Part shown: positions 1 to 64,000 of the stretch, piece after piece
How positions within the stretch are numbered: position 1 is the first letter of the stretch
Layout: each line of letters begins with the position of its first letter
Translations under genes and position numbers: made by a program
Assembly (NCBI RefSeq): GCF_015354405.1
Contig: NZ_JADKYP010000033.1
Span: 17,335 to 81,334, forward strand
DNA from: Nocardia sp. BSTN01
GTDB taxonomy: Bacteria > Actinomycetota > Actinomycetes > Mycobacteriales > Mycobacteriaceae
DNA: 64,000 nucleotides
Direction: 5' to 3'
The notes under the pieces: model-generated
Seen by the model: the letters and a program-made list of their open reading frames with translations, nothing else
Told to the model about the DNA's origin: nothing
Databases searched by the model: none

Positions 1-213
1 GGAGGCCGGCTCGGCGGCAGATGCGGCGGCCGCCGAGGCGTCGCGGTCGGAATCGCCGCGCTCGGTGGGCTCGGACTCGGCCGGCTGCGACTCGGAGGTC
101 TCGGGCCGGGCGGTAGCGGGTTCCGGGCCGGCCGCGGCCGGAAGGCCGGGCTCGGACTCCGGTCGGTCGGGCTGCGGGGTGTCCGCTGTCGGCCGGTCCG
201 TCTCGCTACTCAT
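1..213 (-). CDS. N-terminal part of a protein cut by the window edge (possible DUF3515 gene)
   Basis: An open frame reads leftward from the ATG at 213 to the window edge, giving 71 residues and starting MSSETDRPTADTPQPDR. A GGAGA ribosome binding site lies about 9 bases upstream. The visible part is rich in Pro, Glu, Ser and Ala and looks disordered, with no membrane segment or catalytic motif yet. It is divergent from thiL. In M. tuberculosis the gene divergent from thiL is the DUF3515 membrane protein Rv2980, so this could be the disordered head of that family; this rests on position only. The composition is compositionally simple enough that a non-coding frame cannot be fully excluded. Confidence 0.5.
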   Translation of the reverse strand, partial: MSSETDRPTADTPQPDRPESEPGLPAAAGPEPATARPETSESQPAESEPTERGDSDRDASAAAASAAEPAS

Positions 214-415
214 CCGGGATTCGTCTCCACTCGTGCCGGGCGGGCGTCGCGCCCGGCTGATTGTCTGGAAAATGCGTGTTCGAGGGTATCGAACGGTCGT
301 CGGCACGCTGCCGCGGCATCCGGGCGCCGCCGAAGCGAAGGCCACAGCGGGCCGGTGCGGCTGCCCACGCACAGGGTAGCGTCGGAGTGTGATGTCCCCG
401 GTGACCTGACCGGGT

Positions 416-1414
416 GTGGAGAAGGAGAGCGACATCACCGAGAGCGGCCCGCGCACCGTGCGCGACCTGGGCGAATTCGCATTGATCGAACGGATGAACG
501 CCGGGCGGTCGTTCGGTGGCGGCGTCGAGCTGGGGCCCGGGGACGATGCGGCGGTGATCGCGGCGCCGGCCGGGCGCTACGTGGTCAGCACCGACATGCT
601 CGTGCAGGATCGGCATTTCCGGCTGGACTGGTCGCGGCCGCAGGACATCGGGGCCAAGGCGATCGCGCAGAATGCCGCCGATGTGGTCGCGATGGGTGCC
701 ACGCCCAGCGCGTTCGTGGTGTCGCTGGGGTGCCCCGCCCAGACGCCGGTGACGTTCGTCGACGGATTGGCCGACGGCATGTGGGCGGAGGCGCGGCGGG
801 CCGGGGCCCCGATCGCCGGGGGCGATGTGGTGCGCAGCCCGCAGCTGGTGATCTCGGTGACCGCATTCGGTGATCCCCGCGGCCGGGTCGTGCTGCGCTC
901 GGGGGCGTGCGACGGCGATATCGTCGCGGTCGCCGGCCGGCTCGGCTGGTCGGCGGCCGGGCTGGCGGTCCTGTCGGCCGGTGCGGACGGCGGTTCCGAT
1001 GCCGAGCTGTTCGCCGATGTGGTTGCCGCCCATCGTGTTCCGCGACCGCCCTACTCCGCCGTGCTGGAGTTGCCGGACGCCACGGAGATCACCGCGATGA
1101 CCGACGTCTCCGATGGACTGCTCGCCGATCTGGCGCATATCGCCGAATCCTCCGGTGTGGCGGTCGATGTCGACTCGGCGGCGGTGGCGGATCCGGCGCT
1201 GTCGCCGGTCGCCGCCGCGCTGCATGCCGATCCACTCGGCTGGGTGCTCACCGGTGGTGAGGACCATGCCTTCGCCGCCACCTTCGGGGCCGGCACCACT
1301 GTCCCGACGGGCTGGCGGATGATCGGCCGGGTGTGCACCGGCTCGGGCGTTTTCGTCGACGGAGCGCGGTGGTCGGGGCCGCTGGGCTGGGAGTCGTTCG
1401 GAGGGGGCGAATAG
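416..1414 (+). CDS. thiL: Thiamine-monophosphate kinase
   Basis: ThiL phosphorylates thiamine monophosphate with ATP to give the cofactor thiamine diphosphate, the last step of thiamine synthesis in the cytosol. The 332-residue product has the family landmarks: PGDDAA at 41-46 (metal and ATP phosphates), [12 protein letters not shown] at 57-68, GGDVVRSP at 135-142 and TDVSDGL at 229-235. It has the AIRS/PurM-like two-domain layout and normal length. The GTG at 416 is the chosen start; the ribosome binding site is weak. It is followed at 74 bases by ung, the same thiL-ung order as in mycobacteria. Identification is firm. Confidence 0.95.
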
Positions 1415-1488
1415 CGGTGCGGCCGGACGATGCGACGGCGGGTGGGCGGCGTGACGACGCCGAGCCGCGGCGACTATCTTGTCCCGAC

Positions 1489-2166
1489 ATGGGCGCGAAA
1501 CCACTGCCGCAGATCATCGATACGGGCTGGGCCGAGGCATTGGAACCGGTGACCGACCGGATCTCGGAGATGGGAGAATTCCTGCGGGCGGAGAACGCCG
1601 CCGGCCGTGGCTACTTTCCCAAGGGCGAGAACGTCTTACGCGCCTTCACCCGTCCCTTCGACAAGGTGCGCGTGCTGATCGTCGGGCAGGATCCGTATCC
1701 GACTCCCGGCCATGCCATGGGGTTGAGTTTCTCGGTGGCGCCGGATGTTTCGCCGGTGCCGCGCAGCCTGGCGAACATCTTCTCCGAATACTCGCGCGAT
1801 CTCGGCCATCCGACCCCGTCATGCGGCGACCTGTCGCCGTGGTCGGATCAGGGTGTGCTGCTGCTGAACCGAGTGCTGACGGTCTCGCCCGGCCAGCCCG
1901 CGTCACATCGCGGCAAGGGCTGGGAAGCGGTGACCGAGCAGGCGATTCGCGCGCTCGTGGCGCGTGAGCAGCCGCTGGTCGCGATCCTGTGGGGCCGCGA
2001 CGCCTCGACGTTGAAGCCGATGCTCGGCGATGTCCCGACCATCGAATCCGCCCATCCCTCACCGCTGTCCGCCTCACGCGGTTTCTTCGGATCGAGGCCT
2101 TTCTCCCGCACCAACGAATTGCTCGGTACATTGGGGGCCGCCCCGGTCGATTGGCGCTTGCCCTGA
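1489..2166 (+). CDS. ung: Uracil-DNA glycosylase
   Basis: Family 1 uracil-DNA glycosylase, which removes uracil from DNA and starts base-excision repair. The 225-residue product contains the water-activating loop [13 protein letters not shown] (catalytic Asp68) and the minor-groove loop [13 protein letters not shown] with His189. The frame stays open upstream to 1333, but the ATG at 1489 gives the usual family N-terminus, so that start was chosen. It lies just downstream of thiL and is probably co-transcribed with it. High-GC genomes have a high cytosine-deamination burden, so Ung is expected here. Confidence 0.96.
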
Positions 2167-2204
2167 CCGCGGCGTAACAGTTCGAGCGAAACAGGAGCAG
2201 ATGC

Positions 2205-2483
2205 ATGCAGATCACATCCGTGCGCGGTGCCGTAGTCGCCGTTGCCGCCGGTGCGGCGGTCCTCGGCGCACCCGCGATAGCGCAGGCCGCCGGCCTGCCG
2301 CTGGAGCCGGCCACCCCGCAGGAAGAGGTCACCACCACTCAGCACGCGGGACCGGTGCTGGCCCTGTGGGATCCGCAGACCGGTTCGTCGTCGCTGTCGT
2401 CCAATGTCAACGCGCGCGGTCTGTGCATCTTCCAGAGCATCAGCGCCACGGGCGGGCTGGACTGCTTCAACGGCGCTCAGTAA
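2205..2483 (+). CDS. Small secreted protein, unknown function
   Basis: A 92-residue product starting MQITSVRGAVVAVAAGAAVLG, with a Sec signal peptide probably cleaved after AIAQA (about residue 28). The mature part is about 64 residues with two Cys near the C-terminus (motifs LCIF and LDCF), which could form a disulfide after export. An AGGAG ribosome binding site sits 7 bases before the ATG at 2205; another ATG at 2201 is in a different frame. The 3' end overlaps the convergent GNAT gene by 17 bases. I do not recognise a family; it resembles the many short secreted proteins of Nocardia and Mycobacterium. Function unknown. Confidence 0.75.
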   Translation: MQITSVRGAVVAVAAGAAVLGAPAIAQAAGLPLEPATPQEEVTTTQHAGPVLALWDPQTGSSSLSSNVNARGLCIFQSISATGGLDCFNGAQ

Positions 2484-3054
2484 TCGGGCGGCGGGCGATC
2501 ATCCGGATCTCGCTCGCCAGGGAGAACGGTTCGATTCGGCGGGCCTCGTCGGCGGCGAATCCGAACTTTCGATAGAAACTCCGGGCGCGTGGATTCTCCT
2601 CGAACACCCATAACGCGGTGTCGGTGTCGGGGAGGAGAATCGCGCGCAGCAATTCCTGTGCGATGCCGGTGCCGTATCGGTCGGCCCGGACGTAGAGCGC
2701 ATACAGTTCCCGATCGGCGACGCGCGGTTCGTCGCGAGGCGGTCCGGCGTGCGTGAATCCGAGGACGCGGTCGCCGGGGGCGCGGGTGTCGTCGACGGCC
2801 AGCACGATGGTGTGCGCCGTTCGATCGGCCGCCGCGCCCCCGGCGACCGAATCGATGAGTGCGGCCCACCGAGCGGTGCGGCGGTCGACGTCGAAGGCGG
2901 CGAGCACATGCTCGGGCACCAGTCCGCGGTAGGCCTCACGCCACGATTCGATATGGCAGATCGCCAGATCACGGGCGTATTCGGTGGACGCCGTCACGAT
3001 CCGCGGGCGGTGCGGGTTCACCCTGCGGTCCCGCCTGTCCGTCCGGGTGACCAC
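2467..3054 (-). CDS. GNAT-family N-acetyltransferase
   Basis: A 195-residue protein with the Gcn5-related acetyltransferase fold. The acetyl-CoA binding region reads LYALYVRADRYGTGIAQELL (a degenerate Q/R-x-x-G-x-G/A motif), followed by ALWVFEENPRARSFYRKFGF, the typical motif-B strand with the conserved Asn and Tyr. The first ~15 residues are Arg-rich and the true start could be a little downstream. The substrate cannot be read from the sequence; such proteins acetylate small amines, antibiotics or protein N-termini. It is convergent with the small secreted gene, overlapping it by 17 bases, and lies upstream of rpmB on the opposite side of a strong hairpin. Confidence 0.88.
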   Translation of the reverse strand: MVTRTDRRDRRVNPHRPRIVTASTEYARDLAICHIESWREAYRGLVPEHVLAAFDVDRRTARWAALIDSVAGGAAADRTAHTIVLAVDDTRAPGDRVLGFTHAGPPRDEPRVADRELYALYVRADRYGTGIAQELLRAILLPDTDTALWVFEENPRARSFYRKFGFAADEARRIEPFSLASEIRMIARRPITERR

Positions 3055-3060
3055 ATGACA

Positions 3061-3094
3061 ACGCCCCGGTCACCCTGTGGGTGCGCCGGGGCGT
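3061..3094 (-). terminator. Terminator hairpin downstream of rpmB
   Basis: Arms ACGCCCCGG (3061-3069) and CCGGGGCGT (3086-3094) pair perfectly, and the inside forms a second stem CACCC/GGGTG around a TGT loop, giving a nearly continuous 14-bp hairpin. It lies 19 bases past the rpmB stop and just before the upstream end of the GNAT gene. There is no long U-tract, which is common for terminators in mycobacteria and relatives. Confidence 0.7.
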
Positions 3095-3112
3095 CGAAGA
3101 TGTCTACGCAGC

Positions 3113-3304
3113 TCAGCCGCGAACAACCTTTCCGGCCTTCAGGCAGGAGGTGCAGACGTTCATGCGGCGGGTGTTGCCGGGGGCAACCTGCGCACGAACG
3201 GTCTGGATGTTCGGGTTCCAGCGACGGTTGGTGCGCCGGTGCGAGTGCGAAACCGACTTACCGAAGCCGGGGCCCTTGGCGCAGACGTCGCAGACGGCAG
3301 CCAT
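3113..3304 (-). CDS. rpmB: 50S ribosomal protein L28 (zinc-binding form)
   Basis: A 63-residue L28 starting [20 protein letters not shown], a structural protein of the large ribosomal subunit. It carries both Cys pairs, CDVC (5-8) and CTSC (51-54), so it is the zinc-binding C+ type. In many actinobacteria a second, cysteine-free L28 is induced when zinc is scarce; this copy is the housekeeping one. An AAGGAG ribosome binding site precedes the ATG at 3304. The placement between ung and the DhaL-recG pair matches mycobacteria. It is divergent from the DhaL-like gene. Confidence 0.96.
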
Positions 3305-3627
3305 AGTCGCGAGCTCCTTCATGTCATGGGGGACCGCTGTCGGTGAGACAGCCTGTCCGGAAACTTTATCCTCAATGCCTACCGGCGCTACCGCCGGTGA
3401 ACGCGACCAGCAGGGGCCGCGTGAGGCAACCCTGCAAGAGTAGCGGTCGGCCGTATTCGATGTCCAATCGCCCTGGGGCTCGCCTCGGCCACCCCGCAGC
3501 GGCCGTCTCGTCTCCGTCGCCGGATCCGCGTCCCTACCCGGCTTCGCGTGTCGAGGGTGTCGGTGCGGACGACTACCCTGGCTGGCGGATTCGACGGTGT
3601 GATCGCGGTGGCGGGAAGGACGGTGAC
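3305..3627. promoter_or_regulatory. Divergent intergenic region rpmB / DhaL-like gene
   Basis: About 320 bases separate the two divergent starts, so promoters for rpmB (left) and the DhaL-recG operon (right) must lie here. I see no convincing -10/-35 pair, riboswitch or repeat, and no credible small gene. The ORF that runs through from 3343 belongs to the DhaL frame but lacks a family-like sequence before 3628. Confidence 0.4.
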
Positions 3628-5508
3628 GTGCGCGGGGTCCGGGAGAGGCTCGATGCGGCCGCACTGCGGCAGTGGGGTGCGCTGTGTGTGGAACATCTGC
3701 TCGCGCACCGCGAGGAGATCAACGCGCTGAACGTCTTCCCGGTGGCCGATTCCGACACCGGAACCAATCTGCTCATCACCATGCGCGCCGCGCTCGCCGC
3801 GACACGAGAGCACGGCGATGCCGGACCGTCCGGCGACGCCGCCGATCCGCTCGGCGCCATGGCCCGAGCCGCGACGGCCGCGGCGTGCGGGAATTCGGGG
3901 ATCATCCTGTCGCAGGTGCTGCGGGGGCTGGCCGAGTCGGCCGATCGCGACGACCTCACCGCGGCCGCGTTGCGCACCGCGTTGCGCCGGGCGGCGGTCC
4001 TGGTCCGGGAATCGCTGAGCGAACCGGTCGAGGGCACCATGCTCACCGTGCTGGAAGCGGCCGCCGACCGCGCCGAGGACTGTGCGGAGGAGACGGTCGC
4101 CGCGGTGGCGGTCGCCGCCGCCGACGGGGCGGTGAAGGCGCTGGGGGAGACACCGTCACAACTGGTCGTGCTGCGCGCGGCCGGTGTGGTCGATGCCGGC
4201 GCGCGCGGGCTGCTGGTACTGCTGGACGCCCTGGTAGAGGTGTGTACCGGGAGCGCACCCGCGCGTCCGGTCTACCGGGTGACGAATCCAGGTCCCGGGC
4301 GGTCGGCCGCCGGACCGGCACGTCGCGATGCTCCGGAGGTGGATTCGGCGGACGTGCGGGCGAGCGGCATTGCGCTACAAGCGGATTCGTTGTCGGCGCG
4401 GCCGGAGACCGCCCTGCCGGATGCGCCCGCGGGCGACGGTCCCGTCGGGAATCGCGCCCTGCCACCGGGAGAAACCGATCACGCACACATCGCACATGCG
4501 CAGCACGTCGCGAAAGATGTTGCGCTACCAGAATTTTCGCCGCAGAGATCGTCCGGCACCGAGGCCATGCGGCGCGCCGGGAAGGAATCCGGCCGGCGCG
4601 ATCGGGCGAGCGTGCCCCAGTACGAGGTCATGTTCCGGATAGTCGAGACCGATCCGGCGCGCGTCGAGCGGCTGCGTGCTGCCCTTGCCGCGCTGGGGGA
4701 TTCGGTGGTCGTGGTGGGTGACGGTGAGGGCAGCTGGTCGGCGCATGTGCATTGCGCCGATGCCGGTGCGGCGGTGGAGGCCGGCTTGGCCGCCGGCACC
4801 CTGAACAAAATCCGGATCGAGGGTTTGTTCGGCACTTCCGTTGCCGCGCACGGACAGTCCGATCGAGGCATTCTCGCGATCGCCACCGGCGCGGGGGCGG
4901 TGCGGTTGTTCGAGGACTCCGGTGCGGTCGTACTCACCGGCGCGGTGACCGCCGATCGACTGCTCGCCGCCATTCGCGCGATGCCGCAGCGGGAAGTGCT
5001 GGTGCTGCCGAATGGGGCGTTGCCGGCACCGGAGCTGGTGGCGATCGGTATGGCCGCGCGGGACGGATGGCGCGAGGTGATGATGCTGCCCAGCGGCTCC
5101 ATGGTGCAGGGGCTGGCCGCGCTCGCCCTGCACGACAGCGGGAGCCTGGCCGTCGACGACGCGCTGACGATGTCGCAGTCGGCCGCCAGTACCCGGTGGG
5201 GTGCGGTCCGTGTCGCCGCCGAACGCGCGCTGACCATCGTCGGCACGTGCGAGCAGGGCGACGGCCTCGGCCTGGTGGGCCACGACGTCGTCGTCATCGA
5301 TCCGGACGTGCGCCGGGCCGCCCGCACCCTGCTCGATCGCATGCTCGGCCTGGGCGGGGAACTGGTGACGCTGCTGCTGGGCGCGCAGGCACCGGCCGGG
5401 TTGGCGGATGAGCTCACCGCACACATCACCACGGAATTTCCCGGCGTGGAGGTCGTCACCTACGACGGCGGTCAGGCCGTGGACCTGGTCCAGATCGGGG
5501 TGGAGTAA
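3628..5508 (+). CDS. DhaL/FakA-like (DAK2-domain) kinase-related protein
   Basis: A 626-residue protein of the YloV/FakA type. The N-terminal DhaL (DAK2) domain carries the ADP/Mg signature [14 protein letters not shown] (residues 33-46) and the [16 protein letters not shown] segment. The C-terminal half matches the DAK1-like/DegV-associated domain, with [18 protein letters not shown] and [20 protein letters not shown]. FakA proteins phosphorylate fatty acids bound to a FakB (DegV) partner, but no DegV gene is in this window, so that reaction is only an inference. The start is GTG 3628 with GGAAGGA upstream. Residues about 205-330 form a long low-complexity linker. It stops one base before recG, as the Rv2975c/Rv2974c-recG order in M. 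tuberculosis. Confidence 0.88.
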
Positions 5509-7800
5509 ATGGCGACACTGAGCGACCGGCTCGATCACGTGCTGGGGGTGAAGGCGGCCGAACCGCTGGCCGACGCCTTCGATATGCATATCGTCGAGGA
5601 TCTGCTGCGGCACTATCCGCTGCGTTACGCCACCCAGGGCCAGCCGCTCACCGAGGAGGCCCCGGAGGAGGGTGCCCACATCACGGTGGTGGGCCGGGTG
5701 AGCAAGACCGAACTGCGGCCGATGCGCCAGCGTCGCGGCAAACTGCTCAAGGTGGAACTCGACACCGGCTCGGCGAAGCCCGTGGAGATCACCTTCTTCA
5801 ATGGCGACAAGGTGAATTACCTTGTCAAACAGGGTGTTCGGGCCATGATGTCGGGCACCGTGCACTGGTGGCGGCCGGACCGCTGGAATCTGTCGCATCC
5901 GTCGTATCTGATCCTGCCGGAAACCGCCGAATCGGTGGACAGTCTCACCTCGGTGCGCGGCGGCGGTGCCCTGCGCGGTCTGGCGGAGAGCGCGAAAGGC
6001 GCTGGGGGAGTGGATATCTCGTTCTTCGAACGGGAATACATCCCGGTGTATCCGGCGACGGCGAAGGTGCAGAGCTGGGACATCCTGGCATGTGTGCGGC
6101 AGGTGCTCGACCAGCTCGACCCGATCGACGATCCGCTGCCGCAGGACCTTCGCGAGGACCACGAACTGCTTGCCGTCTCGGATGCGCTGCGGCTGATCCA
6201 TCTGCCCGAACGCAAATCCGATATCGATCAGGCCCGGCAGCGGCTGCGCTTCGACGAGGCGCTGGCGCTGCAACTGGTTCTGGCCCAGCGCCGTCACGAC
6301 GCCGCCGGGCGCACCGCGCGGCCGTGCCCGCCGCGCTCGGACGGTATCGCCGCCGAATTCGAACAGCGCCTGCCGTTCGAGCTGACCACCGGCCAGAACA
6401 AGGTGATCGCCGAAATCTCCGGCGACCTGACGCGACCCCATCCGATGCACCGGTTGCTGCAGGGTGAGGTCGGTTCCGGTAAGACGATCGTCGCCCTGCA
6501 CGCGATGTTGCAGGTCGTCGACGCCGGACTGCAGTGCGCGCTGCTGGCGCCGACGGAAGTCCTTGCCGCCCAGCATTATCGGTCACTGCGGTCCATGCTC
6601 GGCGATCTCGGCGCGGCGGGCGAACTCGGCGCCGCCGACCATGCCACCACAGTGGTGCTGCTGACCGGCTCGATGTCGGCGAGTGCGAAGAAGGCGGCAC
6701 TGCTGGATGTGGTGACCGGGACGGCCGGCATCGTGATCGGCACGCACGCGCTGATCCAGGACGCGGTCGAATTCTTCGATCTGGGCATGGTGATCGTCGA
6801 CGAACAGCACCGCTTCGGTGTGGAGCAGCGAGACGCGTTGCGCGCCAAAGCCAAAGACGGCATCACCCCGCATCTGCTGGTGATGACCGCGACGCCGATT
6901 CCGCGGACCATCGCGATGACCACCCTCGGCGATCTGGAAACCTCCACCCTGACCGAACTGCCGCGCGGCCGCTCACCCATCACCACCCGGGTCGTGCCGG
7001 CCCGGATGAAACCGGCATGGGTAGAGCGTGCGTGGGAGCGGATCCGGGAGGAGGTGGCGGCGGGCCGGCAGGCCTATGTGGTGTGCTCCCGCATCGGCGA
7101 CGAGGAGGACGAGGGCGCATCGAAGAAGGGCGCCAAGTCGAAAGGTAAGAGCCGCAAACAAGCCGACGACGCCACGGGCGAGGCGCCGACCACCCACGCC
7201 GCGATCGACGTCTTCGAGACGCTGCGCACCGGACCGCTGGCGGATCTGCGGCTGGGACTGTTGCACGGCCGCCTGCCGACCGACGACAAGGACCGCGTCA
7301 TGCGCTCGTTCAACGACGGCGATATCGACGTGCTGGTCTGCACCACGGTCGTCGAGGTCGGCGTCGACGTGCCCAACGCGACCGTCATGGTCATCGTGGA
7401 CGCCGACCGGTTCGGCGTCAGCCAGCTGCATCAGCTGCGCGGCCGGGTGGGCCGCGGCAAGCATCCCGGTCTGTGCCTGCTCATCACCGAAACCTCGCCG
7501 ATGGGTACGGCCATGGCACGGCTGGAGGCGGTGGCCGGCACACTGGACGGTTTCGAACTGTCGGTGCTCGATCTGCGGCAGCGCCGGGAGGGCGATGTGC
7601 TCGGTTCGGCGCAGTCGGGTACCGCGCGCAGCCTGAAACTGCTGTCGCTGCTCGACGACCTCGACGTCATCACCACCGCCCAGGTACTGGCGCGGGAGGT
7701 CGTCGACGCCGATCCGGGACTGACCGACCATCCGGGATTGGCGAATATGATGCATGCCGCCGTCGACTCCGAGCGGCTGCAATATCTGGCGAAGTCCTGA
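5509..7800 (+). CDS. recG: ATP-dependent DNA helicase RecG
   Basis: RecG remodels stalled replication forks and Holliday junctions. The 763-residue product has an N-terminal wedge/OB domain (about 50-150), Walker A GEVGSGKT at about 319-326, the DEQH box in VIVDEQHRFGVEQR (about 428-441), the TATPIPRT motif III, and the C-terminal helicase motif RGRVGRGKHPGLC. A Lys/Glu-rich insertion (DEEDEGASKKGAKSKGKSRK) sits between motif IV and V and makes it slightly longer than the M. tuberculosis protein. The ATG follows the stop of the DhaL-like gene with no gap, so the two are translationally linked. It is convergent with and touches the next gene. Confidence 0.97.
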   Translation: MATLSDRLDHVLGVKAAEPLADAFDMHIVEDLLRHYPLRYATQGQPLTEEAPEEGAHITVVGRVSKTELRPMRQRRGKLLKVELDTGSAKPVEITFFNGDKVNYLVKQGVRAMMSGTVHWWRPDRWNLSHPSYLILPETAESVDSLTSVRGGGALRGLAESAKGAGGVDISFFEREYIPVYPATAKVQSWDILACVRQVLDQLDPIDDPLPQDLREDHELLAVSDALRLIHLPERKSDIDQARQRLRFDEALALQLVLAQRRHDAAGRTARPCPPRSDGIAAEFEQRLPFELTTGQNKVIAEISGDLTRPHPMHRLLQGEVGSGKTIVALHAMLQVVDAGLQCALLAPTEVLAAQHYRSLRSMLGDLGAAGELGAADHATTVVLLTGSMSASAKKAALLDVVTGTAGIVIGTHALIQDAVEFFDLGMVIVDEQHRFGVEQRDALRAKAKDGITPHLLVMTATPIPRTIAMTTLGDLETSTLTELPRGRSPITTRVVPARMKPAWVERAWERIREEVAAGRQAYVVCSRIGDEEDEGASKKGAKSKGKSRKQADDATGEAPTTHAAIDVFETLRTGPLADLRLGLLHGRLPTDDKDRVMRSFNDGDIDVLVCTTVVEVGVDVPNATVMVIVDADRFGVSQLHQLRGRVGRGKHPGLCLLITETSPMGTAMARLEAVAGTLDGFELSVLDLRQRREGDVLGSAQSGTARSLKLLSLLDDLDVITTAQVLAREVVDADPGLTDHPGLANMMHAAVDSERLQYLAKS

Positions 7801-9222
7801 TCAGCGGACCGCGGGCGGATACGGCAGATCGACGCTGGAATTCTCGGTGACCGCCAGCGGGCGGCCGATCTGCGGGAACGCGCGCTGCGGACAGGCGGGC
7901 CGCTCGCACACCTTGCAGCCGGCGCCGATGGGCACCGCGGCGGCCGGTTCGTCGAGTTGCAGGCCCTGCGAATACACCAGCCGATCGGCGTATTCGATAT
8001 CGCAGCCCAGCCCGACCGCGAATTCCTTGGTGGCGGTGCCGAATCCGTGCGGACTGGGATAGGTCGTGCGCGCGATCCACAGATAGCGGCGGCCGTCCGG
8101 CATGGCCGCGACCTGCGTGAGGATCCGGCCGGGATGTGAGAACGCCTCGTGCACCACCCACAGCGGGCAGCTGCCGCCGACTCGGGAGAAGTGAAAGGCG
8201 GTGGCGGACTGGCGTTTCGAGATGTTGCCCGCGCGGTCGGTGCGGACGAAGAAGAACGGCACTCCGCGCTGTCCCTGCCGCTGCAGCGTGCTCAGCCGGT
8301 GGCAGACCGTCTCGAAGCCGACCTCGAAACGCAGGGAGAGCAGGTCGATGTCGTAGGACAGTTCCTCGGCCGACCGCAGGAACCTTCCGTACGGCAGCAC
8401 CACCGCGCCCGCGAAATAGTTGGCCAGGCCGACCCGGGCCAGGGCCCGCGATTCACCGACCAGCGACGGGGTGGCGTCGAGGACCTCGTCGAGCAGATCG
8501 CCGTGCAGCAGGAAGGCGAGCGTGGTGGCGATCTGGAATGCCCGCTGACCGGGGCGCAGCCGGCGCGCGAGGATGAGGGTGCGGGTCTCGGGGTCGTAGC
8601 GCCGTTTCGGGACGGAGGGATCGGCGCCGTCGCCGCGGACCAGAACGGTGACCCCGGCTCGCTCCTCGGCCACGCGGGCCAGTTGCCGATCGATCGATCC
8701 GATGGTCAGACCGCATTCGTCGAACAGCCGTTCGGCAGCCAGATCCAGCTGGGGGATGTGGTTGTGATGATCGTAGAAGAAGTCGCGCACATCCTCGTAC
8801 GGCATCGGGACGCCGGGCGCCCCGGTGGGGGCGGCGACCTTCGACGACAACAGATCGAGTTGATCGGTCGTGGCGCGCAGACGGCGATGCATCGCGACGA
8901 TCGTCTTGGCGACCTCCGGTAGCCGGGTGGCGAGATCTTCGACCTCCGCGGCCGGCGGGGCGGTACCGCCGGCCGCCTCCACCAGCACCTCGTGCAGGTC
9001 CGACACCAGGCGTGCGTCGGAGTCGGCGGCGAAGAATTGCACATCCAGATCGAAGGTCGAATTGAGTTTCAGGAGAACGGGAATCGTCAGGGGTCGCTGG
9101 TCACGTTCGAGCTGATTGAGATAGCTGGGCGAAAGCTCCAACGACTTGGCCAGGGCGGCCTGGGTCATCCGTCGTTCTTCGCGCAACCGCCGCAACCGGG
9201 CACCCGCATACATCTTGCGCAC
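7801..9222 (-). CDS. RamB/PrpR-like transcriptional regulator
   Basis: A 473-residue regulator with an N-terminal Xre helix-turn-helix (YAGARLRRLREERRMTQAAL and SPSYLNQLERDQRPLT, residues about 4-50), an IrrE/DUF955-like middle and the short-chain fatty acyl regulator C-terminal domain (VGGSCPLWVVHEAFSHPGRI). Relatives are RamB and PrpR, which sense acyl-CoA or acetate status and control glyoxylate or methylcitrate genes. A Cys cluster GAGCKVCERPACPQRAF near the C-terminus resembles the iron-sulfur site described for PrpR. Start is GTG 9222 because family members begin right before the (K)xYxGARLR motif. No icl or prp genes are nearby, so the target is unknown; it may autoregulate through TTGCAA motifs upstream. 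Confidence 0.88.
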   Translation of the reverse strand: MRKMYAGARLRRLREERRMTQAALAKSLELSPSYLNQLERDQRPLTIPVLLKLNSTFDLDVQFFAADSDARLVSDLHEVLVEAAGGTAPPAAEVEDLATRLPEVAKTIVAMHRRLRATTDQLDLLSSKVAAPTGAPGVPMPYEDVRDFFYDHHNHIPQLDLAAERLFDECGLTIGSIDRQLARVAEERAGVTVLVRGDGADPSVPKRRYDPETRTLILARRLRPGQRAFQIATTLAFLLHGDLLDEVLDATPSLVGESRALARVGLANYFAGAVVLPYGRFLRSAEELSYDIDLLSLRFEVGFETVCHRLSTLQRQGQRGVPFFFVRTDRAGNISKRQSATAFHFSRVGGSCPLWVVHEAFSHPGRILTQVAAMPDGRRYLWIARTTYPSPHGFGTATKEFAVGLGCDIEYADRLVYSQGLQLDEPAAAVPIGAGCKVCERPACPQRAFPQIGRPLAVTENSSVDLPYPPAVR

Positions 9223-9245
9223 GCCGCAGATGCTACCTCCACATC

Positions 9246-9299
9246 TTCGCAATCATTGCAATTTCGCGACTCGGCGCGTACAAAAATCTGCTGTTGCAA
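9246..9299. promoter_or_regulatory. Candidate RamB/PrpR-type operator upstream of the regulator
   Basis: Upstream of the regulator start are TTCGCAA (9246-9252), TTGCAA (9256-9261), TTTCGCG (9262 on) and a further TTGCAA (9294-9299) in otherwise GC-rich DNA. RamB and PrpR sites are built on TTTGCAAA-like cores, so autoregulation is plausible. Assignment is by resemblance only. Confidence 0.35.
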
Positions 9300-9505
9300 G
9301 GAGTTTTGATCAACTTCGGAAATGCGTAGCGTGCGAAGGATGCGGCTGGATCCGGCGGGTGCGCGATAGCGGAAGTGCTGCTGGGAGGTGGTGAACTACC
9401 GGGTGGAAAAGGTTGCCGGAAAGGCTGCTGGTGCCCGCCGGAGACAGATTTCCGGCAGCTGTCCGGCCGGCGACCGCGTGCGGGCGAGTCGCCGGCCGGC
9501 CGGCC

Positions 9506-11776
9506 TCAGCGCACCAGCGTGGCCGCCTCGACCATATTGCGCAGCGACGCCTCCACCTCGGCGCGGCCGCGGGTCTTGAGTCCGCAGTCCGGATTCACCC
9601 ACAACCGTTCCGCCGGAACGGCTTTCATCGCTTCGCGCAGCGAGTTCTCGATCTCGCTCACGCTCGGCACCCGCGGTGAGTGGATGTCGTAGACGCCGGG
9701 CCCGATGCCGAGCGCGTATCCGGCGGTGGTGAGATCGTCGAGGATCTCCATATGCGAGCGCGCCGCCTCCACCGACGTGACATCGGCATCCAGTGCCGCG
9801 ATGGCGCCGATGATCTCGCCGAATTCGGAGTAGCACAGATGGGTGTGGATCTGGGTGTCGTCGCGAACCCCGGCGGTGGCCAGGCGGAACGCACCCACGG
9901 CCCAGTCCAGGTACTGCCGCTGATCATCGCGGCGCAGCGGCAGCAGCTCGCGCAGCGCGGGCTCGTCGACCTGGACGATGCGGATGCCGGCGGCCTCGAG
10001 ATCCACCGTCTCGTCGCGAATGGCCAGCGCCACCTGCCGCGCGGTGTCGGCGAGTGGCTGATCGTCGCGCACGAACGACCAGGCCAGAATCGTGACCGGG
10101 CCGGTCAGCATGCCCTTGACCGGCTTACCGGTCAGCGATTGGGCGTAGGTGATCCACTCGACCGTCATCGGCGCGGTGCGCACGACGTCGCCGTAGAGGA
10201 TCGGCGGGCGCACGCAGCGGGTGCCGTAGGACTGCACCCAGCCGTGGTCGGTGGCGGCGAATCCGTCGAGCTGTTCGGCGAAGTACTGAACCATGTCGTT
10301 GCGCTCGGGTTCGCCGTGCACGAGAACGTCGAGCCCCAGATTCTCTTGTAGCGCAATCACATCCGCGATCTCGGCGCGCATCCGCTCACGATATTGCGCG
10401 TCGTCGATCCTGCCGGCGCGCAGGTCCGCGCGGGCGGTGCGGATCGCGGTGGTCTGCGGATAGGAGCCGATCGTGGTCGTGGGCAGCAGCGGCAGGCGCA
10501 GGTGTGCGCGTTGCAGCTCACGGCGGCGCTGTGCCGGTGCCCGCCGTGCCGGATCCTCACCGAGGCCGGCGAGCCGGGTTCGCACGGCCTCGTTGTGCAG
10601 GCGCGGATCGCGGCGGCGGCTCTCGATCGCGGCGCGCGATGCGGCGAGCTCCGCGGCGACCGCCTCGGTGCCCGCACCGACCGCATGCGCCAGGATTCGC
10701 ACCTCGTCGATCTTCTCGGCGCCGAAAGCCAGCCACGACCGCAGCACCGGATCCAGACCGGGCTCCGCGTCCAGCGAATACGGCACATGCAGCAGTGAAC
10801 TCGAGGTCGACACCGCCAGCGCGCCGACCGAACCCAGCAGGGTCGCCAGCTCGCTCAGCGCCGCTTCCAGATCCGTGCGCCAGATGTTGCGGCCGTCCAC
10901 CACACCGGCCACCACCAGTTTGTCCGCCAGGGCGGGCACGGCGGCGACCTCGGAAATGGTTGTGCCGGAACGGAAGTCGAGTGCGATGCCCTCGACCGGC
11001 GTGGCGGCCAGGGCGCTCAGCGCCGGGCCGGGGGAGCCGAAGTAGGTGGCCACCAGGATGTTGGGCCGCTGGTCCCCGTCGCTCAGGGCGGCGTAGGTGG
11101 TGCGGACGGCGCCGAGTTCCGCCTCGGAGAGGTCGCGCACCAGTACGGGTTCATCGATCTGAACCCAGGCGGCGCCCGCGTCGGCCAGTCGGGCCAGCAG
11201 GTCCCGGTACAGCGGGATCAGCTCGGCCAGCCGGTCCATCGGCGCGACGCCGTCGACACCCTTGGACAGAGCCAGGAAGGTCAGCGGGCCGATCACCACC
11301 GGCCGGGCGGCGATGCCCAGTTCACGCGCCTCGCGCAGCTCGCCGAGCAGCGCCGACGGATCGAGGGCGAATCGGGTGTCCGGGCCGATTTCCGGCACCA
11401 GATAGTGGTAGTTGGTGTCGAACCACTTGGTCATCTCCAGCGGTTCGATGCCTTCGGCGCCGCGCGCGGCGGCGAAATAGCGGTCCAGCGGATCGCCGAT
11501 GCCGCAGACTCGCGGCGGTAGCGCGCCCAGCATGACCGCGGTATCGAGCATCTGGTCGTAGAACGAGAAGGTGCCCACCGGTACCGCGTCGAGGCCGGCG
11601 TCGCGCGCCGCGGTCCAGCCCTGCGCGCGCAGCTGCCGGGCGACGGCCTGCAGTTCGGCGGCGTCGATCCTTCCGGCCCAATAACTTTCGACGGCACGTT
11701 TGAGCTCGCGCCGCGGCCCGATGCGCGGCAGGCCCAGAACCGTTGCGGTGAAACGAGTATGCGTTGTGACAGTCAC
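9506..11776 (-). CDS. metE: Cobalamin-independent methionine synthase
   Basis: MetE transfers the methyl group of 5-methyltetrahydropteroyl-triglutamate to homocysteine to make methionine, without B12. The 756-residue product has the two-barrel family layout. The catalytic half shows [38 protein letters not shown] (zinc ligands His and Cys) and NPDCGLKTR (zinc ligand Cys). The GTG at 11776 is chosen because a GGAG site lies 6 bases upstream and the protein then begins [20 protein letters not shown]. Expression should be shut off by B12 through the riboswitch immediately upstream. The regulator gene lies 283 bases downstream on the same strand. Confidence 0.96.
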
Positions 11777-11929
11777 GGTGTTCTCCAAAAGTGGAAGCCA
11801 CTGGTCACCGCCGCACGACGGACGAAGCCCCGAAAAACACTGCCGCACCGGGGTATTCCGGTGTGCCGCGGGTCCGCCCGCCCGGTCCACGAGGCGGTGG
11901 CCGCCGGATACGGCGTATCCGGCACAACC
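11777..11929 (-). promoter_or_regulatory. Expression platform between B12 aptamer and metE
   Basis: Between the aptamer and the GTG lie a strong hairpin (CCGGATAC/GTATCCGG, 11904-11922) and a small hairpin AGTGG-CTT-CCACT immediately before the TTTTGGAG ribosome binding site. No terminator with a U-run is visible, so control at translation initiation looks more likely than premature termination, but this is inference. Confidence 0.5.
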
Positions 11930-12118
11930 GGCAGGTCTTCGGACTCACAGGCATCGGTCGTGCGGACCGGTCCGGAGAGGGGCCCCGGATGTCGCCTACT
12001 GGCCGTCGCTTCCCGGAAAGGATCCAGTGCTCATGACGGCGGTCGTTCCTGTTCACCGCTGCGGGACAGTCCCGGATTCCCACCGGGTTCCCTCTCGCCG
12101 GTCCGCGAGGACCGGTTT
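11930..12118 (-). ncRNA. Cobalamin (B12) riboswitch aptamer controlling metE
   Basis: Read on the minus strand, the metE leader contains the core AGAGGGAACCCGGTGGGAAT followed by CCGGGACTGTCCCGCAGCGG, which is the conserved G-rich/ACTG/CCCGC section of cobalamin aptamers. It ends with the B12-box-like GAGTCCGAAGACCTGCC near 11933-11949. The spacing (about 190 bases) and the position ahead of a B12-independent methionine synthase agree. Adenosyl- or methylcobalamin binding would be expected to lower metE expression. The exact aptamer ends are approximate. Confidence 0.9.
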
Positions 12119-12344
12119 CGACGCTGCGCGCGACGCTCGGGGCTCCAACTCGTCGACGGCAGCGAACCAGCTGCGTTCCCGAGCGTAATCCACCGCGAGC
12201 GGCAGGGGAAACACCGCCCGCCCGGCTGCCGATGTTTCCGCTGGAAGAACACAACTTCGCAGACTCGCCGATCCGGTTTGTGAGGATGGCTGCGAAGCCC
12301 TATTCACTGTCCGGCCCCGCTCACCGGGCAGGTACCTTTATCGA

Positions 12345-15300
12345 ATGTTCTCCAAAGTGCTGGTCGCCAACCGCGGGGAAATCGCCATCCGTGCCTTCCG
12401 TGCCGCCTACGAGCTCGGTATCGGCACCGTGGCGGTTTTCCCCTACGAAGATCGCAACTCGGTGCATCGCCTCAAGGCCGACGAGTCGTATCAAATCGGT
12501 GTCCCCGGACATCCCGTGCGCGCCTACCTCTCGATTCCCGAGATCATCAGCGCCGCCAAGTCGGCCGGCGCCGATGCGGTCTACCCCGGCTACGGCTTCC
12601 TGTCGGAGAATCCGGACCTCGCCGCGGCGTGCGCGGAGGAGGGCATCACCTTCATCGGTCCCTCGGCCGAGGTGCTCGAACTGACCGGTAACAAGGCGCG
12701 GGCCATCGCGGCGGCGAAGGCCGCCGGGCTTCCGGTGCTGAACTCCAGCGCGCCCTCGGCCGATGTCGAGGAGTTGCTGCGGGCCTCGGAGCAGATGGAG
12801 TTCCCGGTGTTCGTGAAGGCGGTCGCCGGTGGCGGTGGCCGGGGTATGCGCCGGGTGGCGGACCGGGTGCAGCTGCGCGAGGCGATCGAGGCGGCCATGC
12901 GCGAGGCGGAGTCGGCGTTCGGGGACGCGACGGTCTTCCTCGAGCAGGCGGTGATCAACCCGCGGCATATCGAGGTGCAGATCCTGGCCGATCAGCACGG
13001 CAACGTCATGCATCTGTTCGAGCGCGACTGTTCGCTGCAGCGGCGGCATCAGAAGGTGATCGAGCTCGCGCCGGCGCCGAATCTGGATCCCGCACTGCGC
13101 GAACGTATTTGCGCGGACGCGGTGGCCTTCGCGCGCCAGATCGGGTACTCGTGCGCCGGCACCGTGGAGTTCCTGCTCGACGAGCGCGGCCGTCACGTGT
13201 TCATCGAGATGAACCCGCGCATCCAGGTCGAGCACACGGTGACCGAGGAGATCACCGACGTCGACCTCGTGCAGTCGCAGCTGCGCATCGCGGCCGGCGA
13301 GACGCTCGCGGATCTCGGGCTGAGCCAGGACAGCGTGTCGATCCACGGTGCCGCGCTGCAGTGCCGGATCACCACGGAGGATCCGGCCAACGGCTTCCGG
13401 CCCGACACCGGGCGCATCACCGCCTACCGCTCGCCCGGCGGCGGTGGTATCCGCCTCGACGGTGGGGCGAATCTGGGCGCCGAGGTCGGCGCGCACTTCG
13501 ACTCCATGCTGGTGAAGCTGACCTGCCGCGGCCGCGACTTCGGCGCGGCGGTGGCGCGCGCCCGGCGTGCGGTGGCGGAGTTCCGCATCCGCGGCGTGGC
13601 CACGAACATCCCGTTCCTGCAGGCGGTGCTCGACGATCCGGACTTCCGGGCCGGGCGGATCACCACCTCGTTCATCGACGAGCGCCCGCAGCTGCTGACC
13701 CAGCGCGGTTCGGCCGACCGCGGCACGCGCATCCTGCGCTATCTGGCCGACGTGACGGTGAACAAGCCGCACGGTGAGCGGCCGACGGCGGTCTATCCGC
13801 ACGACAAGCTGCCGGCGATCGACCTGAGTGCGCCGCCGCCGGACGGCACCCGCCAGCGACTGCTCGAGCTGGGGCCCGAGGGGTTCGCGCGCTGGCTGCG
13901 CGAGCGCGACGCCGTCGGCGTCACCGACACCACGTTCCGCGACGCCCATCAGTCACTGCTCGCCACCCGGGTGCGGACGCGTGGACTGTTGACGGTGGCC
14001 GGACACGTGGCCCGGATGACGCCGGAGCTGCTGTCGGTCGAGTGCTGGGGTGGCGCGACCTACGATGTGGCGCTGCGGTTCCTGTACGAGGATCCGTGGG
14101 AGCGGCTGGCCGCACTGCGGGAGGCGATTCCGAACATCTGCCTGCAGATGCTGCTGCGCGGACGCAACACCGTCGGATACACGCCGTATCCGGAGCAGGT
14201 GACGCGGGCGTTCGTGCGCGAGGCCACCGATACCGGCATCGACATCTTCCGGATCTTCGACGCACTCAACAATGTGGATCAGATGCGGCCGGCGATCGAC
14301 GCGGTGCGCGAGACCGGCACCGCGCTGGCCGAGGTCGCGATGTCCTACACCGGCGATCTGTCGAATCCGAACGAGAACCTCTACACCCTCGACTACTACC
14401 TGAAACTCGCCGAGCAGATCGTCGAGGCCGGTGCGCACGTGCTGGCGATCAAGGACATGGCCGGACTGCTGCGGGCGCCGGCCGCGCACACGCTGGTGAC
14501 GGCGCTGCGCAGCAACTTCGATCTGCCGGTGCACGTGCACACCCACGACACTCCCGGCGGTCAGCTCGCCACCTATCTGGCGGCCTGGCAGGCCGGCGCG
14601 GACGCCGTGGACGGGGCGAGCGCACCGATGGCCGGCACCACGAGCCAGCCCGCGCTCTCGGCGATCGTCGCCGCGGCCGCGCATTCGCCCTACGACACCG
14701 GGCTGAACCTCGACGCCGTCTGCGATCTCGAGCCGTACTGGGAGGCGTTGCGCAAGGTCTACGCGCCCTTCGAATCCGGATTGCCGGGGCCGACGGGCCG
14801 GGTGTACCACCACGAGATTCCGGGCGGGCAGCTGTCGAATCTGCGGCAGCAGGCCATCGCGCTCGGGCTGGGCGACCGGTTCGAGGAGGTCGAGGCCAAA
14901 TACGCGGCCGCCGACCGCCTGCTGGGCCGGCTGGTGAAGGTCACCCCGTCCTCGAAGGTCGTCGGTGATCTCGCCTTGTCGCTCGTCGGATCCGGTGTGG
15001 ACGTGGAGGATTTCGCCACCGACCCAGCGCGCTACGACATCCCGGACTCGGTCATCGGTTTCCTGCGCGGCGAACTCGGCACCCCGGCCGGTGGCTGGCC
15101 CGAACCCTTCCGCAGCCGCGCCCTCGAAGGCCGCGGTCCGGCGAAGCCGGAAGTGCCGTTGACCGCGGAAGACGCCGCGGCGCTGGACGGGACGTCGCAG
15201 CAGCGCCGAGAGACGTTGAACCGGTTGCTGTTTCCCGCACCCACCGCGGAATTCCTGGCGCACCGGGAGAAATACGGCGACACCACCGGCTTGTCGGCGA

Positions 15301-15749
15301 ATCAGTTCTTCTACGGATTGCGCCACGGCGAGGAACACCGCGTCGAACTGGAGAAGGGCGTCACCCTGCTGATCGGTCTCGAGGCGATCTCCGAACCGGA
15401 CGAGCGGGGTATGCGCACGGTCATGTGCATCCTCAACGGGCAGTTGCGTCCGGTACAGGTGCGCGACCGCTCGATCGCCAGCGAGGTGCCGGTGGCGGAG
15501 AAGGCCGACAAGAACAACGCCGGCCACATCGCCGCCCCCTTCGCCGGTGTCGTGACGCTGACCGTCGGCGAAGGTGACACGGTCGCCGCCGGTGACACGG
15601 TCGGCACGATCGAGGCCATGAAGATGGAAGCCGCCATCACCGCACCTCGCGCCGGTGTCGTCGCCCGCGTGGCCATCGGCGCGGTGCAGCAGGTGGAAGG
15701 TGGCGATTTGCTGGTGGAACTGCGCACGAACGAGACCGCGGCCGAATGA
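12345..15749 (+). CDS. pyc: Pyruvate carboxylase
   Basis: A single-chain pyruvate carboxylase of 1134 residues, which makes oxaloacetate from pyruvate, bicarbonate and ATP with biotin. In order: biotin carboxylase (1 to about 450; MFSKVLVANRGEIAIRAF, the Gly-rich loop AVAGGGGRGMRRV and EMNPRIQVEHTVTEEI), carboxyltransferase (about 500-1000; DTTFRDAHQSLLATRVR, VHVHTHDTPGGQLATYLAAW) and biotinyl carrier domain with IEAMKMEA, biotinylated Lys1093. Normal length. It is followed by rsmD and coaD as in mycobacteria. Its promoter must lie in the ~220 bases shared with the start of the divergent metE leader. Confidence 0.98.
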   Translation: MFSKVLVANRGEIAIRAFRAAYELGIGTVAVFPYEDRNSVHRLKADESYQIGVPGHPVRAYLSIPEIISAAKSAGADAVYPGYGFLSENPDLAAACAEEGITFIGPSAEVLELTGNKARAIAAAKAAGLPVLNSSAPSADVEELLRASEQMEFPVFVKAVAGGGGRGMRRVADRVQLREAIEAAMREAESAFGDATVFLEQAVINPRHIEVQILADQHGNVMHLFERDCSLQRRHQKVIELAPAPNLDPALRERICADAVAFARQIGYSCAGTVEFLLDERGRHVFIEMNPRIQVEHTVTEEITDVDLVQSQLRIAAGETLADLGLSQDSVSIHGAALQCRITTEDPANGFRPDTGRITAYRSPGGGGIRLDGGANLGAEVGAHFDSMLVKLTCRGRDFGAAVARARRAVAEFRIRGVATNIPFLQAVLDDPDFRAGRITTSFIDERPQLLTQRGSADRGTRILRYLADVTVNKPHGERPTAVYPHDKLPAIDLSAPPPDGTRQRLLELGPEGFARWLRERDAVGVTDTTFRDAHQSLLATRVRTRGLLTVAGHVARMTPELLSVECWGGATYDVALRFLYEDPWERLAALREAIPNICLQMLLRGRNTVGYTPYPEQVTRAFVREATDTGIDIFRIFDALNNVDQMRPAIDAVRETGTALAEVAMSYTGDLSNPNENLYTLDYYLKLAEQIVEAGAHVLAIKDMAGLLRAPAAHTLVTALRSNFDLPVHVHTHDTPGGQLATYLAAWQAGADAVDGASAPMAGTTSQPALSAIVAAAAHSPYDTGLNLDAVCDLEPYWEALRKVYAPFESGLPGPTGRVYHHEIPGGQLSNLRQQAIALGLGDRFEEVEAKYAAADRLLGRLVKVTPSSKVVGDLALSLVGSGVDVEDFATDPARYDIPDSVIGFLRGELGTPAGGWPEPFRSRALEGRGPAKPEVPLTAEDAAALDGTSQQRRETLNRLLFPAPTAEFLAHREKYGDTTGLSANQFFYGLRHGEEHRVELEKGVTLLIGLEAISEPDERGMRTVMCILNGQLRPVQVRDRSIASEVPVAEKADKNNAGHIAAPFAGVVTLTVGEGDTVAAGDTVGTIEAMKMEAAITAPRAGVVARVAIGAVQQVEGGDLLVELRTNETAAE

Positions 15750-15850
15750 CGCTGCCGGTCAGCCACATTCGGGTGCGGGGCGAGGGCCGGCCGTGATCGG
15801 TCACGGACCGGCTCGCGCAGACCGTATGCCGGTGGACCGGTCGACGTCGT

Positions 15851-15879
15851 CGTGCGGGCGGGGCCGACCCGCCCGCACG
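15851..15879 (+). terminator. Hairpin between pyc and rsmD
   Basis: A 12-bp perfect stem CGTGCGGGCGGG / CCCGCCCGCACG with a 5-base loop, about 100 bases past the pyc stop and 38 before the rsmD start. No U-tract follows. It may attenuate read-through into rsmD. Confidence 0.45.
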
Positions 15880-15917
15880 GCCCCGCGCCCTCGGCGTGCC
15901 GTGGTGGGGGGATCGCG

Positions 15918-16475
15918 GTGACCCGGATCGTCGCGGGCACGGCCGGCGGTCGGCGGCTGCGGGTTCCGCCCGCGGGAACCAGGCCCACCTCGGACCGGGT
16001 GCGGGAAGCGCTGTTCAACGCGCTCGCCGCGCGCCTGGATTTCGACGGAATCCGGGTGATCGACCTCTATGCCGGTTCGGGTGCCCTCGGTCTGGAGGCA
16101 CTGTCGCGCGGTGCGTCCCATGCGCTGCTGGTCGAATCCGATCGCAAGGCGGCCGCGGTCATTCGCGGAAATATCGCGGATCTGGCTGTGCCCGGCGCCG
16201 AAATGCGCCTGGGCACAGTCGCTTCCGTGCTGGCGACAGCACCGGCCGAGCCATACGACCTGGTGCTGTCCGACCCGCCCTACGCGGTCGCCGACGCCGC
16301 TGTCGAGGCCGACCTGCGGGCGTTGTCGGCCAACGGCTGGCTGTACGGGGACGCGCTGATCGTCGTCGAGCGGTCGGCGCGATCACCGGAAACGGCATGG
16401 CCCGCAGGGTATTCGGCGTTGAAGTCGCGCCGATACGGCGAAACTCGCGTCGACCTGGCGGAATACCGCGGGTAA
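15918..16475 (+). CDS. rsmD: 16S rRNA (guanine(966)-N(2))-methyltransferase
   Basis: A 185-residue class I SAM methyltransferase that modifies G966 of 16S rRNA in the assembled small subunit. The start VTRIVAGTAGGRRLRVPPAG is the family signature, followed by TSDRVREALFN, the SAM loop VIDLYAGSGALGLEALSRGA and the catalytic DPPY motif in VLSDPPYAV (about 118-121). GTG 15918 is chosen because it begins at the conserved TRIVAG; the longer frame from 15852 is not family-like and reads through a hairpin. It converges with coaD, only 7 bases apart. Confidence 0.93.
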   Translation: MTRIVAGTAGGRRLRVPPAGTRPTSDRVREALFNALAARLDFDGIRVIDLYAGSGALGLEALSRGASHALLVESDRKAAAVIRGNIADLAVPGAEMRLGTVASVLATAPAEPYDLVLSDPPYAVADAAVEADLRALSANGWLYGDALIVVERSARSPETAWPAGYSALKSRRYGETRVDLAEYRG

Positions 16476-16482
16476 CCCCGAC

Positions 16483-16968
16483 TCAGCCGCGACGTTCGGC
16501 GATGCGCGCGAGCAGTCGTTTGTGCACAGCCGGCGGCAGCATGCCGGTGACGTCGCCGCCGAAGGTCGCGACCTCCTTGACCAGGGAACTGGACAGGAAG
16601 CTCAGCGCCGGGTTGGTGGCCAGGAAGTAGGTGTCGACGCCCGAGAGGTGCTTGTTCATCTGGGCCATCTGCATCTCGTATCCGAGATCGGTGGCATCGC
16701 GCAGGCCCTTGACCATGGCGGTGATGCCCTGTTCGCGAGCGAAATCGACCAGCAGCCCGTACCAGGATTCGATCCGCACGTTCGGCAGATCGGCGGTCGC
16801 CTCGCGCAACATCTCGATCCGCTCGTCGACGCTGAACATGCCCTGCTTGCTCTTGTTGATCATCACGGTCACGACCACCTCGTCGAACTGCGCGGCCGCG
16901 CGCGAGATGACGTCGATATGCCCGTTGGTCACCGGATCGAAGGACCCGGGGCACAGTGCTCCAGCCAT
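16483..16968 (-). CDS. coaD: Phosphopantetheine adenylyltransferase
   Basis: CoaD transfers AMP from ATP to 4'-phosphopantetheine, the penultimate step of coenzyme A synthesis. The 161-residue product has the nucleotidyltransferase motif [10 protein letters not shown] (8-17), the [19 protein letters not shown] substrate-binding stretch and [11 protein letters not shown] near the C-terminus. Standard family length and firm identity. It follows rsmD in mycobacteria in the same direction, whereas here the two genes converge, a local inversion relative to that arrangement. Confidence 0.97.
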
Positions 16969-17013
16969 GCAGCGACGCTAACAGGTCCGGGCAGGCCGAG
17001 CCGATCGTGGTCG

Positions 17014-18021
17014 TCACAGCGCACGCAGCCGCAGCGGCGTCGCGGGCGGAAGCGGCGCGGGGCGGATGTAACCGCGGGGAGGCTGCTCGCGCGCCCGGCT
17101 CAGCGCGGCGTGTACGCGCTGCGCGGTGACTCCGGTGCTCAACTCACGCCAGGTGGTACGGATCGACCGAAATCCGTAGCGCCGCAACACCACATCCGGC
17201 GCTCGGCGCGGCGGGTCCCCGTGTACGCGTGCCCTTTTCGTCCGGTGCCCGTCGATCTCGAGCACCACGCCGGTCCGGCCCAGATACAGATCCGCCGTAC
17301 CCAGCACCCGCCCGTCGTCGGCATGGATCACTCCGCCCGCGGCCGCCGGCGGGAATCCGAGCAGCCGCAGCAGCACCCGGACCCGGGAGTGGTCGACTCC
17401 GGGGCTGCGCGGATCGAGGAAACCGATCACGTGCCGGGCAGCGTCGACGCCGCGCCGGCCACGGGCGCGTGCCAGTTCGCGCGCCAATGCCGCTGCGGTG
17501 ATGCCGAATTCGCGGGCGAGGGCGTCGCCGACGACGACCGCGGATTCGAACGGAAGCGTGCGTGCCAGATCGACGACGGTGCGGGCGGGACTGGTGACCA
17601 GCAGCCCGTCCCGTTCGACCACGACGGGGACCGGTGCGCAATGCACCGTCAGATTCGGCTTGATGCGCCCGCCGTGGCGTCGATTGCGCGTCACGTGCAC
17701 GCGGTCCAGCAGCGCCGGGGACATCGGCGCGCCCAGCAGCACCGCCGCCGATTGATGGCTCACCACGGCGTCGGCCGCCATCTCCGGTAGCACCGCCGCC
17801 ACCGCCAGCCGGTGCCGCGCCACGCCGTCCAGTTCGGCGAGGGCCGAGACCTCCGCGTACGCCCCGCGCCGCACGCGCCGCCAGCTTCCGGTCGCACACC
17901 GCCGCCGGATCTCGTCGTCGCTGACGCCGACCGACACCACTTCACGACGCCGATGCAGCCCACCGGCACCGGTCTGCCGCGCTGCGCCGCACCGGATTTC
18001 GGCAACGCTGTCGTGGGTCAT
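17014..18021 (-). CDS. AbiEi-like / DUF559 protein
   Basis: A 335-residue protein with an N-terminal winged-helix-like part (DDEIRRRCATGSWRRVRRGA, about 34-53) typical of AbiEi-antitoxin-domain proteins, and a C-terminal DUF559 region with a restriction-endonuclease-like strand (LYLGRTGVVLEIDGHRTKRA). AbiEi is the antitoxin of type IV toxin-antitoxin systems, but these long actinobacterial versions usually occur alone, and no AbiEii-type nucleotidyltransferase lies nearby. Function unproven. The ATG at 18021 begins the conserved part; the frame continues open to 18288 with low-complexity sequence that I left out. Confidence 0.75.
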   Translation of the reverse strand: MTHDSVAEIRCGAARQTGAGGLHRRREVVSVGVSDDEIRRRCATGSWRRVRRGAYAEVSALAELDGVARHRLAVAAVLPEMAADAVVSHQSAAVLLGAPMSPALLDRVHVTRNRRHGGRIKPNLTVHCAPVPVVVERDGLLVTSPARTVVDLARTLPFESAVVVGDALAREFGITAAALARELARARGRRGVDAARHVIGFLDPRSPGVDHSRVRVLLRLLGFPPAAAGGVIHADDGRVLGTADLYLGRTGVVLEIDGHRTKRARVHGDPPRRAPDVVLRRYGFRSIRTTWRELSTGVTAQRVHAALSRAREQPPRGYIRPAPLPPATPLRLRAL

Positions 18022-18297
18022 TGCGGATCCCGGTGCGGGCGGGTGCGGCGTGGGTGGGGCAAGAGAGGGCAGGGGACCGGTACCCGAGGGCGTGGGGACG
18101 CGGCCGAGCGCAGACCTGCGCGCCAGAGGGTGGGTCTTCCCGGGCAGTGATTCCCCGAACGGTGGTGCATTGCCGAACCTCCCACGATGAGAACTCGCAA
18201 CGACGTTTGCTGAGTTAGGACGTGGGGTAGAGAGACTCGGTTCCTTGCTCGAATGACCAGGTTGCAGCCGCACCCCGTGCATGAGCACGACGGGCGA

Positions 18298-18843
18298 TCA
18301 GAACACCCAGAGTCGCAGGGTCAGGAAGCGCAGCGCACCGACGCCGGCGGTGATGCCGATGACGGCGATCGCCTCGGTGACGTCGGCGAGTCCGGGCGCC
18401 GCGATATCGAGGACCGCCAGCGCCCCCGAGGTGATGGCGAGTCCGGCCAGCGCCAGTCCACCGCCCTCGAGTTGGGCGGTGAGCCAGCCGACCCGGTCGG
18501 CGGCGTGGAAGGTGAGGCGGCGGTGCAGTTCGTTGGCCAGTGCCGTGCTGACGATGGATCCGGTCAGGTTGGCCAGCTGCGGCCCGCCGCTGTAGCAGGC
18601 CAGGAACAGCAGGAAGTAGCCGATATTGCTGAAACCGCCGACCAGTGCGAAGCGCACGAGTTGCGGCAGCCAGTGGTCGCCGCGCAGATAGTTGGCGAAG
18701 CGCGAGGCGAGGCGGCGGATGCGAGGCGGGGACTGCTGCGGCTCCGGCGTCTCGGCCAGCAGTTCGCTGTGCACGATGGATACACCCGGATCGGGCTGTG
18801 GGTTCACCCACATACCCGGAGGTGCCGGATAAAGGACAACCAT
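18298..18843 (-). CDS. GtrA-family membrane protein
   Basis: A 181-residue integral membrane protein with four predicted helices and the GtrA signature LVRFALVGGFSNIGYFLLF (about 63-81), NELHRRLTF and the C-terminal LRFLTLRLWVF. GtrA proteins assist lipid-linked sugar transfer across the membrane; in mycobacteria a relative (Rv3789) is linked to arabinan synthesis. No glycosyltransferase lies next to it, so the partner is unknown. ATG 18843 was chosen; a second Met ten codons on (18813) is possible. It is divergent from sepIVA. Confidence 0.82.
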   Translation of the reverse strand: MVVLYPAPPGMWVNPQPDPGVSIVHSELLAETPEPQQSPPRIRRLASRFANYLRGDHWLPQLVRFALVGGFSNIGYFLLFLACYSGGPQLANLTGSIVSTALANELHRRLTFHAADRVGWLTAQLEGGGLALAGLAITSGALAVLDIAAPGLADVTEAIAVIGITAGVGALRFLTLRLWVF

Positions 18844-19063
18844 TGTCGTTCCGATCGCACTGTGCCGGACGCCGTTGGCGGCGGGTTCCGGCTGGTCTAC
18901 CGCTCGGTAGAAAAGATAGCACCAAGCGGAGAGAATTCCTCCACTTGATTTGTGTGGGATAGGAAACACCGCCCGACACACCGATGGTGATCTGGGCAGA
19001 CACGCGGGATGCGGGCACACTGGGCCGAGAGCAGTAGTTCGGCACGAGAGTGGGGTCAGCAGG

Positions 19064-19810
19064 ATGTATCGCGTATTCGAGGCACTCGACGAACTGGTTG
19101 CGATCGTCGAAGAGGCGCGGGGTATCCCGCCGACCCGCAATTGCATCGTGCCCCGCGGTGAGGTGCTGGAACTGCTCGACGATGTGCGTGAGGCGCTGCC
19201 CGGCGAACTCGACGACGCCCAGGACGTGCTCGACCACCGCGACAAGATCGTCTCCGACGCCCGCAATTCCGCCGAGGCGACGGTGACCGGGGCCAACGAC
19301 CAGGCCGAACAAACCGTCGCCGGCGCCCGCGAGGAGGCCGACCGGCTGCTGGCCGATGCCAAGGCGCACGCCGACCGGATGGTCGCCGAGGCCCGCGCGC
19401 ACGCTGATCACCTGGTCGCGACCGCGCAGGCCGAGGCCGACCGCATCGTGACCGACGGCAAGGCCGAATACGAGGCGCTCACCGGCCGCGCCCGCACCGA
19501 GTCGGAGCGGATGATCGCGGCGGGTCAGGCCTCCTACGACCGGTCGGTGGCCGAGGGGCAGGCCGAACAGGAACGCCTGGTGTCGCAGACCGAGGTGGTA
19601 CGGGCCGCGCACGGCGAATCCGCGCGGTTGATCGACGCCGCGCAGTCCGAGGCGGACCGGTTGCGTGAGGAATGCGACCACTACGTCGATTCCCAGCTCG
19701 CCGATTTCGAGGAGACTCTGCACTCGACGCTGCGGACGGTCGGCCGCGGTCGTCAGCAATTGCGTTCGGGGACCGGCATTCCGGACTACGCCGCCGACTT
19801 CCGGCGCTGA
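19064..19810 (+). CDS. sepIVA: SepIVA, septal DivIVA-like coiled-coil protein
   Basis: A 248-residue cytosolic protein starting MYRVFEALDELVAIVEEARG, matching the N-terminal DivIVA-like segment of mycobacterial SepIVA (Rv2927c). The rest is a long Ala/Glu/Asp-rich coiled coil with repeated AxAxADR units (residues about 65-225). SepIVA is needed for division and tracks to the septum and intracellular membrane domain. An AGG precedes the ATG closely. The position directly before DUF177, rpmF, rnc and mutM is the same as in M. tuberculosis, supporting orthology. Confidence 0.88.
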   Translation: MYRVFEALDELVAIVEEARGIPPTRNCIVPRGEVLELLDDVREALPGELDDAQDVLDHRDKIVSDARNSAEATVTGANDQAEQTVAGAREEADRLLADAKAHADRMVAEARAHADHLVATAQAEADRIVTDGKAEYEALTGRARTESERMIAAGQASYDRSVAEGQAEQERLVSQTEVVRAAHGESARLIDAAQSEADRLREECDHYVDSQLADFEETLHSTLRTVGRGRQQLRSGTGIPDYAADFRR

Positions 19811-19906
19811 TCCGCTCGCGCTCGTTCCGGGATTTGGGGGGATCGGCGCAGTTCGCGTACTGTGGAGTGGTTGCCCAAACCCCCTCGAAACGTGAGTGAG
19901 TGCCCG

Positions 19907-20566
19907 ATGTCCGCCCAGTCCGGTTCCGGTTCGCGTCGTCGTCAGACCGACGCGGATTTCGTGCTGGACACCCGCAGTCTGGGGCGTGCCCCGGGCTCGA
20001 TCCGGCAGGTGCATCGGGTCGTCACCGCCCCCGAGAAGATCGGCTTGGACCTGATCGCGATCCCGGCCGGTGCCGAGATCGATCTCGATCTGACCCTGCA
20101 GGCGGTCTCGGAGGGTGTGCTGGTCACCGGTTCGGTGTCGACGCCGATCGAGGGGGAGTGCTCGCGCTGCCTGGAGTCGTTCACCGACGATCTGGAACTC
20201 GAGATCACCGAACTGTTCGCCTATCCGGACAGCGCGACCGAGCAGACCACCGAGGAAGACGAGATCTATCGGCTCGTCGACGACATGATCGACATCGAGC
20301 CGGTGGTCACCGACGCCGTCGGCCTGGAATTGCCGCTGCAACCGCTGTGCGAACCCGATTGCGCCGGGCTCTGCCCGGAATGCGGTGTCCGGATGGCGAT
20401 TGCGGGTCCGGATCACACGCATGAGATACTGGACCCTCGCTGGGCGGGGCTTGCGAAATTCGCGAGCGAAACCCCCGGCACCGGCGTCTCCGACGCCCCA
20501 TCAGACGTAGACCGATCTCTTGCCGACCGCAATGGTTCGGCAAGTTCGACGACAGAGGAGAAGTAG
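19907..20566 (+). CDS. DUF177 (YceD-family) protein
   Basis: A 219-residue protein of the YceD/DUF177 family, the usual partner of rpmF; family members affect 23S rRNA processing or large-subunit assembly. It shows the conserved [20 protein letters not shown] stretch and a second Cys cluster, [12 protein letters not shown], that probably binds zinc. The tail (about 185-219) is Ser/Asp-rich. The start is not sharp: GTG 19892 is in frame, but ATG 19907 was chosen. It ends 2 bases before rpmF and is co-transcribed with it and probably with rnc and mutM. Confidence 0.88.
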
Positions 20567-20568
20567 TC

Positions 20569-20751
20569 GTGGCCGTTCCGAAGCGCCGGATGTCTCGTGC
20601 CAACACCCACTCGCGGCGCAGCCAGTGGAAGGCCACCGCGCCGACCCTGATCACCTGCCCGAACCGGGCGTGCGGTCAGAAGACCCTTCCGCACATCGCG
20701 TGCCCCAACTGCGGCACCTACAAGGGCCGCCAGGTCACCTCGGCCATCTGA
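20569..20751 (+). CDS. rpmF: 50S ribosomal protein L32
   Basis: A 60-residue L32 starting [20 protein letters not shown], with a four-Cys zinc ribbon (CPNRAC and CPNC). This is the zinc-containing type. The GTG start has an AGGAG site upstream that lies inside the end of the DUF177 gene. It is followed by rnc at 23 bases. Confidence 0.97.
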
Positions 20752-20774
20752 TCTGCCGATCGGGTAGCCGCGAA

Positions 20775-21530
20775 GTGACCGCCGGTAAGGACGAAGCGGC
20801 CGCACCCGCAGCGGGCGATGCCGCTGACCACGCCAGCCTTCTGGAAGCGCTCGGCGTGGAGGTGCGTCCGGATCTGCTCCGGCTGGCGCTCACCCACCGT
20901 TCCTACGCCTACGAGAACGGTGGTCTGCCGACCAACGAACGCCTGGAGTTCCTGGGCGATTCGGTCCTCGGTCTGAGCATCACCGAGCGCCTGTACCTCG
21001 AGCATCCGGAGAAATCCGAGGGGGAGCTCGCCAAACTGCGTGCCAGTGTGGTGAATATGCACGCCCTGGCCGAGGTCGCGCGCGGCCTGGGTGAGGGCGG
21101 CCTCGGCCGTCACCTGCTGCTCGGTAAGGGCGAGGAGCTCACCGGCGGCCGGGACAAGGCGAGCATCCTCGCCGACGGGATGGAATCGCTGCTGGGCGCG
21201 GTCCATCTGCAACACGGCATCGAGGTCGCGCGCGGAGTCGTGCTGCGGCTGTTCGCCGAACTGCTCGAACGCGGTCCCCGGATGGGCGCCGGCCTGGACT
21301 GGAAGACCAGCCTGCAGGAGCTCACCGCGGAACGCGGTATCGGCGTGCCCAGCTACGAGATCACCTCGACCGGTCCCGACCACGACAAGGAATTCACCGC
21401 CACCGCGGTGATCGGCGGCACGGCCTACGGGCAGGGGGTCGGCCGGTCGAAGAAGGAAGCCGAGCAGAAGGCCGCCGGCGCCGCCTGGCAGGCGCTCACC
21501 GCGGACGGTTCCACCGAAGCCGGGGACTGA
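20775..21530 (+). CDS. rnc: Ribonuclease III
   Basis: RNase III cleaves double-stranded RNA and processes rRNA precursors. The 251-residue product has the signature [14 protein letters not shown] (catalytic Glu and Asp) in the first domain and a C-terminal double-stranded RNA-binding domain (about 175-245; [30 protein letters not shown]). GTG 20775 gives a family-like N-terminus with a short Ala-rich lead; the ribosome binding site is weak, which suggests coupling to rpmF. The stop overlaps the mutM start as TGATG. Confidence 0.96.
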
Positions 21531-22387
21531 TGCCCGAACTGCCCGAGGTCGAGGTGGTGCGGCGTGGACTCGACGAACACGTCGTCGGCCACGTCGTGGA
21601 ATCGGTCCTGGTCAAACATCCGCGGTCGGTGCGCCGCCACGAACTCGGCGGCGACGATCTCGTCGCCCGGATGGCGGGCCTGCGAATCGAAGCGGCCCGC
21701 CGCCGCGGCAAATTCCTCTGGCTGACCTTCGACGATCCCGATGCCGCACTCGTCGTCCACCTCGGTATGAGCGGGCAGATGCTGGTGCAGTCCGCGCAGG
21801 CGCCGCTGGAGAAGCATGCGCATATCGTCGCCGGACTCGACAACGGCACGCAGTTGCGGTTCATCGATCAGCGCACCTTCGGTGGCTGGGCACTGAACCG
21901 GCTCGTCACGCTCGACGGTGAGGAGCTGCCGGAGTCGGTCGTCCACATCGCGCGCGATCCACTCGATCCCCGTTTCGACGCCGAGGCCGTGGTCGCGCGG
22001 ATGCGGACCAAATCCTCCGAGATCAAGCGCGTGCTGCTGGATCAGACGGTGGTCTCGGGCGTCGGCAACATCTACGCCGACGAGGCATTGTGGCGGGCCC
22101 GCATCCACGGCGAACGCCCCGCCGCGGCACTCACCCGGCCCGCGCTGCGGCAGCTGCTGAGCGAGGTGCAAGCGGTGATGGGCGCGGCCCTCGACGCGGG
22201 CGGCACCTCCTTCGACGCGCTGTATGTCAACGTCAATGGCAATTCCGGATACTTCGAGCGGTCGCTGGCCGCCTACGGTCGCGAAGATGAGCCGTGCCGC
22301 CGCTGCGGCGCTCCGATCCGCCGCGAGAAGTTCATGAACCGCTCCTCCTACTCCTGTCCGCGATGCCAGCCGAAGCCCCGGCGATAG
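21530..22387 (+). CDS. mutM: Formamidopyrimidine-DNA glycosylase
   Basis: MutM (Fpg) excises 8-oxoguanine and formamidopyrimidines and nicks the abasic site. The 285-residue product begins [14 protein letters not shown], with the catalytic Pro2 and Glu3, has the helix-two-turn-helix segment [20 protein letters not shown] and ends in a zinc finger (CRRCGAPI and CPRC). Start overlaps the rnc stop by one base. This is the last gene of the conserved sepIVA-mutM run; the order departs from M. tuberculosis right after it. Confidence 0.97.
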
Positions 22388-22450
22388 TGGCGAGCACGCG
22401 CTAGATTTGCGGTGTGTCCGATGACGCCACTTCGCATGAAGGGAGAACGG

Positions 22451-23032
22451 ATGCGCAAGCTCACCTACTTCGTGGCCTCGACCATCGACGGGTATATCGC
22501 CACCCCGGACGGATCGGTCGATTTCTTTCCGGTCGGCGGTGACCACGGCCCGGCCATCACCGCCCAGTATCCGGAGACGCTGCCGACCAAGATCCGGGAA
22601 TCGCTCGGGATCGAGAGTCCGGGCGAGAGCTTCGACACCGTGCTGATGGGCCGCAAAACCCATGATTTCGGCGTGCGGACCGGCACGTCGAGCCCGTATT
22701 CACATCTGCGGCAGTTCGTCGTGTCGACCACCCTGCCCGGCGATCCGGACCGGGACGTCGAGCTGATCTCCTCCGACCCGCTGGGACGGGTGCGCGGACT
22801 CAAACAGGAGCAGGGGTCGGGCATCTGGTTGTGCGGCGGCGGCGAACTGGCCCAGGCGCTGCTGCCGGAAATCGACCAGATCTTCCTGAAGTTGTATCCG
22901 ATCGTGCTGGGGCACGGCCGCCCGCTGTTCGGCGCGGGACCGCGGCTGCCGGAGCCGGCGCTGTTCCGGGTCCTCACGGGCCGCGTGTTCGAGGACGGGG
23001 TGGCGTTCGTCAAATACAGCCGGATCCGCTAG
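22451..23032 (+). CDS. Dihydrofolate reductase-like (RibD C-terminal) reductase
   Basis: A 193-residue protein of the RibD C-terminal/DHFR-like fold: MRKLTYFVASTIDGYIATPD at the start, FDTVLMGRKTHDF and IWLCGGGELAQALLPEIDQI, which form the NADPH site. Free-standing members are stress- or antibiotic-associated reductases with mostly unknown substrates; it is not the riboflavin enzyme itself. An AGGGAG site stands before ATG 22451. The stop overlaps the next start as TAGTG, so the two are coupled. Confidence 0.85.
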   Translation: MRKLTYFVASTIDGYIATPDGSVDFFPVGGDHGPAITAQYPETLPTKIRESLGIESPGESFDTVLMGRKTHDFGVRTGTSSPYSHLRQFVVSTTLPGDPDRDVELISSDPLGRVRGLKQEQGSGIWLCGGGELAQALLPEIDQIFLKLYPIVLGHGRPLFGAGPRLPEPALFRVLTGRVFEDGVAFVKYSRIR

Positions 23033-24057
23033 TGGCCGATCATGTTCCGGATCCGGTGGCCGCGCTGCGCGAGATCGCGTTCTGGATGGAACGCGATCGC
23101 GCCCAGACCCATCGGGTCAAGGCCTACCGGCACGCGGCCGATGTCGTAGCCGAGCTGTCCGACGCCGATTTCCACCGGTACCGCGAATCCGGTGCCTGGC
23201 AAGAACTTTCGGGTATCGGTCCCAAGACCGCCGCGGTGATCGAGCAGGCCGTGGCCGGTGCCGTGCCGGGGCGGCTGGTCGAATTGCGTTCCGCCGCACA
23301 GCCGATCGCACCCGCGGGCGCCGAGGTCCGCGCGCTGCTGCGGGGCGATCTGCACACCCACTCCGATTGGTCCGACGGCGGCAGCCCGATCGAGGAGATG
23401 ATGCGGACCGCGCAGGCGCTGGGCCACGAATATTGTGCGCTGACCGATCATTCGCCGCGCTTGAAGGTCGCCAACGGGCTCTCCGCGGAGCGGCTGCGCC
23501 GCCAGTTGGACGTGGTCGCCGAACTCAACGAGCGGCTGGCGCCGTTTCGCATCCTCACCGGTATCGAGGTCGACATCCTCGACGACGGCACTCTCGATCA
23601 GGAGGCCGATCTGCTCGCTCGCCTGGATGTCGTTGTGGCCAGCGTGCATTCGAATCTGCGGGCCGACTCGGCGACGATGACCAAACGCATGGTGTACGCG
23701 GTGGCGAATCCGAACGTCGACGTGCTCGGCCACTGCACGGGACGGTTGGTCGCCGGTAATCGTGGCATCCGGCCGGAATCGTCGTTCGACGCCGAACTCG
23801 TCTTCGAGGCCTGCCGCCGCTACGGGACCGCCGTGGAAATCAACAGTCGCCCCGAACGTCTCGATCCGCCGAGCCGGTTGCTGCGCCTGGCCGTGGAGAT
23901 GGGCTGCCATTTCAGCATCGATACCGACGCGCACGCGCCGGGCCAGCTGGACTGGCAGGGCTACGGTTGTGAACGTGCCGCCGCGAACGGAGTCCCGGCC
24001 GATCGCATCATCAACAGCCTTCCGCTGCGCGAACTTCTGGAGTTCACCGCGCGGTGA
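23032..24057 (+). CDS. PHP-domain phosphoesterase with helix-hairpin-helix
   Basis: A 341-residue protein resembling the C-terminal part of DNA polymerase X. Residues 10-85 contain a helix-hairpin-helix (LSGIGPKTA, 59-67) that in PolX binds DNA; residues 104-335 are a PHP metal-dependent phosphoesterase with DLHTHSDWSDG (His108 and His110), TDHSPRL, GIEVDIL, ASVHSNL, HCTG and DTDAHAP. No polymerase palm is present. It could act in DNA repair or be a histidinol-phosphatase-like hydrolase. GTG 23032 overlaps the previous stop by one base. The convergent DUF350 gene ends 12 bases away. Confidence 0.87.
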   Translation: MADHVPDPVAALREIAFWMERDRAQTHRVKAYRHAADVVAELSDADFHRYRESGAWQELSGIGPKTAAVIEQAVAGAVPGRLVELRSAAQPIAPAGAEVRALLRGDLHTHSDWSDGGSPIEEMMRTAQALGHEYCALTDHSPRLKVANGLSAERLRRQLDVVAELNERLAPFRILTGIEVDILDDGTLDQEADLLARLDVVVASVHSNLRADSATMTKRMVYAVANPNVDVLGHCTGRLVAGNRGIRPESSFDAELVFEACRRYGTAVEINSRPERLDPPSRLLRLAVEMGCHFSIDTDAHAPGQLDWQGYGCERAAANGVPADRIINSLPLRELLEFTAR

Positions 24058-24069
24058 CGCCGGTGATCG

Positions 24070-24522
24070 TCAGAGGATCGCGAACGCGACGACCATGCCG
24101 ATCGCCAGATGCGCGGCGGCCACCAGCAGCGACTGAATCCGATAGGTGGGCGATTTCAGCAGATCGCCGATGTGCAGGCCGACCAGCCATTCCAGCAACC
24201 GGATGGAGACCACCTGCGCGATGATGCCCACCAGCCCGTAGATCCCGGTGGCGATGAGGCCCTCGGTGAGCCGCCCGCCGGAGGAGTAGATCGCCAGCAC
24301 CACGATCAACGCCATACTCACCATGCCCGCGGAGGCGATGACGACCGCGTTCGGATTCCCGGCGGCGACCATCTTGCGCAGCGGTCCGGGCGTGGAGCTG
24401 TCGATGGCCTGGAAGCCGATCAGCATCAGGGCCAGACCCAGCACCGCGTACAGCGCGATCGCGCCGACGCCGTGACCGACGGAGCTCCAATACCCTGATT
24501 CGAGCGCGAGGGTGGACGACAC
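24070..24522 (-). CDS. DUF350 membrane protein (YjfL-like)
   Basis: A 150-residue membrane protein with four predicted helices, of the DUF350 family (E. coli YjfL). It begins with GTG 24522 behind a near-perfect GGAGGA ribosome binding site, 36 bases past the ATP-grasp gene. DUF350 proteins recur beside glutathionylspermidine-synthase-like ATP-grasp enzymes and small membrane proteins, exactly as here. Biochemical role unknown; a channel or membrane-sensor function has been proposed for the family. Confidence 0.85.
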   Translation of the reverse strand: MSSTLALESGYWSSVGHGVGAIALYAVLGLALMLIGFQAIDSSTPGPLRKMVAAGNPNAVVIASAGMVSMALIVVLAIYSSGGRLTEGLIATGIYGLVGIIAQVVSIRLLEWLVGLHIGDLLKSPTYRIQSLLVAAAHLAIGMVVAFAIL

Positions 24523-24558
24523 AGATTCCTCCGGTGATGTTGATCGAGTCGCTGAATG

Positions 24559-25725
24559 CTACTTGGTCGGAATGCGATGCGGAACGAAGGTGGCGCCGTC
24601 GTCGGTGATCAGGCCGGGTGATTCGCGGATGCCGAGACCGGCCGAGGTGTCGCCGACGATCCAGGCGCCGAGCACCGGGCGCAGGCCGTCGAAATCCGGT
24701 AGCGGATCCAGGAGTTGGTAGACGAACCCCTCCTCGCCGTACACGCCGCCGGTCGAGGTTTCCATCCCGGCGCCGACGATGGTCATATTGGCGCCCTCAC
24801 GACCCAGCTTCGGTTTGCGGATGTACTCGGTGAGTTCGTGCGGATCGTCGAGATAGGCCGGCAGCAGATTCGGATGCCCGGGATACATCTCCCACAGCAC
24901 CGCCAGCAGCGCCTTGTTGGACAGCAGTGTCTTCCACAGGGGTTCGACCCAGGCGGTCTCGGGGACCGAGTCCACCACGCGCCTGCCGAAATCGTCGTCG
25001 AGGGCCCATTCCCACGGGTACAGCTTGAAGATCGAACCGATCGGCGCCTCGGCCAGATCGACGAAACGCTCCAGCTCGGTGTCGAAGCCGATCTCCTCGA
25101 TCGGCAGCGCGATGGTGTCGAACCCGGCCTCGGCGGCGGTTTCCTGCATATACGCGGTGGTCACGTTGTCCTCGCCGGAGGCGTCGGCCGAGGACCAGGT
25201 GAAGTGCAGCTGGTTGGTGGGCAGCTGGTCGAGCAGCTCGCCCCAGCGCTCGACGAGGCGTTCGTGCAGGGAATTCCACTGGTCGTCGTCGGGATAGACG
25301 TCGGTGAGCCAGTGCCACTGCACGATGGCCGCTTCCAGCAGCGAGGTCGGCGTATCGGCGTTGTACTCCAGCAGTTTCGCCGGTCCGCGGCCGTCGTAGC
25401 GCAGGTCGAAACGTCCGTAGACGTAGGGGTCGCTGCGCTGCCACGATTTCTTGATCGGCTCCCAACTCCATTCGGGCAGGCCGAAATCGGCGAAACGCTC
25501 GGTGAGCACGATCTGCTCGACCGCGTGCAGGCACATCGAATGCAGCACCTCGACCTGGGCCTCGAGCGCGAGGATTTCGTCGAGATCGAATTCGTAGTGC
25601 ACCGATTCGTCCCAGTACGGGCGCGACTGTCCGTTCGCGTCGCGGCCGGGCGAGCCGAATACCAGCCCTTGATCGGCGATGATCTTCTGCCAGCCGGTAC
25701 GTTGCCGGTTGCGCATCCGACGCAT
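24559..25725 (-). CDS. Glutathionylspermidine synthase-like ATP-grasp protein (YjfC/YgiC-like)
   Basis: A 388-residue ATP-grasp enzyme of the glutathionylspermidine synthase family, lacking the amidase half of E. coli Gsp. Landmarks: RPYWDESVHYEF near the N-terminus, DPYVYGRFDLRYDG, LLEYNADTPTSLLEAA, FKLYPWEWALDD, SNKALLAVLWEM, KPKLGREGANMTIV and LGAWIVGDTSAGLGIRES. It should ligate an amine to a carboxylate using ATP, but the substrate is unknown (peptide or protein C-termini have been suggested). Its ATG follows the stop of the upstream gene directly (TAGATG), so the two are co-translated. Confidence 0.87.
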   Translation of the reverse strand: MRRMRNRQRTGWQKIIADQGLVFGSPGRDANGQSRPYWDESVHYEFDLDEILALEAQVEVLHSMCLHAVEQIVLTERFADFGLPEWSWEPIKKSWQRSDPYVYGRFDLRYDGRGPAKLLEYNADTPTSLLEAAIVQWHWLTDVYPDDDQWNSLHERLVERWGELLDQLPTNQLHFTWSSADASGEDNVTTAYMQETAAEAGFDTIALPIEEIGFDTELERFVDLAEAPIGSIFKLYPWEWALDDDFGRRVVDSVPETAWVEPLWKTLLSNKALLAVLWEMYPGHPNLLPAYLDDPHELTEYIRKPKLGREGANMTIVGAGMETSTGGVYGEEGFVYQLLDPLPDFDGLRPVLGAWIVGDTSAGLGIRESPGLITDDGATFVPHRIPTK

Positions 25726-26706
25726 CTAGGAGCCTCCACTGGTGGAACCGGATTTACTGCCGAGACCGCCTCGTACGACGGTCCCGCTCTTGGTGCTGAC
25801 GGTGGCTTTCTTCGGCGCGACCGTGCTACCGCCGACGGGCGCGCGCCCGACGGTGTTGTTGCCGCCGTAGTAATAGCGGTACTGGTGGCCGTTGTAGAGG
25901 AAGATGCCGGGCCCGAGCCCGCCACCGCCGTAATAGCCGCCGCTGCTGGCATAGGACTGGGCACGGACGCAGTCGTCGTCGGGGACGACCTGCTGGTTCC
26001 CGTTGTCGTCGGTGATGCAGTAGGCGGTCACATTCGCCGGGCGGTGTGCGGCCTGGTAGGCGAGATAACCGGTGCCGACCACCGCGGCGATGCCGGCGAC
26101 CGCCACGCCGCCGATGAGCAGCCGTTTGCGGTTGCGCCGCTTGGTTTCCGCGGCCTCGGCCGCGGCCCGTTCGGCCTCTTCGGCGCGTTTGCGGGCCTTG
26201 TCGCGCGCTCGCGCTTCGGCCACCGTCGGCGGCCGGGGCTGGGTGACGCCGGCCTCCTGCCGCTGCATGCTGCCGCGCATCCGCCGGGGCTTACCGGTTT
26301 CGCCCGCGCCGCCGGTGTTCTCACCTTCGGATCCGGTCGGCCCCCCGGCGTCGGCGCCGAAAGCGTTGTCCGCCAGCGGGTTCGGCACGCCCGGGGTGGC
26401 GAGGCCGGGAATCGGTGCGGTGGGGTCCGGCAAGCCGGGCAGGATGGGTGTACCCGGAAGAGTCGGCGCGGTCTGCGGATTCGGGAGGGTGAGGTCCGGT
26501 TCGCCCAGGCGTCGCGTCGGTTCCGCGTCGGGCCCGCCGCCCGCGCCGCCGGGCTGTGCGCCGAAACGCACCGTCGGATCCGAGGCGCCGATTCCTTTCG
26601 ACTGTCCGGACTCCGGGCCGCCGGTGCTGTCGTCCCCCGCGGGCGGGGTGTCGCGGGGGTCGTGCGAATCCCGATCCCCGGATCCGCCCGGCTCATGTGT
26701 TGCCAA
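25726..26706 (-). CDS. Single-pass membrane protein with Gly/Tyr-rich tail (possible YgiB/YjfM-like)
   Basis: A 326-residue protein of unknown function: residues 1-165 Pro/Gly/Asp-rich and disordered, 166-195 a charged Arg/Ala/Glu helix, a transmembrane helix at about 196-217, then a short external part with Cys230 and Cys246 and a Gly/Tyr/Ser tail. The external part (VTAYCITDDNGNQQVVPDD followed by a Gly-Tyr run) recalls DUF1190 (YgiB/YjfM), the usual partner of YjfC-type ATP-grasp enzymes; this link is inference. The start is TTG 26706 with AGGAG 7 bases upstream. First gene of the three-gene operon. Confidence 0.78.
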   Translation of the reverse strand: MATHEPGGSGDRDSHDPRDTPPAGDDSTGGPESGQSKGIGASDPTVRFGAQPGGAGGGPDAEPTRRLGEPDLTLPNPQTAPTLPGTPILPGLPDPTAPIPGLATPGVPNPLADNAFGADAGGPTGSEGENTGGAGETGKPRRMRGSMQRQEAGVTQPRPPTVAEARARDKARKRAEEAERAAAEAAETKRRNRKRLLIGGVAVAGIAAVVGTGYLAYQAAHRPANVTAYCITDDNGNQQVVPDDDCVRAQSYASSGGYYGGGGLGPGIFLYNGHQYRYYYGGNNTVGRAPVGGSTVAPKKATVSTKSGTVVRGGLGSKSGSTSGGS

Positions 26707-26730
26707 CGATCGACTCCTGTATCCCCGCCG

Positions 26731-27012
26731 CTACCGTTCCTCGAACCCGGTGATTCCGCCGAGGGCGGCGCCCCAGTTTTCCACAACCAGATCGACTCGA
26801 CCAGGAGTGTCACCCGACCGCAACAATGCCAGCAAACGCTCGCATGCCGGTCGCGGCCCCTCGGCCACCACGTGCACACGCCCGTCCCGGGTGTTGCGGG
26901 CGTGGCCCACCACACCGAGCTCCAGCGCCCGCGCGCGCGTCCACCAGCGGAACCCGACGCCCTGCACGTAGCCGTGCACCCAGGCGCTGAGCCGGACGGG
27001 GTCGGAGCTCAC
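26731..27012 (-). CDS. acyP: Acylphosphatase
   Basis: A 93-residue acylphosphatase, hydrolysing carboxyl-phosphate bonds of small acyl phosphates. The signature VHGYVQGVGFRWWTR contains the phosphate-binding loop and catalytic Arg, and NTRDGRVHVVAEG holds the catalytic Asn. GTG 27012 overlaps the osmC stop as GTGA, so it is coupled to osmC. In M. tuberculosis osmC-acyP precede smc; here the pair is on the opposite strand and about 19 kb from smc. Confidence 0.92.
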   Translation of the reverse strand: MSSDPVRLSAWVHGYVQGVGFRWWTRARALELGVVGHARNTRDGRVHVVAEGPRPACERLLALLRSGDTPGRVDLVVENWGAALGGITGFEER

Positions 27013-27524
27013 GAGTCGATCTTGTCGATCTGGAACGTCAGGTTCACCGTGGTGCCCGCCTTCAGCGTCCGTCCGACTGTGCACACCTTGTCGATGGCGC
27101 GCTGCACGGTGACCAGCAATCGCTGGCGTCCGGCCTCGTCGAGTTCGGACAGATCCAGCTCGACGACCTCCTTCAGCTCCGGATACACCTCGTTCTCGCG
27201 GTCGGCGTCGCCGGAGACGCGGATGGTGGTGTCGTAGTTCTCGCCGAGCCGATTGGACAGCGGGAAGTCCGAACTCATCCCGGTGCAGGCGGCCAGCGCG
27301 ATCTTCAGCAGCTCACCGGGGGTGAAGACGCCCTCGACGCCGTCGGAGCCGATGAGCACCTCCGCCCCGCGCGAACTGCGCCCGGTGTAGCGGCGGGTGC
27401 CGGTCCGCTCCACCCACAGGTCGGTCACCGGCTTCGGTGCCTTGGTCTGCGGCGCGGCCGCGACGGTCGCGGGCTGCGCCGAGGCGGCGGTGGGTGCGGC
27501 GGAGTTGGCGGTCTGTTCGGACAT
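27009..27524 (-). CDS. OsmC-family peroxiredoxin
   Basis: A 171-residue OsmC/Ohr-family protein (Rv2923c-like), a thiol peroxidase that reduces organic hydroperoxides. Both redox cysteines are visible: ALAACTGMSSDFPL and KVCTVGRTLKAG, with the conserved GELLKIALAAC lead-in. The first 35 residues (MSEQTANSAAPTAASAQPAT and on) are Ala/Thr-rich and disordered, giving a longer head than usual. The ATG at 27524 was chosen over the upstream frame, which is not conserved-looking. Confidence 0.88.
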   Translation of the reverse strand: MSEQTANSAAPTAASAQPATVAAAPQTKAPKPVTDLWVERTGTRRYTGRSSRGAEVLIGSDGVEGVFTPGELLKIALAACTGMSSDFPLSNRLGENYDTTIRVSGDADRENEVYPELKEVVELDLSELDEAGRQRLLVTVQRAIDKVCTVGRTLKAGTTVNLTFQIDKIDS

Positions 27525-27641
27525 ACCGTCGATCCTGCCATCGGGGCCGGCGCAGCCGCATCGCACACCGGCTTTCACCACGGCGTGAGTGGAGGGTTGT
27601 GTCCGATATCACCGGTTTTGTCCAGCTCGGGCGCGGTCGGG

Positions 27642-28349
27642 TCAGACCTGGAAGCGGTACCCCATGCCGGCCTCGGTCAGCAGATGTTTCGGCTGGGACG
27701 GATCGTCTTCGAGCTTGCGCCGCAGCTGCGCCAGATACACCCGCAGATAGTGGGTTTCGGTCGCGTACGTCGGCCCCCACACCTCGCGCAGCAGTTCGCG
27801 ACGCCCCACCAGCTTGCCCTGATTGCGCACCAGCATCTCCAGCACACCCCATTCGGTCGGCGTGAGGTGGACGTCGCGGCCGCCGCGGACGACCTTCTTC
27901 GCCGCGAGATCGACGGTGAACGAGGAGGTTTCGACAATCGGCGCGGACTCCTCGGCCGCCGAGGCGGAACGCCGCACCGCCGCCCGCAGGCGGGCGAGCA
28001 GTTCGTCCATGCCGAACGGCTTGGTGACGTAGTCGTCGGCTCCGGTGTCGAGGGCCTGCACCTTGTCCGAGGAATCGGTGCGGGCCGAGAGCACGATGAC
28101 CGGCATCGAACTCCAGCCGCGAATTCCGGCCAGCACCTCGACACCATCGATATCGGGCAGGCCCAGATCCAGCACGACCACGTCGGGATGTTTCTCCGCC
28201 GCCGCTCGCAGGGCCGCCGCGCCCGTGGCCGCGGTGATCACGTCATAGCCGCGCACCGAGAGGTTGATCCGCAGTGCGCGCAGGATCTGCGGTTCGTCGT
28301 CGACGACCAGCACCCGGACGGCGGCCGGCGGTCGTTCGGCCGAGGTCAC
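27642..28349 (-). CDS. kdpE: KdpE response regulator
   Basis: An OmpR-type response regulator of 235 residues: receiver with VLVVDDEP (Asp17/18) and phospho-acceptor Asp61 in VVVLDLGLPDIDG, then a winged-helix DNA-binding domain (LTPTEWGVLEMLVRN, about 160-235). It pairs with KdpD, which is directly upstream; the GTG start overlaps the kdpD stop (GTGA). It should activate kdpFABC under K+ limitation or salt stress, via sites in the divergent kdpD/kdpF gap. Confidence 0.95.
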   Translation of the reverse strand: MTSAERPPAAVRVLVVDDEPQILRALRINLSVRGYDVITAATGAAALRAAAEKHPDVVVLDLGLPDIDGVEVLAGIRGWSSMPVIVLSARTDSSDKVQALDTGADDYVTKPFGMDELLARLRAAVRRSASAAEESAPIVETSSFTVDLAAKKVVRGGRDVHLTPTEWGVLEMLVRNQGKLVGRRELLREVWGPTYATETHYLRVYLAQLRRKLEDDPSQPKHLLTEAGMGYRFQV

Positions 28350-30868
28350 GACGCCTCCTGTGACTCGCGGGCCGGCAACTCGATCACCATGGTCAGACCA
28401 CCTCCCGGCGTCGGCTCGGCGTGGACGGTGCCGCCCATCGCCTCGACGAATCCGCGGACCACCGACAGGCCCAGGCCCACACCGGTCGAATTGTCGCGGT
28501 CGCCCAATCGTTGGAACGGTTCGAACATCTGGTCCTCGAGTCCGGTCGGAACGCCCGGACCGTAGTCGACCACTGTGATGGATACCTGGTCGCCGTCGCG
28601 TTCGGCGCCAACCCGCACCGGTGTGTCGGGGACCGCCGTGGCGCCCTGCGCCGAATAGCGCAGCGCGTTGTCGATCAGATTGGCCAGCACCCGTTCCAGC
28701 AGGCCGCTGTCGGCGTAGACCGAGACGTCGCCGACCTCGACCTTGACCCGGTCCATCGCCGCCTGGCGGACACCGCGGGTCCCCATCCCGACACCGACGA
28801 CCGCGCGGTTGACCACCTCCTCCAGGTAGACCTGTTTGAGGTTGGGCTCCACCGCGCCGGCCGCGAGCCGCGAGGAGTCGAGCAGATTGCCGACGAGCGC
28901 GGTGAGCTGATCGGTGGATTCCTCGATGGTTTCCAGCAATTCGGCGGTATCGGCGGGGGAGAACTGCACGTCCTCACTGCGCAGACTCGACACCGCCGCC
29001 TTCGCCGCGGCCAGCGGCGTGCGCAGGTCGTGGCTGACCGCCGACAGCAGCGCGCGGCGCAGCCGGTCGGTCGCCATCACACCCGCGGCGGCCTGGGCCT
29101 GGTCGGCGAGTTCACGCTGGCGCACCAGCCCGGCGGCCTGCCCGGCCACCGCCGCGAGCACCCGGCGGTCACCGGGTGTCAGCGCGCGCCCGCTGAGCAG
29201 CAGCCAGTGTTCCTCGTCGCCGGCGCCGATCGCGGTATCGGCGGCACCGGGTGTGCGCGCCGGATCGTGACCGACGCAGGCGATCACCTCCGCGTCGCTG
29301 ACGAAACTCACCGCCCGCTGCCGGTAGATCTCGCGGGCCCGCTCCAGCAGATCGGGCAGGTCGGCGCCGTGCAGGATCGCTCCGGCGAACAGGGTCAGCA
29401 ACTCGGCTTCGCGGGAGGCGGTGCGTGCCTCGCGGGTGCGATTGGCGGAGATGTCGACCAGCGCCGCCACCGCCACCGCCACCCCCGCCATCACGACGAT
29501 GGTGAGGAAGTTGTTGGGTTCGGCGATGGTGAGACTGTGCCGCGGGGTGGTGAAGAACCAGTTCAGCAGCAGCCCGCCCAATACCGCCGACAACGCCGCC
29601 GGTGCGACACCGCCGAGCAGCGCGACCGCGATCACGCCGATGAAATACATCGCGCTCTCACCGGCGAGATCCAGGCGCGAATCCAGCCACAGATAGCAGA
29701 CCAGGGTGATCAGGGTGGGCACCACCAGGGCGGCCAGCCACGACACCGCCGGCCGCTGCCGCCGCAGCAGGGCCGACCAGCGCAGCCCCCGTTGCGCCTC
29801 CTCGTGGGTGACCATGTGGACGTCGATACTGCCCGAGCGCTGCACCACGGTCGCGCCGATGCCCTGGTCGAGGATGCGTGCCCAGCGCGAACGCCGGGAG
29901 GTGCCCACCACCAGCTGGGTGGCGTTGACCTGGCGGGCGAAATCCAGCAGGGCGCTGGGGACGTTCTCGCCGGTCACCGTGTGCAGGCTGGAACCGAGCC
30001 CGGCGGCCAGCTCACGCAGCCGATGCAGCCGTTGCGCCGACACTCCGGCCAGTCCGTCCCCGCGCACGACGTGCACGACGACCAGTTCGGCGCTGGATTT
30101 GGTGGCGATGCGGCTCGCGCGCCGCACGATCGTCTCCGATTCCGGGCCGCCGGTCACGGCGACGACCACGCGTTCGCGCGCCTCCCAGGTCGCGGTGATC
30201 TTGTGGTCGGCTCGGTATTTGGCCAGCGCGGCGTCGACCTGATCGGCCAGCCACAACAGGGCCAGTTCGCGCAGCGCGGTGAGATTGCCTGGCCGGAAGT
30301 AGTTGCGCAGCGCCGCGTCGACCTTGTCGGCGGTGTAGACGTTGCCGTGGGAAAGCCTGCGCCGCAACGCCTCCGGGGTGATGTCGACCAGTTCCACCTG
30401 ATCGGCGCCGCGCACCACCCAATCCGGCACGGTTTCGCGCTGTACGACGCCGGTGATCTGCTCGACCACGTCGTTGAGGCTGTCCAGGTGCTGGACGTTG
30501 ACCGTGGAGATGACGTCGATACCGGCGTCGAGCAGTTCGTGGACGTCCTGCCAGCGCTTCTCGTTCTTCGATCCCGGCACGTTCGTATGCGCGAGTTCGT
30601 CCACCAGGGCCACGGAAGGCGCGCGCCGCAGTACCGCGTCGATATCCAGTTCGGGCAGAGTCGTGCCGCGGTAGGTACGCATCGCCGGCGGTATGCGCTC
30701 GATGCCCTCGAGCAGTTCCGCGGTCTTGCTGCGGCCGTGGGTCTCCACCACCGCGGCGACCACGTCGCGACCACGGCCTATTCGCCGATGTGCCTCGCCG
30801 AGCATCGCGTAGGTCTTACCCACGCCGGGCGCGGCCCCGAGGTAGATGCGTAGTTGTCCGCGCTTCAC
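28346..30868 (-). CDS. kdpD: KdpD sensor histidine kinase
   Basis: An 840-residue K+/turgor sensor kinase. The N-terminal KdpD domain has Walker A GAAPGVGKTYAM (11-22) and the DELAHTNVPGS segment; a USP-like domain follows; then four closely spaced membrane helices (about 385-480), a GAF-like part, the H-box SAVSHDLRTPLAAAKAA (near 610) and the ATPase domain. GTG 30868 overlaps the stop of a 48-codon ORF just upstream. It autophosphorylates and hands phosphate to KdpE. In E. coli the kinase genes follow kdpFABC; here, as in M. tuberculosis, they diverge from it. Confidence 0.96.
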   Translation of the reverse strand: MKRGQLRIYLGAAPGVGKTYAMLGEAHRRIGRGRDVVAAVVETHGRSKTAELLEGIERIPPAMRTYRGTTLPELDIDAVLRRAPSVALVDELAHTNVPGSKNEKRWQDVHELLDAGIDVISTVNVQHLDSLNDVVEQITGVVQRETVPDWVVRGADQVELVDITPEALRRRLSHGNVYTADKVDAALRNYFRPGNLTALRELALLWLADQVDAALAKYRADHKITATWEARERVVVAVTGGPESETIVRRASRIATKSSAELVVVHVVRGDGLAGVSAQRLHRLRELAAGLGSSLHTVTGENVPSALLDFARQVNATQLVVGTSRRSRWARILDQGIGATVVQRSGSIDVHMVTHEEAQRGLRWSALLRRQRPAVSWLAALVVPTLITLVCYLWLDSRLDLAGESAMYFIGVIAVALLGGVAPAALSAVLGGLLLNWFFTTPRHSLTIAEPNNFLTIVVMAGVAVAVAALVDISANRTREARTASREAELLTLFAGAILHGADLPDLLERAREIYRQRAVSFVSDAEVIACVGHDPARTPGAADTAIGAGDEEHWLLLSGRALTPGDRRVLAAVAGQAAGLVRQRELADQAQAAAGVMATDRLRRALLSAVSHDLRTPLAAAKAAVSSLRSEDVQFSPADTAELLETIEESTDQLTALVGNLLDSSRLAAGAVEPNLKQVYLEEVVNRAVVGVGMGTRGVRQAAMDRVKVEVGDVSVYADSGLLERVLANLIDNALRYSAQGATAVPDTPVRVGAERDGDQVSITVVDYGPGVPTGLEDQMFEPFQRLGDRDNSTGVGLGLSVVRGFVEAMGGTVHAEPTPGGGLTMVIELPARESQEAS

Positions 30869-31011
30869 AGGTCCATCATCGCGCGATTCGGACGACGTGG
30901 ACGGCGCGAAACCCGGACGCCCCGAATGCTGCGCCCGCCGGCCACGCGCAGACTCAGCGCGCAGCTGACGAAGGCGATGATCACCATCGCCGCGACCGCG
31001 AAATCCGGCAC
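30865..31011 (-). CDS. Small ORF coupled to kdpD: 48-aa one-helix membrane protein (candidate)
   Basis: A 48-codon frame from GTG 31011 with a textbook AGGAG site 9 bases upstream, ending in TGA that overlaps the kdpD GTG by four bases (GTGA). The product starts VPDFAVAAMVIIAFVSCALS, a single hydrophobic helix, followed by an Arg-rich cytoplasmic tail. The combination of ribosome binding site, overlap and membrane helix argues that it is real and translationally coupled to kdpD. No family recognised. A role in adjusting KdpD is speculation. Confidence 0.55.
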   Translation of the reverse strand: MPDFAVAAMVIIAFVSCALSLRVAGGRSIRGVRVSRRPRRPNRAMMDL

Positions 31012-31303
31012 CCTCTTCTCCTCACGACCCGGTGATTGCCGCTGTGCCCGGTCGACTGCGCGGACCGGACACCACACTGTGCACCGCCGCGCGGGCCCGA
31101 TCGCCGATCTTTACGACTCCTTGACGGGGTCGCGGGCGACCTTGACGCCACGGCAGCGGGATCGCGACGGCCTGTAAGCACCCCGTCAATGCCGTCGCCG
31201 CGACCGCTAAGAAGCCGTCAACGCCGTCGAAATCGGGCGTTTCGCGAGCTTGACTCACTGCGGCGCATTCGCTTCCGGATGCCGTCAACAGAGAGGTTGC
31301 ACT
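31012..31303. promoter_or_regulatory. Divergent kdp control region with repeated CCGTCAA elements
   Basis: This gap must contain promoters for kdpDE (left) and kdpFABC (right). It holds two direct repeats, CCGTCAATGCCGTCG (31183-31197) and CCGTCAACGCCGTCG (31215-31229), identical at 14 of 15 bases and 32 bp apart (about three helical turns), plus inverted copies of the core, TTGACGG at 31121-31127 and TTGACG at 31142-31147. They are candidate KdpE sites. A TTGACT near 31248 could be a -35 box for kdpF. No larger gene fits here. Confidence 0.45.
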
Positions 31304-31387
31304 ATGTCTGTCGCGGTGTTCACCGTCGTGACCGTGGCGATCTTCGCCCTGCTCGGCCTGCTCCAACGGGGGGTGGAACGGCTGTGA
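31304..31387 (+). CDS. Small ORF coupled to kdpF: 27-aa membrane micropeptide (candidate)
   Basis: A 27-codon frame from ATG 31304 behind GAGAGG (spacing about 8). It begins MSVAVFTVVTVAIFALLGLL, one hydrophobic helix, and ends in a short charged tail. Its TGA overlaps the kdpF GTG as GTGA, so its translation would feed directly into kdpF. It is as short as KdpF itself and has the same single-helix shape. I know of no named family; it could be a second small subunit of the Kdp complex or simply a translation-initiation device. Confidence 0.6.
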   Translation: MSVAVFTVVTVAIFALLGLLQRGVERL

Positions 31388-31470
31388 TCGCGAACATCGT
31401 CGGTCTGATCCTGGCGCTCGGCGTCGCCGTCTACATGGTCGCGGCGCTGCTGTTCCCGGAAAGGTTCTAG
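31384..31470 (+). CDS. kdpF: KdpF, small subunit of the K+-transporting ATPase
   Basis: A 28-residue single-helix protein (VIANIVGLILALGVAVYMVA followed by the typical LLFPERF end). KdpF stabilises the KdpFABC complex. GTG 31384 overlaps the 27-aa ORF upstream, and its TAG is followed immediately by the kdpA GTG at 31471, so three tiny gaps chain the first genes of the operon. Too short for most gene finders. Confidence 0.92.
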   Translation: MIANIVGLILALGVAVYMVAALLFPERF

Positions 31471-33141
31471 GTGAGCACAACCACTGCCGGGGTCGTCTTC
31501 GTGGCGACCCTGATCATCGCGCTCGCGGCGGTCCACATCCCGCTCGGCGACTATATGTACCGGGTGTATTCGGGCACGAAACACTCACGGGCCGAACGCA
31601 TCGTCTACCGCGCCATCGGGGTCCAGCCCGGCGTGGAGCAGACCTGGGGCGTCTACGCCCGCAGCGTGCTGGCCTTCTCCGCGATGAGCGTGCTGGCGCT
31701 GTTCTTCCTGCAGCTGATCCAGGGCCACCTGCCGCTGCATCTGCACGAGCCCGGCACCGAGATGACCGCGGCGCTGGCGTGGAATACCGCGATCAGCTTC
31801 GTCACCAACACCAACTGGCAGAACTACGCCGGTGAGTCGACCCAGGGGCATCTGGTCCAGATGGCGGGCCTGGCCGTGCAGAACTTCGTCTCGGCCGCGG
31901 TCGGGATGGCGGTCGCGGTCGCGCTGGTGCGCGGGTTCGCCCGCCGCCATACCGGCGACCTCGGCAACTTCTGGGTCGATCTGGTGCGCGGCACCCTCCG
32001 GATCCTGCTGCCCATCGCGTTCGTGTTCGCGATCGTGCTGATCGCCGGCGGCGCGATCCAGAACTTCCACCCGCACGATCAGGTCGCGCAGACGATCACC
32101 GGTGCGACGCAGACGATTCCGGGTGGGCCGGTCGCCTCGCAGGAAAGCATCAAACTGCTGGGCACCAACGGCGGCGGCTTCTTCAACGTGAACTCCGCGC
32201 ACCCGTTCGAGAACCCGACGGCCTGGACCAACTGGGTCGAGATCTTCCTCATCCTGCTGATCGCCTTCTCGCTGCCGCGAACCTTCGGCCGCATGGTGGG
32301 CAGCACGAAGCAGGGGTATGCGATCGCGTCGGTGATGGCCGTGCTCGCGCTGATCAGCGTGGCGCTGACCAACTTCCTGCAGCTGCGCCATCACGGCACC
32401 GTGCCGACGGCGGTCGGCTCGGCGCTCGAGGGCGTCGAAACACGGTTCGGCGTAGCGGATTCCGCGACCTTCGCCGCGTCGACGACGCTCACCTCCACCG
32501 GCGCCGTCGACTCGGCCCACGATTCCTACACCAGCCTCGGCGGCATGATGACCATGGTGAACATGCAGCTGGGCGAGGTCGCGCCCGGCGGTGTCGGATC
32601 GGGCCTGTACGGCATGCTGATCCTGGCGGTGATCACCGTCTTCGTCGCCGGGCTGATGGTCGGGCGCACACCGGAATATCTCGGCAAGAAGATCACCCCG
32701 CGCGAAATCAAGTTCGCCGCATCGTATTTCCTGGTCAGCCCGCTGATCGTGCTGGTGGGCACCGCGCTGGCGATGGCGTTGCCCGGTGAGCGCGCGGCCA
32801 TGGCGAACTCGGGGCCGCACGGGCTGTCGGAGGTGCTGTACGCCTTCACCTCGGCCGCCAACAACAACGGCTCGGCCTTCGCCGGGCTCGGCGCCAACAC
32901 CGTGTGGTGGAACACCGCCCTCGGTCTGGCGATGGTGCTCGGCCGGTTCGTTCCCCTCGTTCTCGTGCTCGCGCTGGCCGGATCGCTGGCCCGCCAGGGA
33001 CATACGCCCGAATCGATCGGCACCTTGCCGACGCACCGGCCGCAGTTCGTCGGCATGGTCGCCGGCGTGACGCTGATCCTGGTCGGCCTCACCTTCCTGC
33101 CCATGCTGGCGCTCGGGCCGCTCGCCGAAGGAATTCACTGA
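31471..33141 (+). CDS. kdpA: KdpA, K+-translocating subunit
   Basis: A 556-residue polytopic membrane protein, the channel-like K+-selective subunit. It shows the four pore loops of the family, including [34 protein letters not shown] and [18 protein letters not shown]. Normal length. GTG start directly after kdpF; kdpB begins one base after its stop. Confidence 0.97.
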
Positions 33142-33142
33142 A

Positions 33143-35296
33143 ATGACCGCTTCGACAACAGATTCCGTGTCGATTCCGCGCCGCGCCCAACCGTCCTCGC
33201 GCCGCGGCGGCCGTGGCATGTTCGATCCGGCGATGCTGGCCCGGTCGCTGCCCGAGGCCCTGCGCAAACTGGATCCGCGCACACTGTGGCGCAATCCGGT
33301 GACGCTGATCGTGGAGATCGGCGCACTGTGGTCCACGATCCTCGCCGTCGCCCATCCCACGGTCTTCGCCTGGGCGATCGTGATCTGGCTGTGGCTGACG
33401 GTGATCTTCGCCAACTTGGCCGAGGCCGTCGCCGAGGGCCGCGGCAAGGCGCAGGCCGATACGTTGCGAAAAGCCAAGACCGACACCGTCGCCCGGCGAT
33501 TGGTCACCTGGCATCCGGGCGCCGAGGCGCCGCTTGAGGAGAGGGTTCCCGCACCCGAACTGCGGCGCGGCGACTACGTGGTGGTCGAGGCCGGGCAGGT
33601 GGTTCCGGGTGACGGTGACGTCGTGGAGGGCATCGCCTCGGTCGACGAATCGGCGATCACCGGTGAATCGGCGCCGGTGATCCGCGAATCCGGCGGCGAC
33701 CGGTCCGCGGTCACCGGCGGCACCACCGTGCTCTCGGACCGCATCGTCGTCGAGATCACCCAGGAGCCGGGCGGCAGTTTCATCGACAAGATGATCGCCC
33801 TGGTGGAGGGCGCCAGCCGGCAGAAGACACCCAACGAGATCGCGCTGAACATCCTGCTGGCCGCGTTGACGATCATCTTCGTGTTCGCCGTCGTGACGTT
33901 GCAGCCGCCCGCCATCTTCGCCAAGGCGAACAACCCGGGAGTCGGCGACAGCGCGGCGCTGAACGCGCACGGGGTCACCGGCATCGTCATGGTGTCGCTG
34001 CTGGTCTGTCTCATTCCCACGACGATCGGCGCACTGCTGTCGGCGATCGGCATCGCGGGGATGGACCGCCTCGTCCAGCGCAATGTGCTGGCGATGTCGG
34101 GTCGCGCGGTCGAGGCCGCCGGCGATGTGAACACGCTGCTGCTCGACAAGACCGGCACCATCACTCTCGGCAACCGGCAGGCCGCGGGCTTCGTCGCCAT
34201 GCCGGGGGTCACCGAGGACGAGATGGCCGACGCCGCACAGCTTTCCAGCCTCGCCGACGAAACACCCGAGGGCCGCTCGATCGTGGTGTTCGCGAAATCC
34301 GCGTACGGCAAACGCGAACGCACCCCGGGTGAACTGGCGGGCGCGACCTGGGTGGAGTTCAGTGCCCAGACCCGGATGTCGGGCGTGGACCTGCGCGACG
34401 GGCATCGGTTGCGCAAGGGCGCCGCGAGCGCGGTCACCGAATGGGTTCGGGCCCACGGTGGTTCGGTGCCGGAGGCGATCGGGCGGACCGTGGACGGCAT
34501 CTCGGCCTCCGGTGGCACACCGCTGGTGGTCGGCGAACTGCTCGACGGGAAAGCCCGGCTGCTGGGTGTGGTCCACCTGAAGGATGTGGTGAAGCAGGGC
34601 ATGCGGGAACGTTTCGACGAGATGCGCCGCATGGGAATTCGCACGGTCATGATCACCGGCGACAATCCGCTGACCGCCAAGGCGATCGCGGACGAGGCAG
34701 GGGTCGACGACTTCCTGGCCGAGGCCACTCCCGAGGACAAGCTGGCGCTGATCAAGAGCGAACAGGCCGGCGGACGCCTGGTCGCCATGACCGGCGACGG
34801 CACCAACGACGCGCCGGCGCTGGCGCAGGCCGATGTCGGCGTCGCGATGAACACCGGAACGTCGGCGGCCAAGGAGGCCGGCAACATGGTCGATCTGGAT
34901 TCGGATCCGACCAAGTTGATCGAGATCGTCGAGATCGGCAAACAGTTGCTGATCACCCGGGGCGCGCTGACGACGTTCTCCATCGCCAACGACATCGCCA
35001 AGTACTTCGCGATCATTCCGGCGCTGTTCGTGGCATTGTTCCCCGGCCTGGACGTGCTCAACGTGATGCGATTGCACAGTCCGCAGTCGGCGATCCTGTC
35101 CGCGGTGATCTTCAACGCGATCGTCATCGTGGCGCTGATCCCGCTGGCATTGCGTGGCGTCGACTATCGCCCGTCGAGCGCGTCGAAACTGCTCAGCCGC
35201 AACCTCGCCCTGTACGGAGCGGGCGGCATCGTCGCCCCGTTCATCGGCATCAAACTCATCGACCTAGTCGTCCGATTCCTTCCTGGGATGTCCTGA
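33143..35296 (+). CDS. kdpB: KdpB, P-type ATPase subunit
   Basis: A 717-residue P-type ATPase that powers K+ uptake. The phosphorylation motif DKTGTITLG starts at Asp335; the actuator TGESAP loop ([10 protein letters not shown]), the [10 protein letters not shown] segment and the hinge [18 protein letters not shown] are intact. It begins with a short disordered head (residues 1-20). It is one base from kdpA and two bases from kdpC. Confidence 0.97.
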
Positions 35297-35297
35297 T

Positions 35298-36221
35298 ATG
35301 CCTTCGTTCTCGATGCGATACACCACCTGGTTCCGCCAGCATCTGGCCGCGGTGCGGGCACTGCTCGTGCTGACGGTGATCACCGGAATCGTCTATCCGC
35401 TGGCGGTTTTCGCCCTCGCCCAGCTGCCGGGCCTGCACGACCGGGCCGAGGGCTCGCTGATTTACCGCGACGGAAAACTGGTGGGCAGCAGCCTCATCGG
35501 CCAGGCGTTCACCGACGGCAAGGGCGCGGCGCTGCCGCAGTACTTCCAGACCCGGCCGTCGAATTCCGCGCCCGCCGACGGCAGCCGCCCCGACGGCTAC
35601 GACCCGACCAACACAAGCTTCGGCAACAAGGGGCCCGAGGATGTGCTCGACTCCCTGGCGGCCGACCCGTCGCAGTCGACGACCGGTTTGCTGACCACGG
35701 TCTGCACGCGCAGCAAACAGATCGGCGACCGCGAGGGTGTCTCCGGGGCGCGACCGTTCTGCACGCCCGGCGGCGTCGGTGCGGTGCTGGCGGTCTTCGG
35801 TCCTCGCGACGGCCACGGGCAGGTCACCGCCCCCACGAAGGTCGTCAGCGTGAACGAGGCGTGCCCGGCGGCGCCGTTCCAGGACGCCTACCGCGGGATC
35901 CGGGTGGACTGCGCCCAGCCTGGGACGGATTATTCGGCCGGGTTGATCGTCCCCGTCCGCGGTGACGCGCCGGCCGACACCCCGGTGCCCTCCGACGCGG
36001 TCACCGCATCCGGGTCCGGACTGGATCCGCACATCTCACCGCGTTACGCGCAGATCCAGAGCGCGCGAGTGGCGGCCGCGCGGGGCATCACGGCCGAGCA
36101 GGTCGCCGCCGTGGTCGCGGCGCATACCGACGGTCGCAACCTGGGTTTCCTGGGGGAACCCCGGGTCGACGTCCTCGGTGTGAATCTCGAGCTGGATCAG
36201 CGCTACCCGACGCGGCGCTGA
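35298..36221 (+). CDS. kdpC: KdpC with a large Cys-containing insertion
   Basis: KdpC is the membrane-anchored periplasmic subunit that raises ATP affinity of KdpB. Family features are present: membrane helix (about 19-41), GSLIYRDGKLVGSSLIGQAF, YFQTRPS, then VTASGSGLDPHISPRYAQIQ, ARVAAARGI and FLGEPRVDVLGVNLELD. The product is 307 residues against about 190 in E. coli. The excess is a block of about 110 residues (roughly 115-228) between the two conserved halves, containing Cys136, 155, 189 and 205, which may form two disulfides outside the cell. Reading frame is continuous, so this is not a frameshift. Confidence 0.92.
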   Translation: MPSFSMRYTTWFRQHLAAVRALLVLTVITGIVYPLAVFALAQLPGLHDRAEGSLIYRDGKLVGSSLIGQAFTDGKGAALPQYFQTRPSNSAPADGSRPDGYDPTNTSFGNKGPEDVLDSLAADPSQSTTGLLTTVCTRSKQIGDREGVSGARPFCTPGGVGAVLAVFGPRDGHGQVTAPTKVVSVNEACPAAPFQDAYRGIRVDCAQPGTDYSAGLIVPVRGDAPADTPVPSDAVTASGSGLDPHISPRYAQIQSARVAAARGITAEQVAAVVAAHTDGRNLGFLGEPRVDVLGVNLELDQRYPTRR

Positions 36222-36222
36222 A

Positions 36223-36241
36223 TCTCGGCGCCCGGCCGAGA
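36223..36241. terminator. Short hairpin between kdpC and the L,D-transpeptidase gene
   Basis: TCTCGGC and GCCGAGA pair around a GCCCG loop right at the kdpC stop, between two convergent genes. Seven base pairs and no U-run, so it is only a candidate terminator. Confidence 0.35.
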
Positions 36242-36273
36242 CGACGTGCCGTGATTGATCGGTGCGGTGGCGA

Positions 36274-37506
36274 TCAGGAGTGCAGCGCGCTGCCGGCCAC
36301 CCACTGATCCCACGGCACGATCCAGTCGCCGTTGTTCCACGAGGGCAGCGGCGGACCGCTGGTGTTACGGACTTCGACCACATCGCCGGGGACCGCGAAG
36401 TTGTAGAACCAGCGCGCGTTCTCGAGATTGAGGTTCAGACAGCCGTGCGAGGTGTCGGTATTACCCTGCGCCCAGATCGTGGAGTCGAGCTGATGCAGGT
36501 AGATCCCGTCGCCGCTGATCTGGGTGGCCCAGCCGATCGCCTCCTTGTAACCCAGGCGCGAGTTCACCGGCAGGCCGTAACTCGAGGAATCCATGATCAC
36601 CGGATTGCCCTTGCCCATCACGGTGTAGATGCCCGCGGGGGTGTTGAAGTAGATCGTCTTCCCGCCGACCTGCTCGCTGCCGCCGCGGCCCATCGAGGTG
36701 GGCATGGTGCGGATCAGTTTGCCGTTCTCGAACACCTGCACTTCGTGGGTGTTGTCGTCGGCGATGGAGACGTGCGAGTCACCGATGGTGAAGCTGGTCT
36801 TGGAGTCCTCCTGGCCGAACAGGCCGGGGCCCAGCTGCGCGCCGAAGATGTTCGCCGCGACGGTGACCTTGGTGCCGGGCTGCCAGTACTGCTGCGGCCG
36901 CCAGTGCGCGTTCTTGTCGTCGAGCCAGTACCACGAGCCCTGGACCTGCGGTTCCGTCGTCACCGAGAGACGCTTCTCGGCCGCCGCGCGGTCGCCGACC
37001 GCCTCGTCGAAGTGGGCGACGATCACGGTTCCCACGCCATAGGTTCCGCCGTCGGCCAGCGGCTGCCCGCCGGTGGTGGTCAGATACGCCTTGACCTGGT
37101 TGCTGGGGGTGAGCGTGGTGAAGGACGAGGTCATCGGACCGCTGGGGCCGGTGACGGTGATGCCCTTCGCGGTCATGGTGTAGTTGTGGCCGTAACCGAG
37201 CGGAACCTTCGGCTTCCACGCGGTGCGCTCCGGATTGAGCGTGCCGTCGACCTGTTTGCCTTCTTCGTTGGTCAACGTCACATCCGTGAGGATGCCGTCG
37301 GTTGCGCTCACCTCGATGGTGCCGAGCGGATCGACGTCGGCACTACCCGTGGCCGGGACCATCGCAATGGCCGGCGCGGCGGGCCCCGGGGTGCCCCGCG
37401 TCGGATTCGACGCCGGATCCGGGGTTGACGAGCACGCGGCCATCAGCATCGTCACCAGGGCGATAACCCCGAGCGCGACACTGAATCGGCAGCGGCGAGT
37501 GGACAT
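36274..37506 (-). CDS. L,D-transpeptidase lipoprotein (LdtMt2-type)
   Basis: A 410-residue exported enzyme that makes 3-3 cross-links in peptidoglycan. It starts MSTRRCRFSVALGVIALVTM with a lipobox LMAACSS (lipidated Cys about 25), then two Ig-like domains (about 55-260) and a YkuD catalytic domain with SHGCLNLNLENARWF, catalytic Cys356 and the paired His/Gly. The C-terminus ends with the Trp-rich tail of mycobacterial Ldt enzymes. ATG 37506 follows a GGAGAC site. These enzymes give resistance to many penicillins but are inhibited by carbapenems (family knowledge). It is divergent from a two-component system. Confidence 0.94.
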   Translation of the reverse strand: MSTRRCRFSVALGVIALVTMLMAACSSTPDPASNPTRGTPGPAAPAIAMVPATGSADVDPLGTIEVSATDGILTDVTLTNEEGKQVDGTLNPERTAWKPKVPLGYGHNYTMTAKGITVTGPSGPMTSSFTTLTPSNQVKAYLTTTGGQPLADGGTYGVGTVIVAHFDEAVGDRAAAEKRLSVTTEPQVQGSWYWLDDKNAHWRPQQYWQPGTKVTVAANIFGAQLGPGLFGQEDSKTSFTIGDSHVSIADDNTHEVQVFENGKLIRTMPTSMGRGGSEQVGGKTIYFNTPAGIYTVMGKGNPVIMDSSSYGLPVNSRLGYKEAIGWATQISGDGIYLHQLDSTIWAQGNTDTSHGCLNLNLENARWFYNFAVPGDVVEVRNTSGPPLPSWNNGDWIVPWDQWVAGSALHS

Positions 37507-37862
37507 GGTGTCTCCTGCGTTAGCCGTGCGCCTGAGCAAGCCCTCGCAGCGCACCAATCGCCTTACTGTCTCGGTACGTAGTTTACGGGGCTTTTTCAGG
37601 TGCTCGCACCTCGGTGGTGTTGCCCCGTGTTTACGCATCGTGGTCCCGGGTACTCCAGTTACTGTTGTGTGCCCAGTGGGCGCTCATGGACCGATCGGCC
37701 GGCGTGCCCGGCGTCGTGTGGTCCGCCACCGATGTCTGTTAGGGATGTGTGGTTATGAGAGAACGGTGCGAGACCACAGGCTGCGCGGCCGCTCGCACCG
37801 CTGACGAACGGACGGGTCGGGGAACCACGCTCCGATGACGCGCGGCTGGACGAGGTGTGACG
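37507..37862. promoter_or_regulatory. Divergent region between the L,D-transpeptidase and two-component genes
   Basis: About 350 bases with promoters for both directions expected. An AT-richer patch (around 37560-37590) near the transpeptidase start is the likeliest place for its promoter. I see no clear repeat or RNA element. A 27-codon frame at 37755-37838 is present but weakly supported. Confidence 0.35.
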
Positions 37863-38573
37863 ATGAGTGCAAATTTGATGATCGTAGAGGACGACGACCG
37901 GGTTCGCAGTGCGCTGCGACTGGCCATGGAGGACGAGGGCTACGACGTCGCCGAGGCCGAGGAGGCCGAGGATGCGCTCGAACATCTGCGTGACAACGGC
38001 GCACCGGATGTGATGATCGTGGATCTGATGCTGGGGGAGATGGACGGATTCACCTGTATTCGTGAGATTCGTCGCGATCACGATGTGCCGATCATCGTGG
38101 TCAGCGCGCGGGACGACACCCACGACGTGGTGGCCGCGCTGGAGGCCGGCGCCGACGACTTCGTCACCAAGCCGTTCGAGATCAAGGAGATCACCGCCCG
38201 GATGCGGGCCCTGCGCCGCCGCGCTCAGCAAACCGTGGAACCGCCGGCCCCGCAGGAGATCGTGCTCGACGCCTATCCCGAAGCGCCGCTGGTGCTTTCG
38301 GCCGACGGTGGCACCGTCCACCGCGGCGACGAGGAGCTGCACCTCACCCTCACCGAATTCCGGTTGCTGTGTGAACTGGCCGAGACCCCGGGCCGGGTGC
38401 TGTCGCGCAGCGTCCTGCTCGAAAGGGTCTGGGACCGTGGGTTCTTCGGTGACGAGCGGATCGTGGACGTGCACGTCCGGCGGCTGCGGACCAAGATCGA
38501 GCGCGACCCGTCCGAGCCGGCGATCGTGGTAACCGTGCGCGGGCTCGGCTACCGCCTCGATGTGCAGCGCTAG
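37863..38573 (+). CDS. OmpR-family response regulator
   Basis: A 236-residue response regulator: receiver with MIVEDDDRVRSAL, phospho-acceptor Asp54 in MIVDLMLGEMDG, TKPFEIKEI, then winged-helix domain (LTEFRLLCELAETPGRVLSR, VDVHVRRLRTKIERDPSEP). ATG 37863 is used; GTG 37857 in frame sits right on the GAGG sequence and is less likely. Its end overlaps the kinase start by 14 bases. The closest general type is CseB-like; targets are unknown, but the divergent L,D-transpeptidase is an obvious candidate. Confidence 0.92.
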   Translation: MSANLMIVEDDDRVRSALRLAMEDEGYDVAEAEEAEDALEHLRDNGAPDVMIVDLMLGEMDGFTCIREIRRDHDVPIIVVSARDDTHDVVAALEAGADDFVTKPFEIKEITARMRALRRRAQQTVEPPAPQEIVLDAYPEAPLVLSADGGTVHRGDEELHLTLTEFRLLCELAETPGRVLSRSVLLERVWDRGFFGDERIVDVHVRRLRTKIERDPSEPAIVVTVRGLGYRLDVQR

Positions 38574-39597
38574 ATTTCCGCGCCTGCCCCGCCGCCAGAT
38601 TCTGCGCGGTCGCGTGATCGTCGCGTTCACCGTCACGGGGCTGGTCTCGGCATTGCTGGCGGTGCTGATCGCGAAGCTCGACGGCGGCGGGTGGCGCACC
38701 GCGCTGGCCTGCGCGCTCGGCGGCACCGTGATCGGCGCGATCTTCGGAATCTGGTTGTCGCACCGCCTGCTGGAACCGTTGCGCCAGGTCACGGGGACCG
38801 CGGCCAAGATCGCCTCCGGTGAGCTCGGCACCCGGTTGCCCGATACCGACGATCCCGATCTGGCCCCGACCGTGGACGCGTTCAACACCATGGTCGACTC
38901 GCTGCAGAACCGCATCGACCGCGAACGCCGGCTGGTGGGTGATGTGAGTCACGAACTGCGCACCCCGCTGACCACCCTCACCACCAGCGTCGGAGTGATG
39001 TCGCGCTACGAGGACCAACTTCCGGAACGGTCGCGGCGGGCGCTGGAACTGGTCCGCGCCGAACTCGACCATCTGCGCAGGTTGCTCGACGATCTGCTGG
39101 CGCTGGCCCGGGCCGAGGCGCGCATGCACGGCGCCGATGCCGAACCGCTGTCGGTGCGCGAACTGCTCACCCACACGCTCGCGGAAATGCATTATTCATC
39201 GGAACTGCTGACCGTCGCCGACGACGGAATCGTGACCGGGCGAAAGCTCGAACTCGAGCGAGCGCTGGTGAATGTACTCGAGAATGCGCAGCGGCACGGC
39301 GGCGGAGTGATCGCGGTGGGCGTCGCGCGCGCTGGGGACGAAATGGTGATCACGGTCGACGACGCCGGTCCGGGAGTGGCGCCGCAAGACCGGCAACGCA
39401 TCTTCGAAAGATTCGTGACGGTGCGCCGCGGGAAACGTTCGGGCACCGGCATCGGATTGGCTTTGGTGGCCGAAACCGTTGCCGCCCACGGGGGCCGCGT
39501 GAAATGTGACGACCGTCCCGGCGGAGGAGCTCGATTCATGGTGTGGTTGCCCACCGTGACGAAATTCACCGATCATACTTCTGTAACACAACCGTAA
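38560..39597 (+). CDS. Sensor histidine kinase with almost no external loop
   Basis: A 345-residue membrane kinase. Two helices at about 19-39 and 47-67 are joined by only a few residues (DGGGWRT), so little protein is exposed outside. HAMP follows (about 68-120), then the H-box VSHELRTPLTTL (His131) and the ATPase domain (NVLENAQRHGG, DDAGPGV, GTGIGLALVAE). Such intramembrane-sensing kinases usually detect membrane or cell-wall stress, often with a partner protein. ATG overlaps the regulator stop by 14 bases, so the two are one unit. Confidence 0.92.
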   Translation: MCSARFPRLPRRQILRGRVIVAFTVTGLVSALLAVLIAKLDGGGWRTALACALGGTVIGAIFGIWLSHRLLEPLRQVTGTAAKIASGELGTRLPDTDDPDLAPTVDAFNTMVDSLQNRIDRERRLVGDVSHELRTPLTTLTTSVGVMSRYEDQLPERSRRALELVRAELDHLRRLLDDLLALARAEARMHGADAEPLSVRELLTHTLAEMHYSSELLTVADDGIVTGRKLELERALVNVLENAQRHGGGVIAVGVARAGDEMVITVDDAGPGVAPQDRQRIFERFVTVRRGKRSGTGIGLALVAETVAAHGGRVKCDDRPGGGARFMVWLPTVTKFTDHTSVTQP

Positions 39598-39646
39598 AGT
39601 AGTCGCACGATAGACCTCAACGTTCGCGGGCAATTCTGAAGAGGTG

Positions 39647-40216
39647 ATGCAGACCCGAACGCGAAGTATGTCGTTCAGTTCTCCGGCAACCGACGAGTCG
39701 AACGGCCGTCGGCACGTTTCCTCTCAGACGCTGATTCGTCGGCCACGGGTGGACGACGGAGCGCGGATGTGGCGAATCGCAGTGGATTCCCAAGTGCTCG
39801 ATGCCAATTCGAGTTACGCGTATCTGCTGTGGAGCCGTGACTTCGCCTCGACCACCGTCGTGGCCGAAATCGACTCCGAGATAGCAGGATTCGTCACCGG
39901 ATATCTGCGCCCGGAATCGCCGGACACACTGTTCATCTGGCAGGTAGCCGTCGATCACGCCTTCCGCGGCCGCGGAGTGGGCGTTGCCATGCTGGATCGG
40001 CTCGTCGAAGACGTTGCCGACCAAGGTGTTTCGAAGTTGGAGACAACCGTTTCGCCGGACAACGAAGCCTCGCTGGCAATGTTCGCGTCACTGGCCCGGC
40101 GCCGTGACGCGGAAATGACGCGAGAAACGTTGTTCGAGCCAGAAGATTTTCCGGACGGGCACGAATCGGAGGACCTGTACCGGATCGCGCCACTGCAGGG
40201 TGACGCAAAACGATAG
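39647..40216 (+). CDS. ectA: L-2,4-diaminobutyrate acetyltransferase
   Basis: EctA acetylates diaminobutyrate, the second step of ectoine synthesis. The protein (189 residues from this start) has the GNAT signature IWQVAVDHAFRGRGVGVAML and LETTVSPDNEASLAMFASLA, which is specific for EctA. The first ~25 residues are poorly conserved and the start is uncertain: GTG 39644, ATG 39647 and ATG 39668 are all in frame, none with ideal ribosome binding site spacing. First gene of ectABCD; the promoter should lie just past the kinase stop. Confidence 0.93.
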   Translation: MQTRTRSMSFSSPATDESNGRRHVSSQTLIRRPRVDDGARMWRIAVDSQVLDANSSYAYLLWSRDFASTTVVAEIDSEIAGFVTGYLRPESPDTLFIWQVAVDHAFRGRGVGVAMLDRLVEDVADQGVSKLETTVSPDNEASLAMFASLARRRDAEMTRETLFEPEDFPDGHESEDLYRIAPLQGDAKR

Positions 40217-40228
40217 GAAGGATCATCG

Positions 40229-41491
40229 ATGACCACCGCTGAGATGACCGTTTTCGAATCGCTCGAATCGAATGTCCGTGGATATTGCCGCTCGTGGCCC
40301 ACGCTGTTCGACACCGCCTCCGGCGCCTGGCTGCGCGACGGTAGCGGACGTGATTACCTCGATTTCTTCGCGGGCGCGGGAGCGCTCAACTACGGGCACA
40401 ACAACCCGGTTCTCAAAGAAGCGTTGATCGATTACATCGCCCGTGACGGAATTACGCACGGACTCGATATGTCGACTGTCGCGAAGCGTGAATTGCTGGA
40501 GACGATCAACAACGTTCTGCTGGATCCGCGCGGCCTCGATTACAAGGTGCAGTTCCCCGGTCCCACCGGTGCGAACGCGGTGGAATCGGCGCTGAAACTG
40601 GCCCGCAAGGTGACCGGCCGCACGTCGATTCTGAATTTCACCAACGCATTCCACGGCATGACTCTCGGTGCGCTCTCGGTGACCGGTAACGCGACCAAGC
40701 GCGCGGGCGCCGGAGTACCGTTGAACCACGTGAATCCGATGCCCTACGACGGGTATCTGGACGGGACCGACGATCTGGCGTGGATGGAGCGGGTCCTCGA
40801 TGACAATTCCTCCGGTGTGGACAAGCCCGCGGCGGTGATCGTGGAAACCGTGCAGGGCGAGGGCGGCGTGAACGTCGCTCGGGCGCAGTGGCTGCGGCAC
40901 CTGTCGGAGCTGTGCGCCCCGCGCGGAATTCTGCTCATCGTCGACGACGTGCAGATGGGCTGCGGCCGGACCGGCCCGTTCTTCTCCTTCGAGATCGCCG
41001 GCATCACCCCCGACATCGTCACCCTGTCGAAGTCGATCGGCGGGTACGGCATGCCGCTGGCGTTGGTGCTGATGAAGCGCGAGCTGGACCAGTGGGCGCC
41101 CGGTGAGCACAACGGCACCTTCCGCGGCAACAATCCGGCGTTCGTGACCGCCCGGGTGGCACTCGAGCACTACTGGACCGATGACCGGCTGGAGGCGTCC
41201 ACCGCCGCCAAGGGCGAGAAGATCCGAAAGTCGTTCGAGGCCCTCTCGGAGAACTTCGAGGGTGTCTCGACCCGCGGACGCGGGCTGGTGCAGGGACTGG
41301 TGTTCGACGACTCCTCGGAGGCGGGCAAGGTCAGCAGCATCGCCTTCGAGGAGGGCCTGCTGGTGGAGACCTCCGGCGCCGAAGACCAGGTGGTCAAGCT
41401 GCTGCCGCCGCTGACCATTACCGACGACGAACTCGACCACGGCCTGGGCATCCTGGACCGGGCGGTCGACATGGCCCGAGGAGGCAACTGA
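40229..41491 (+). CDS. ectB: Diaminobutyrate-2-oxoglutarate transaminase
   Basis: EctB is the PLP aminotransferase that makes L-2,4-diaminobutyrate from aspartate semialdehyde, the first ectoine step. The 420-residue product has the class III motifs GPTGANAVESALKLARK, EVQG-type ETVQGEGGVNVA, LIVDDVQMGCGRTGPFFSFE and the PLP lysine Lys268 in LSKSIGGYGMPLAL. GGAAGGA precedes the ATG; 12 bases separate it from ectA. Confidence 0.97.
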   Translation: MTTAEMTVFESLESNVRGYCRSWPTLFDTASGAWLRDGSGRDYLDFFAGAGALNYGHNNPVLKEALIDYIARDGITHGLDMSTVAKRELLETINNVLLDPRGLDYKVQFPGPTGANAVESALKLARKVTGRTSILNFTNAFHGMTLGALSVTGNATKRAGAGVPLNHVNPMPYDGYLDGTDDLAWMERVLDDNSSGVDKPAAVIVETVQGEGGVNVARAQWLRHLSELCAPRGILLIVDDVQMGCGRTGPFFSFEIAGITPDIVTLSKSIGGYGMPLALVLMKRELDQWAPGEHNGTFRGNNPAFVTARVALEHYWTDDRLEASTAAKGEKIRKSFEALSENFEGVSTRGRGLVQGLVFDDSSEAGKVSSIAFEEGLLVETSGAEDQVVKLLPPLTITDDELDHGLGILDRAVDMARGGN

Positions 41492-41493
41492 CC

Positions 41494-41886
41494 ATGATCG
41501 TGCGAACCACTGCCGAGATCACCGGAACCGACCGCGACGTCGCGGCCGAGGACTGGCGCAGCAAGCGGATCGTCCTCGGCGGCGACGGGGTGGGTTTCTC
41601 CTTCCACGAGACGACGATTCAGCCGAACACCGTGCACGAGTTCCACTACCAGAACCACGTCGAAGCGGTGTGGCTGGTGGAGGGCGAGGGCACGCTCACG
41701 GATCTGACCAACGACGTCACCTACGACCTGGCGCCGGGAACGATGTACCTGCTCAACGGGCACGAGCGGCATCGGGTCGAGACCCGCACGCTGATGCGGA
41801 TGCTGTGTGTGTTCAATCCGCCGGTCACGGGCAAGGAAGTTCACGACGAGAACGGCGTCTACCCGTTGGTGGCCGTAGGCGAGTAG
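41494..41886 (+). CDS. ectC: Ectoine synthase
   Basis: A 130-residue cupin that cyclises N-gamma-acetyl-diaminobutyrate to ectoine. Family features: MIVRTTAEITGTDRDVAAED, the WLVEGEGTLTDLTND strand and metal-site region with GTMYLLNGHERHRVET. Starts two bases after the ectB stop, with its ribosome binding site GAGG in the end of ectB. Confidence 0.97.
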   Translation: MIVRTTAEITGTDRDVAAEDWRSKRIVLGGDGVGFSFHETTIQPNTVHEFHYQNHVEAVWLVEGEGTLTDLTNDVTYDLAPGTMYLLNGHERHRVETRTLMRMLCVFNPPVTGKEVHDENGVYPLVAVGE

Positions 41887-41913
41887 TGATGTAGTGAGGA
41901 GGACGACGCCGCG

Positions 41914-42795
41914 ATGACGTTGGCGGAGAGTCGAATCGACCGCTATCGGACCAGAACGGCCGTAGCGGTACCGCCGGTGGAGCGCACCGACCCCACGGTG
42001 TGGGGCACGGTCACCTCGCCGGAGCTGCAGAGTTTCGATGCCGATGGGTACGCGATCATCGACGAGTTGCTGACCCCGATGGAGGTGGCCGATATCGCCG
42101 CCGACATCGACCGGCTGGCCGCCGATCCGGTGTTGCGTGCCGACGAGCGGGTGATCATCGAGAAGAAGTCGAACAGCGTTCGTTCGATCTTCGAGGTGCA
42201 CAAGATCAGCGCCGTGGTGGCGGAGTTGGTGCGCGACGAGCGGATCGTCGGGCTGGCCCGCCAGATTCTCGGTTCCGAGGTCTACATCCATCAGAGCCGG
42301 GTGAACTACATGCCCGGTTTCGAGGGCGCCGGGTTCTACTGGCATTCGGATTTCGAGACCTGGCACGCCGAGGACGGGATGCCCTCACCGCGTGCGGTGA
42401 GCCTGTCGATCGCGCTGACCGACAACTATCCGTTCAACGGCAGCCTGATGCTGCTGCCGGGCTCGCACCGGCAGTTCATGCCGTGCCAGGGCGAGACTCC
42501 CGACGAGCACTACCGGGAATCGTTGCGAGAGCAGCAGATCGGCGTGCCCGCGCAGGAGGATCTGGCCCAGCTGGCCGACAAGTACGGCATCGCGCAGTTC
42601 ACCGGCGCACGCGGTTCGGCGCTGCTGTTCGATTCCAACATCATGCACGGCTCGTCGAACAACATCACGCCGTTCGCGCGCTCGAACGTCTTCCTGGTGT
42701 TCAACAGTGTGGAGAACACTCTCGAAGAACCGTATTCGGCCCTGCATCAGCGGCCGACCTATATCGCCTCGCGCGATTTCACCCCTCTGCGCTGA
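41914..42795 (+). CDS. ectD: Ectoine 5-hydroxylase
   Basis: A 293-residue Fe(II)/2-oxoglutarate dioxygenase that turns ectoine into 5-hydroxyectoine, which protects against heat and desiccation as well as salt. The signature FYWHSDFETWHAEDGMPSPR carries the iron ligands His144 and Asp146; the distal His is His245 in SNIMHGSSNN. Fourth gene of the operon, 27 bases after ectC. Strain can therefore make both solutes. Confidence 0.97.
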   Translation: MTLAESRIDRYRTRTAVAVPPVERTDPTVWGTVTSPELQSFDADGYAIIDELLTPMEVADIAADIDRLAADPVLRADERVIIEKKSNSVRSIFEVHKISAVVAELVRDERIVGLARQILGSEVYIHQSRVNYMPGFEGAGFYWHSDFETWHAEDGMPSPRAVSLSIALTDNYPFNGSLMLLPGSHRQFMPCQGETPDEHYRESLREQQIGVPAQEDLAQLADKYGIAQFTGARGSALLFDSNIMHGSSNNITPFARSNVFLVFNSVENTLEEPYSALHQRPTYIASRDFTPLR

Positions 42796-42879
42796 GCGGG
42801 GTGACCCGATCACGTCGGGACCGATGATCGCGCGGGTTCGCTCCCGACGGTGGCGGGGCGAGCCCGGCATCCCCGGCGC

Positions 42880-42918
42880 GTTTTCGGCCGGAATCCGAAT
42901 CGGATTCCGGCCGAAAAC
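42880..42918. terminator. Bidirectional terminator between ectD and acyl-CoA dehydrogenase
   Basis: An 18-bp perfect stem (GTTTTCGGCCGGAATCCG and its complement) closes an AAT loop. The A/T run at each outer end gives a U-tract in both directions, so it can stop ectABCD from the left and the dehydrogenase genes from the right. It is the strongest terminator in the window. Confidence 0.9.
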
Positions 42919-42972
42919 ATGTCCGGGGCGCCGGCGGTATGGGACCGCGCCCCGGCGATCGGTGTGCGCCGC

Positions 42973-44097
42973 TCAGGCCCGCGTCAGCGCGGCGTAGCGG
43001 GCGATGTGCTGATCCGCGGAACCCCATTCGGTGCGAATCGCGGTGAGCCGCTTGAAGAAATGCCCGATCGCGAGTTCCTCGGTCATGCCCATCGCGCCGT
43101 GCAGTTGCACCGCGTGCTGGCCGATGAAGCCGGCGGCGCGGGCGACGGTGGCCTTGGCCGCCGCGGCGGCCCGAGCGCGGACCTTCGGTTCGGCGTCGAG
43201 TTTCAGCGTCACCAGATAGGTGGCGGCCACGGCCTGTTCGAGCTCCAGGTGCATATCGACCATGCGGTGCTGCAGTACCTGGAAACTGGCGATCGGCACG
43301 CCGAACTGGCGGCGCTGCTTGCTGTATTCGACGGTGTCGGCGAGTACCCGCCGCATTCCGCCCACGGCCTCGGCGCAGATGGCGGCGATCGCCTCGTCGA
43401 TGGCCCGCTCGACCGATTCGTCGGCCGCGCCCTCGGCACCGAGCAGCGCGTCGGCGCCGACCCGGACGCCATCGAAGACCAGATCGGCCGCGCGGCGTTC
43501 GTCGATCGTGCGGTAGGGGTGCTGGGTGAGACCGGCCGCGTCGGCAGGCACCACGAACAGCGACAGACCGGCCGCGTCGGAGGTGCGTGCGGTCACCAGT
43601 AGATGGGTGGCCAGCGGTGCGCTGGTCACCACCCCCTTGGCGCCGTCGAGGATCCAGTCGTCGCCATCGCGGCGGGCGGTCGTGGCCACGCGTGCGGGGT
43701 CGTACCCGGAGCCGGCTTCCAGGGCGGCGAACGCGGTGATGACGGAGCCGTCGACGATGCCGCGCAGCAGTTCCTCGGCCCGTGCGCCGCCGGCGCGGCG
43801 CAGCAGTCCGCCGCCCAGGACGGCGGTGTCGACATAGGGTTCGACGACCAGGGCGCCGCCGAGCGCCTCGGCGATGATCATGGTCTCGATGGCGCCGCCG
43901 TCGAATCCGCCGACACTCTCGGGCAGGCTCGCGCCCAGAATGCCGACCTCCTCGGCGAAGCCGCGCCAGATTTCCGGCTGATGGCCGGCGCCGACCCGTG
44001 CCGCGGCCCGGCTTTTCTCCAAATCGTAACGGGCGGCGAGAAATTCGGTGACCGTGTCACGGAGCAGTTGCTGTTCGGCAGTGAATTCGAAGTCCAT
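42973..44097 (-). CDS. Acyl-CoA dehydrogenase (second of a pair)
   Basis: A 374-residue FAD-dependent acyl-CoA dehydrogenase starting MDFEFTAEQQLLRDTVTEFL, with LPESVGGFDGGAIETMIIAE and LHGAMGMTEELAIGHFFKRL. It lies 3 bases after a second acyl-CoA dehydrogenase gene. Paired, divergent ACAD subunits of this size form alpha2beta2 enzymes in actinobacteria (FadE/ChsE type, for steroid or branched acyl side chains). Which subunit holds the catalytic base cannot be settled here. Confidence 0.9.
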   Translation of the reverse strand: MDFEFTAEQQLLRDTVTEFLAARYDLEKSRAAARVGAGHQPEIWRGFAEEVGILGASLPESVGGFDGGAIETMIIAEALGGALVVEPYVDTAVLGGGLLRRAGGARAEELLRGIVDGSVITAFAALEAGSGYDPARVATTARRDGDDWILDGAKGVVTSAPLATHLLVTARTSDAAGLSLFVVPADAAGLTQHPYRTIDERRAADLVFDGVRVGADALLGAEGAADESVERAIDEAIAAICAEAVGGMRRVLADTVEYSKQRRQFGVPIASFQVLQHRMVDMHLELEQAVAATYLVTLKLDAEPKVRARAAAAAKATVARAAGFIGQHAVQLHGAMGMTEELAIGHFFKRLTAIRTEWGSADQHIARYAALTRA

Positions 44098-44100
44098 CTC

Positions 44101-45333
44101 TCACAGTCCCAGGGTTGCCTTGGCGATGATGTTGCGCTGAATCTCGTTGCTGCCCGCGTAGATCGAGCCCGCGCGGTCGTTGAAGTACCGCAGCGGCGCG
44201 ACGGCCTGCCACGGTTCACCGCTGAGATAGCCGTCGGCGGGCGCGACGAAGTCGGCGACCGGACCGCCCGGCATGGCCGCGTGCGGCTGATAGGCGCGCC
44301 CGCGCGGGCCGGCGGCCTCGAGGGCCAATTCGGTGAGCCGCTGGCTCAATTCGGTGCCCAGAATCTTGATCGTGGACGCGGCCGGACCCGGATCCTTACC
44401 GCGCGAAATGGCCGACATGGTGCGGTATTCCAGGATTTCGAGGACGTCGGCCCGGATCCGCGCGTCGGCCAGTTTCGCCGCGAAGGCGGGTTCGTCGAGC
44501 AGGCTGCCGCCGGCGAAACCGGGCTGTCCGGCCGCGTGCTCGGCCAGCGATTCGGCCAGCACCTGCAGCGCCGGGCCGTAGGCCGAACCGCCGCGCTCGA
44601 AGTTCAGCAGATGTTTGGCGACCGTCCAGCCCTCGTCGATGCGGCCGATGACGTTGGACTTCGACACCCGGACACCATCGAAGAACACCTGGTTCTGCAC
44701 CTGCTCGCCGGAGGTCATGACCAGCGGGCGGATCTCGATGCCGGGAGTGTCCATCGGGATCAGCACGAAGGTGATGCCCTGCTGTTTGCGTTCCAGTTTC
44801 GAGGTGCGGACCAGGGCGAAGATCCAGTTGGCCTCGGTGGCGTGGGTGGTCCAGATCTTGGAACCGGTGCACACCAGATCGTCGCCGTCGGAGACCGCGG
44901 CCATGGTCAGCGAGGCCAGATCCGAGCCCGCCTCGGGTTCGGAATAGCCCTGGCAGAAGAACACCTCGCCGGTGAGGATGCGCGGCAGGAAGTAGTCCTT
45001 CTGCTCCGGGGTGCCGAAGGCGATGATCGCGTGCGCGACCATCCGGATGCCCATCGGCGAGAGAGCGGGCGCGCCCGCGAGGGTGGATTCACGATCGAAG
45101 ATGTAGTGCTGCGTCATGCTCCAGTCACAGCCGCCGTGGGCGACCGGCCAGGCCGGCGCCGCCCAGCCACGGGCGTGCAGGATGTGCTGCCACTGCATGC
45201 TGGCCTCGTGATCCGGGTACACGCTGGTGGCGAGCTGACCGGCGCGACGTATTTCCGGGGTCAAATTCTCGTCCAGGAAGCGCCGCACCTCGTCGCGAAA
45301 CGCCAGATCGGTGGGCGACCAGTCCAGATTCAC
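44101..45333 (-). CDS. Acyl-CoA dehydrogenase (first of a pair)
   Basis: A 410-residue acyl-CoA dehydrogenase. Landmarks: VFFCQGYSEPEAGSDLASL, GSKIWTTHATEANWIFALVR, FDGVRVSKSNVIGRIDEGW and the C-terminal YAGSNEIQRNIIAKATLGL. GTG 45333 is used, with AAGGAG six bases upstream; the longer upstream frame is not family-like. Resembles the FadE17/FadE26-type partner in mycobacterial heteromeric dehydrogenases. Substrate unknown. Confidence 0.9.
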   Translation of the reverse strand: MNLDWSPTDLAFRDEVRRFLDENLTPEIRRAGQLATSVYPDHEASMQWQHILHARGWAAPAWPVAHGGCDWSMTQHYIFDRESTLAGAPALSPMGIRMVAHAIIAFGTPEQKDYFLPRILTGEVFFCQGYSEPEAGSDLASLTMAAVSDGDDLVCTGSKIWTTHATEANWIFALVRTSKLERKQQGITFVLIPMDTPGIEIRPLVMTSGEQVQNQVFFDGVRVSKSNVIGRIDEGWTVAKHLLNFERGGSAYGPALQVLAESLAEHAAGQPGFAGGSLLDEPAFAAKLADARIRADVLEILEYRTMSAISRGKDPGPAASTIKILGTELSQRLTELALEAAGPRGRAYQPHAAMPGGPVADFVAPADGYLSGEPWQAVAPLRYFNDRAGSIYAGSNEIQRNIIAKATLGL

Positions 45334-45528
45334 GAAGAACTCCTTGTGCGATAAACGGGCCTCTACCTTCTCATTTACTCCGGGTCGAGCGCAAATGGTC
45401 GTTAACTTATTGCGATAGCGGGCAGTGTGCCGGGGCGGTGGCGGGCTGGTGGGCGACGGCGTGTCGGAACGCGAAACCCGTGCCGGGACTTGCGATCCTG
45501 CGCATGGTGTGAGGAAAGATGTGGGTCC

Positions 45529-45966
45529 ATGTACGCATCTCGAGTACTTCGTCTGTTCGTGCGCGCCGTTCCGGCCGTGCTCGTCACGCTGATCGCCGCG
45601 GCCACCTTCGCGGTCGCCGGTGGCGTCGCCTCCGCCCAGCCGCTGCCGGGCGTGCCCGCGCTGCCCGGCGCCGTCACCCGCCTGGTGATCGCCCCCGGCC
45701 AGAACAGCACCGGCGGCAGCGGCACCGTGGCCGAGGGCAAGCTCGACAACTACTCCATCGCGTCCGCGCAGGGGCAGAAGCTGATCTTCGACGTCACCTC
45801 GAACAACGGCAACGCCCGGGTGACCGTCGGCCCGCTGGTCGGCCCGATGGCCGCCACCGAGGTCCCGCACGCCGAGATCGTCGCCAATGGCCTCGACTAC
45901 CAGATCACCGTCACCTCCGCCGACGGCTCGCCCAGCGACTACACGCTGACCGTTACCGCCGCCTGA
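45529..45966 (+). CDS. Secreted protein of unknown function
   Basis: A 145-residue product with a signal peptide (MYASRVLRLFVRAVPAVLVT and on, cleavage probably after GGVASA, near residue 37). The mature part begins Pro-rich, then resembles a small beta-sandwich (YSIASAQGQKLIFDVTSNNG, YQITVTSADGSPSDYTLTVT) of pre-peptidase C-terminal type. Possibly a cell-envelope or extracellular domain protein. The start at 45529 was chosen for the signal peptide; the ribosome binding site is poor. Confidence 0.7.
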   Translation: MYASRVLRLFVRAVPAVLVTLIAAATFAVAGGVASAQPLPGVPALPGAVTRLVIAPGQNSTGGSGTVAEGKLDNYSIASAQGQKLIFDVTSNNGNARVTVGPLVGPMAATEVPHAEIVANGLDYQITVTSADGSPSDYTLTVTAA

Positions 45967-45983
45967 TTCCGGGTCCTATTCGG

Positions 45984-46017
45984 CGGATGCCGGGCGAACA
46001 CGTTCGCCCGGCATCCG
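45984..46017 (+). terminator. Terminator hairpin between the secreted-protein gene and smc
   Basis: A 16-bp perfect stem CGGATGCCGGGCGAAC / GTTCGCCCGGCATCCG (45984-45999 and 46002-46017) stands 18 bases past the stop. No U-run follows. Both neighbours run to the right, so it should separate smc from upstream transcription. Confidence 0.7.
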
Positions 46018-46054
46018 ACCGGCAACGCACCCCGACCGGGTAGCCTGACCGACT

Positions 46055-49000
46055 GTGCACCTGAAGAGTCTGACGCTGAAGGGATTCAAATCCTTCGCGT
46101 CCGCGACGACGCTGCGGCTCGAGCCCGGCATCACCTGTGTGGTGGGGCCGAACGGGTCCGGCAAATCGAACGTCGTCGACGCGCTGACCTGGGTGATGGG
46201 GGAGCAGGGCGCCAAGGCGCTGCGGGGCGGCAAGATGCAGGACGTCATCTTCGCCGGTACCGCCGGACGGGCGCCGCTGGGCCGCGCGGAAGTCACACTG
46301 ACCATCGACAATTCCGACGGCGCGCTGCCCATCGACTACTCCGAGGTCTCGATCACCCGCCGGATGTTCCGCGACGGCGCCGGTGAATACGAGATCAACG
46401 GCAACTCCTGCCGGCTGATGGATGTCCAGGAACTGCTGTCGGACTCCGGTATCGGCCGGGAAATGCACGTCATCGTCGGCCAGGGCCAGCTCTCGGCGAT
46501 TCTGGAATCGCGACCCGAGGACCGCCGCGCCTTCATCGAAGAGGCCGCGGGCGTGCTCAAGCACCGCAAGCGCAAAGAGAAGGCGGTGCGCAAACTCGAT
46601 GCGATGCAGGCCAATCTGGCCCGTCTGACCGACCTCACCACCGAACTGCGCCGCCAGCTCAAACCGCTGGGCCGCCAGGCCGAGGTGGCCCGGCGCGCGG
46701 CCACCGTCCAATCCGAACTGCGCGATGCCCGGCTGCGATTGGCCGCCGACGATCTGGTGGCGCGCCGGCGCGAACTGGAAAGTCAGCAGAGCAAGGAAGC
46801 CTTCGCCCGCGAACAGCAGATCACCGTGCAAGCCGAATTGGATGCCGCCAATGCGGCGCTGGCGCAGCAGGAATTCCAGCTCTCGCGGCTCACGCCCGGC
46901 GCCGAGGCGGCCGCGCAGACCTGGTTCCAGCTGTCGGCGCTGGTGGAGCGGGTCAACGCGACCATCCGGATCGCCCGCGACCGGGCCCGCAATCTCACCA
47001 TCGAACAGCCCACCGGCACCGGCCGCGACCCCGAACAACTCGAGGCCGAGGCGGACCGGGTGCAGGCCGAGGAGGCGGAACTGCTCGAGGCGGTCGAGGT
47101 GGCCACGGCGACCCTGGAGGCCGCCCGCGATCAATTGCTGGACCGCGAACAGGCCGCCAAGGCCGCCGAACAGGCCCACCTGGCCGCGGTGCGCGCCATC
47201 GCCGATCGGCGCGAGGGCCTGGCCCGCCTCGCCGGACAGGTCGATACCCTGCGCCACCGCGCCCAGTCGGCCGACGGTGATATCGCCCGGCTGTCGGAGG
47301 CGCTGGCCGCCGCCCGGCAGCGTGGTGATGCCGCCGAGGCCGAATTCGAGTCCGTGCAAACCGAATTGAGCGAACTCGACGCCGGAGAGGAAGGACTCGA
47401 CGCCGCCTACGAGCACGCCGCCCAGGCCCTGGAACTGGCCGACGCGCGGGTGACCGAACTGCGCGAAGGCGATCGCGAGGCCGGGAAGAAGGTCGCCTCG
47501 CTGACCGCCCGCATCGAGGCGCTGACGATGGGGTTGGCCCGCAAGGACGGCGGCGCCTGGCTGCTGGACAACCACGCCGACGGATTGCAGGGCCGGCTCT
47601 CGGGAATGGTGCGGGTACACAGCGGATTCGAGGCCGCGGTGGCCGCCGCGCTCGGGCCGCTGGCCGACGCCATCGCCGCGGACGCGCACCCCACCGCGCA
47701 GGCGGCGGTGCGCGCGCTCAAGGACGCCGACGGCGGACGCGCGGCCGTCGTCTACGGCGGTGCGGCGCAGCCTCGCAGCGAGATCGGTGACCTGCCCGCG
47801 GGAGTACGCCCGCTCGCGGAGGTGATCGACTGTCCGGACCGGCTGCGTGGTGCGGTCGCGGCCCTCACCGCCGGCACCGTCGTCGTCGGCGATCTGACGC
47901 AGGCGGCCGAAATCCTTTCCACCCGACCGGAACTGCGGGTCGTGACCCGCGACGGCGATCTGAGCGGTTCGGGCTGGGTGCTCGGCGGCTCGGACCGCGC
48001 GCCCAGCCAGATCGAGGTGCAGGCCGATATCGATGCCGCCGCCGCCGAACTGGTGTCGTGGCAGCGGCAGGCCGAGGAGGTCGAGGCCGCGCTGTCGGGT
48101 GCCCTCGCCGAGCAGAACGATCGCAAACAGGCCGTCGACCAGGCATTGCTGGCACTGCACGAATCCGATCAGGCGCTGGTCGCGATCTACGACCGGCTGG
48201 GCCGCCTCGGTGCGACAGCACGCAGCGCCCACTCCGAATACGAGCGGCTGCTGGCCCAGCGCGCCGAGGCCGAATCCGCGCGCGACGAGAACCTGACGGC
48301 TTTGGCCGAACTCGAGGGCCGGCTGCGCCATGCCGAATCCGAACAGTCCGATCTGGATTCCGACGCCGACGCGGGCACCGACACCGCCGGGCAGGAGCGC
48401 GAACAGGCCGCCGCGGCGCTGGCCGAGGCCCGCGCCATGGAGGTAGAGGCCCGGCTGTCGGTGCGCACCGCCGAGGAGCGCGCGGAATCGGTTCGAGGCA
48501 AAGCGGATTCGCTGCGCCGCGCCGCGCGCGCCGAACGCGAGACCCGCGCCCGCGCCGAACGGGCCCAGGCCGCCCGCCGCCGTGCCGCCGAAGTGGCGGC
48601 GGTGGTCGCCGAATCGGCCGAGCGGATCGCCGCCGAACTGGAAACCGTGGTGGGCGAGGCGGCCGCGCGGCGCGACGAGCTGGTCCGCCGGCGTACCGAA
48701 TGCGCCGGCCAGGTGGATCAGATCAAGGAGCGGGTGCGGGCGCTGAGCGCGCAGCTCACACAGCTGACCGACGCCGTGCATCGCGACGAGGTCGCGCGGG
48801 CCCAATCCGCGCTGCGCATCGAGCAATTGGAAACCACTATCGCCGAGCAGTTCGGCATCGCGCTCGACGAACTCGTCGCCGAATACGGTCCGCACGTGCC
48901 GATGCCGCCGACCGCACTGGAGATGCAGGAGTACGAACAGGCCCGCGAGCGCGGCGACCAGGTGAGCCCACCGCAGGAAATGCCCTACGACCGCGCCACG

Positions 49001-49663
49001 CAGGAGCGCCGCGTCAAACGCGCCGAGAAGGATCTCGCCACCCTCGGCAAGGTCAATCCGCTGGCGCTGGAGGAGTTCGCGGCCCTGGAGGAGCGCTACA
49101 ACTTCCTGTCCACCCAACTCGAGGACGTCAAGAAGGCTCGCCAGGATCTCCTCGATGTGGTGGCCGAGGTCGATGCCCGCATTCTGCAGGTGTTCACCGA
49201 GGCCTACGAGGACGTGGAACGCGAATTCGTCCAGGTGTTCGGCCGCCTGTTCCCGGGCGGCGAGGGCCGGCTGCTGCTCACCGATCCCAGCGATATGCTC
49301 ACCACCGGTATCGAGGTGGAGGCGCGGCCGCCGGGTAAGAAGGTGAAGCGGCTGTCGCTGCTGTCCGGTGGCGAGAAATCCCTTGCCGCCGTTGCCTTTC
49401 TGGTGTCGATCTTCCGGGCCCGCCCGTCTCCGTTCTATGTGATGGACGAGGTTGAGGCAGCGCTCGACGACACCAACCTGCGCCGCCTCATCGGCCTGTT
49501 CGAGCAGTTGCGGGAGAAGTCGCAGCTGATCGTCATCACCCACCAGAAACCGACCATGGAAATCGCCGACGCGCTGTACGGGGTCAGCATGCGCGGTGAC
49601 GGCATCACCCAGGTCATCTCGCAGCGGCTACGCGGGGAGAATCTGGTGGGCGCGACCACCTAG
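46055..49663 (+). CDS. smc: Chromosome segregation protein SMC
   Basis: A 1202-residue SMC ATPase that organises the chromosome with ScpA/ScpB. The N-terminal head has Walker [10 protein letters not shown] (32-40); the coiled coils (about 170-500 and 680-1020) flank a hinge near 510-660 ([20 protein letters not shown] and following); the C-terminal head has the signature [17 protein letters not shown] and Walker [17 protein letters not shown] start. The stop overlaps the convergent NmrA gene by 4 bases. Confidence 0.98.
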
Positions 49664-50562
49664 TCACCCTCCGCGAACCTGGCTTTCAGGACCGCGGCGC
49701 CGGTGGTGGCCAGCCAGGTCTCCAGGCTCTGCAGGCTCGGGTGGATCGAGCGGATCTCGTCGATATCGGCGTGCCAGCCGTGGCCCCGATGGCTCAAGCG
49801 CCAGGTGTTGCCGATCTGTTCACCCAGTCCGTCGGCCTCCGCCTCGGTGATTTCGCGATACCGCACCGGATATCCGGTCGCGCGGGAGATCAGTTCCACA
49901 GCGGCAGCGGGAGTCACGGCATCGCCGGCGAGTTCGAGGGTCTGCCCGGAGAATCGTTCGGGATCGGCGAAGGCAAGCGCGGCCACCGCGGCGATATCGT
50001 CCACCGCGATCATCTGCGCCGGGCGATCGGCCGGGAACAGGTGGACGTTCACCCCGTCGACGAAACCGTCGAGCGGCATTCCTTGCGCCAGATAGTTCTC
50101 CATGAACCGGACCGGGCGCAGCACGGTGTAGCGCATGCCGCTGTCGGCCAGCGCCTGCTCGATCTGCCGCTTTCCGGCACTGCCCCAGGGGATTTCGTTG
50201 TCGAACGAGGCCACGCCGGTGAAGACGACGTGGTCGGTTCCGGCGTTGCGGGCAGCGTCGATCACGGCGGCACCGCGGGTCGCCTCCAGGTCGACATCCC
50301 AGCCGTCGGGGCCGAAGGCCGCCGGTGGAACCAGGAAGACGCCTCGCGTTCCGGCTACCGCCGCGGTCAGGGTGGCTGGGGCGTCGAAGTCGCCGATGGC
50401 CACGTCCGCGCCGAGGGCGGCGAGTTCGCGCGCCGCCTCGGCGGCGGGATCACGGACCAGGATGCGGACCGGGACATCGCGGGCGAGCAGCGCGCGGGCC
50501 GTGGCGCCGCCCTGCTTGCCGGTGGCGCCGGTGACGAGAACGAGGTTGTCGTGGACGGTCAT
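49660..50562 (-). CDS. NmrA-like NAD(P)-binding protein
   Basis: A 300-residue atypical short-chain dehydrogenase with [20 protein letters not shown] (10-29), the NADP loop typical of NmrA/HSCARG proteins, [12 protein letters not shown], and [12 protein letters not shown]. Members act as redox sensors or azo/quinone reductases; the substrate is unknown. It is divergent from a TetR regulator and shares the palindrome between them, so it is probably that regulator's target. C-terminus overlaps smc by 4 bases. Confidence 0.87.
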
Positions 50563-50587
50563 CTCGGAGGAGCCCTTTCGATAGAAT

Positions 50588-50603
50588 CGGGTCGGTCGAC
50601 CCG
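50588..50603. promoter_or_regulatory. Palindromic operator between NmrA-like gene and TetR gene
   Basis: CGGGTCG-GT-CGACCCG is a 7-bp perfect inverted repeat with a 2-base centre in a 63-base divergent gap. Placement and size fit a TetR operator that controls both genes. Confidence 0.55.
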
Positions 50604-50625
50604 TATTCGCACGATAGGAGCAGCG

Positions 50626-51462
50626 TTGTCGTCTCCGCCATCCGCCGACGCGGGGTTTCGTTACGGCGTGCGCGCACCGGCACCCGCAGCGCCGGGCACC
50701 CGAATCGACGCGCGCCGCAACCGGGCTCGTGTCCTCGCCGCCGCCCAGCGGGCCTTCGCCGAATCCGGAACGTCGGTGTCACTGGCCGAGATCGCCCGCC
50801 GCGCCGGTGTGGGGGCCGGCACCGTGCATCGCCATTTCCCGACCAAGACGGACCTGCTCGAGGCCGTGCTGCAGCAACGGATCGATCGGCTCACCGCGCG
50901 GGCGCTGATGCTGCGCGACGATCCGGACCCCGCCGCGGCCTTCCTGGGATTCTGCGCGGAGGTCGTCACGCGCACGCCCGGGAACAAGGCGATGTGCGAT
51001 CTGCTCGACGCCGACGACGGCTGGCCGCGGATGCTGCTCCGGGATGCGGGCGAGCGATTTCACCTCGCCCTCGGGCAATTGCTGGAGGCGGCGCATCGCG
51101 CAGGCGGAGTACGTGCCGATGTGACCCTGGCCGACGTGCTGGCGATCTTCACCGGTTGCGTTGCCATGCAGCGTGTTTCGAATGCCGGCGACGAACTGTG
51201 CCGCCCCGCCGCCATGCTGCTGGCGGCGATGCGTGCCGACTCGGACGTAACGAAACCGGCGAATTTTTCCCATGGCCGTAACGAAACGACGGCGGCCGGC
51301 GGGAATCGTGACAGTGGGAGCTGCCCGATCTGCGGGGCGGACGTGGCGCATGCGGAGACCGGACGACCCGCCCGGTACTGCTCGTCCGCGTGCAGGCAGA
51401 AGGCTCACCGGCTGCGCCGTGCCGCGAGTGCGGCGGGAAGGAATCCGGTCGCCACCGAGTGA
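50626..51462 (+). CDS. TetR regulator with C-terminal zinc-ribbon-like domain
   Basis: A 278-residue regulator. Residues about 28-75 are the TetR helix-turn-helix (FAESGTSVSLAEIARRAGVG and GTVHRHFPTKTDLLEAV). After the ligand-binding part there is a separate end with CPIC...CSSAC and QKAHRLRR (about 227-262), which looks like a zinc-binding ribbon. The start is unclear; TTG 50626 has AGGAG six bases upstream and is preferred, otherwise a GTG about 14 codons later. Likely represses the divergent NmrA-like gene. Confidence 0.85.
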   Translation: MSSPPSADAGFRYGVRAPAPAAPGTRIDARRNRARVLAAAQRAFAESGTSVSLAEIARRAGVGAGTVHRHFPTKTDLLEAVLQQRIDRLTARALMLRDDPDPAAAFLGFCAEVVTRTPGNKAMCDLLDADDGWPRMLLRDAGERFHLALGQLLEAAHRAGGVRADVTLADVLAIFTGCVAMQRVSNAGDELCRPAAMLLAAMRADSDVTKPANFSHGRNETTAAGGNRDSGSCPICGADVAHAETGRPARYCSSACRQKAHRLRRAASAAGRNPVATE

Positions 51463-51547
51463 CCCACGCACCCACCCGCCCCCGCCACCATGTCACCCGT
51501 TCGACGGTACCCGTCAGCGGACCTCCGGAGGGCGGCGTGAAGGCCGA

Positions 51548-52135
51548 TCAGCGCGACACCGGCCGCAGCCCGTCGAACACGATGGCGAGCACTCGGTCCA
51601 CCGCCGCCGGATAGGACTCCCCGGGCTGGGCGTAGACCTGCACGGTCATCAGGAGACCAACCTCGGTGACACCGACATCGGTGCGCAGGTCGCCATCTTG
51701 CTGGGCTCGCCGGATCAACTCGTCGATCCGCTCCAGAACGCCCGCCCGCACCGCGCCCACCCGCGTATCGGTGCGGACCATCGCGTGGACGGCGGGTTCG
51801 ATGGCCGCCGCCAGCGCACCCAGGCGCAGTAGCGCGCATTCGCGCAGGAACCGGCGCAACCCGTCCCACGCCGTCGCTTCCTCCGCGCCCGCCGAGCCGG
51901 CCATGCGCGCGAGGCGGTCCAGATGTGCCTGCGCGGTGGCGACCACCAGGGCGTCGCGGTCGGGGAACCGGCGATACAGCGTGCCGACTCCGACCCCGGC
52001 GCGATCGGCGATCAGCTTCATCGGGACATCGGTGCCGCGTTCGGCGAAGACGTCCAAGGCGGCGAGCAGGAGGTGATCGCGATTGCTGCGCGCGTCGGCG
52101 CGCAGGGAATCCGGGTGGATCGGCTCCGAGACCAT
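51548..52135 (-). CDS. TetR regulator divergent from the flavin monooxygenase
   Basis: A 195-residue TetR protein with helix-turn-helix FAERGTDVPMKLIADRAGVG and GTLYRRFPDRDALVVATAQA (about 30-72). It is divergent from the monooxygenase and the two genes share a 100-base gap with two near-identical palindromes. It most likely represses both genes until a ligand, perhaps a substrate of the enzyme, binds. Confidence 0.9.
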   Translation of the reverse strand: MVSEPIHPDSLRADARSNRDHLLLAALDVFAERGTDVPMKLIADRAGVGVGTLYRRFPDRDALVVATAQAHLDRLARMAGSAGAEEATAWDGLRRFLRECALLRLGALAAAIEPAVHAMVRTDTRVGAVRAGVLERIDELIRRAQQDGDLRTDVGVTEVGLLMTVQVYAQPGESYPAAVDRVLAIVFDGLRPVSR

Positions 52136-52158
52136 CGGCGGCTCCCGTCGTGCTCAAC

Positions 52159-52181
52159 AAGTGGACGAATTACGTCCACTT
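52159..52181. promoter_or_regulatory. TetR operator O1
   Basis: Arms AAGTGGACG (52159-52167) and CGTCCACTT (52173-52181) form a perfect 9-bp inverted repeat around AATTA, close to the TetR start at 52135. Confidence 0.75.
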
Positions 52182-52197
52182 AATCTACCATCGACCT

Positions 52198-52220
52198 AAG
52201 CGGACGAAAATCGTCCACTT
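52198..52220. promoter_or_regulatory. TetR operator O2
   Basis: Arms AAGCGGACG (52198-52206) and CGTCCACTT (52212-52220) repeat O1 with one mismatch and the same 5-base spacer, 39 bp centre to centre from O1. It ends 15 bases before the monooxygenase ATG, at its GAGAGG ribosome binding site, so binding would block expression. Confidence 0.75.
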
Positions 52221-52235
52221 GAGAGAGGTGACGAC

Positions 52236-53336
52236 ATGGTCGAGGTACTGGTTTCCGGAGCGGGAATCGCGGGATCGACGCTGGCCTACTGGCTGAGCCG
52301 ACACGGATTCGGGGTGACCGTGGTCGAGCGGGCCGCCGGGCTGCGCTCCAGCGGCAACCCGGTCGACGTGCGCGGGCCGGCACTGGAGGTGGTGAGTGCC
52401 ATGGGTGTACTGCCCGAATTGCGTGCTGCCGCAACGGCGGTGGACCGCTTGCGGTTCGTCGACGCGCGGGGCCGGGGCCGCGCCTCGATGCGCGTCGGCG
52501 ATCGAGAGCGCGGTGAGGTGGAGCTGGCCCGCGCGGATCTCGCCACCATCCTCACCGGGGCCTCTCGCGACCGTGTCGAGATGCGCTGGGGTGACGGTAT
52601 TTCCGAGATCGAGCAGTCCGCGGCGGGAGTCACCGTCGGCTTCGAATCGGGGGAGCGGGCGCACTACGACTATGTGCTCGGCGCCGACGGCCTGCATTCG
52701 GCGGTGCGCCGGCTGACCTTCGGCGACGACCGGGAATTCGTGCGGCACATGGGGATCTACATCGCCACCATGCCTGTCACGCGGGCCGCGGGCGCGGCGG
52801 ACGAGGTGGTCATGTACAACTCACCGGGGCGGTCGGTATCGGTCCATCCCGCCGGTGGCCGCCCGATCGCGGCCTTCATGTTCCGGCGGGCGCCGGTGGC
52901 CGGGCTGGACCACCGCGACAGCGAGGCGCACCGTCGGTTGCTGATCTCGGAGTTCGCCGGGCGCATGGGACCGTTCGAGGACGTACTGGAGCAGGTGCGC
53001 GCCGGTGGTGACCTCTACTTCGACGCCGTCAGCAAGGTGTCGCTTCCGCGCTGGTCGCGGGGACGGGTCGCCGTCGTGGGAGATGCCGCCTCATGCCTGT
53101 CGCTGTTCGGCGACGGATCGAGCCTGGCCATCGCGGGCGCACACACCCTGGCCGAGGAACTCGCGCGAACGCCGCACGACCCGGCCACGGCGTGGGCACG
53201 CTACGAGCGGCGGCATCGCGATCGGATCGGCGCATCACATCGAGGGGTTCGATTCGCCTCGGCGCTGATGGTGCCCGGATCGCGCCCGGCTATCGGGCTG
53301 CGCAATACCGCGGTCCGCCTGTTGGGGGCTGCGTGA
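52236..53336 (+). CDS. FAD-dependent monooxygenase (class A)
   Basis: A 366-residue flavoprotein hydroxylase with the FAD motif VSGAGIAGSTLAYWLSRHG (5-23), the NADPH/FAD DG motif YDYVLGADGLHSAVRR, and the second FAD motif VVGDAASCLSLFGDGSSLAI. Family members hydroxylate aromatic compounds or inactivate antibiotics such as tetracyclines; the substrate here is not known. It is controlled by the divergent TetR gene through operators O1 and O2. Confidence 0.9.
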   Translation: MVEVLVSGAGIAGSTLAYWLSRHGFGVTVVERAAGLRSSGNPVDVRGPALEVVSAMGVLPELRAAATAVDRLRFVDARGRGRASMRVGDRERGEVELARADLATILTGASRDRVEMRWGDGISEIEQSAAGVTVGFESGERAHYDYVLGADGLHSAVRRLTFGDDREFVRHMGIYIATMPVTRAAGAADEVVMYNSPGRSVSVHPAGGRPIAAFMFRRAPVAGLDHRDSEAHRRLLISEFAGRMGPFEDVLEQVRAGGDLYFDAVSKVSLPRWSRGRVAVVGDAASCLSLFGDGSSLAIAGAHTLAEELARTPHDPATAWARYERRHRDRIGASHRGVRFASALMVPGSRPAIGLRNTAVRLLGAA

Positions 53337-53404
53337 CGGTCGCCGGCGGACCGTTCGTGAGGAGTCTGGTTCGCCGGAAGCCCCAAGTTTGCGGCGGCAC
53401 GCGA

Positions 53405-53794
53405 TTACAAAAGGTCGCTCACGTCGTCGGGCACGTCGACGGCGTATTTGCGCAGGGTTTCCATCGGCACGACCTCGAGCGCGTTCTCGTGGGTCGCGGC
53501 CAGGACGACCGGCGCGGCCACCCCGTCCTCGTGGGCGTGCAGCCACCGCACCGCAACCACACACCAGCGGTCCCCGGGTTGCAACCCGGGAAAATTGTTC
53601 TCCGGGCGTGGGGTCAGCAGATCGTTGCCGATCGATTTCTGATGCTCCAGGAACTCCTGGGTCACAACAGTGCAGACGGTGTGGCTACCCAGATCCTCGG
53701 GCCCGGTGCTGCAGCAGCCGTCCCGGTAGAAGCCGGTGAGAGGATCGGTGCCACACTCCTCCAGCGGTCCCCCAAGCACATTTCGATCGGTCAC
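53405..53794 (-). CDS. DUF2237 family protein
   Basis: A 129-residue conserved protein of unknown function: NVLGGPLEECGTDPLTGFYR, CCSTGPEDLGSHTVCTVVT, FPGLQPGDRWCVVAVRWLHA and a tail ending KYAVDVPDD. Five cysteines suggest metal or redox chemistry, but no role is established. GTG 53794. Convergent with the monooxygenase gene. Confidence 0.88.
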   Translation of the reverse strand: MTDRNVLGGPLEECGTDPLTGFYRDGCCSTGPEDLGSHTVCTVVTQEFLEHQKSIGNDLLTPRPENNFPGLQPGDRWCVVAVRWLHAHEDGVAAPVVLAATHENALEVVPMETLRKYAVDVPDDVSDLL

Positions 53795-53999
53795 GAGCCG
53801 ATCCTATTGTCTCTGTGTCGGATTCGCCGCGCCTTGGGCGGTTGGTATCGGGACGGTTGCCGGTGATGCGTGGCCGGACGGGTTATCGTCCGACGTCGTC
53901 GGCGTGTCGGGCGTGCGCGGATAGTGACGAATCGCCCGTACCGTCGCGGGCGCAACACCCGCCTGCCGCCACGCGGGCGCGTTCGCGGGTTCTGACAGG

Positions 54000-55580
54000 A
54001 TGGGAACCGTGACTGCGCAAGCCTGGATTCTGATCGCCGCGATCGTCGCCGTACTACTGGTGGCGTTCGTTGCCGGATTCGTCCTGTACAAGCGCCGCCG
54101 AGTGAGCATCACCCCGGCGGAGGAGCAGGACAAGCAGCTGACCGACCGGTCGGGTGGGTACACCGCAGCCGGTGGCTTCAACTTCAGTCAGGGCGGTGCG
54201 GGCTCCGGCACGCTGACTCCGCCGCGTCCCGAACCGGTCCCGATCGAACGCACCGACGACGAGGGTCAGCCGCATGTCGGCGATGATGCCGCGATCCCGC
54301 GCGACTCGGTGCGCCGGACCATCACCGACGTGCGGTTGCCGGAACCGGAAACCCTCGCCGACCGCCCGGCGGACGGAGCGACCGCGACGGCGCCGACCGT
54401 CGAACCGGACACGACGGAAACACCCACCGACGGTGTGGCCGCGCCGGAAGCTCCGGCCGAAGCTCCCGCCGCGCCGCCCTCGACCGACGGCGCCACCGCG
54501 GTCACGCCCGCCCCCGTCGAGACGCCCGAAACCGCCCCGGTGGATTCGGCTCCGACCACAGCGCCGAGCGCCCCGACCGCGCCTACTCCTACCGCGCCTA
54601 CTCCGACAGCACCGACTCCCACCGCACCGGCACCCCAGCCCGCCGCGGTGGAGGAGATCGAACCCACCGCCGGTCGCCTGACCCGCCTGCGCGGGCGGCT
54701 CTCGCGGTCGCAGAACGCGGTCGGCAAGAGCCTGCTCGGCCTGCTCGGCGGCGGTGACCTCGACGAGGACTCGTGGGAAGAGATCGAGGACACCCTGGTC
54801 ATGGCCGACCTCGGCACCTCGGTCACGACGACCGTGGTCGAGCGACTGCGCGAGGAATTGGCCGCGCGCAGCGTGCGCACCGCCGAGCAGGCGCGGCAGG
54901 TGCTGCGGGATGTGCTGATCGAGGCCCTGCGCCCGGACCTGGATCGTGCGATCCGAGCGCTGCCACATGCCGATCACCCGTCGATCCTGCTGGTCGTCGG
55001 CGTGAACGGCACCGGTAAGACCACCACGACCGGCAAATTGGCGCGCGTCCTGGTCGCCGACGGCCGACGCGTGCTGCTCGGCGCCGCCGACACCTTCCGC
55101 GCCGCCGCCGCCGACCAGCTGCAGACCTGGGGTGAGCGGGTCGGCGCCGACACGGTCCGCGGCCGCGAGGGCGCCGATCCGGCATCGGTGGCCTTCGACG
55201 CGGTCAGCGCCGGCATCGACGAGGGTGTCGACGCGGTTCTGGTCGACACCGCGGGCCGCCTGCACACCAAGACCGGCCTGATGGACGAGCTGGGCAAGGT
55301 CAAGCGCGTGGTGGAGAAGAAGGCCGCCGTCGACGAGGTCCTGCTGGTGCTCGACGCGACCGTCGGGCAGAACGGCCTCACGCAGGCTCGCGTCTTCGCG
55401 GAGGTCGTCGACATCACCGGCGTGGTACTCACCAAACTCGACGGCACCGCCAAGGGCGGCATCGTCTTCCAGGTGCAGCACGAGCTCGGCGTGCCGGTGA
55501 AACTGGTCGGCCTCGGCGAGGGCGCCGACGATCTGGCCCCCTTCGAACCGTCCGCATTCGTCGACGCCCTCCTCGGGTAG
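54000..55580 (+). CDS. ftsY: Signal recognition particle receptor FtsY
   Basis: FtsY docks SRP-ribosome complexes at the membrane. The 526-residue product has an N-terminal membrane helix (about 5-30), a long Pro/Thr/Ala-rich acidic linker with PTAPTPTAPTPTAP repeats (60-220), then the NG GTPase domain with GVNGTGKTTTTGKLA (about 336), DTAGRLHTKTGLMDEL, and TKLDGTAKGG. ATG 54000 is used; GTG 54009 has a better-spaced AGGA and may be the true start. In mycobacteria ftsY follows smc directly. Confidence 0.96.
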   Translation: MGTVTAQAWILIAAIVAVLLVAFVAGFVLYKRRRVSITPAEEQDKQLTDRSGGYTAAGGFNFSQGGAGSGTLTPPRPEPVPIERTDDEGQPHVGDDAAIPRDSVRRTITDVRLPEPETLADRPADGATATAPTVEPDTTETPTDGVAAPEAPAEAPAAPPSTDGATAVTPAPVETPETAPVDSAPTTAPSAPTAPTPTAPTPTAPTPTAPAPQPAAVEEIEPTAGRLTRLRGRLSRSQNAVGKSLLGLLGGGDLDEDSWEEIEDTLVMADLGTSVTTTVVERLREELAARSVRTAEQARQVLRDVLIEALRPDLDRAIRALPHADHPSILLVVGVNGTGKTTTTGKLARVLVADGRRVLLGAADTFRAAAADQLQTWGERVGADTVRGREGADPASVAFDAVSAGIDEGVDAVLVDTAGRLHTKTGLMDELGKVKRVVEKKAAVDEVLLVLDATVGQNGLTQARVFAEVVDITGVVLTKLDGTAKGGIVFQVQHELGVPVKLVGLGEGADDLAPFEPSAFVDALLG

Positions 55581-55691
55581 CGGCGAGCAGCGAAAACGGC
55601 AGTTCCTCCTCATTTCGACACGGTCCTCACAGTGCGCCGACATGCGCTGTGTGCGCGCTGAAACCTGGTAGCAACACGGCAAGCGGATCCG

Positions 55692-55729
55692 TTCACGCAT
55701 GCGAAACATCGCGGCGGCACGGATGAAAC
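55692..55729 (+). promoter_or_regulatory. Candidate GlnR box upstream of amtB
   Basis: TTCAC-n6-GAAAC-n6-GCGGC-n6-GAAAC spans 55692-55729. This is the four-site, 22-bp-repeat geometry of actinobacterial GlnR boxes (gTnAC-n6-GAAAC, twice), with both GAAAC sites exact and the third site degenerate. It lies 71 bases before the amtB start. Known GlnR targets include amtB-glnK-glnD. Confidence 0.6.
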
Positions 55730-55800
55730 ACCAGATCGCGACCCTTCTGTGCAGGCTCGTTTGCCGCAGTTCGGCCGGGCCCGAGATGAGGAGGAACAAG

Positions 55801-57538
<1,738 letters not shown>

Positions 57539-57553
57539 GAGATGAAGGATTTC

Positions 57554-57596
57554 GGGCAGCCCCGCTTCCTGGCACCGGCCGGGGACGGGGCTGCCC
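57554..57596 (+). terminator. Hairpin between glnK and glnD
   Basis: GGGCAGCCCC and GGGGCTGCCC form a 10-bp perfect stem with a 23-base loop, 15 bases past the glnK stop and 25 before glnD. No U-run. It may reduce glnD expression relative to glnK. Confidence 0.55.
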
Positions 57597-57621
57597 GCAT
57601 GACCGGGCGGTGGTTGCGGGT

Positions 57622-60060
57622 ATGAGTGCAGACGAATTGTCCCAGGGCGCCAAGGAGCTGGTGGCCGCACGAGATCAACTGCTCGACGGTGGTGATCCCC
57701 GGCGCCCGCGGCTGAGCGCCGAGGCGTTGCGGCAGGCGCTGGTCGACCTGCACGAACTGTGGTTGACCACCAAGGGCGCGGAGCTGGGCATCACCGCCGA
57801 CAGCGGGCTGGCCGTGGTGGCGGTCGGGGGACTGGGCCGGCGTGAGATGCTGCCGTATTCCGATCTGGATCTGGTGCTGCTGCACGACGACGTCGATCCC
57901 GCACGGGTCGCCGAAGTCGCCGATCGGCTCTGGTACCCGCTGTGGGACGCCCACATCAAACTGGATCACAGCGTGCGGACCGTGCCGCAGGCGCTGCGGG
58001 TGGCCGCCGACGACCTCACCGCCGCGCTCGGCATGCTCGACGCCCGCCACATCGTCGGCGACGCGGAACTGAGCAATCTGCTCATCGGTGGTGTGCGCCG
58101 CGAATGGCGTACCGGAATCCGTTCGCGCTTCGCCGAATTGGTGGAACAGGCGCAGGCGCGATGGAAGCGCAACGGCGAGATCGCGCATCGGGCCGAGCCC
58201 GACCTCAAGAGCGGTCGCGGTGGGCTGCGCGATATCCAGCTGCTCGACGCCCTGGCCATCGCCCAGCTGACCGACGCCATGCCCGGCCTGGGCCCCGACG
58301 TTCCCGGCGGCGGTCTCGAGGCCGCCCACCGCCGGCTGCTCGACGTGCGGACCGAACTGCATCGGGTGGCCGGGCGGTCCCGTGATCAGCTGCGCGCCCA
58401 GGACGCGGACGAAATCGGCGCCGCCCTGCGCATCGGCGATCGATTCGATCTGGCGCGCACGCTCAGCGATGCGGCGCGCACGGTCGTCTATTCGGTCGAC
58501 GTCGGCCTGCGCACCGCCGGCAACGCGCTGCCGCGCCGCGGTCTGGCCCGGCTGCGGCGCCTGCCCGTTCGCCGCCCGCTCGACGAGGGCGTGGTCGAAC
58601 ACGCCGGCGAGGTGGTGCTGGCCCGCGACGCTCGGCCGCAGCGCGATCCCGGCCTGATCCTGCGGGTCGCCGCCGCCTCCGCGCGCACCGGCCTGCCGAT
58701 GTCGGCGACCACCCTCAATCGCCTGTCCGAGGATGCCCCGGAACTGCGCGAACCGTGGCCGCGCGAGGCGCTCAACGATCTGCTGGTGCTGCTCGGCGCC
58801 GGCCGCAACACCATCGACGCGGTGGAGGCGCTGGATCGAACGGGCTTGTGGGGCAGGCTGTTTCCGGAATGGGGGGCGGTGCGTGACCTGCCGCCCCGCG
58901 ATGCCGTGCACACCTGGACCGTCGACCGCCACCTGGTCGAGACCGTCGCCTACGCCGGTGCGCTGAGCACCCGGGTCGCCCGGCCTGATCTGCTGCTGCT
59001 CGGAGCGTTGCTGCACGATATCGGCAAGGGCCGCACCGAGGATCACAGCGTGGTGGGCGCCGAACTGGCCGACCGGATCGGTCATCGGCTGGGCCTGTGG
59101 CCCGACGATGTGCACAGCCTGGCGACGATCGTGCGGCATCATCTGCTGCTGCCCGAAACGGCGACCCGGCGCGATCTCGACGATCCGGCGACCGCCGCCC
59201 GTGTGGTCGACGCGTTGGGCGGTGAGCGGCAGCTACTGGATCTGCTGCACACCCTCGCCGAGGCCGACTCGCTGGCGACCGGCCCGGGTGTGTGGGGGGA
59301 GTGGAAGGCGTCCCTGATCGGGGAACTGGTGCGCCGCGGCCACGCCGCGATGGCGGGAGAGTCCGCACCCCAACGGGTTTCGCCCACGCCGACCGTGGTC
59401 GACGCGGCCGTCATGGACAAGGTCGCGGCCGGTGGCGTGCACGTGGAATTGTCACCCGGCGACGGGCGCTACATCCACGTCGTCACGGTCGTGGCCCCCG
59501 ATACGCCGGGTCTGCTCTCGGAGGCGGCCGGGGTGCTCGCCCTGCATTCCCTGCGAGTGCTCTCCGCGTCCCTGGCCGCGTCGGGCGACACCGCGATCGA
59601 CACCTTCGTGGTGACACCGACTTTCGGCAATCCGCCCGACGCGGGCCTGCTGCGCCAGGAGTTGATCCGCGCGATCAACGGCGATCTGAAGTTGGCCTCC
59701 CTACTCGCGGACAAGGAGCGCGAGACGGCGACTCGGACCAGCCGGTACGCGCAGGCTCAGCCGAAGGTGATCTGGAGCGAGGTCGAGCGGCCCGGCGAGG
59801 TGGTGCTCGAACTGCGCGCCGAGGACCGCATCGGGCTGCTCAGCCGGTTGGCCGCGGCGCTGGCCGCCGAGGGTGCGGATGTGCGGTGGGCGAAAGCGGA
59901 CACGATGGGCTCGGTGGTGGTCGACTCGTTCGGCCTCGGTCTGGGTGAGAACGACACTCCGCGGCGGCGCCGTGCCATCGAAGCGGCGGTGTTGGGGGTC
60001 GTCCCGCATCAGGAGCCGAAGAAGCCGAGCGAAACGGACACCGGCGCGGATGCCGGTTAG
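57622..60060 (+). CDS. glnD: PII nucleotidyltransferase / nucleotide-removing enzyme
   Basis: An 812-residue bifunctional enzyme. The nucleotidyltransferase domain has [20 protein letters not shown] (about 70-90), the HD domain has [20 protein letters not shown] (about 465), and two C-terminal ACT domains bind glutamine ([15 protein letters not shown] and [13 protein letters not shown]). It modifies GlnK Tyr51 and reverses this in good nitrogen supply. ATG 57622 is used; GTG 57610 is a possible longer start. Confidence 0.96.
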
Positions 60061-60264
60061 GTTTACCGACCTCTCGCCGGTTATCGGGTCAACCTGGTCG
60101 TTTGGTCCGTAATGCGGTAACCAGATCGTTGCGGCAACCTCTGCTGGATGTGATGTCCGCCACTCTACGATCGGTGTAGATCGTGAAGTTGATCGTGATC
60201 GCTAGCTGTTCGAGCTGTTGCTGTACCTGTCCGGCGAGTTGGGTGCGTTGAGGGGAGCAGGTCG

Positions 60265-60576
60265 ATGGCAAACGAAGTCGTGTCCTCATCCATGATCACC
60301 AGCGATTCGACCCACCACATCGCTCGCTGTGTCGGCGGCGACCATTGGGTGGTCTCCTGGCTTCCGGGCCGGACTTTGACCGGCGGTCAGGCGGTGGCGG
60401 CCATGAAACTGGCCGGCGCTCTCGTCGACGGCACACCAGGTGACTCCGACTGGGCGACCCTGGACGCCATGGCACTGCCACTGGGGCTGACCGGCCGCGA
60501 GGCGGTCTATCTGGTGGCCTACGAACAGCACGACTTCAGCCGGGCCCCGCGGCCGCGGCACAGCGCGCTGTCCTGA
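60265..60576 (+). CDS. Conserved-looking hypothetical protein
   Basis: A 103-residue cytosolic protein starting MANEVVSSSMITSDSTHHIA, with CVGGDHWVVSWLPGRTLTGG, a helical middle (QAVAAMKLAGALV) and LPLGLTGREAVYLVAYEQHD. A GGGGAG site lies 8 bases upstream of the ATG. No signal peptide or known domain. It sits between glnD and ffh, where M. tuberculosis has the unrelated, larger Rv2917. Function unknown. Confidence 0.72.
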   Translation: MANEVVSSSMITSDSTHHIARCVGGDHWVVSWLPGRTLTGGQAVAAMKLAGALVDGTPGDSDWATLDAMALPLGLTGREAVYLVAYEQHDFSRAPRPRHSALS

Positions 60577-60708
60577 CCGCAGTCCCGGTGACGGGCCCGC
60601 CGCCCGGTCGGCGGCAGGCCTTGGACTAGGGCGAATCCACCGATCGCGGAGTTGCCCGTACCCTGGTAACCCGAGTGACGTCCCTCGACGAGACCAGGAG
60701 CGCGATCG

Positions 60709-62292
60709 GTGTTCGAATCCCTTTCCGACCGGTTGACCGGTGCCCTGAAGGATCTGCGTGGCAAGGGGCGTCTGTCACCGGCCGATATCGACGCGACCGC
60801 GCGCGAGATCCGGCTGGCCCTGCTCGAGGCCGACGTGGCGCTGCCGGTCGTGCGGCAGTTCATCGCCCGCATCAAGGAGCGGGCCAAGGGCTCCGAGGTA
60901 TCGGCCGCGCTGAACCCCGCGCAGCAGGTCGTGAAGATCGTCAACGAGGAATTGATCGGCATCCTCGGTGGTGAGACCCGGCGCCTGCAGTTCGCGAAGA
61001 ACCCGCCGACGGTCGTCATGCTCGCCGGTCTGCAGGGTGCCGGTAAGACCACGCTCGCGGGCAAGCTCGCGAAATGGCTGAAGGGCCAGGGGCATACGCC
61101 CTTGCTGGTGGCGTGTGACCTGCAGCGGCCGGGCGCCGTCACCCAGCTGCAGGTGGTGGGCGAACGGGCCGGTGTGCCGGTGTTCGCCCCGCATCCGGGA
61201 ACGTCGATCGGCGGGGGCGACAACGCCCTGGGTGTCACCGCCGCCGACCCGATCCGCGTCGCCGAGGCCGGTATCGATGAAGCGAAGCAGAAGCACTACG
61301 ACATCGTCATCGTCGACACCGCGGGCCGCCTCGGCATCGACGAGGAGTTGATGCGCCAGGCCGCCGGCATCCGCGACGCCGTGCACCCGGACGAGACGCT
61401 GTTCGTCCTCGACGCCATGATCGGCCAGGACGCCGTCAGCACCGCCGAGGCCTTCCGCGACGGCGTCGGCTTCACCGGTGTCGTGCTGACCAAGCTCGAC
61501 GGTGACGCCCGCGGTGGCGCCGCGCTGTCGGTCCGCGAGGTCACCGGCGTCCCGATCCTGTTCGCCTCCACCGGTGAGAAGCTCGAGGACTTCGACGTCT
61601 TCCACCCGGACCGCATGTCGAGCCGCATCCTCGGCATGGGCGATCTGCTCACCCTGATCGAACAGGCCGAACAGGTCTACGACCAGCAGCAGGCCGAGGA
61701 GGCGGCGCGCAAGATCGGCTCCGGCGAACTCACCCTCGAGGACTTCCTCGACCAGATGCTGGCCATCCGCAAGATGGGCCCGATCGGCAATCTGCTCGGC
61801 ATGCTGCCGGGTGCCGGCCAGATGAAGGATGTGCTGGCCCAGGTCGACGACAAACAACTCGACCGGGTGCAGGCCATCATCCGCGGTATGACCCCCGCCG
61901 AGCGGGCCAACCCGAAGATCATCAACGCCTCCCGCCGCCTGCGCATCGCCAACGGCTCCGGCGTCACCGTCTCCGACGTGAACCAGCTGGTCGACCGCTT
62001 CTTCGAAGCCCGCAAGATGATGGCCGCGATGGGCCGGCAGATGGGCCTGCCAGGCGCGCGCCGCAACGCCAAGGGCAAGAAGGGGAAGAAGGGCAAGAAG
62101 GGCGGACGCGGACCGACGCCGCCGAAGGGGATGCGCGGAGGATTCCCGGGGATGCCGGGTATGCCGGGCGGAATGCCGGGGATGCCCGCCGCGGGGATGC
62201 CGGATCTGTCGAATATGCCCGCGGGGCTGGACGAATTGCCGCCGGGTCTGGAGGGCTTCGATCTGAGCAAGCTGAAGTTCCCCAAGAACTGA
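60709..62292 (+). CDS. ffh: Signal recognition particle protein Ffh
   Basis: The SRP54 GTPase, 527 residues, which binds signal sequences and 4.5S RNA. N domain, then G domain (AGLQGAGKTTLAGKLAKW near 103-120; DTAGRLGID; TKLDGDARGG) and the Met-rich M domain (about 305-450) with RRLRIANGSG RNA-binding residues. The C-terminus has a Lys-rich stretch (KGKKGKKGKKGG) and tandem GMPGMPGG repeats beyond the standard M domain. GTG start. Confidence 0.97.
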   Translation: MFESLSDRLTGALKDLRGKGRLSPADIDATAREIRLALLEADVALPVVRQFIARIKERAKGSEVSAALNPAQQVVKIVNEELIGILGGETRRLQFAKNPPTVVMLAGLQGAGKTTLAGKLAKWLKGQGHTPLLVACDLQRPGAVTQLQVVGERAGVPVFAPHPGTSIGGGDNALGVTAADPIRVAEAGIDEAKQKHYDIVIVDTAGRLGIDEELMRQAAGIRDAVHPDETLFVLDAMIGQDAVSTAEAFRDGVGFTGVVLTKLDGDARGGAALSVREVTGVPILFASTGEKLEDFDVFHPDRMSSRILGMGDLLTLIEQAEQVYDQQQAEEAARKIGSGELTLEDFLDQMLAIRKMGPIGNLLGMLPGAGQMKDVLAQVDDKQLDRVQAIIRGMTPAERANPKIINASRRLRIANGSGVTVSDVNQLVDRFFEARKMMAAMGRQMGLPGARRNAKGKKGKKGKKGGRGPTPPKGMRGGFPGMPGMPGGMPGMPAAGMPDLSNMPAGLDELPPGLEGFDLSKLKFPKN

Positions 62293-62297
62293 CCGTG

Positions 62298-62333
62298 CGA
62301 AACGGGCGGCGTCGGAAGGCGCCGCCCGTTTCG
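62298..62333 (+). terminator. Terminator downstream of ffh
   Basis: A 14-bp perfect stem, CGAAACGGGCGGCG and CGCCGCCCGTTTCG, with an 8-base loop, six bases past the ffh stop. The arm ends are A/T-rich, giving a short U-run (CGUUUCGUGUG). Confidence 0.85.
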
Positions 62334-62429
62334 TGTGTCCGGGGTGTGGTGCCGGGACGCGTACCGCGGAGGGCGGCGGTAGGTTGGCATCGACGGCGAG
62401 ACCGGGTTCGCGACGGGTCAGGAGGCGGT

Positions 62430-63530
62430 ATGCGGATGCATCTGCGCGGGGTGGTTCTTCCCGACGACGAGGTGCGGGAGCTGTGGGTTCGTGACGGGGC
62501 GATCTCGTTCGAGCCGGTGCGCGACGCCGAAACCCTCTGTGACACAGGGTGGATCGTGCCCGGCCTGGTCGACGCCCACTGCCACGTCGGCATTCGCTAC
62601 GGCGGCGGGCACGAGGACCGCGAGGGCGCGATCGCGCAGGCGGAGGTGGAACGCGATGCGGGGGCGCTGCTGCTGCGCGATGCCGGATCGCCCATCGACA
62701 CCCGCTTCATCGACGACCACCACGAACTGCCGAAGATCATCCGGGCCGGCCGCCACATCGCCCGCCCCAAGCGGTATATCCGCGAACTGGGCATCGAACT
62801 GGACGACGAGCGCGATCTGCCCGAGATCGTGGCCGAACAGGCCCGCTTCGGCGACGGCTGGGTCAAGATCGTCGGCGACTGGATCGATCGGTCCGCCGGT
62901 GATCTGCGGCCGCTGTGGAGCGACGCGATCCTGAAGGAGGCCATCGACGCCGCCCACCGCGAAGGCGCCCGCGTCACCGCGCACGTCTTCGGCGAGGACG
63001 CGCTGCCCGGCCTGATCAACGCCGGCATCGACTGCCTCGAGCACGGCACCGGACTCACCGACGACACCATCGAGATGATGGCCGAACACGGCACCGCCCT
63101 GGTGCCCACCCTGGTCAACATCGACACCTTTCCCGATATCGCCGACAGCGCGACCAAATTTCCGGTCTACGCCGCCCATATGCGTGATCTGCACCGCCGG
63201 GTTCGCGACACCGTCGCGAACGCCCACGCGGCGGGGGTGCCGATCTACACCGGCACCGACGCCGGCGGCTCGATCCGGCACGGCCGCATCGCCGACGAGA
63301 TCGACGCGCTGGCCGGGGCGGGGTTGTCGCGGCACGAGGCGCTGGCGGCGTCGTCGTGGCGGGCCCGCGAGTGGCTCGGCCGGCCGGGTATCGAGGACGG
63401 CGCCCCGGCCGATTTCGTCGTCTACCGCACCGACCCGCGGTCGAGCCGTGAAGCGCTCGACGCCCCGGCATACGTCGTCCTGCGTGGGCGGGTGTACCCG
63501 GGCCGCGATCCGGTCACCGGACACCGGTAG
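62430..63530 (+). CDS. Amidohydrolase family protein
   Basis: A 366-residue metal-dependent hydrolase, orthologous by position and type to Rv2915c. Metal motifs: [15 protein letters not shown] (His-x-His), KIVGDWIDR (possible bridging Lys), [20 protein letters not shown] and [13 protein letters not shown] (metal Asp). Related to imidazolonepropionase/prolidase-type enzymes, but the substrate is unknown. ATG 62430 has a perfect AGGAGG eight bases upstream. Confidence 0.9.
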
Positions 63531-63838
63531 GGCGTCGGCGCGACGAGTGGTTCGGCAACGGCGCTGGTCACCGATCTGCGTGGGACCCGCTCGATTCCGG
63601 GGCGATTTCTCCGGGTGCGGGCGTATCTGGCACAATGAACCACCGTCCTCGTCGACGCCCGCGACCTACTCGCGGTGCCGTGTTCGGGGACAGTGTCAGC
63701 CCGTCTCCGGTTACGTACCGCGCGGCGGTCACACACTCAACGCAAAACCGGGCCCGTACCCCGTGCGGGCTGCTGAATTGCGCCGTGACCACTCAGGCTG
63801 CCCTCGGGCGGCCGCCATCGAAAGGCATCGATACAGCC
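63531..63838 (+). promoter_or_regulatory. Intergenic region upstream of rpsP
   Basis: A 308-base gap with no credible gene. CACAAT at 63631-63636, preceded by TTCTCC about 18 bases earlier, is a plausible promoter for rpsP, which would give a leader of about 200 bases. Such a long leader before the rpsP-rimM-trmD genes may be regulatory, but I see no defined RNA fold. Confidence 0.35.
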
Positions 63839-64000
63839 ATGGCTGTCAAGATCAAGCTGACCCGTCTGGGCAAGATCCGCAACCCCCAGTACCGCATCGT
63901 CGTCGCCGATGCGCGCACCCGCCGCGACGGCCGCGCCATCGAGAACGTCGGCAAGTACCACCCGAAGGAAGAGCCCTCGCTGATCGAGGTCGACTCCGAG
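63839..64000 (+). CDS. rpsP: 30S ribosomal protein S16 (partial, cut by window end)
   Basis: The first 54 residues of S16: [20 protein letters not shown] and the [20 protein letters not shown] segment, diagnostic of the family. The frame is open to the window end. It normally leads the rpsP-KH protein-rimM-trmD cluster. Confidence 0.96.

Follow-up and report, generated by a model that had tools for sequence, protein, structure and literature searches.

The high-affinity potassium pump KdpFABC is understood structurally from the E. coli complex, which is described as a working, solved pump of four subunits, KdpF being an accessory one (PMC10654040). The window analysed here, that is, the whole stretch of 64,000 nucleotides from Nocardia sp. 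BSTN01, contains a kdp locus in which a short open reading frame (ORF) for a hydrophobic micropeptide (MP) stands directly ahead of kdpF. This arrangement raises the question of whether the ORF is a gene and, if it is, whether its product belongs to the pump, to the sensor KdpD encoded beside it, or matters only through its translation.

Organization of the kdp locus

The features of the locus are listed in Table 1. A sequence-only reading had described an ORF with its own GAGAGG site and a GTGA overlap with kdpF, and every detail was borne out at positions 31291-31387. The overlap comprises 4 nt (31384-31387), and the TAG of kdpF abuts the GTG of kdpA with a gap of 0 nt; the chain MP-kdpF-kdpA is thus free of intergenic space, as had been claimed. 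The translation of the MP is MSVAVFTVVTVAIFALLGLLQRGVERL. In the divergently encoded KdpD, the membrane and kinase domains extend from about residue 377 onward. Among the best 80 KdpA matches in named actinomycetes, the nearest four are from Nocardia, with 82-84% identity.

Table 1. Features of the kdp locus in the window
Feature	Position	Strand	Description
MP gene	31304..31387	+	27 aa, single hydrophobic helix, C-terminal RGVERL; ATG 31304-31306, 27 sense codons, TGA 31385-31387
Shine-Dalgarno-like GAGAGG of MP	31291..31296	+	7-nt spacer to ATG
kdpF	31384..31470	+	28 aa; GTG start 31384-31386, TAG 31468-31470; PF09604 E 4.1e-08, TIGR02115 E 1e-06
kdpA	31471..33141	+	GTG start 31471; PF03814 E 1.6e-229, also matches TIGR00680
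kdpB (by position)	33143..35296	+	P-type ATPase, 717 aa; PF00122 (E1-E2_ATPase) E 3.5e-29
kdpD	28346..30868	-	divergent; PF02702 E 1.4e-96 and kinase domains
kdpD-leader micropeptide	30865..31011	-	48 aa, single helix, GTG start 31011; GTGA overlap with kdpD start, 30868-30865
KdpE-like box (putative)	31204..31225	+	CCGCTAAGAAGCCGTCAACGCC; 5/22 mismatches to M. smegmatis KdpE 22-mer (PMC5401905)
TTGACT, possible -35 element	31250..31255	+	8-mer CTTGACTC in 29/48 distinct genus upstream regions

The micropeptide ORF is a protein-coding gene

The MP ORF is a real gene under protein-coding selection. For 46 distinct sequences, taken from 51 genus loci with a Kdp of the main type, the MP frame has a pN/pS of 0.316. 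The alternative frames give 1.13 and 2.55, and the preceding 120 nt give 0.96-1.00. The MP value is close to that of kdpF (0.353) in the same set, and KdpA, compared in register over 80 codons, gave 0.116. Variation within the MP is concentrated at third codon positions, an excess matched by 3 of 100,000 column permutations. The 4-nt overlap with kdpF occurs in all 51 tabulated genus loci of the main type, and GAGG is found within 20 nt before the MP start in 44 of the 46 distinct sequences. Among the named actinomycete loci, 71 have an MP 25-30 aa long, and a Shine-Dalgarno-like pentamer precedes its start in 53 of them, where randomly placed upstream windows would give 9.5. Codon statistics and conservation together rule out a chance ORF. 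The synonymous-site bias to which the sequence-only reading had looked for a decision is present (0.32 in frame versus 1.1-2.5 in the other frames). Of its assertion that the ORF must be translated, the protein-coding nature stands by codon statistics, whereas the argument from gap-free packing is weaker than the codon evidence.

On profile evidence, the MP is a family separate from KdpF. The window MP has no Pfam or NCBIfam match at E<=1, and the neighbouring kdpF matches PF09604 and TIGR02115. None of eight family members scanned against Pfam and NCBIfam exceeded a curated cut-off; sub-threshold matches included BcsF (E 0.045) and DUF2964 (E 0.0047). Profile comparisons of MP with KdpF scored 0.8-2.6% (actinomycete MP versus Pseudomonadota KdpF, 0.8%), which rules out an origin of the MP as a KdpF duplication. 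A search of the PDB with the MP profile returned one weak, irrelevant match.

Linkage to kdpFA within the genus and the phylum

The MP is tightly linked to kdpFA. The genus was searched with a profile of 24 MPs, a strong match being defined as E up to 2e-8. Strong matches were found in 141 of 149 genus genomes, and all 142 of them precede a same-strand KdpA match by 121-137 nt, with a separate kdpF in between in the 51 tabulated loci of the main type. The five genus genomes lacking kdpA have no strong MP match. Three genomes (G020, G033 and G075) possess kdpA without a strong match; they carry only a divergent Kdp type, and a divergent MP was recognised by reading in each of these loci (L184, L187 and L186, respectively). 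Six KdpA rows lack a strong match: four are of the divergent type and two are second KdpA copies, in G082 and G037 (L171 and L172). No recognisable kdpF or MP was seen upstream of these two copies, nor of a second KdpA copy in G243 (L166).

In a wider sample of the phylum, KdpA was detected in 51 of 296 genomes, three of which (G291, G339 and G366) were left out since their KdpA is only partial. The MP was read as present in 33 of the remaining 48 and as absent in 15, where two of the 33 (G424 and G434) rest on weak resemblance, and where the absent verdicts and many divergent members come from reading ORF tables by position, with no single automatic threshold. Two genomes counted as lacking the MP, G241 and G207 (L032 and L033), do carry a hydrophobic ORF in the expected position, but one that looks unrelated; 28 and 29 of 500 shuffles equal these ORFs in score. 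Each of the 17 phylum genomes that the profile matched at E<1e-4 also carries kdpA.

Several loci of this sample are unusual in other ways. In G268 (L165/L209), an MP-like ORF lies directly before kdpA, and no kdpF was recognised in the 7 kb fetched. The MP and kdpF of G438 (L208) look intact; its KdpA match is confined to profile positions 2-70, and the kdpA frame is open for 143 aa though the contig continues, so kdpA has possibly decayed there. By eye, the KdpF sequence ends in P-[ED]-x-[FL] in 29 of 32 loci with both MP and kdpF versus 3 of 13 without MP, an association for which shared ancestry could account.

Distribution of the micropeptide family across phyla

Conservation of the MP family in three phyla is well supported by profile comparison. 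All 80 named actinomycete loci examined, which are the 80 best KdpA matches and not a random draw, contain the MP ORF, and 73 of them have the exact 4-nt overlap with kdpF. Five others show spacings of -73, -1, 1, 11 or 14 nt, and in two the genes are separated by 88 and 112 nt; in L077, L091 and L092 the MP is thus kept at 73-112 nt from kdpF. The peptide is 27 aa long in 64 of 78 tabulated loci, and some members have longer hydrophilic tails. The retention in relatives that the sequence-only reading had asked about therefore holds for length, overlap and amino-acid sequence.

Among 24 plasmid kdp regions, chosen for diversity from 464 plasmid records with KdpA, the MP was recognised by reading in 15 (4 actinomycetes, 10 Pseudomonadota and Deinococcus radiodurans). 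Seven regions have no MP (two cyanobacteria, Pediococcus, Enterococcus, Halobacterium, Tsukamurella and Duffyella), and two are ambiguous (Listeria and Phocaeicola). Extension of the family to Bacillota and Bacteroidota through the latter two (L201 and L202) was rejected: the candidates are well placed, but 33 and 35 of 500 shuffles equal them. The kdp locus of E. coli K-12 MG1655 has no MP ORF. A tblastn search of plasmids with two MPs gave no match for one and one weak match for the other, and no KdpA was confirmed in viral contigs.

The actinomycete MP profile matched the profile of 11 Pseudomonadota and Deinococcota MPs, whose rows were aligned by hand with a leading gap in two, at 96.7% (P 3.4e-10) over 27 of 27 columns without gaps. 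Fifty column-permuted controls reached at most 7.4%, and KdpF as the positive control in the same actinomycete versus non-actinobacterial test reached 98.2%; MP compared with KdpF scored 0.8 and 2.3% there. Individual scores were 6e-4 for Methylocystis, 0.012 for Caballeronia and 0.047-1.2 for eight others; the Novosphingobium MP was not among the 75 rows listed. The best of 5,316 control sequences scored 0.032, so that only the Methylocystis and Caballeronia peptides, of the 11 non-actinobacterial ones, beat the best control singly. As these individual scores are weak, the cross-phylum claim rests on the profiles.

The position of the gene outside Actinomycetota varies. In nine of the ten Pseudomonadota members a gap of 2-18 nt separates the MP from kdpF, and the tenth, L148, has the 4-nt overlap. 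The order on plasmid pMP1 of D. radiodurans (L145 1-3993), where the MP was assigned by its place and a 4-nt overlap, is kdpB-MP-kdpF-kdpA-kdpC; kdpBAC-kdpD-N of this species is described as one operon (PMC5716572). Since MP and kdpF there follow kdpB and precede kdpA, the MP goes with kdpF-kdpA rather than with the 5' end of the operon.

Upstream region and the leader alternatives

The putative KdpE-like box of the window lies 100 nt ahead of the MP start, and its function is suggested by the motif match. The lowest count among 980 shuffles of 49 genus upstream regions was 6 mismatches. Other genus loci match the M. smegmatis motif less well, with a mean best of 7.7 mismatches (range 4-10) against 10.6 for shuffles, and the exact motif occurs in none of 396 genomes of another genus of the same family. 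No full sigma-70 consensus was found in 30870-31480.

In M. smegmatis, 5'-RACE under K+ limitation placed the kdpF GTG at +120, and the intervening sequence was called a 120-bp 5'-UTR (PMC5401905). In 10 loci (7 named mycobacteria and 3 of another genus of the same family) the MP starts 74-82 nt before kdpF, so a leader of 120 nt as in M. smegmatis would contain the MP. A structured leader, about 100 nt long and upstream of kdpF, has been described in Caulobacter (PMC8552747). For the MP leader, RNA structure was not in excess (z +0.96) and none of the Rfam families passed its gathering score, by which an RNA leader or riboswitch was ruled out.

A related possibility is that the MP is a translational leader, for which only the act of translation counts, either because it feeds ribosomes into kdpF or because it uncovers the kdpF start site. 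The prevalence of the 4-nt overlap (73 of the 80 named loci) and the room left by the M. smegmatis 5'-UTR are compatible with such a role, and any ribosome-binding site of kdpF would, given the overlap, fall inside MP codons. A leader of this kind is at odds with the constraint on the amino-acid sequence and the conservation of 27 columns across phyla, with the nine Pseudomonadota members that do not overlap kdpF, with the results on RNA structure and Rfam, and with the Deinococcus gene between kdpB and kdpF-kdpA. We consider it very unlikely.

A second micropeptide ahead of kdpD

The window encodes another single-helix micropeptide, on the opposite strand ahead of kdpD, which by profile is a distant relative of the MP. 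A divergent kdpD occurs within 1.4 kb in 32 of 36 genus loci examined; in 28 of these 32, or 29 when L029 is included, a small hydrophobic ORF ends no more than about 110 nt from the start of kdpD, and in 15 it overlaps kdpD by 4 nt. The core of this kdpD-leader peptide has a pN/pS of 0.64 versus 1.06 and 1.72 in the other frames (22 distinct sequences), a weaker signal than that of the MP. Of the other named loci, 76 in all (L064-L139), only L116 has a divergent kdpD at a distance of up to 1.8 kb, and no such ORF accompanies it.

The kdpD-leader profile (21 rows, with L020 left out) scored 94.8% against the divergent kdpF-leader type; of 50 permuted controls, one rose to 37.1% and the others stayed at or below 12.1%. 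In turn, the divergent kdpF-leader type scored 90.7 and 94.3% against the two main MP profiles. Direct comparison of the kdpD-leader profile with the main MP profiles failed (1.6% for the actinomycete and 35.5% for the Pseudomonadota profile), so that the kinship would hold only by way of the intermediate divergent type. Against a mixed family profile, 21 of 500 shuffles scored at least as well as the kdpD-leader peptide of the window, and none of 500 did so for another one from the genus.

A micropeptide that precedes kdpD, and not a pump gene, points partly to KdpD. The MP itself might then be a membrane regulator or partner of this sensor, reporting pump synthesis or damping the KdpD signal. 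The peptide before kdpD with the same GTGA overlap, seen in the window as well as in 15 of the 32 genus loci, and its profile match to the divergent kdpF-leader type are consistent with such a role, as is the reported binding of KdpF to KdpD in a mycobacterial two-hybrid test (PMC3618439). Six genomes read as MP-bearing argue the other way, having a KdpD open frame of only 371-426 aa, as does D. radiodurans, where kdpB is the first gene of the operon and the MP nonetheless remains next to kdpF-kdpA. The mere presence of KdpD is uninformative as a discriminator, since it occurs in 47 of the 48 phylum-sample genomes with kdpA (46 over the cut-off), with or without MP. On balance, a KdpD partner appears unlikely.

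Proposed role of the micropeptide

We favour, with a probability of about 0.6, the reading that the MP belongs with KdpFABC as an accessory subunit or a stable partner, a physical role suggested by gene context and sequence. This reading is preferred over a leader or a KdpD ligand because of the tight company that the MP keeps with kdpF-kdpA, and because it persists with a changed gene order, a lost overlap or a short KdpD frame. Most likely, the MP would be a second small subunit beside KdpF, stabilising or tuning the membrane part of KdpA/KdpB. It would be made first, from a transcript probably induced at low K+, and the GTGA stop-start overlap would pass ribosomes to kdpF and then to kdpA, so that the small subunits would be made in step with the channel subunit. 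The MP residues of 68 actinomycete members include no basic one in the first 8 positions and about two in the last 8. By the positive-inside rule, the basic end of a membrane helix is cytoplasmic; the C-terminus of the MP is therefore predicted to be cytoplasmic. We infer its translation in vivo, its membrane topology, its physical binding and an effect on pumping.

Several observations weigh against the pump-partner reading. The E. coli complex works though E. coli K-12 has no MP ORF; as the gene is missing there, the E. coli complex cannot inform on the presence of the MP in a pump. The MP was also read as absent from the 15 of 48 phylum genomes and the 7 of 24 chosen plasmid regions given above. 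Moreover, G227, which has no MP, likewise has a short KdpD frame (396 aa), so a short KdpD does not simply go together with the MP. The literature searched contained no biochemical, proteomic or ribosome-profiling evidence of the MP as a pump subunit.

Alternatively, the MP could serve as a factor for assembly or insertion, aiding the folding of KdpA/KdpF and staying outside the finished complex. Its place as the first gene ahead of kdpF-kdpA, its size of one tiny helix and its absence from some lineages would suit such a function; nothing specific speaks against it, and sequence cannot tell it from a subunit. We regard an assembly factor as quite unlikely.

Annotation and implications

The MP is a rarely annotated gene. 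In 10 of 11 plasmid regions with both an MP and a gene table, it is unlisted, where the PLSDB gene table is incomplete and original records may list more; in the eleventh, from Arthrobacter (L194), it is listed as the end of an overlong 'hypothetical protein'. The table for D. radiodurans pMP1 lists neither MP nor kdpF.

The MP thus represents a genuine micropeptide family, widespread and seldom annotated, that is tied to the Kdp pump, and is a missed gene to add in many genomes. That E. coli K-12 has no MP gene may explain why it was overlooked. A broader scenario, to which we give somewhat less than an even chance, is that KdpFABC was ancestrally a five-subunit complex (MP-KdpFABC), that most actinomycete pumps and many proteobacterial ones retained the fifth subunit, which was lost toward E. 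coli, and that in the genus a duplicate was recruited before kdpD, tying the sensor to the pump. If the five-subunit reading were true, E. coli structures and measurements would describe a reduced pump. A conserved additional membrane peptide, present in the majority of the actinomycete loci sampled and in many of the proteobacterial ones, would mean that the model pump is incomplete and that the mycobacterial kdpF '5'-UTR' of 120 nt is likely coding sequence.

Comparison with known systems

The kdp operon of Clostridium acetobutylicum was written kdpZYABCXDE (Treuner-Lange 1997, cited in PMC5401905), which puts kdpZ, like the MP, two positions ahead of kdpA. By this operon name, the gene at the place of the MP may already be called kdpZ, the comparison being one of name and not of sequence or size. 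A kdpZ is presumably also found in Alicyclobacillus. The literature searched, which lacks most subscription papers, contained no description of this peptide; it has possibly been named at its locus in one or two species, and is not recognised as a conserved family in the literature and databases searched.

KdpF is the nearest parallel within the same operon, as it too is a single helix of about 28 residues with a basic residue near the C-terminus. The two nevertheless belong to different families, encoded by adjoining genes that each have their own conserved pattern. CydX and AcrZ are likewise small bacterial membrane peptides that join a larger membrane complex; theirs are complexes other than Kdp, and the likeness is an analogy only. 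The same applies to phospholamban and sarcolipin, which are animal proteins and, like the role proposed here for the MP, small single-helix partners of a P-type ATPase (PMC10654040).
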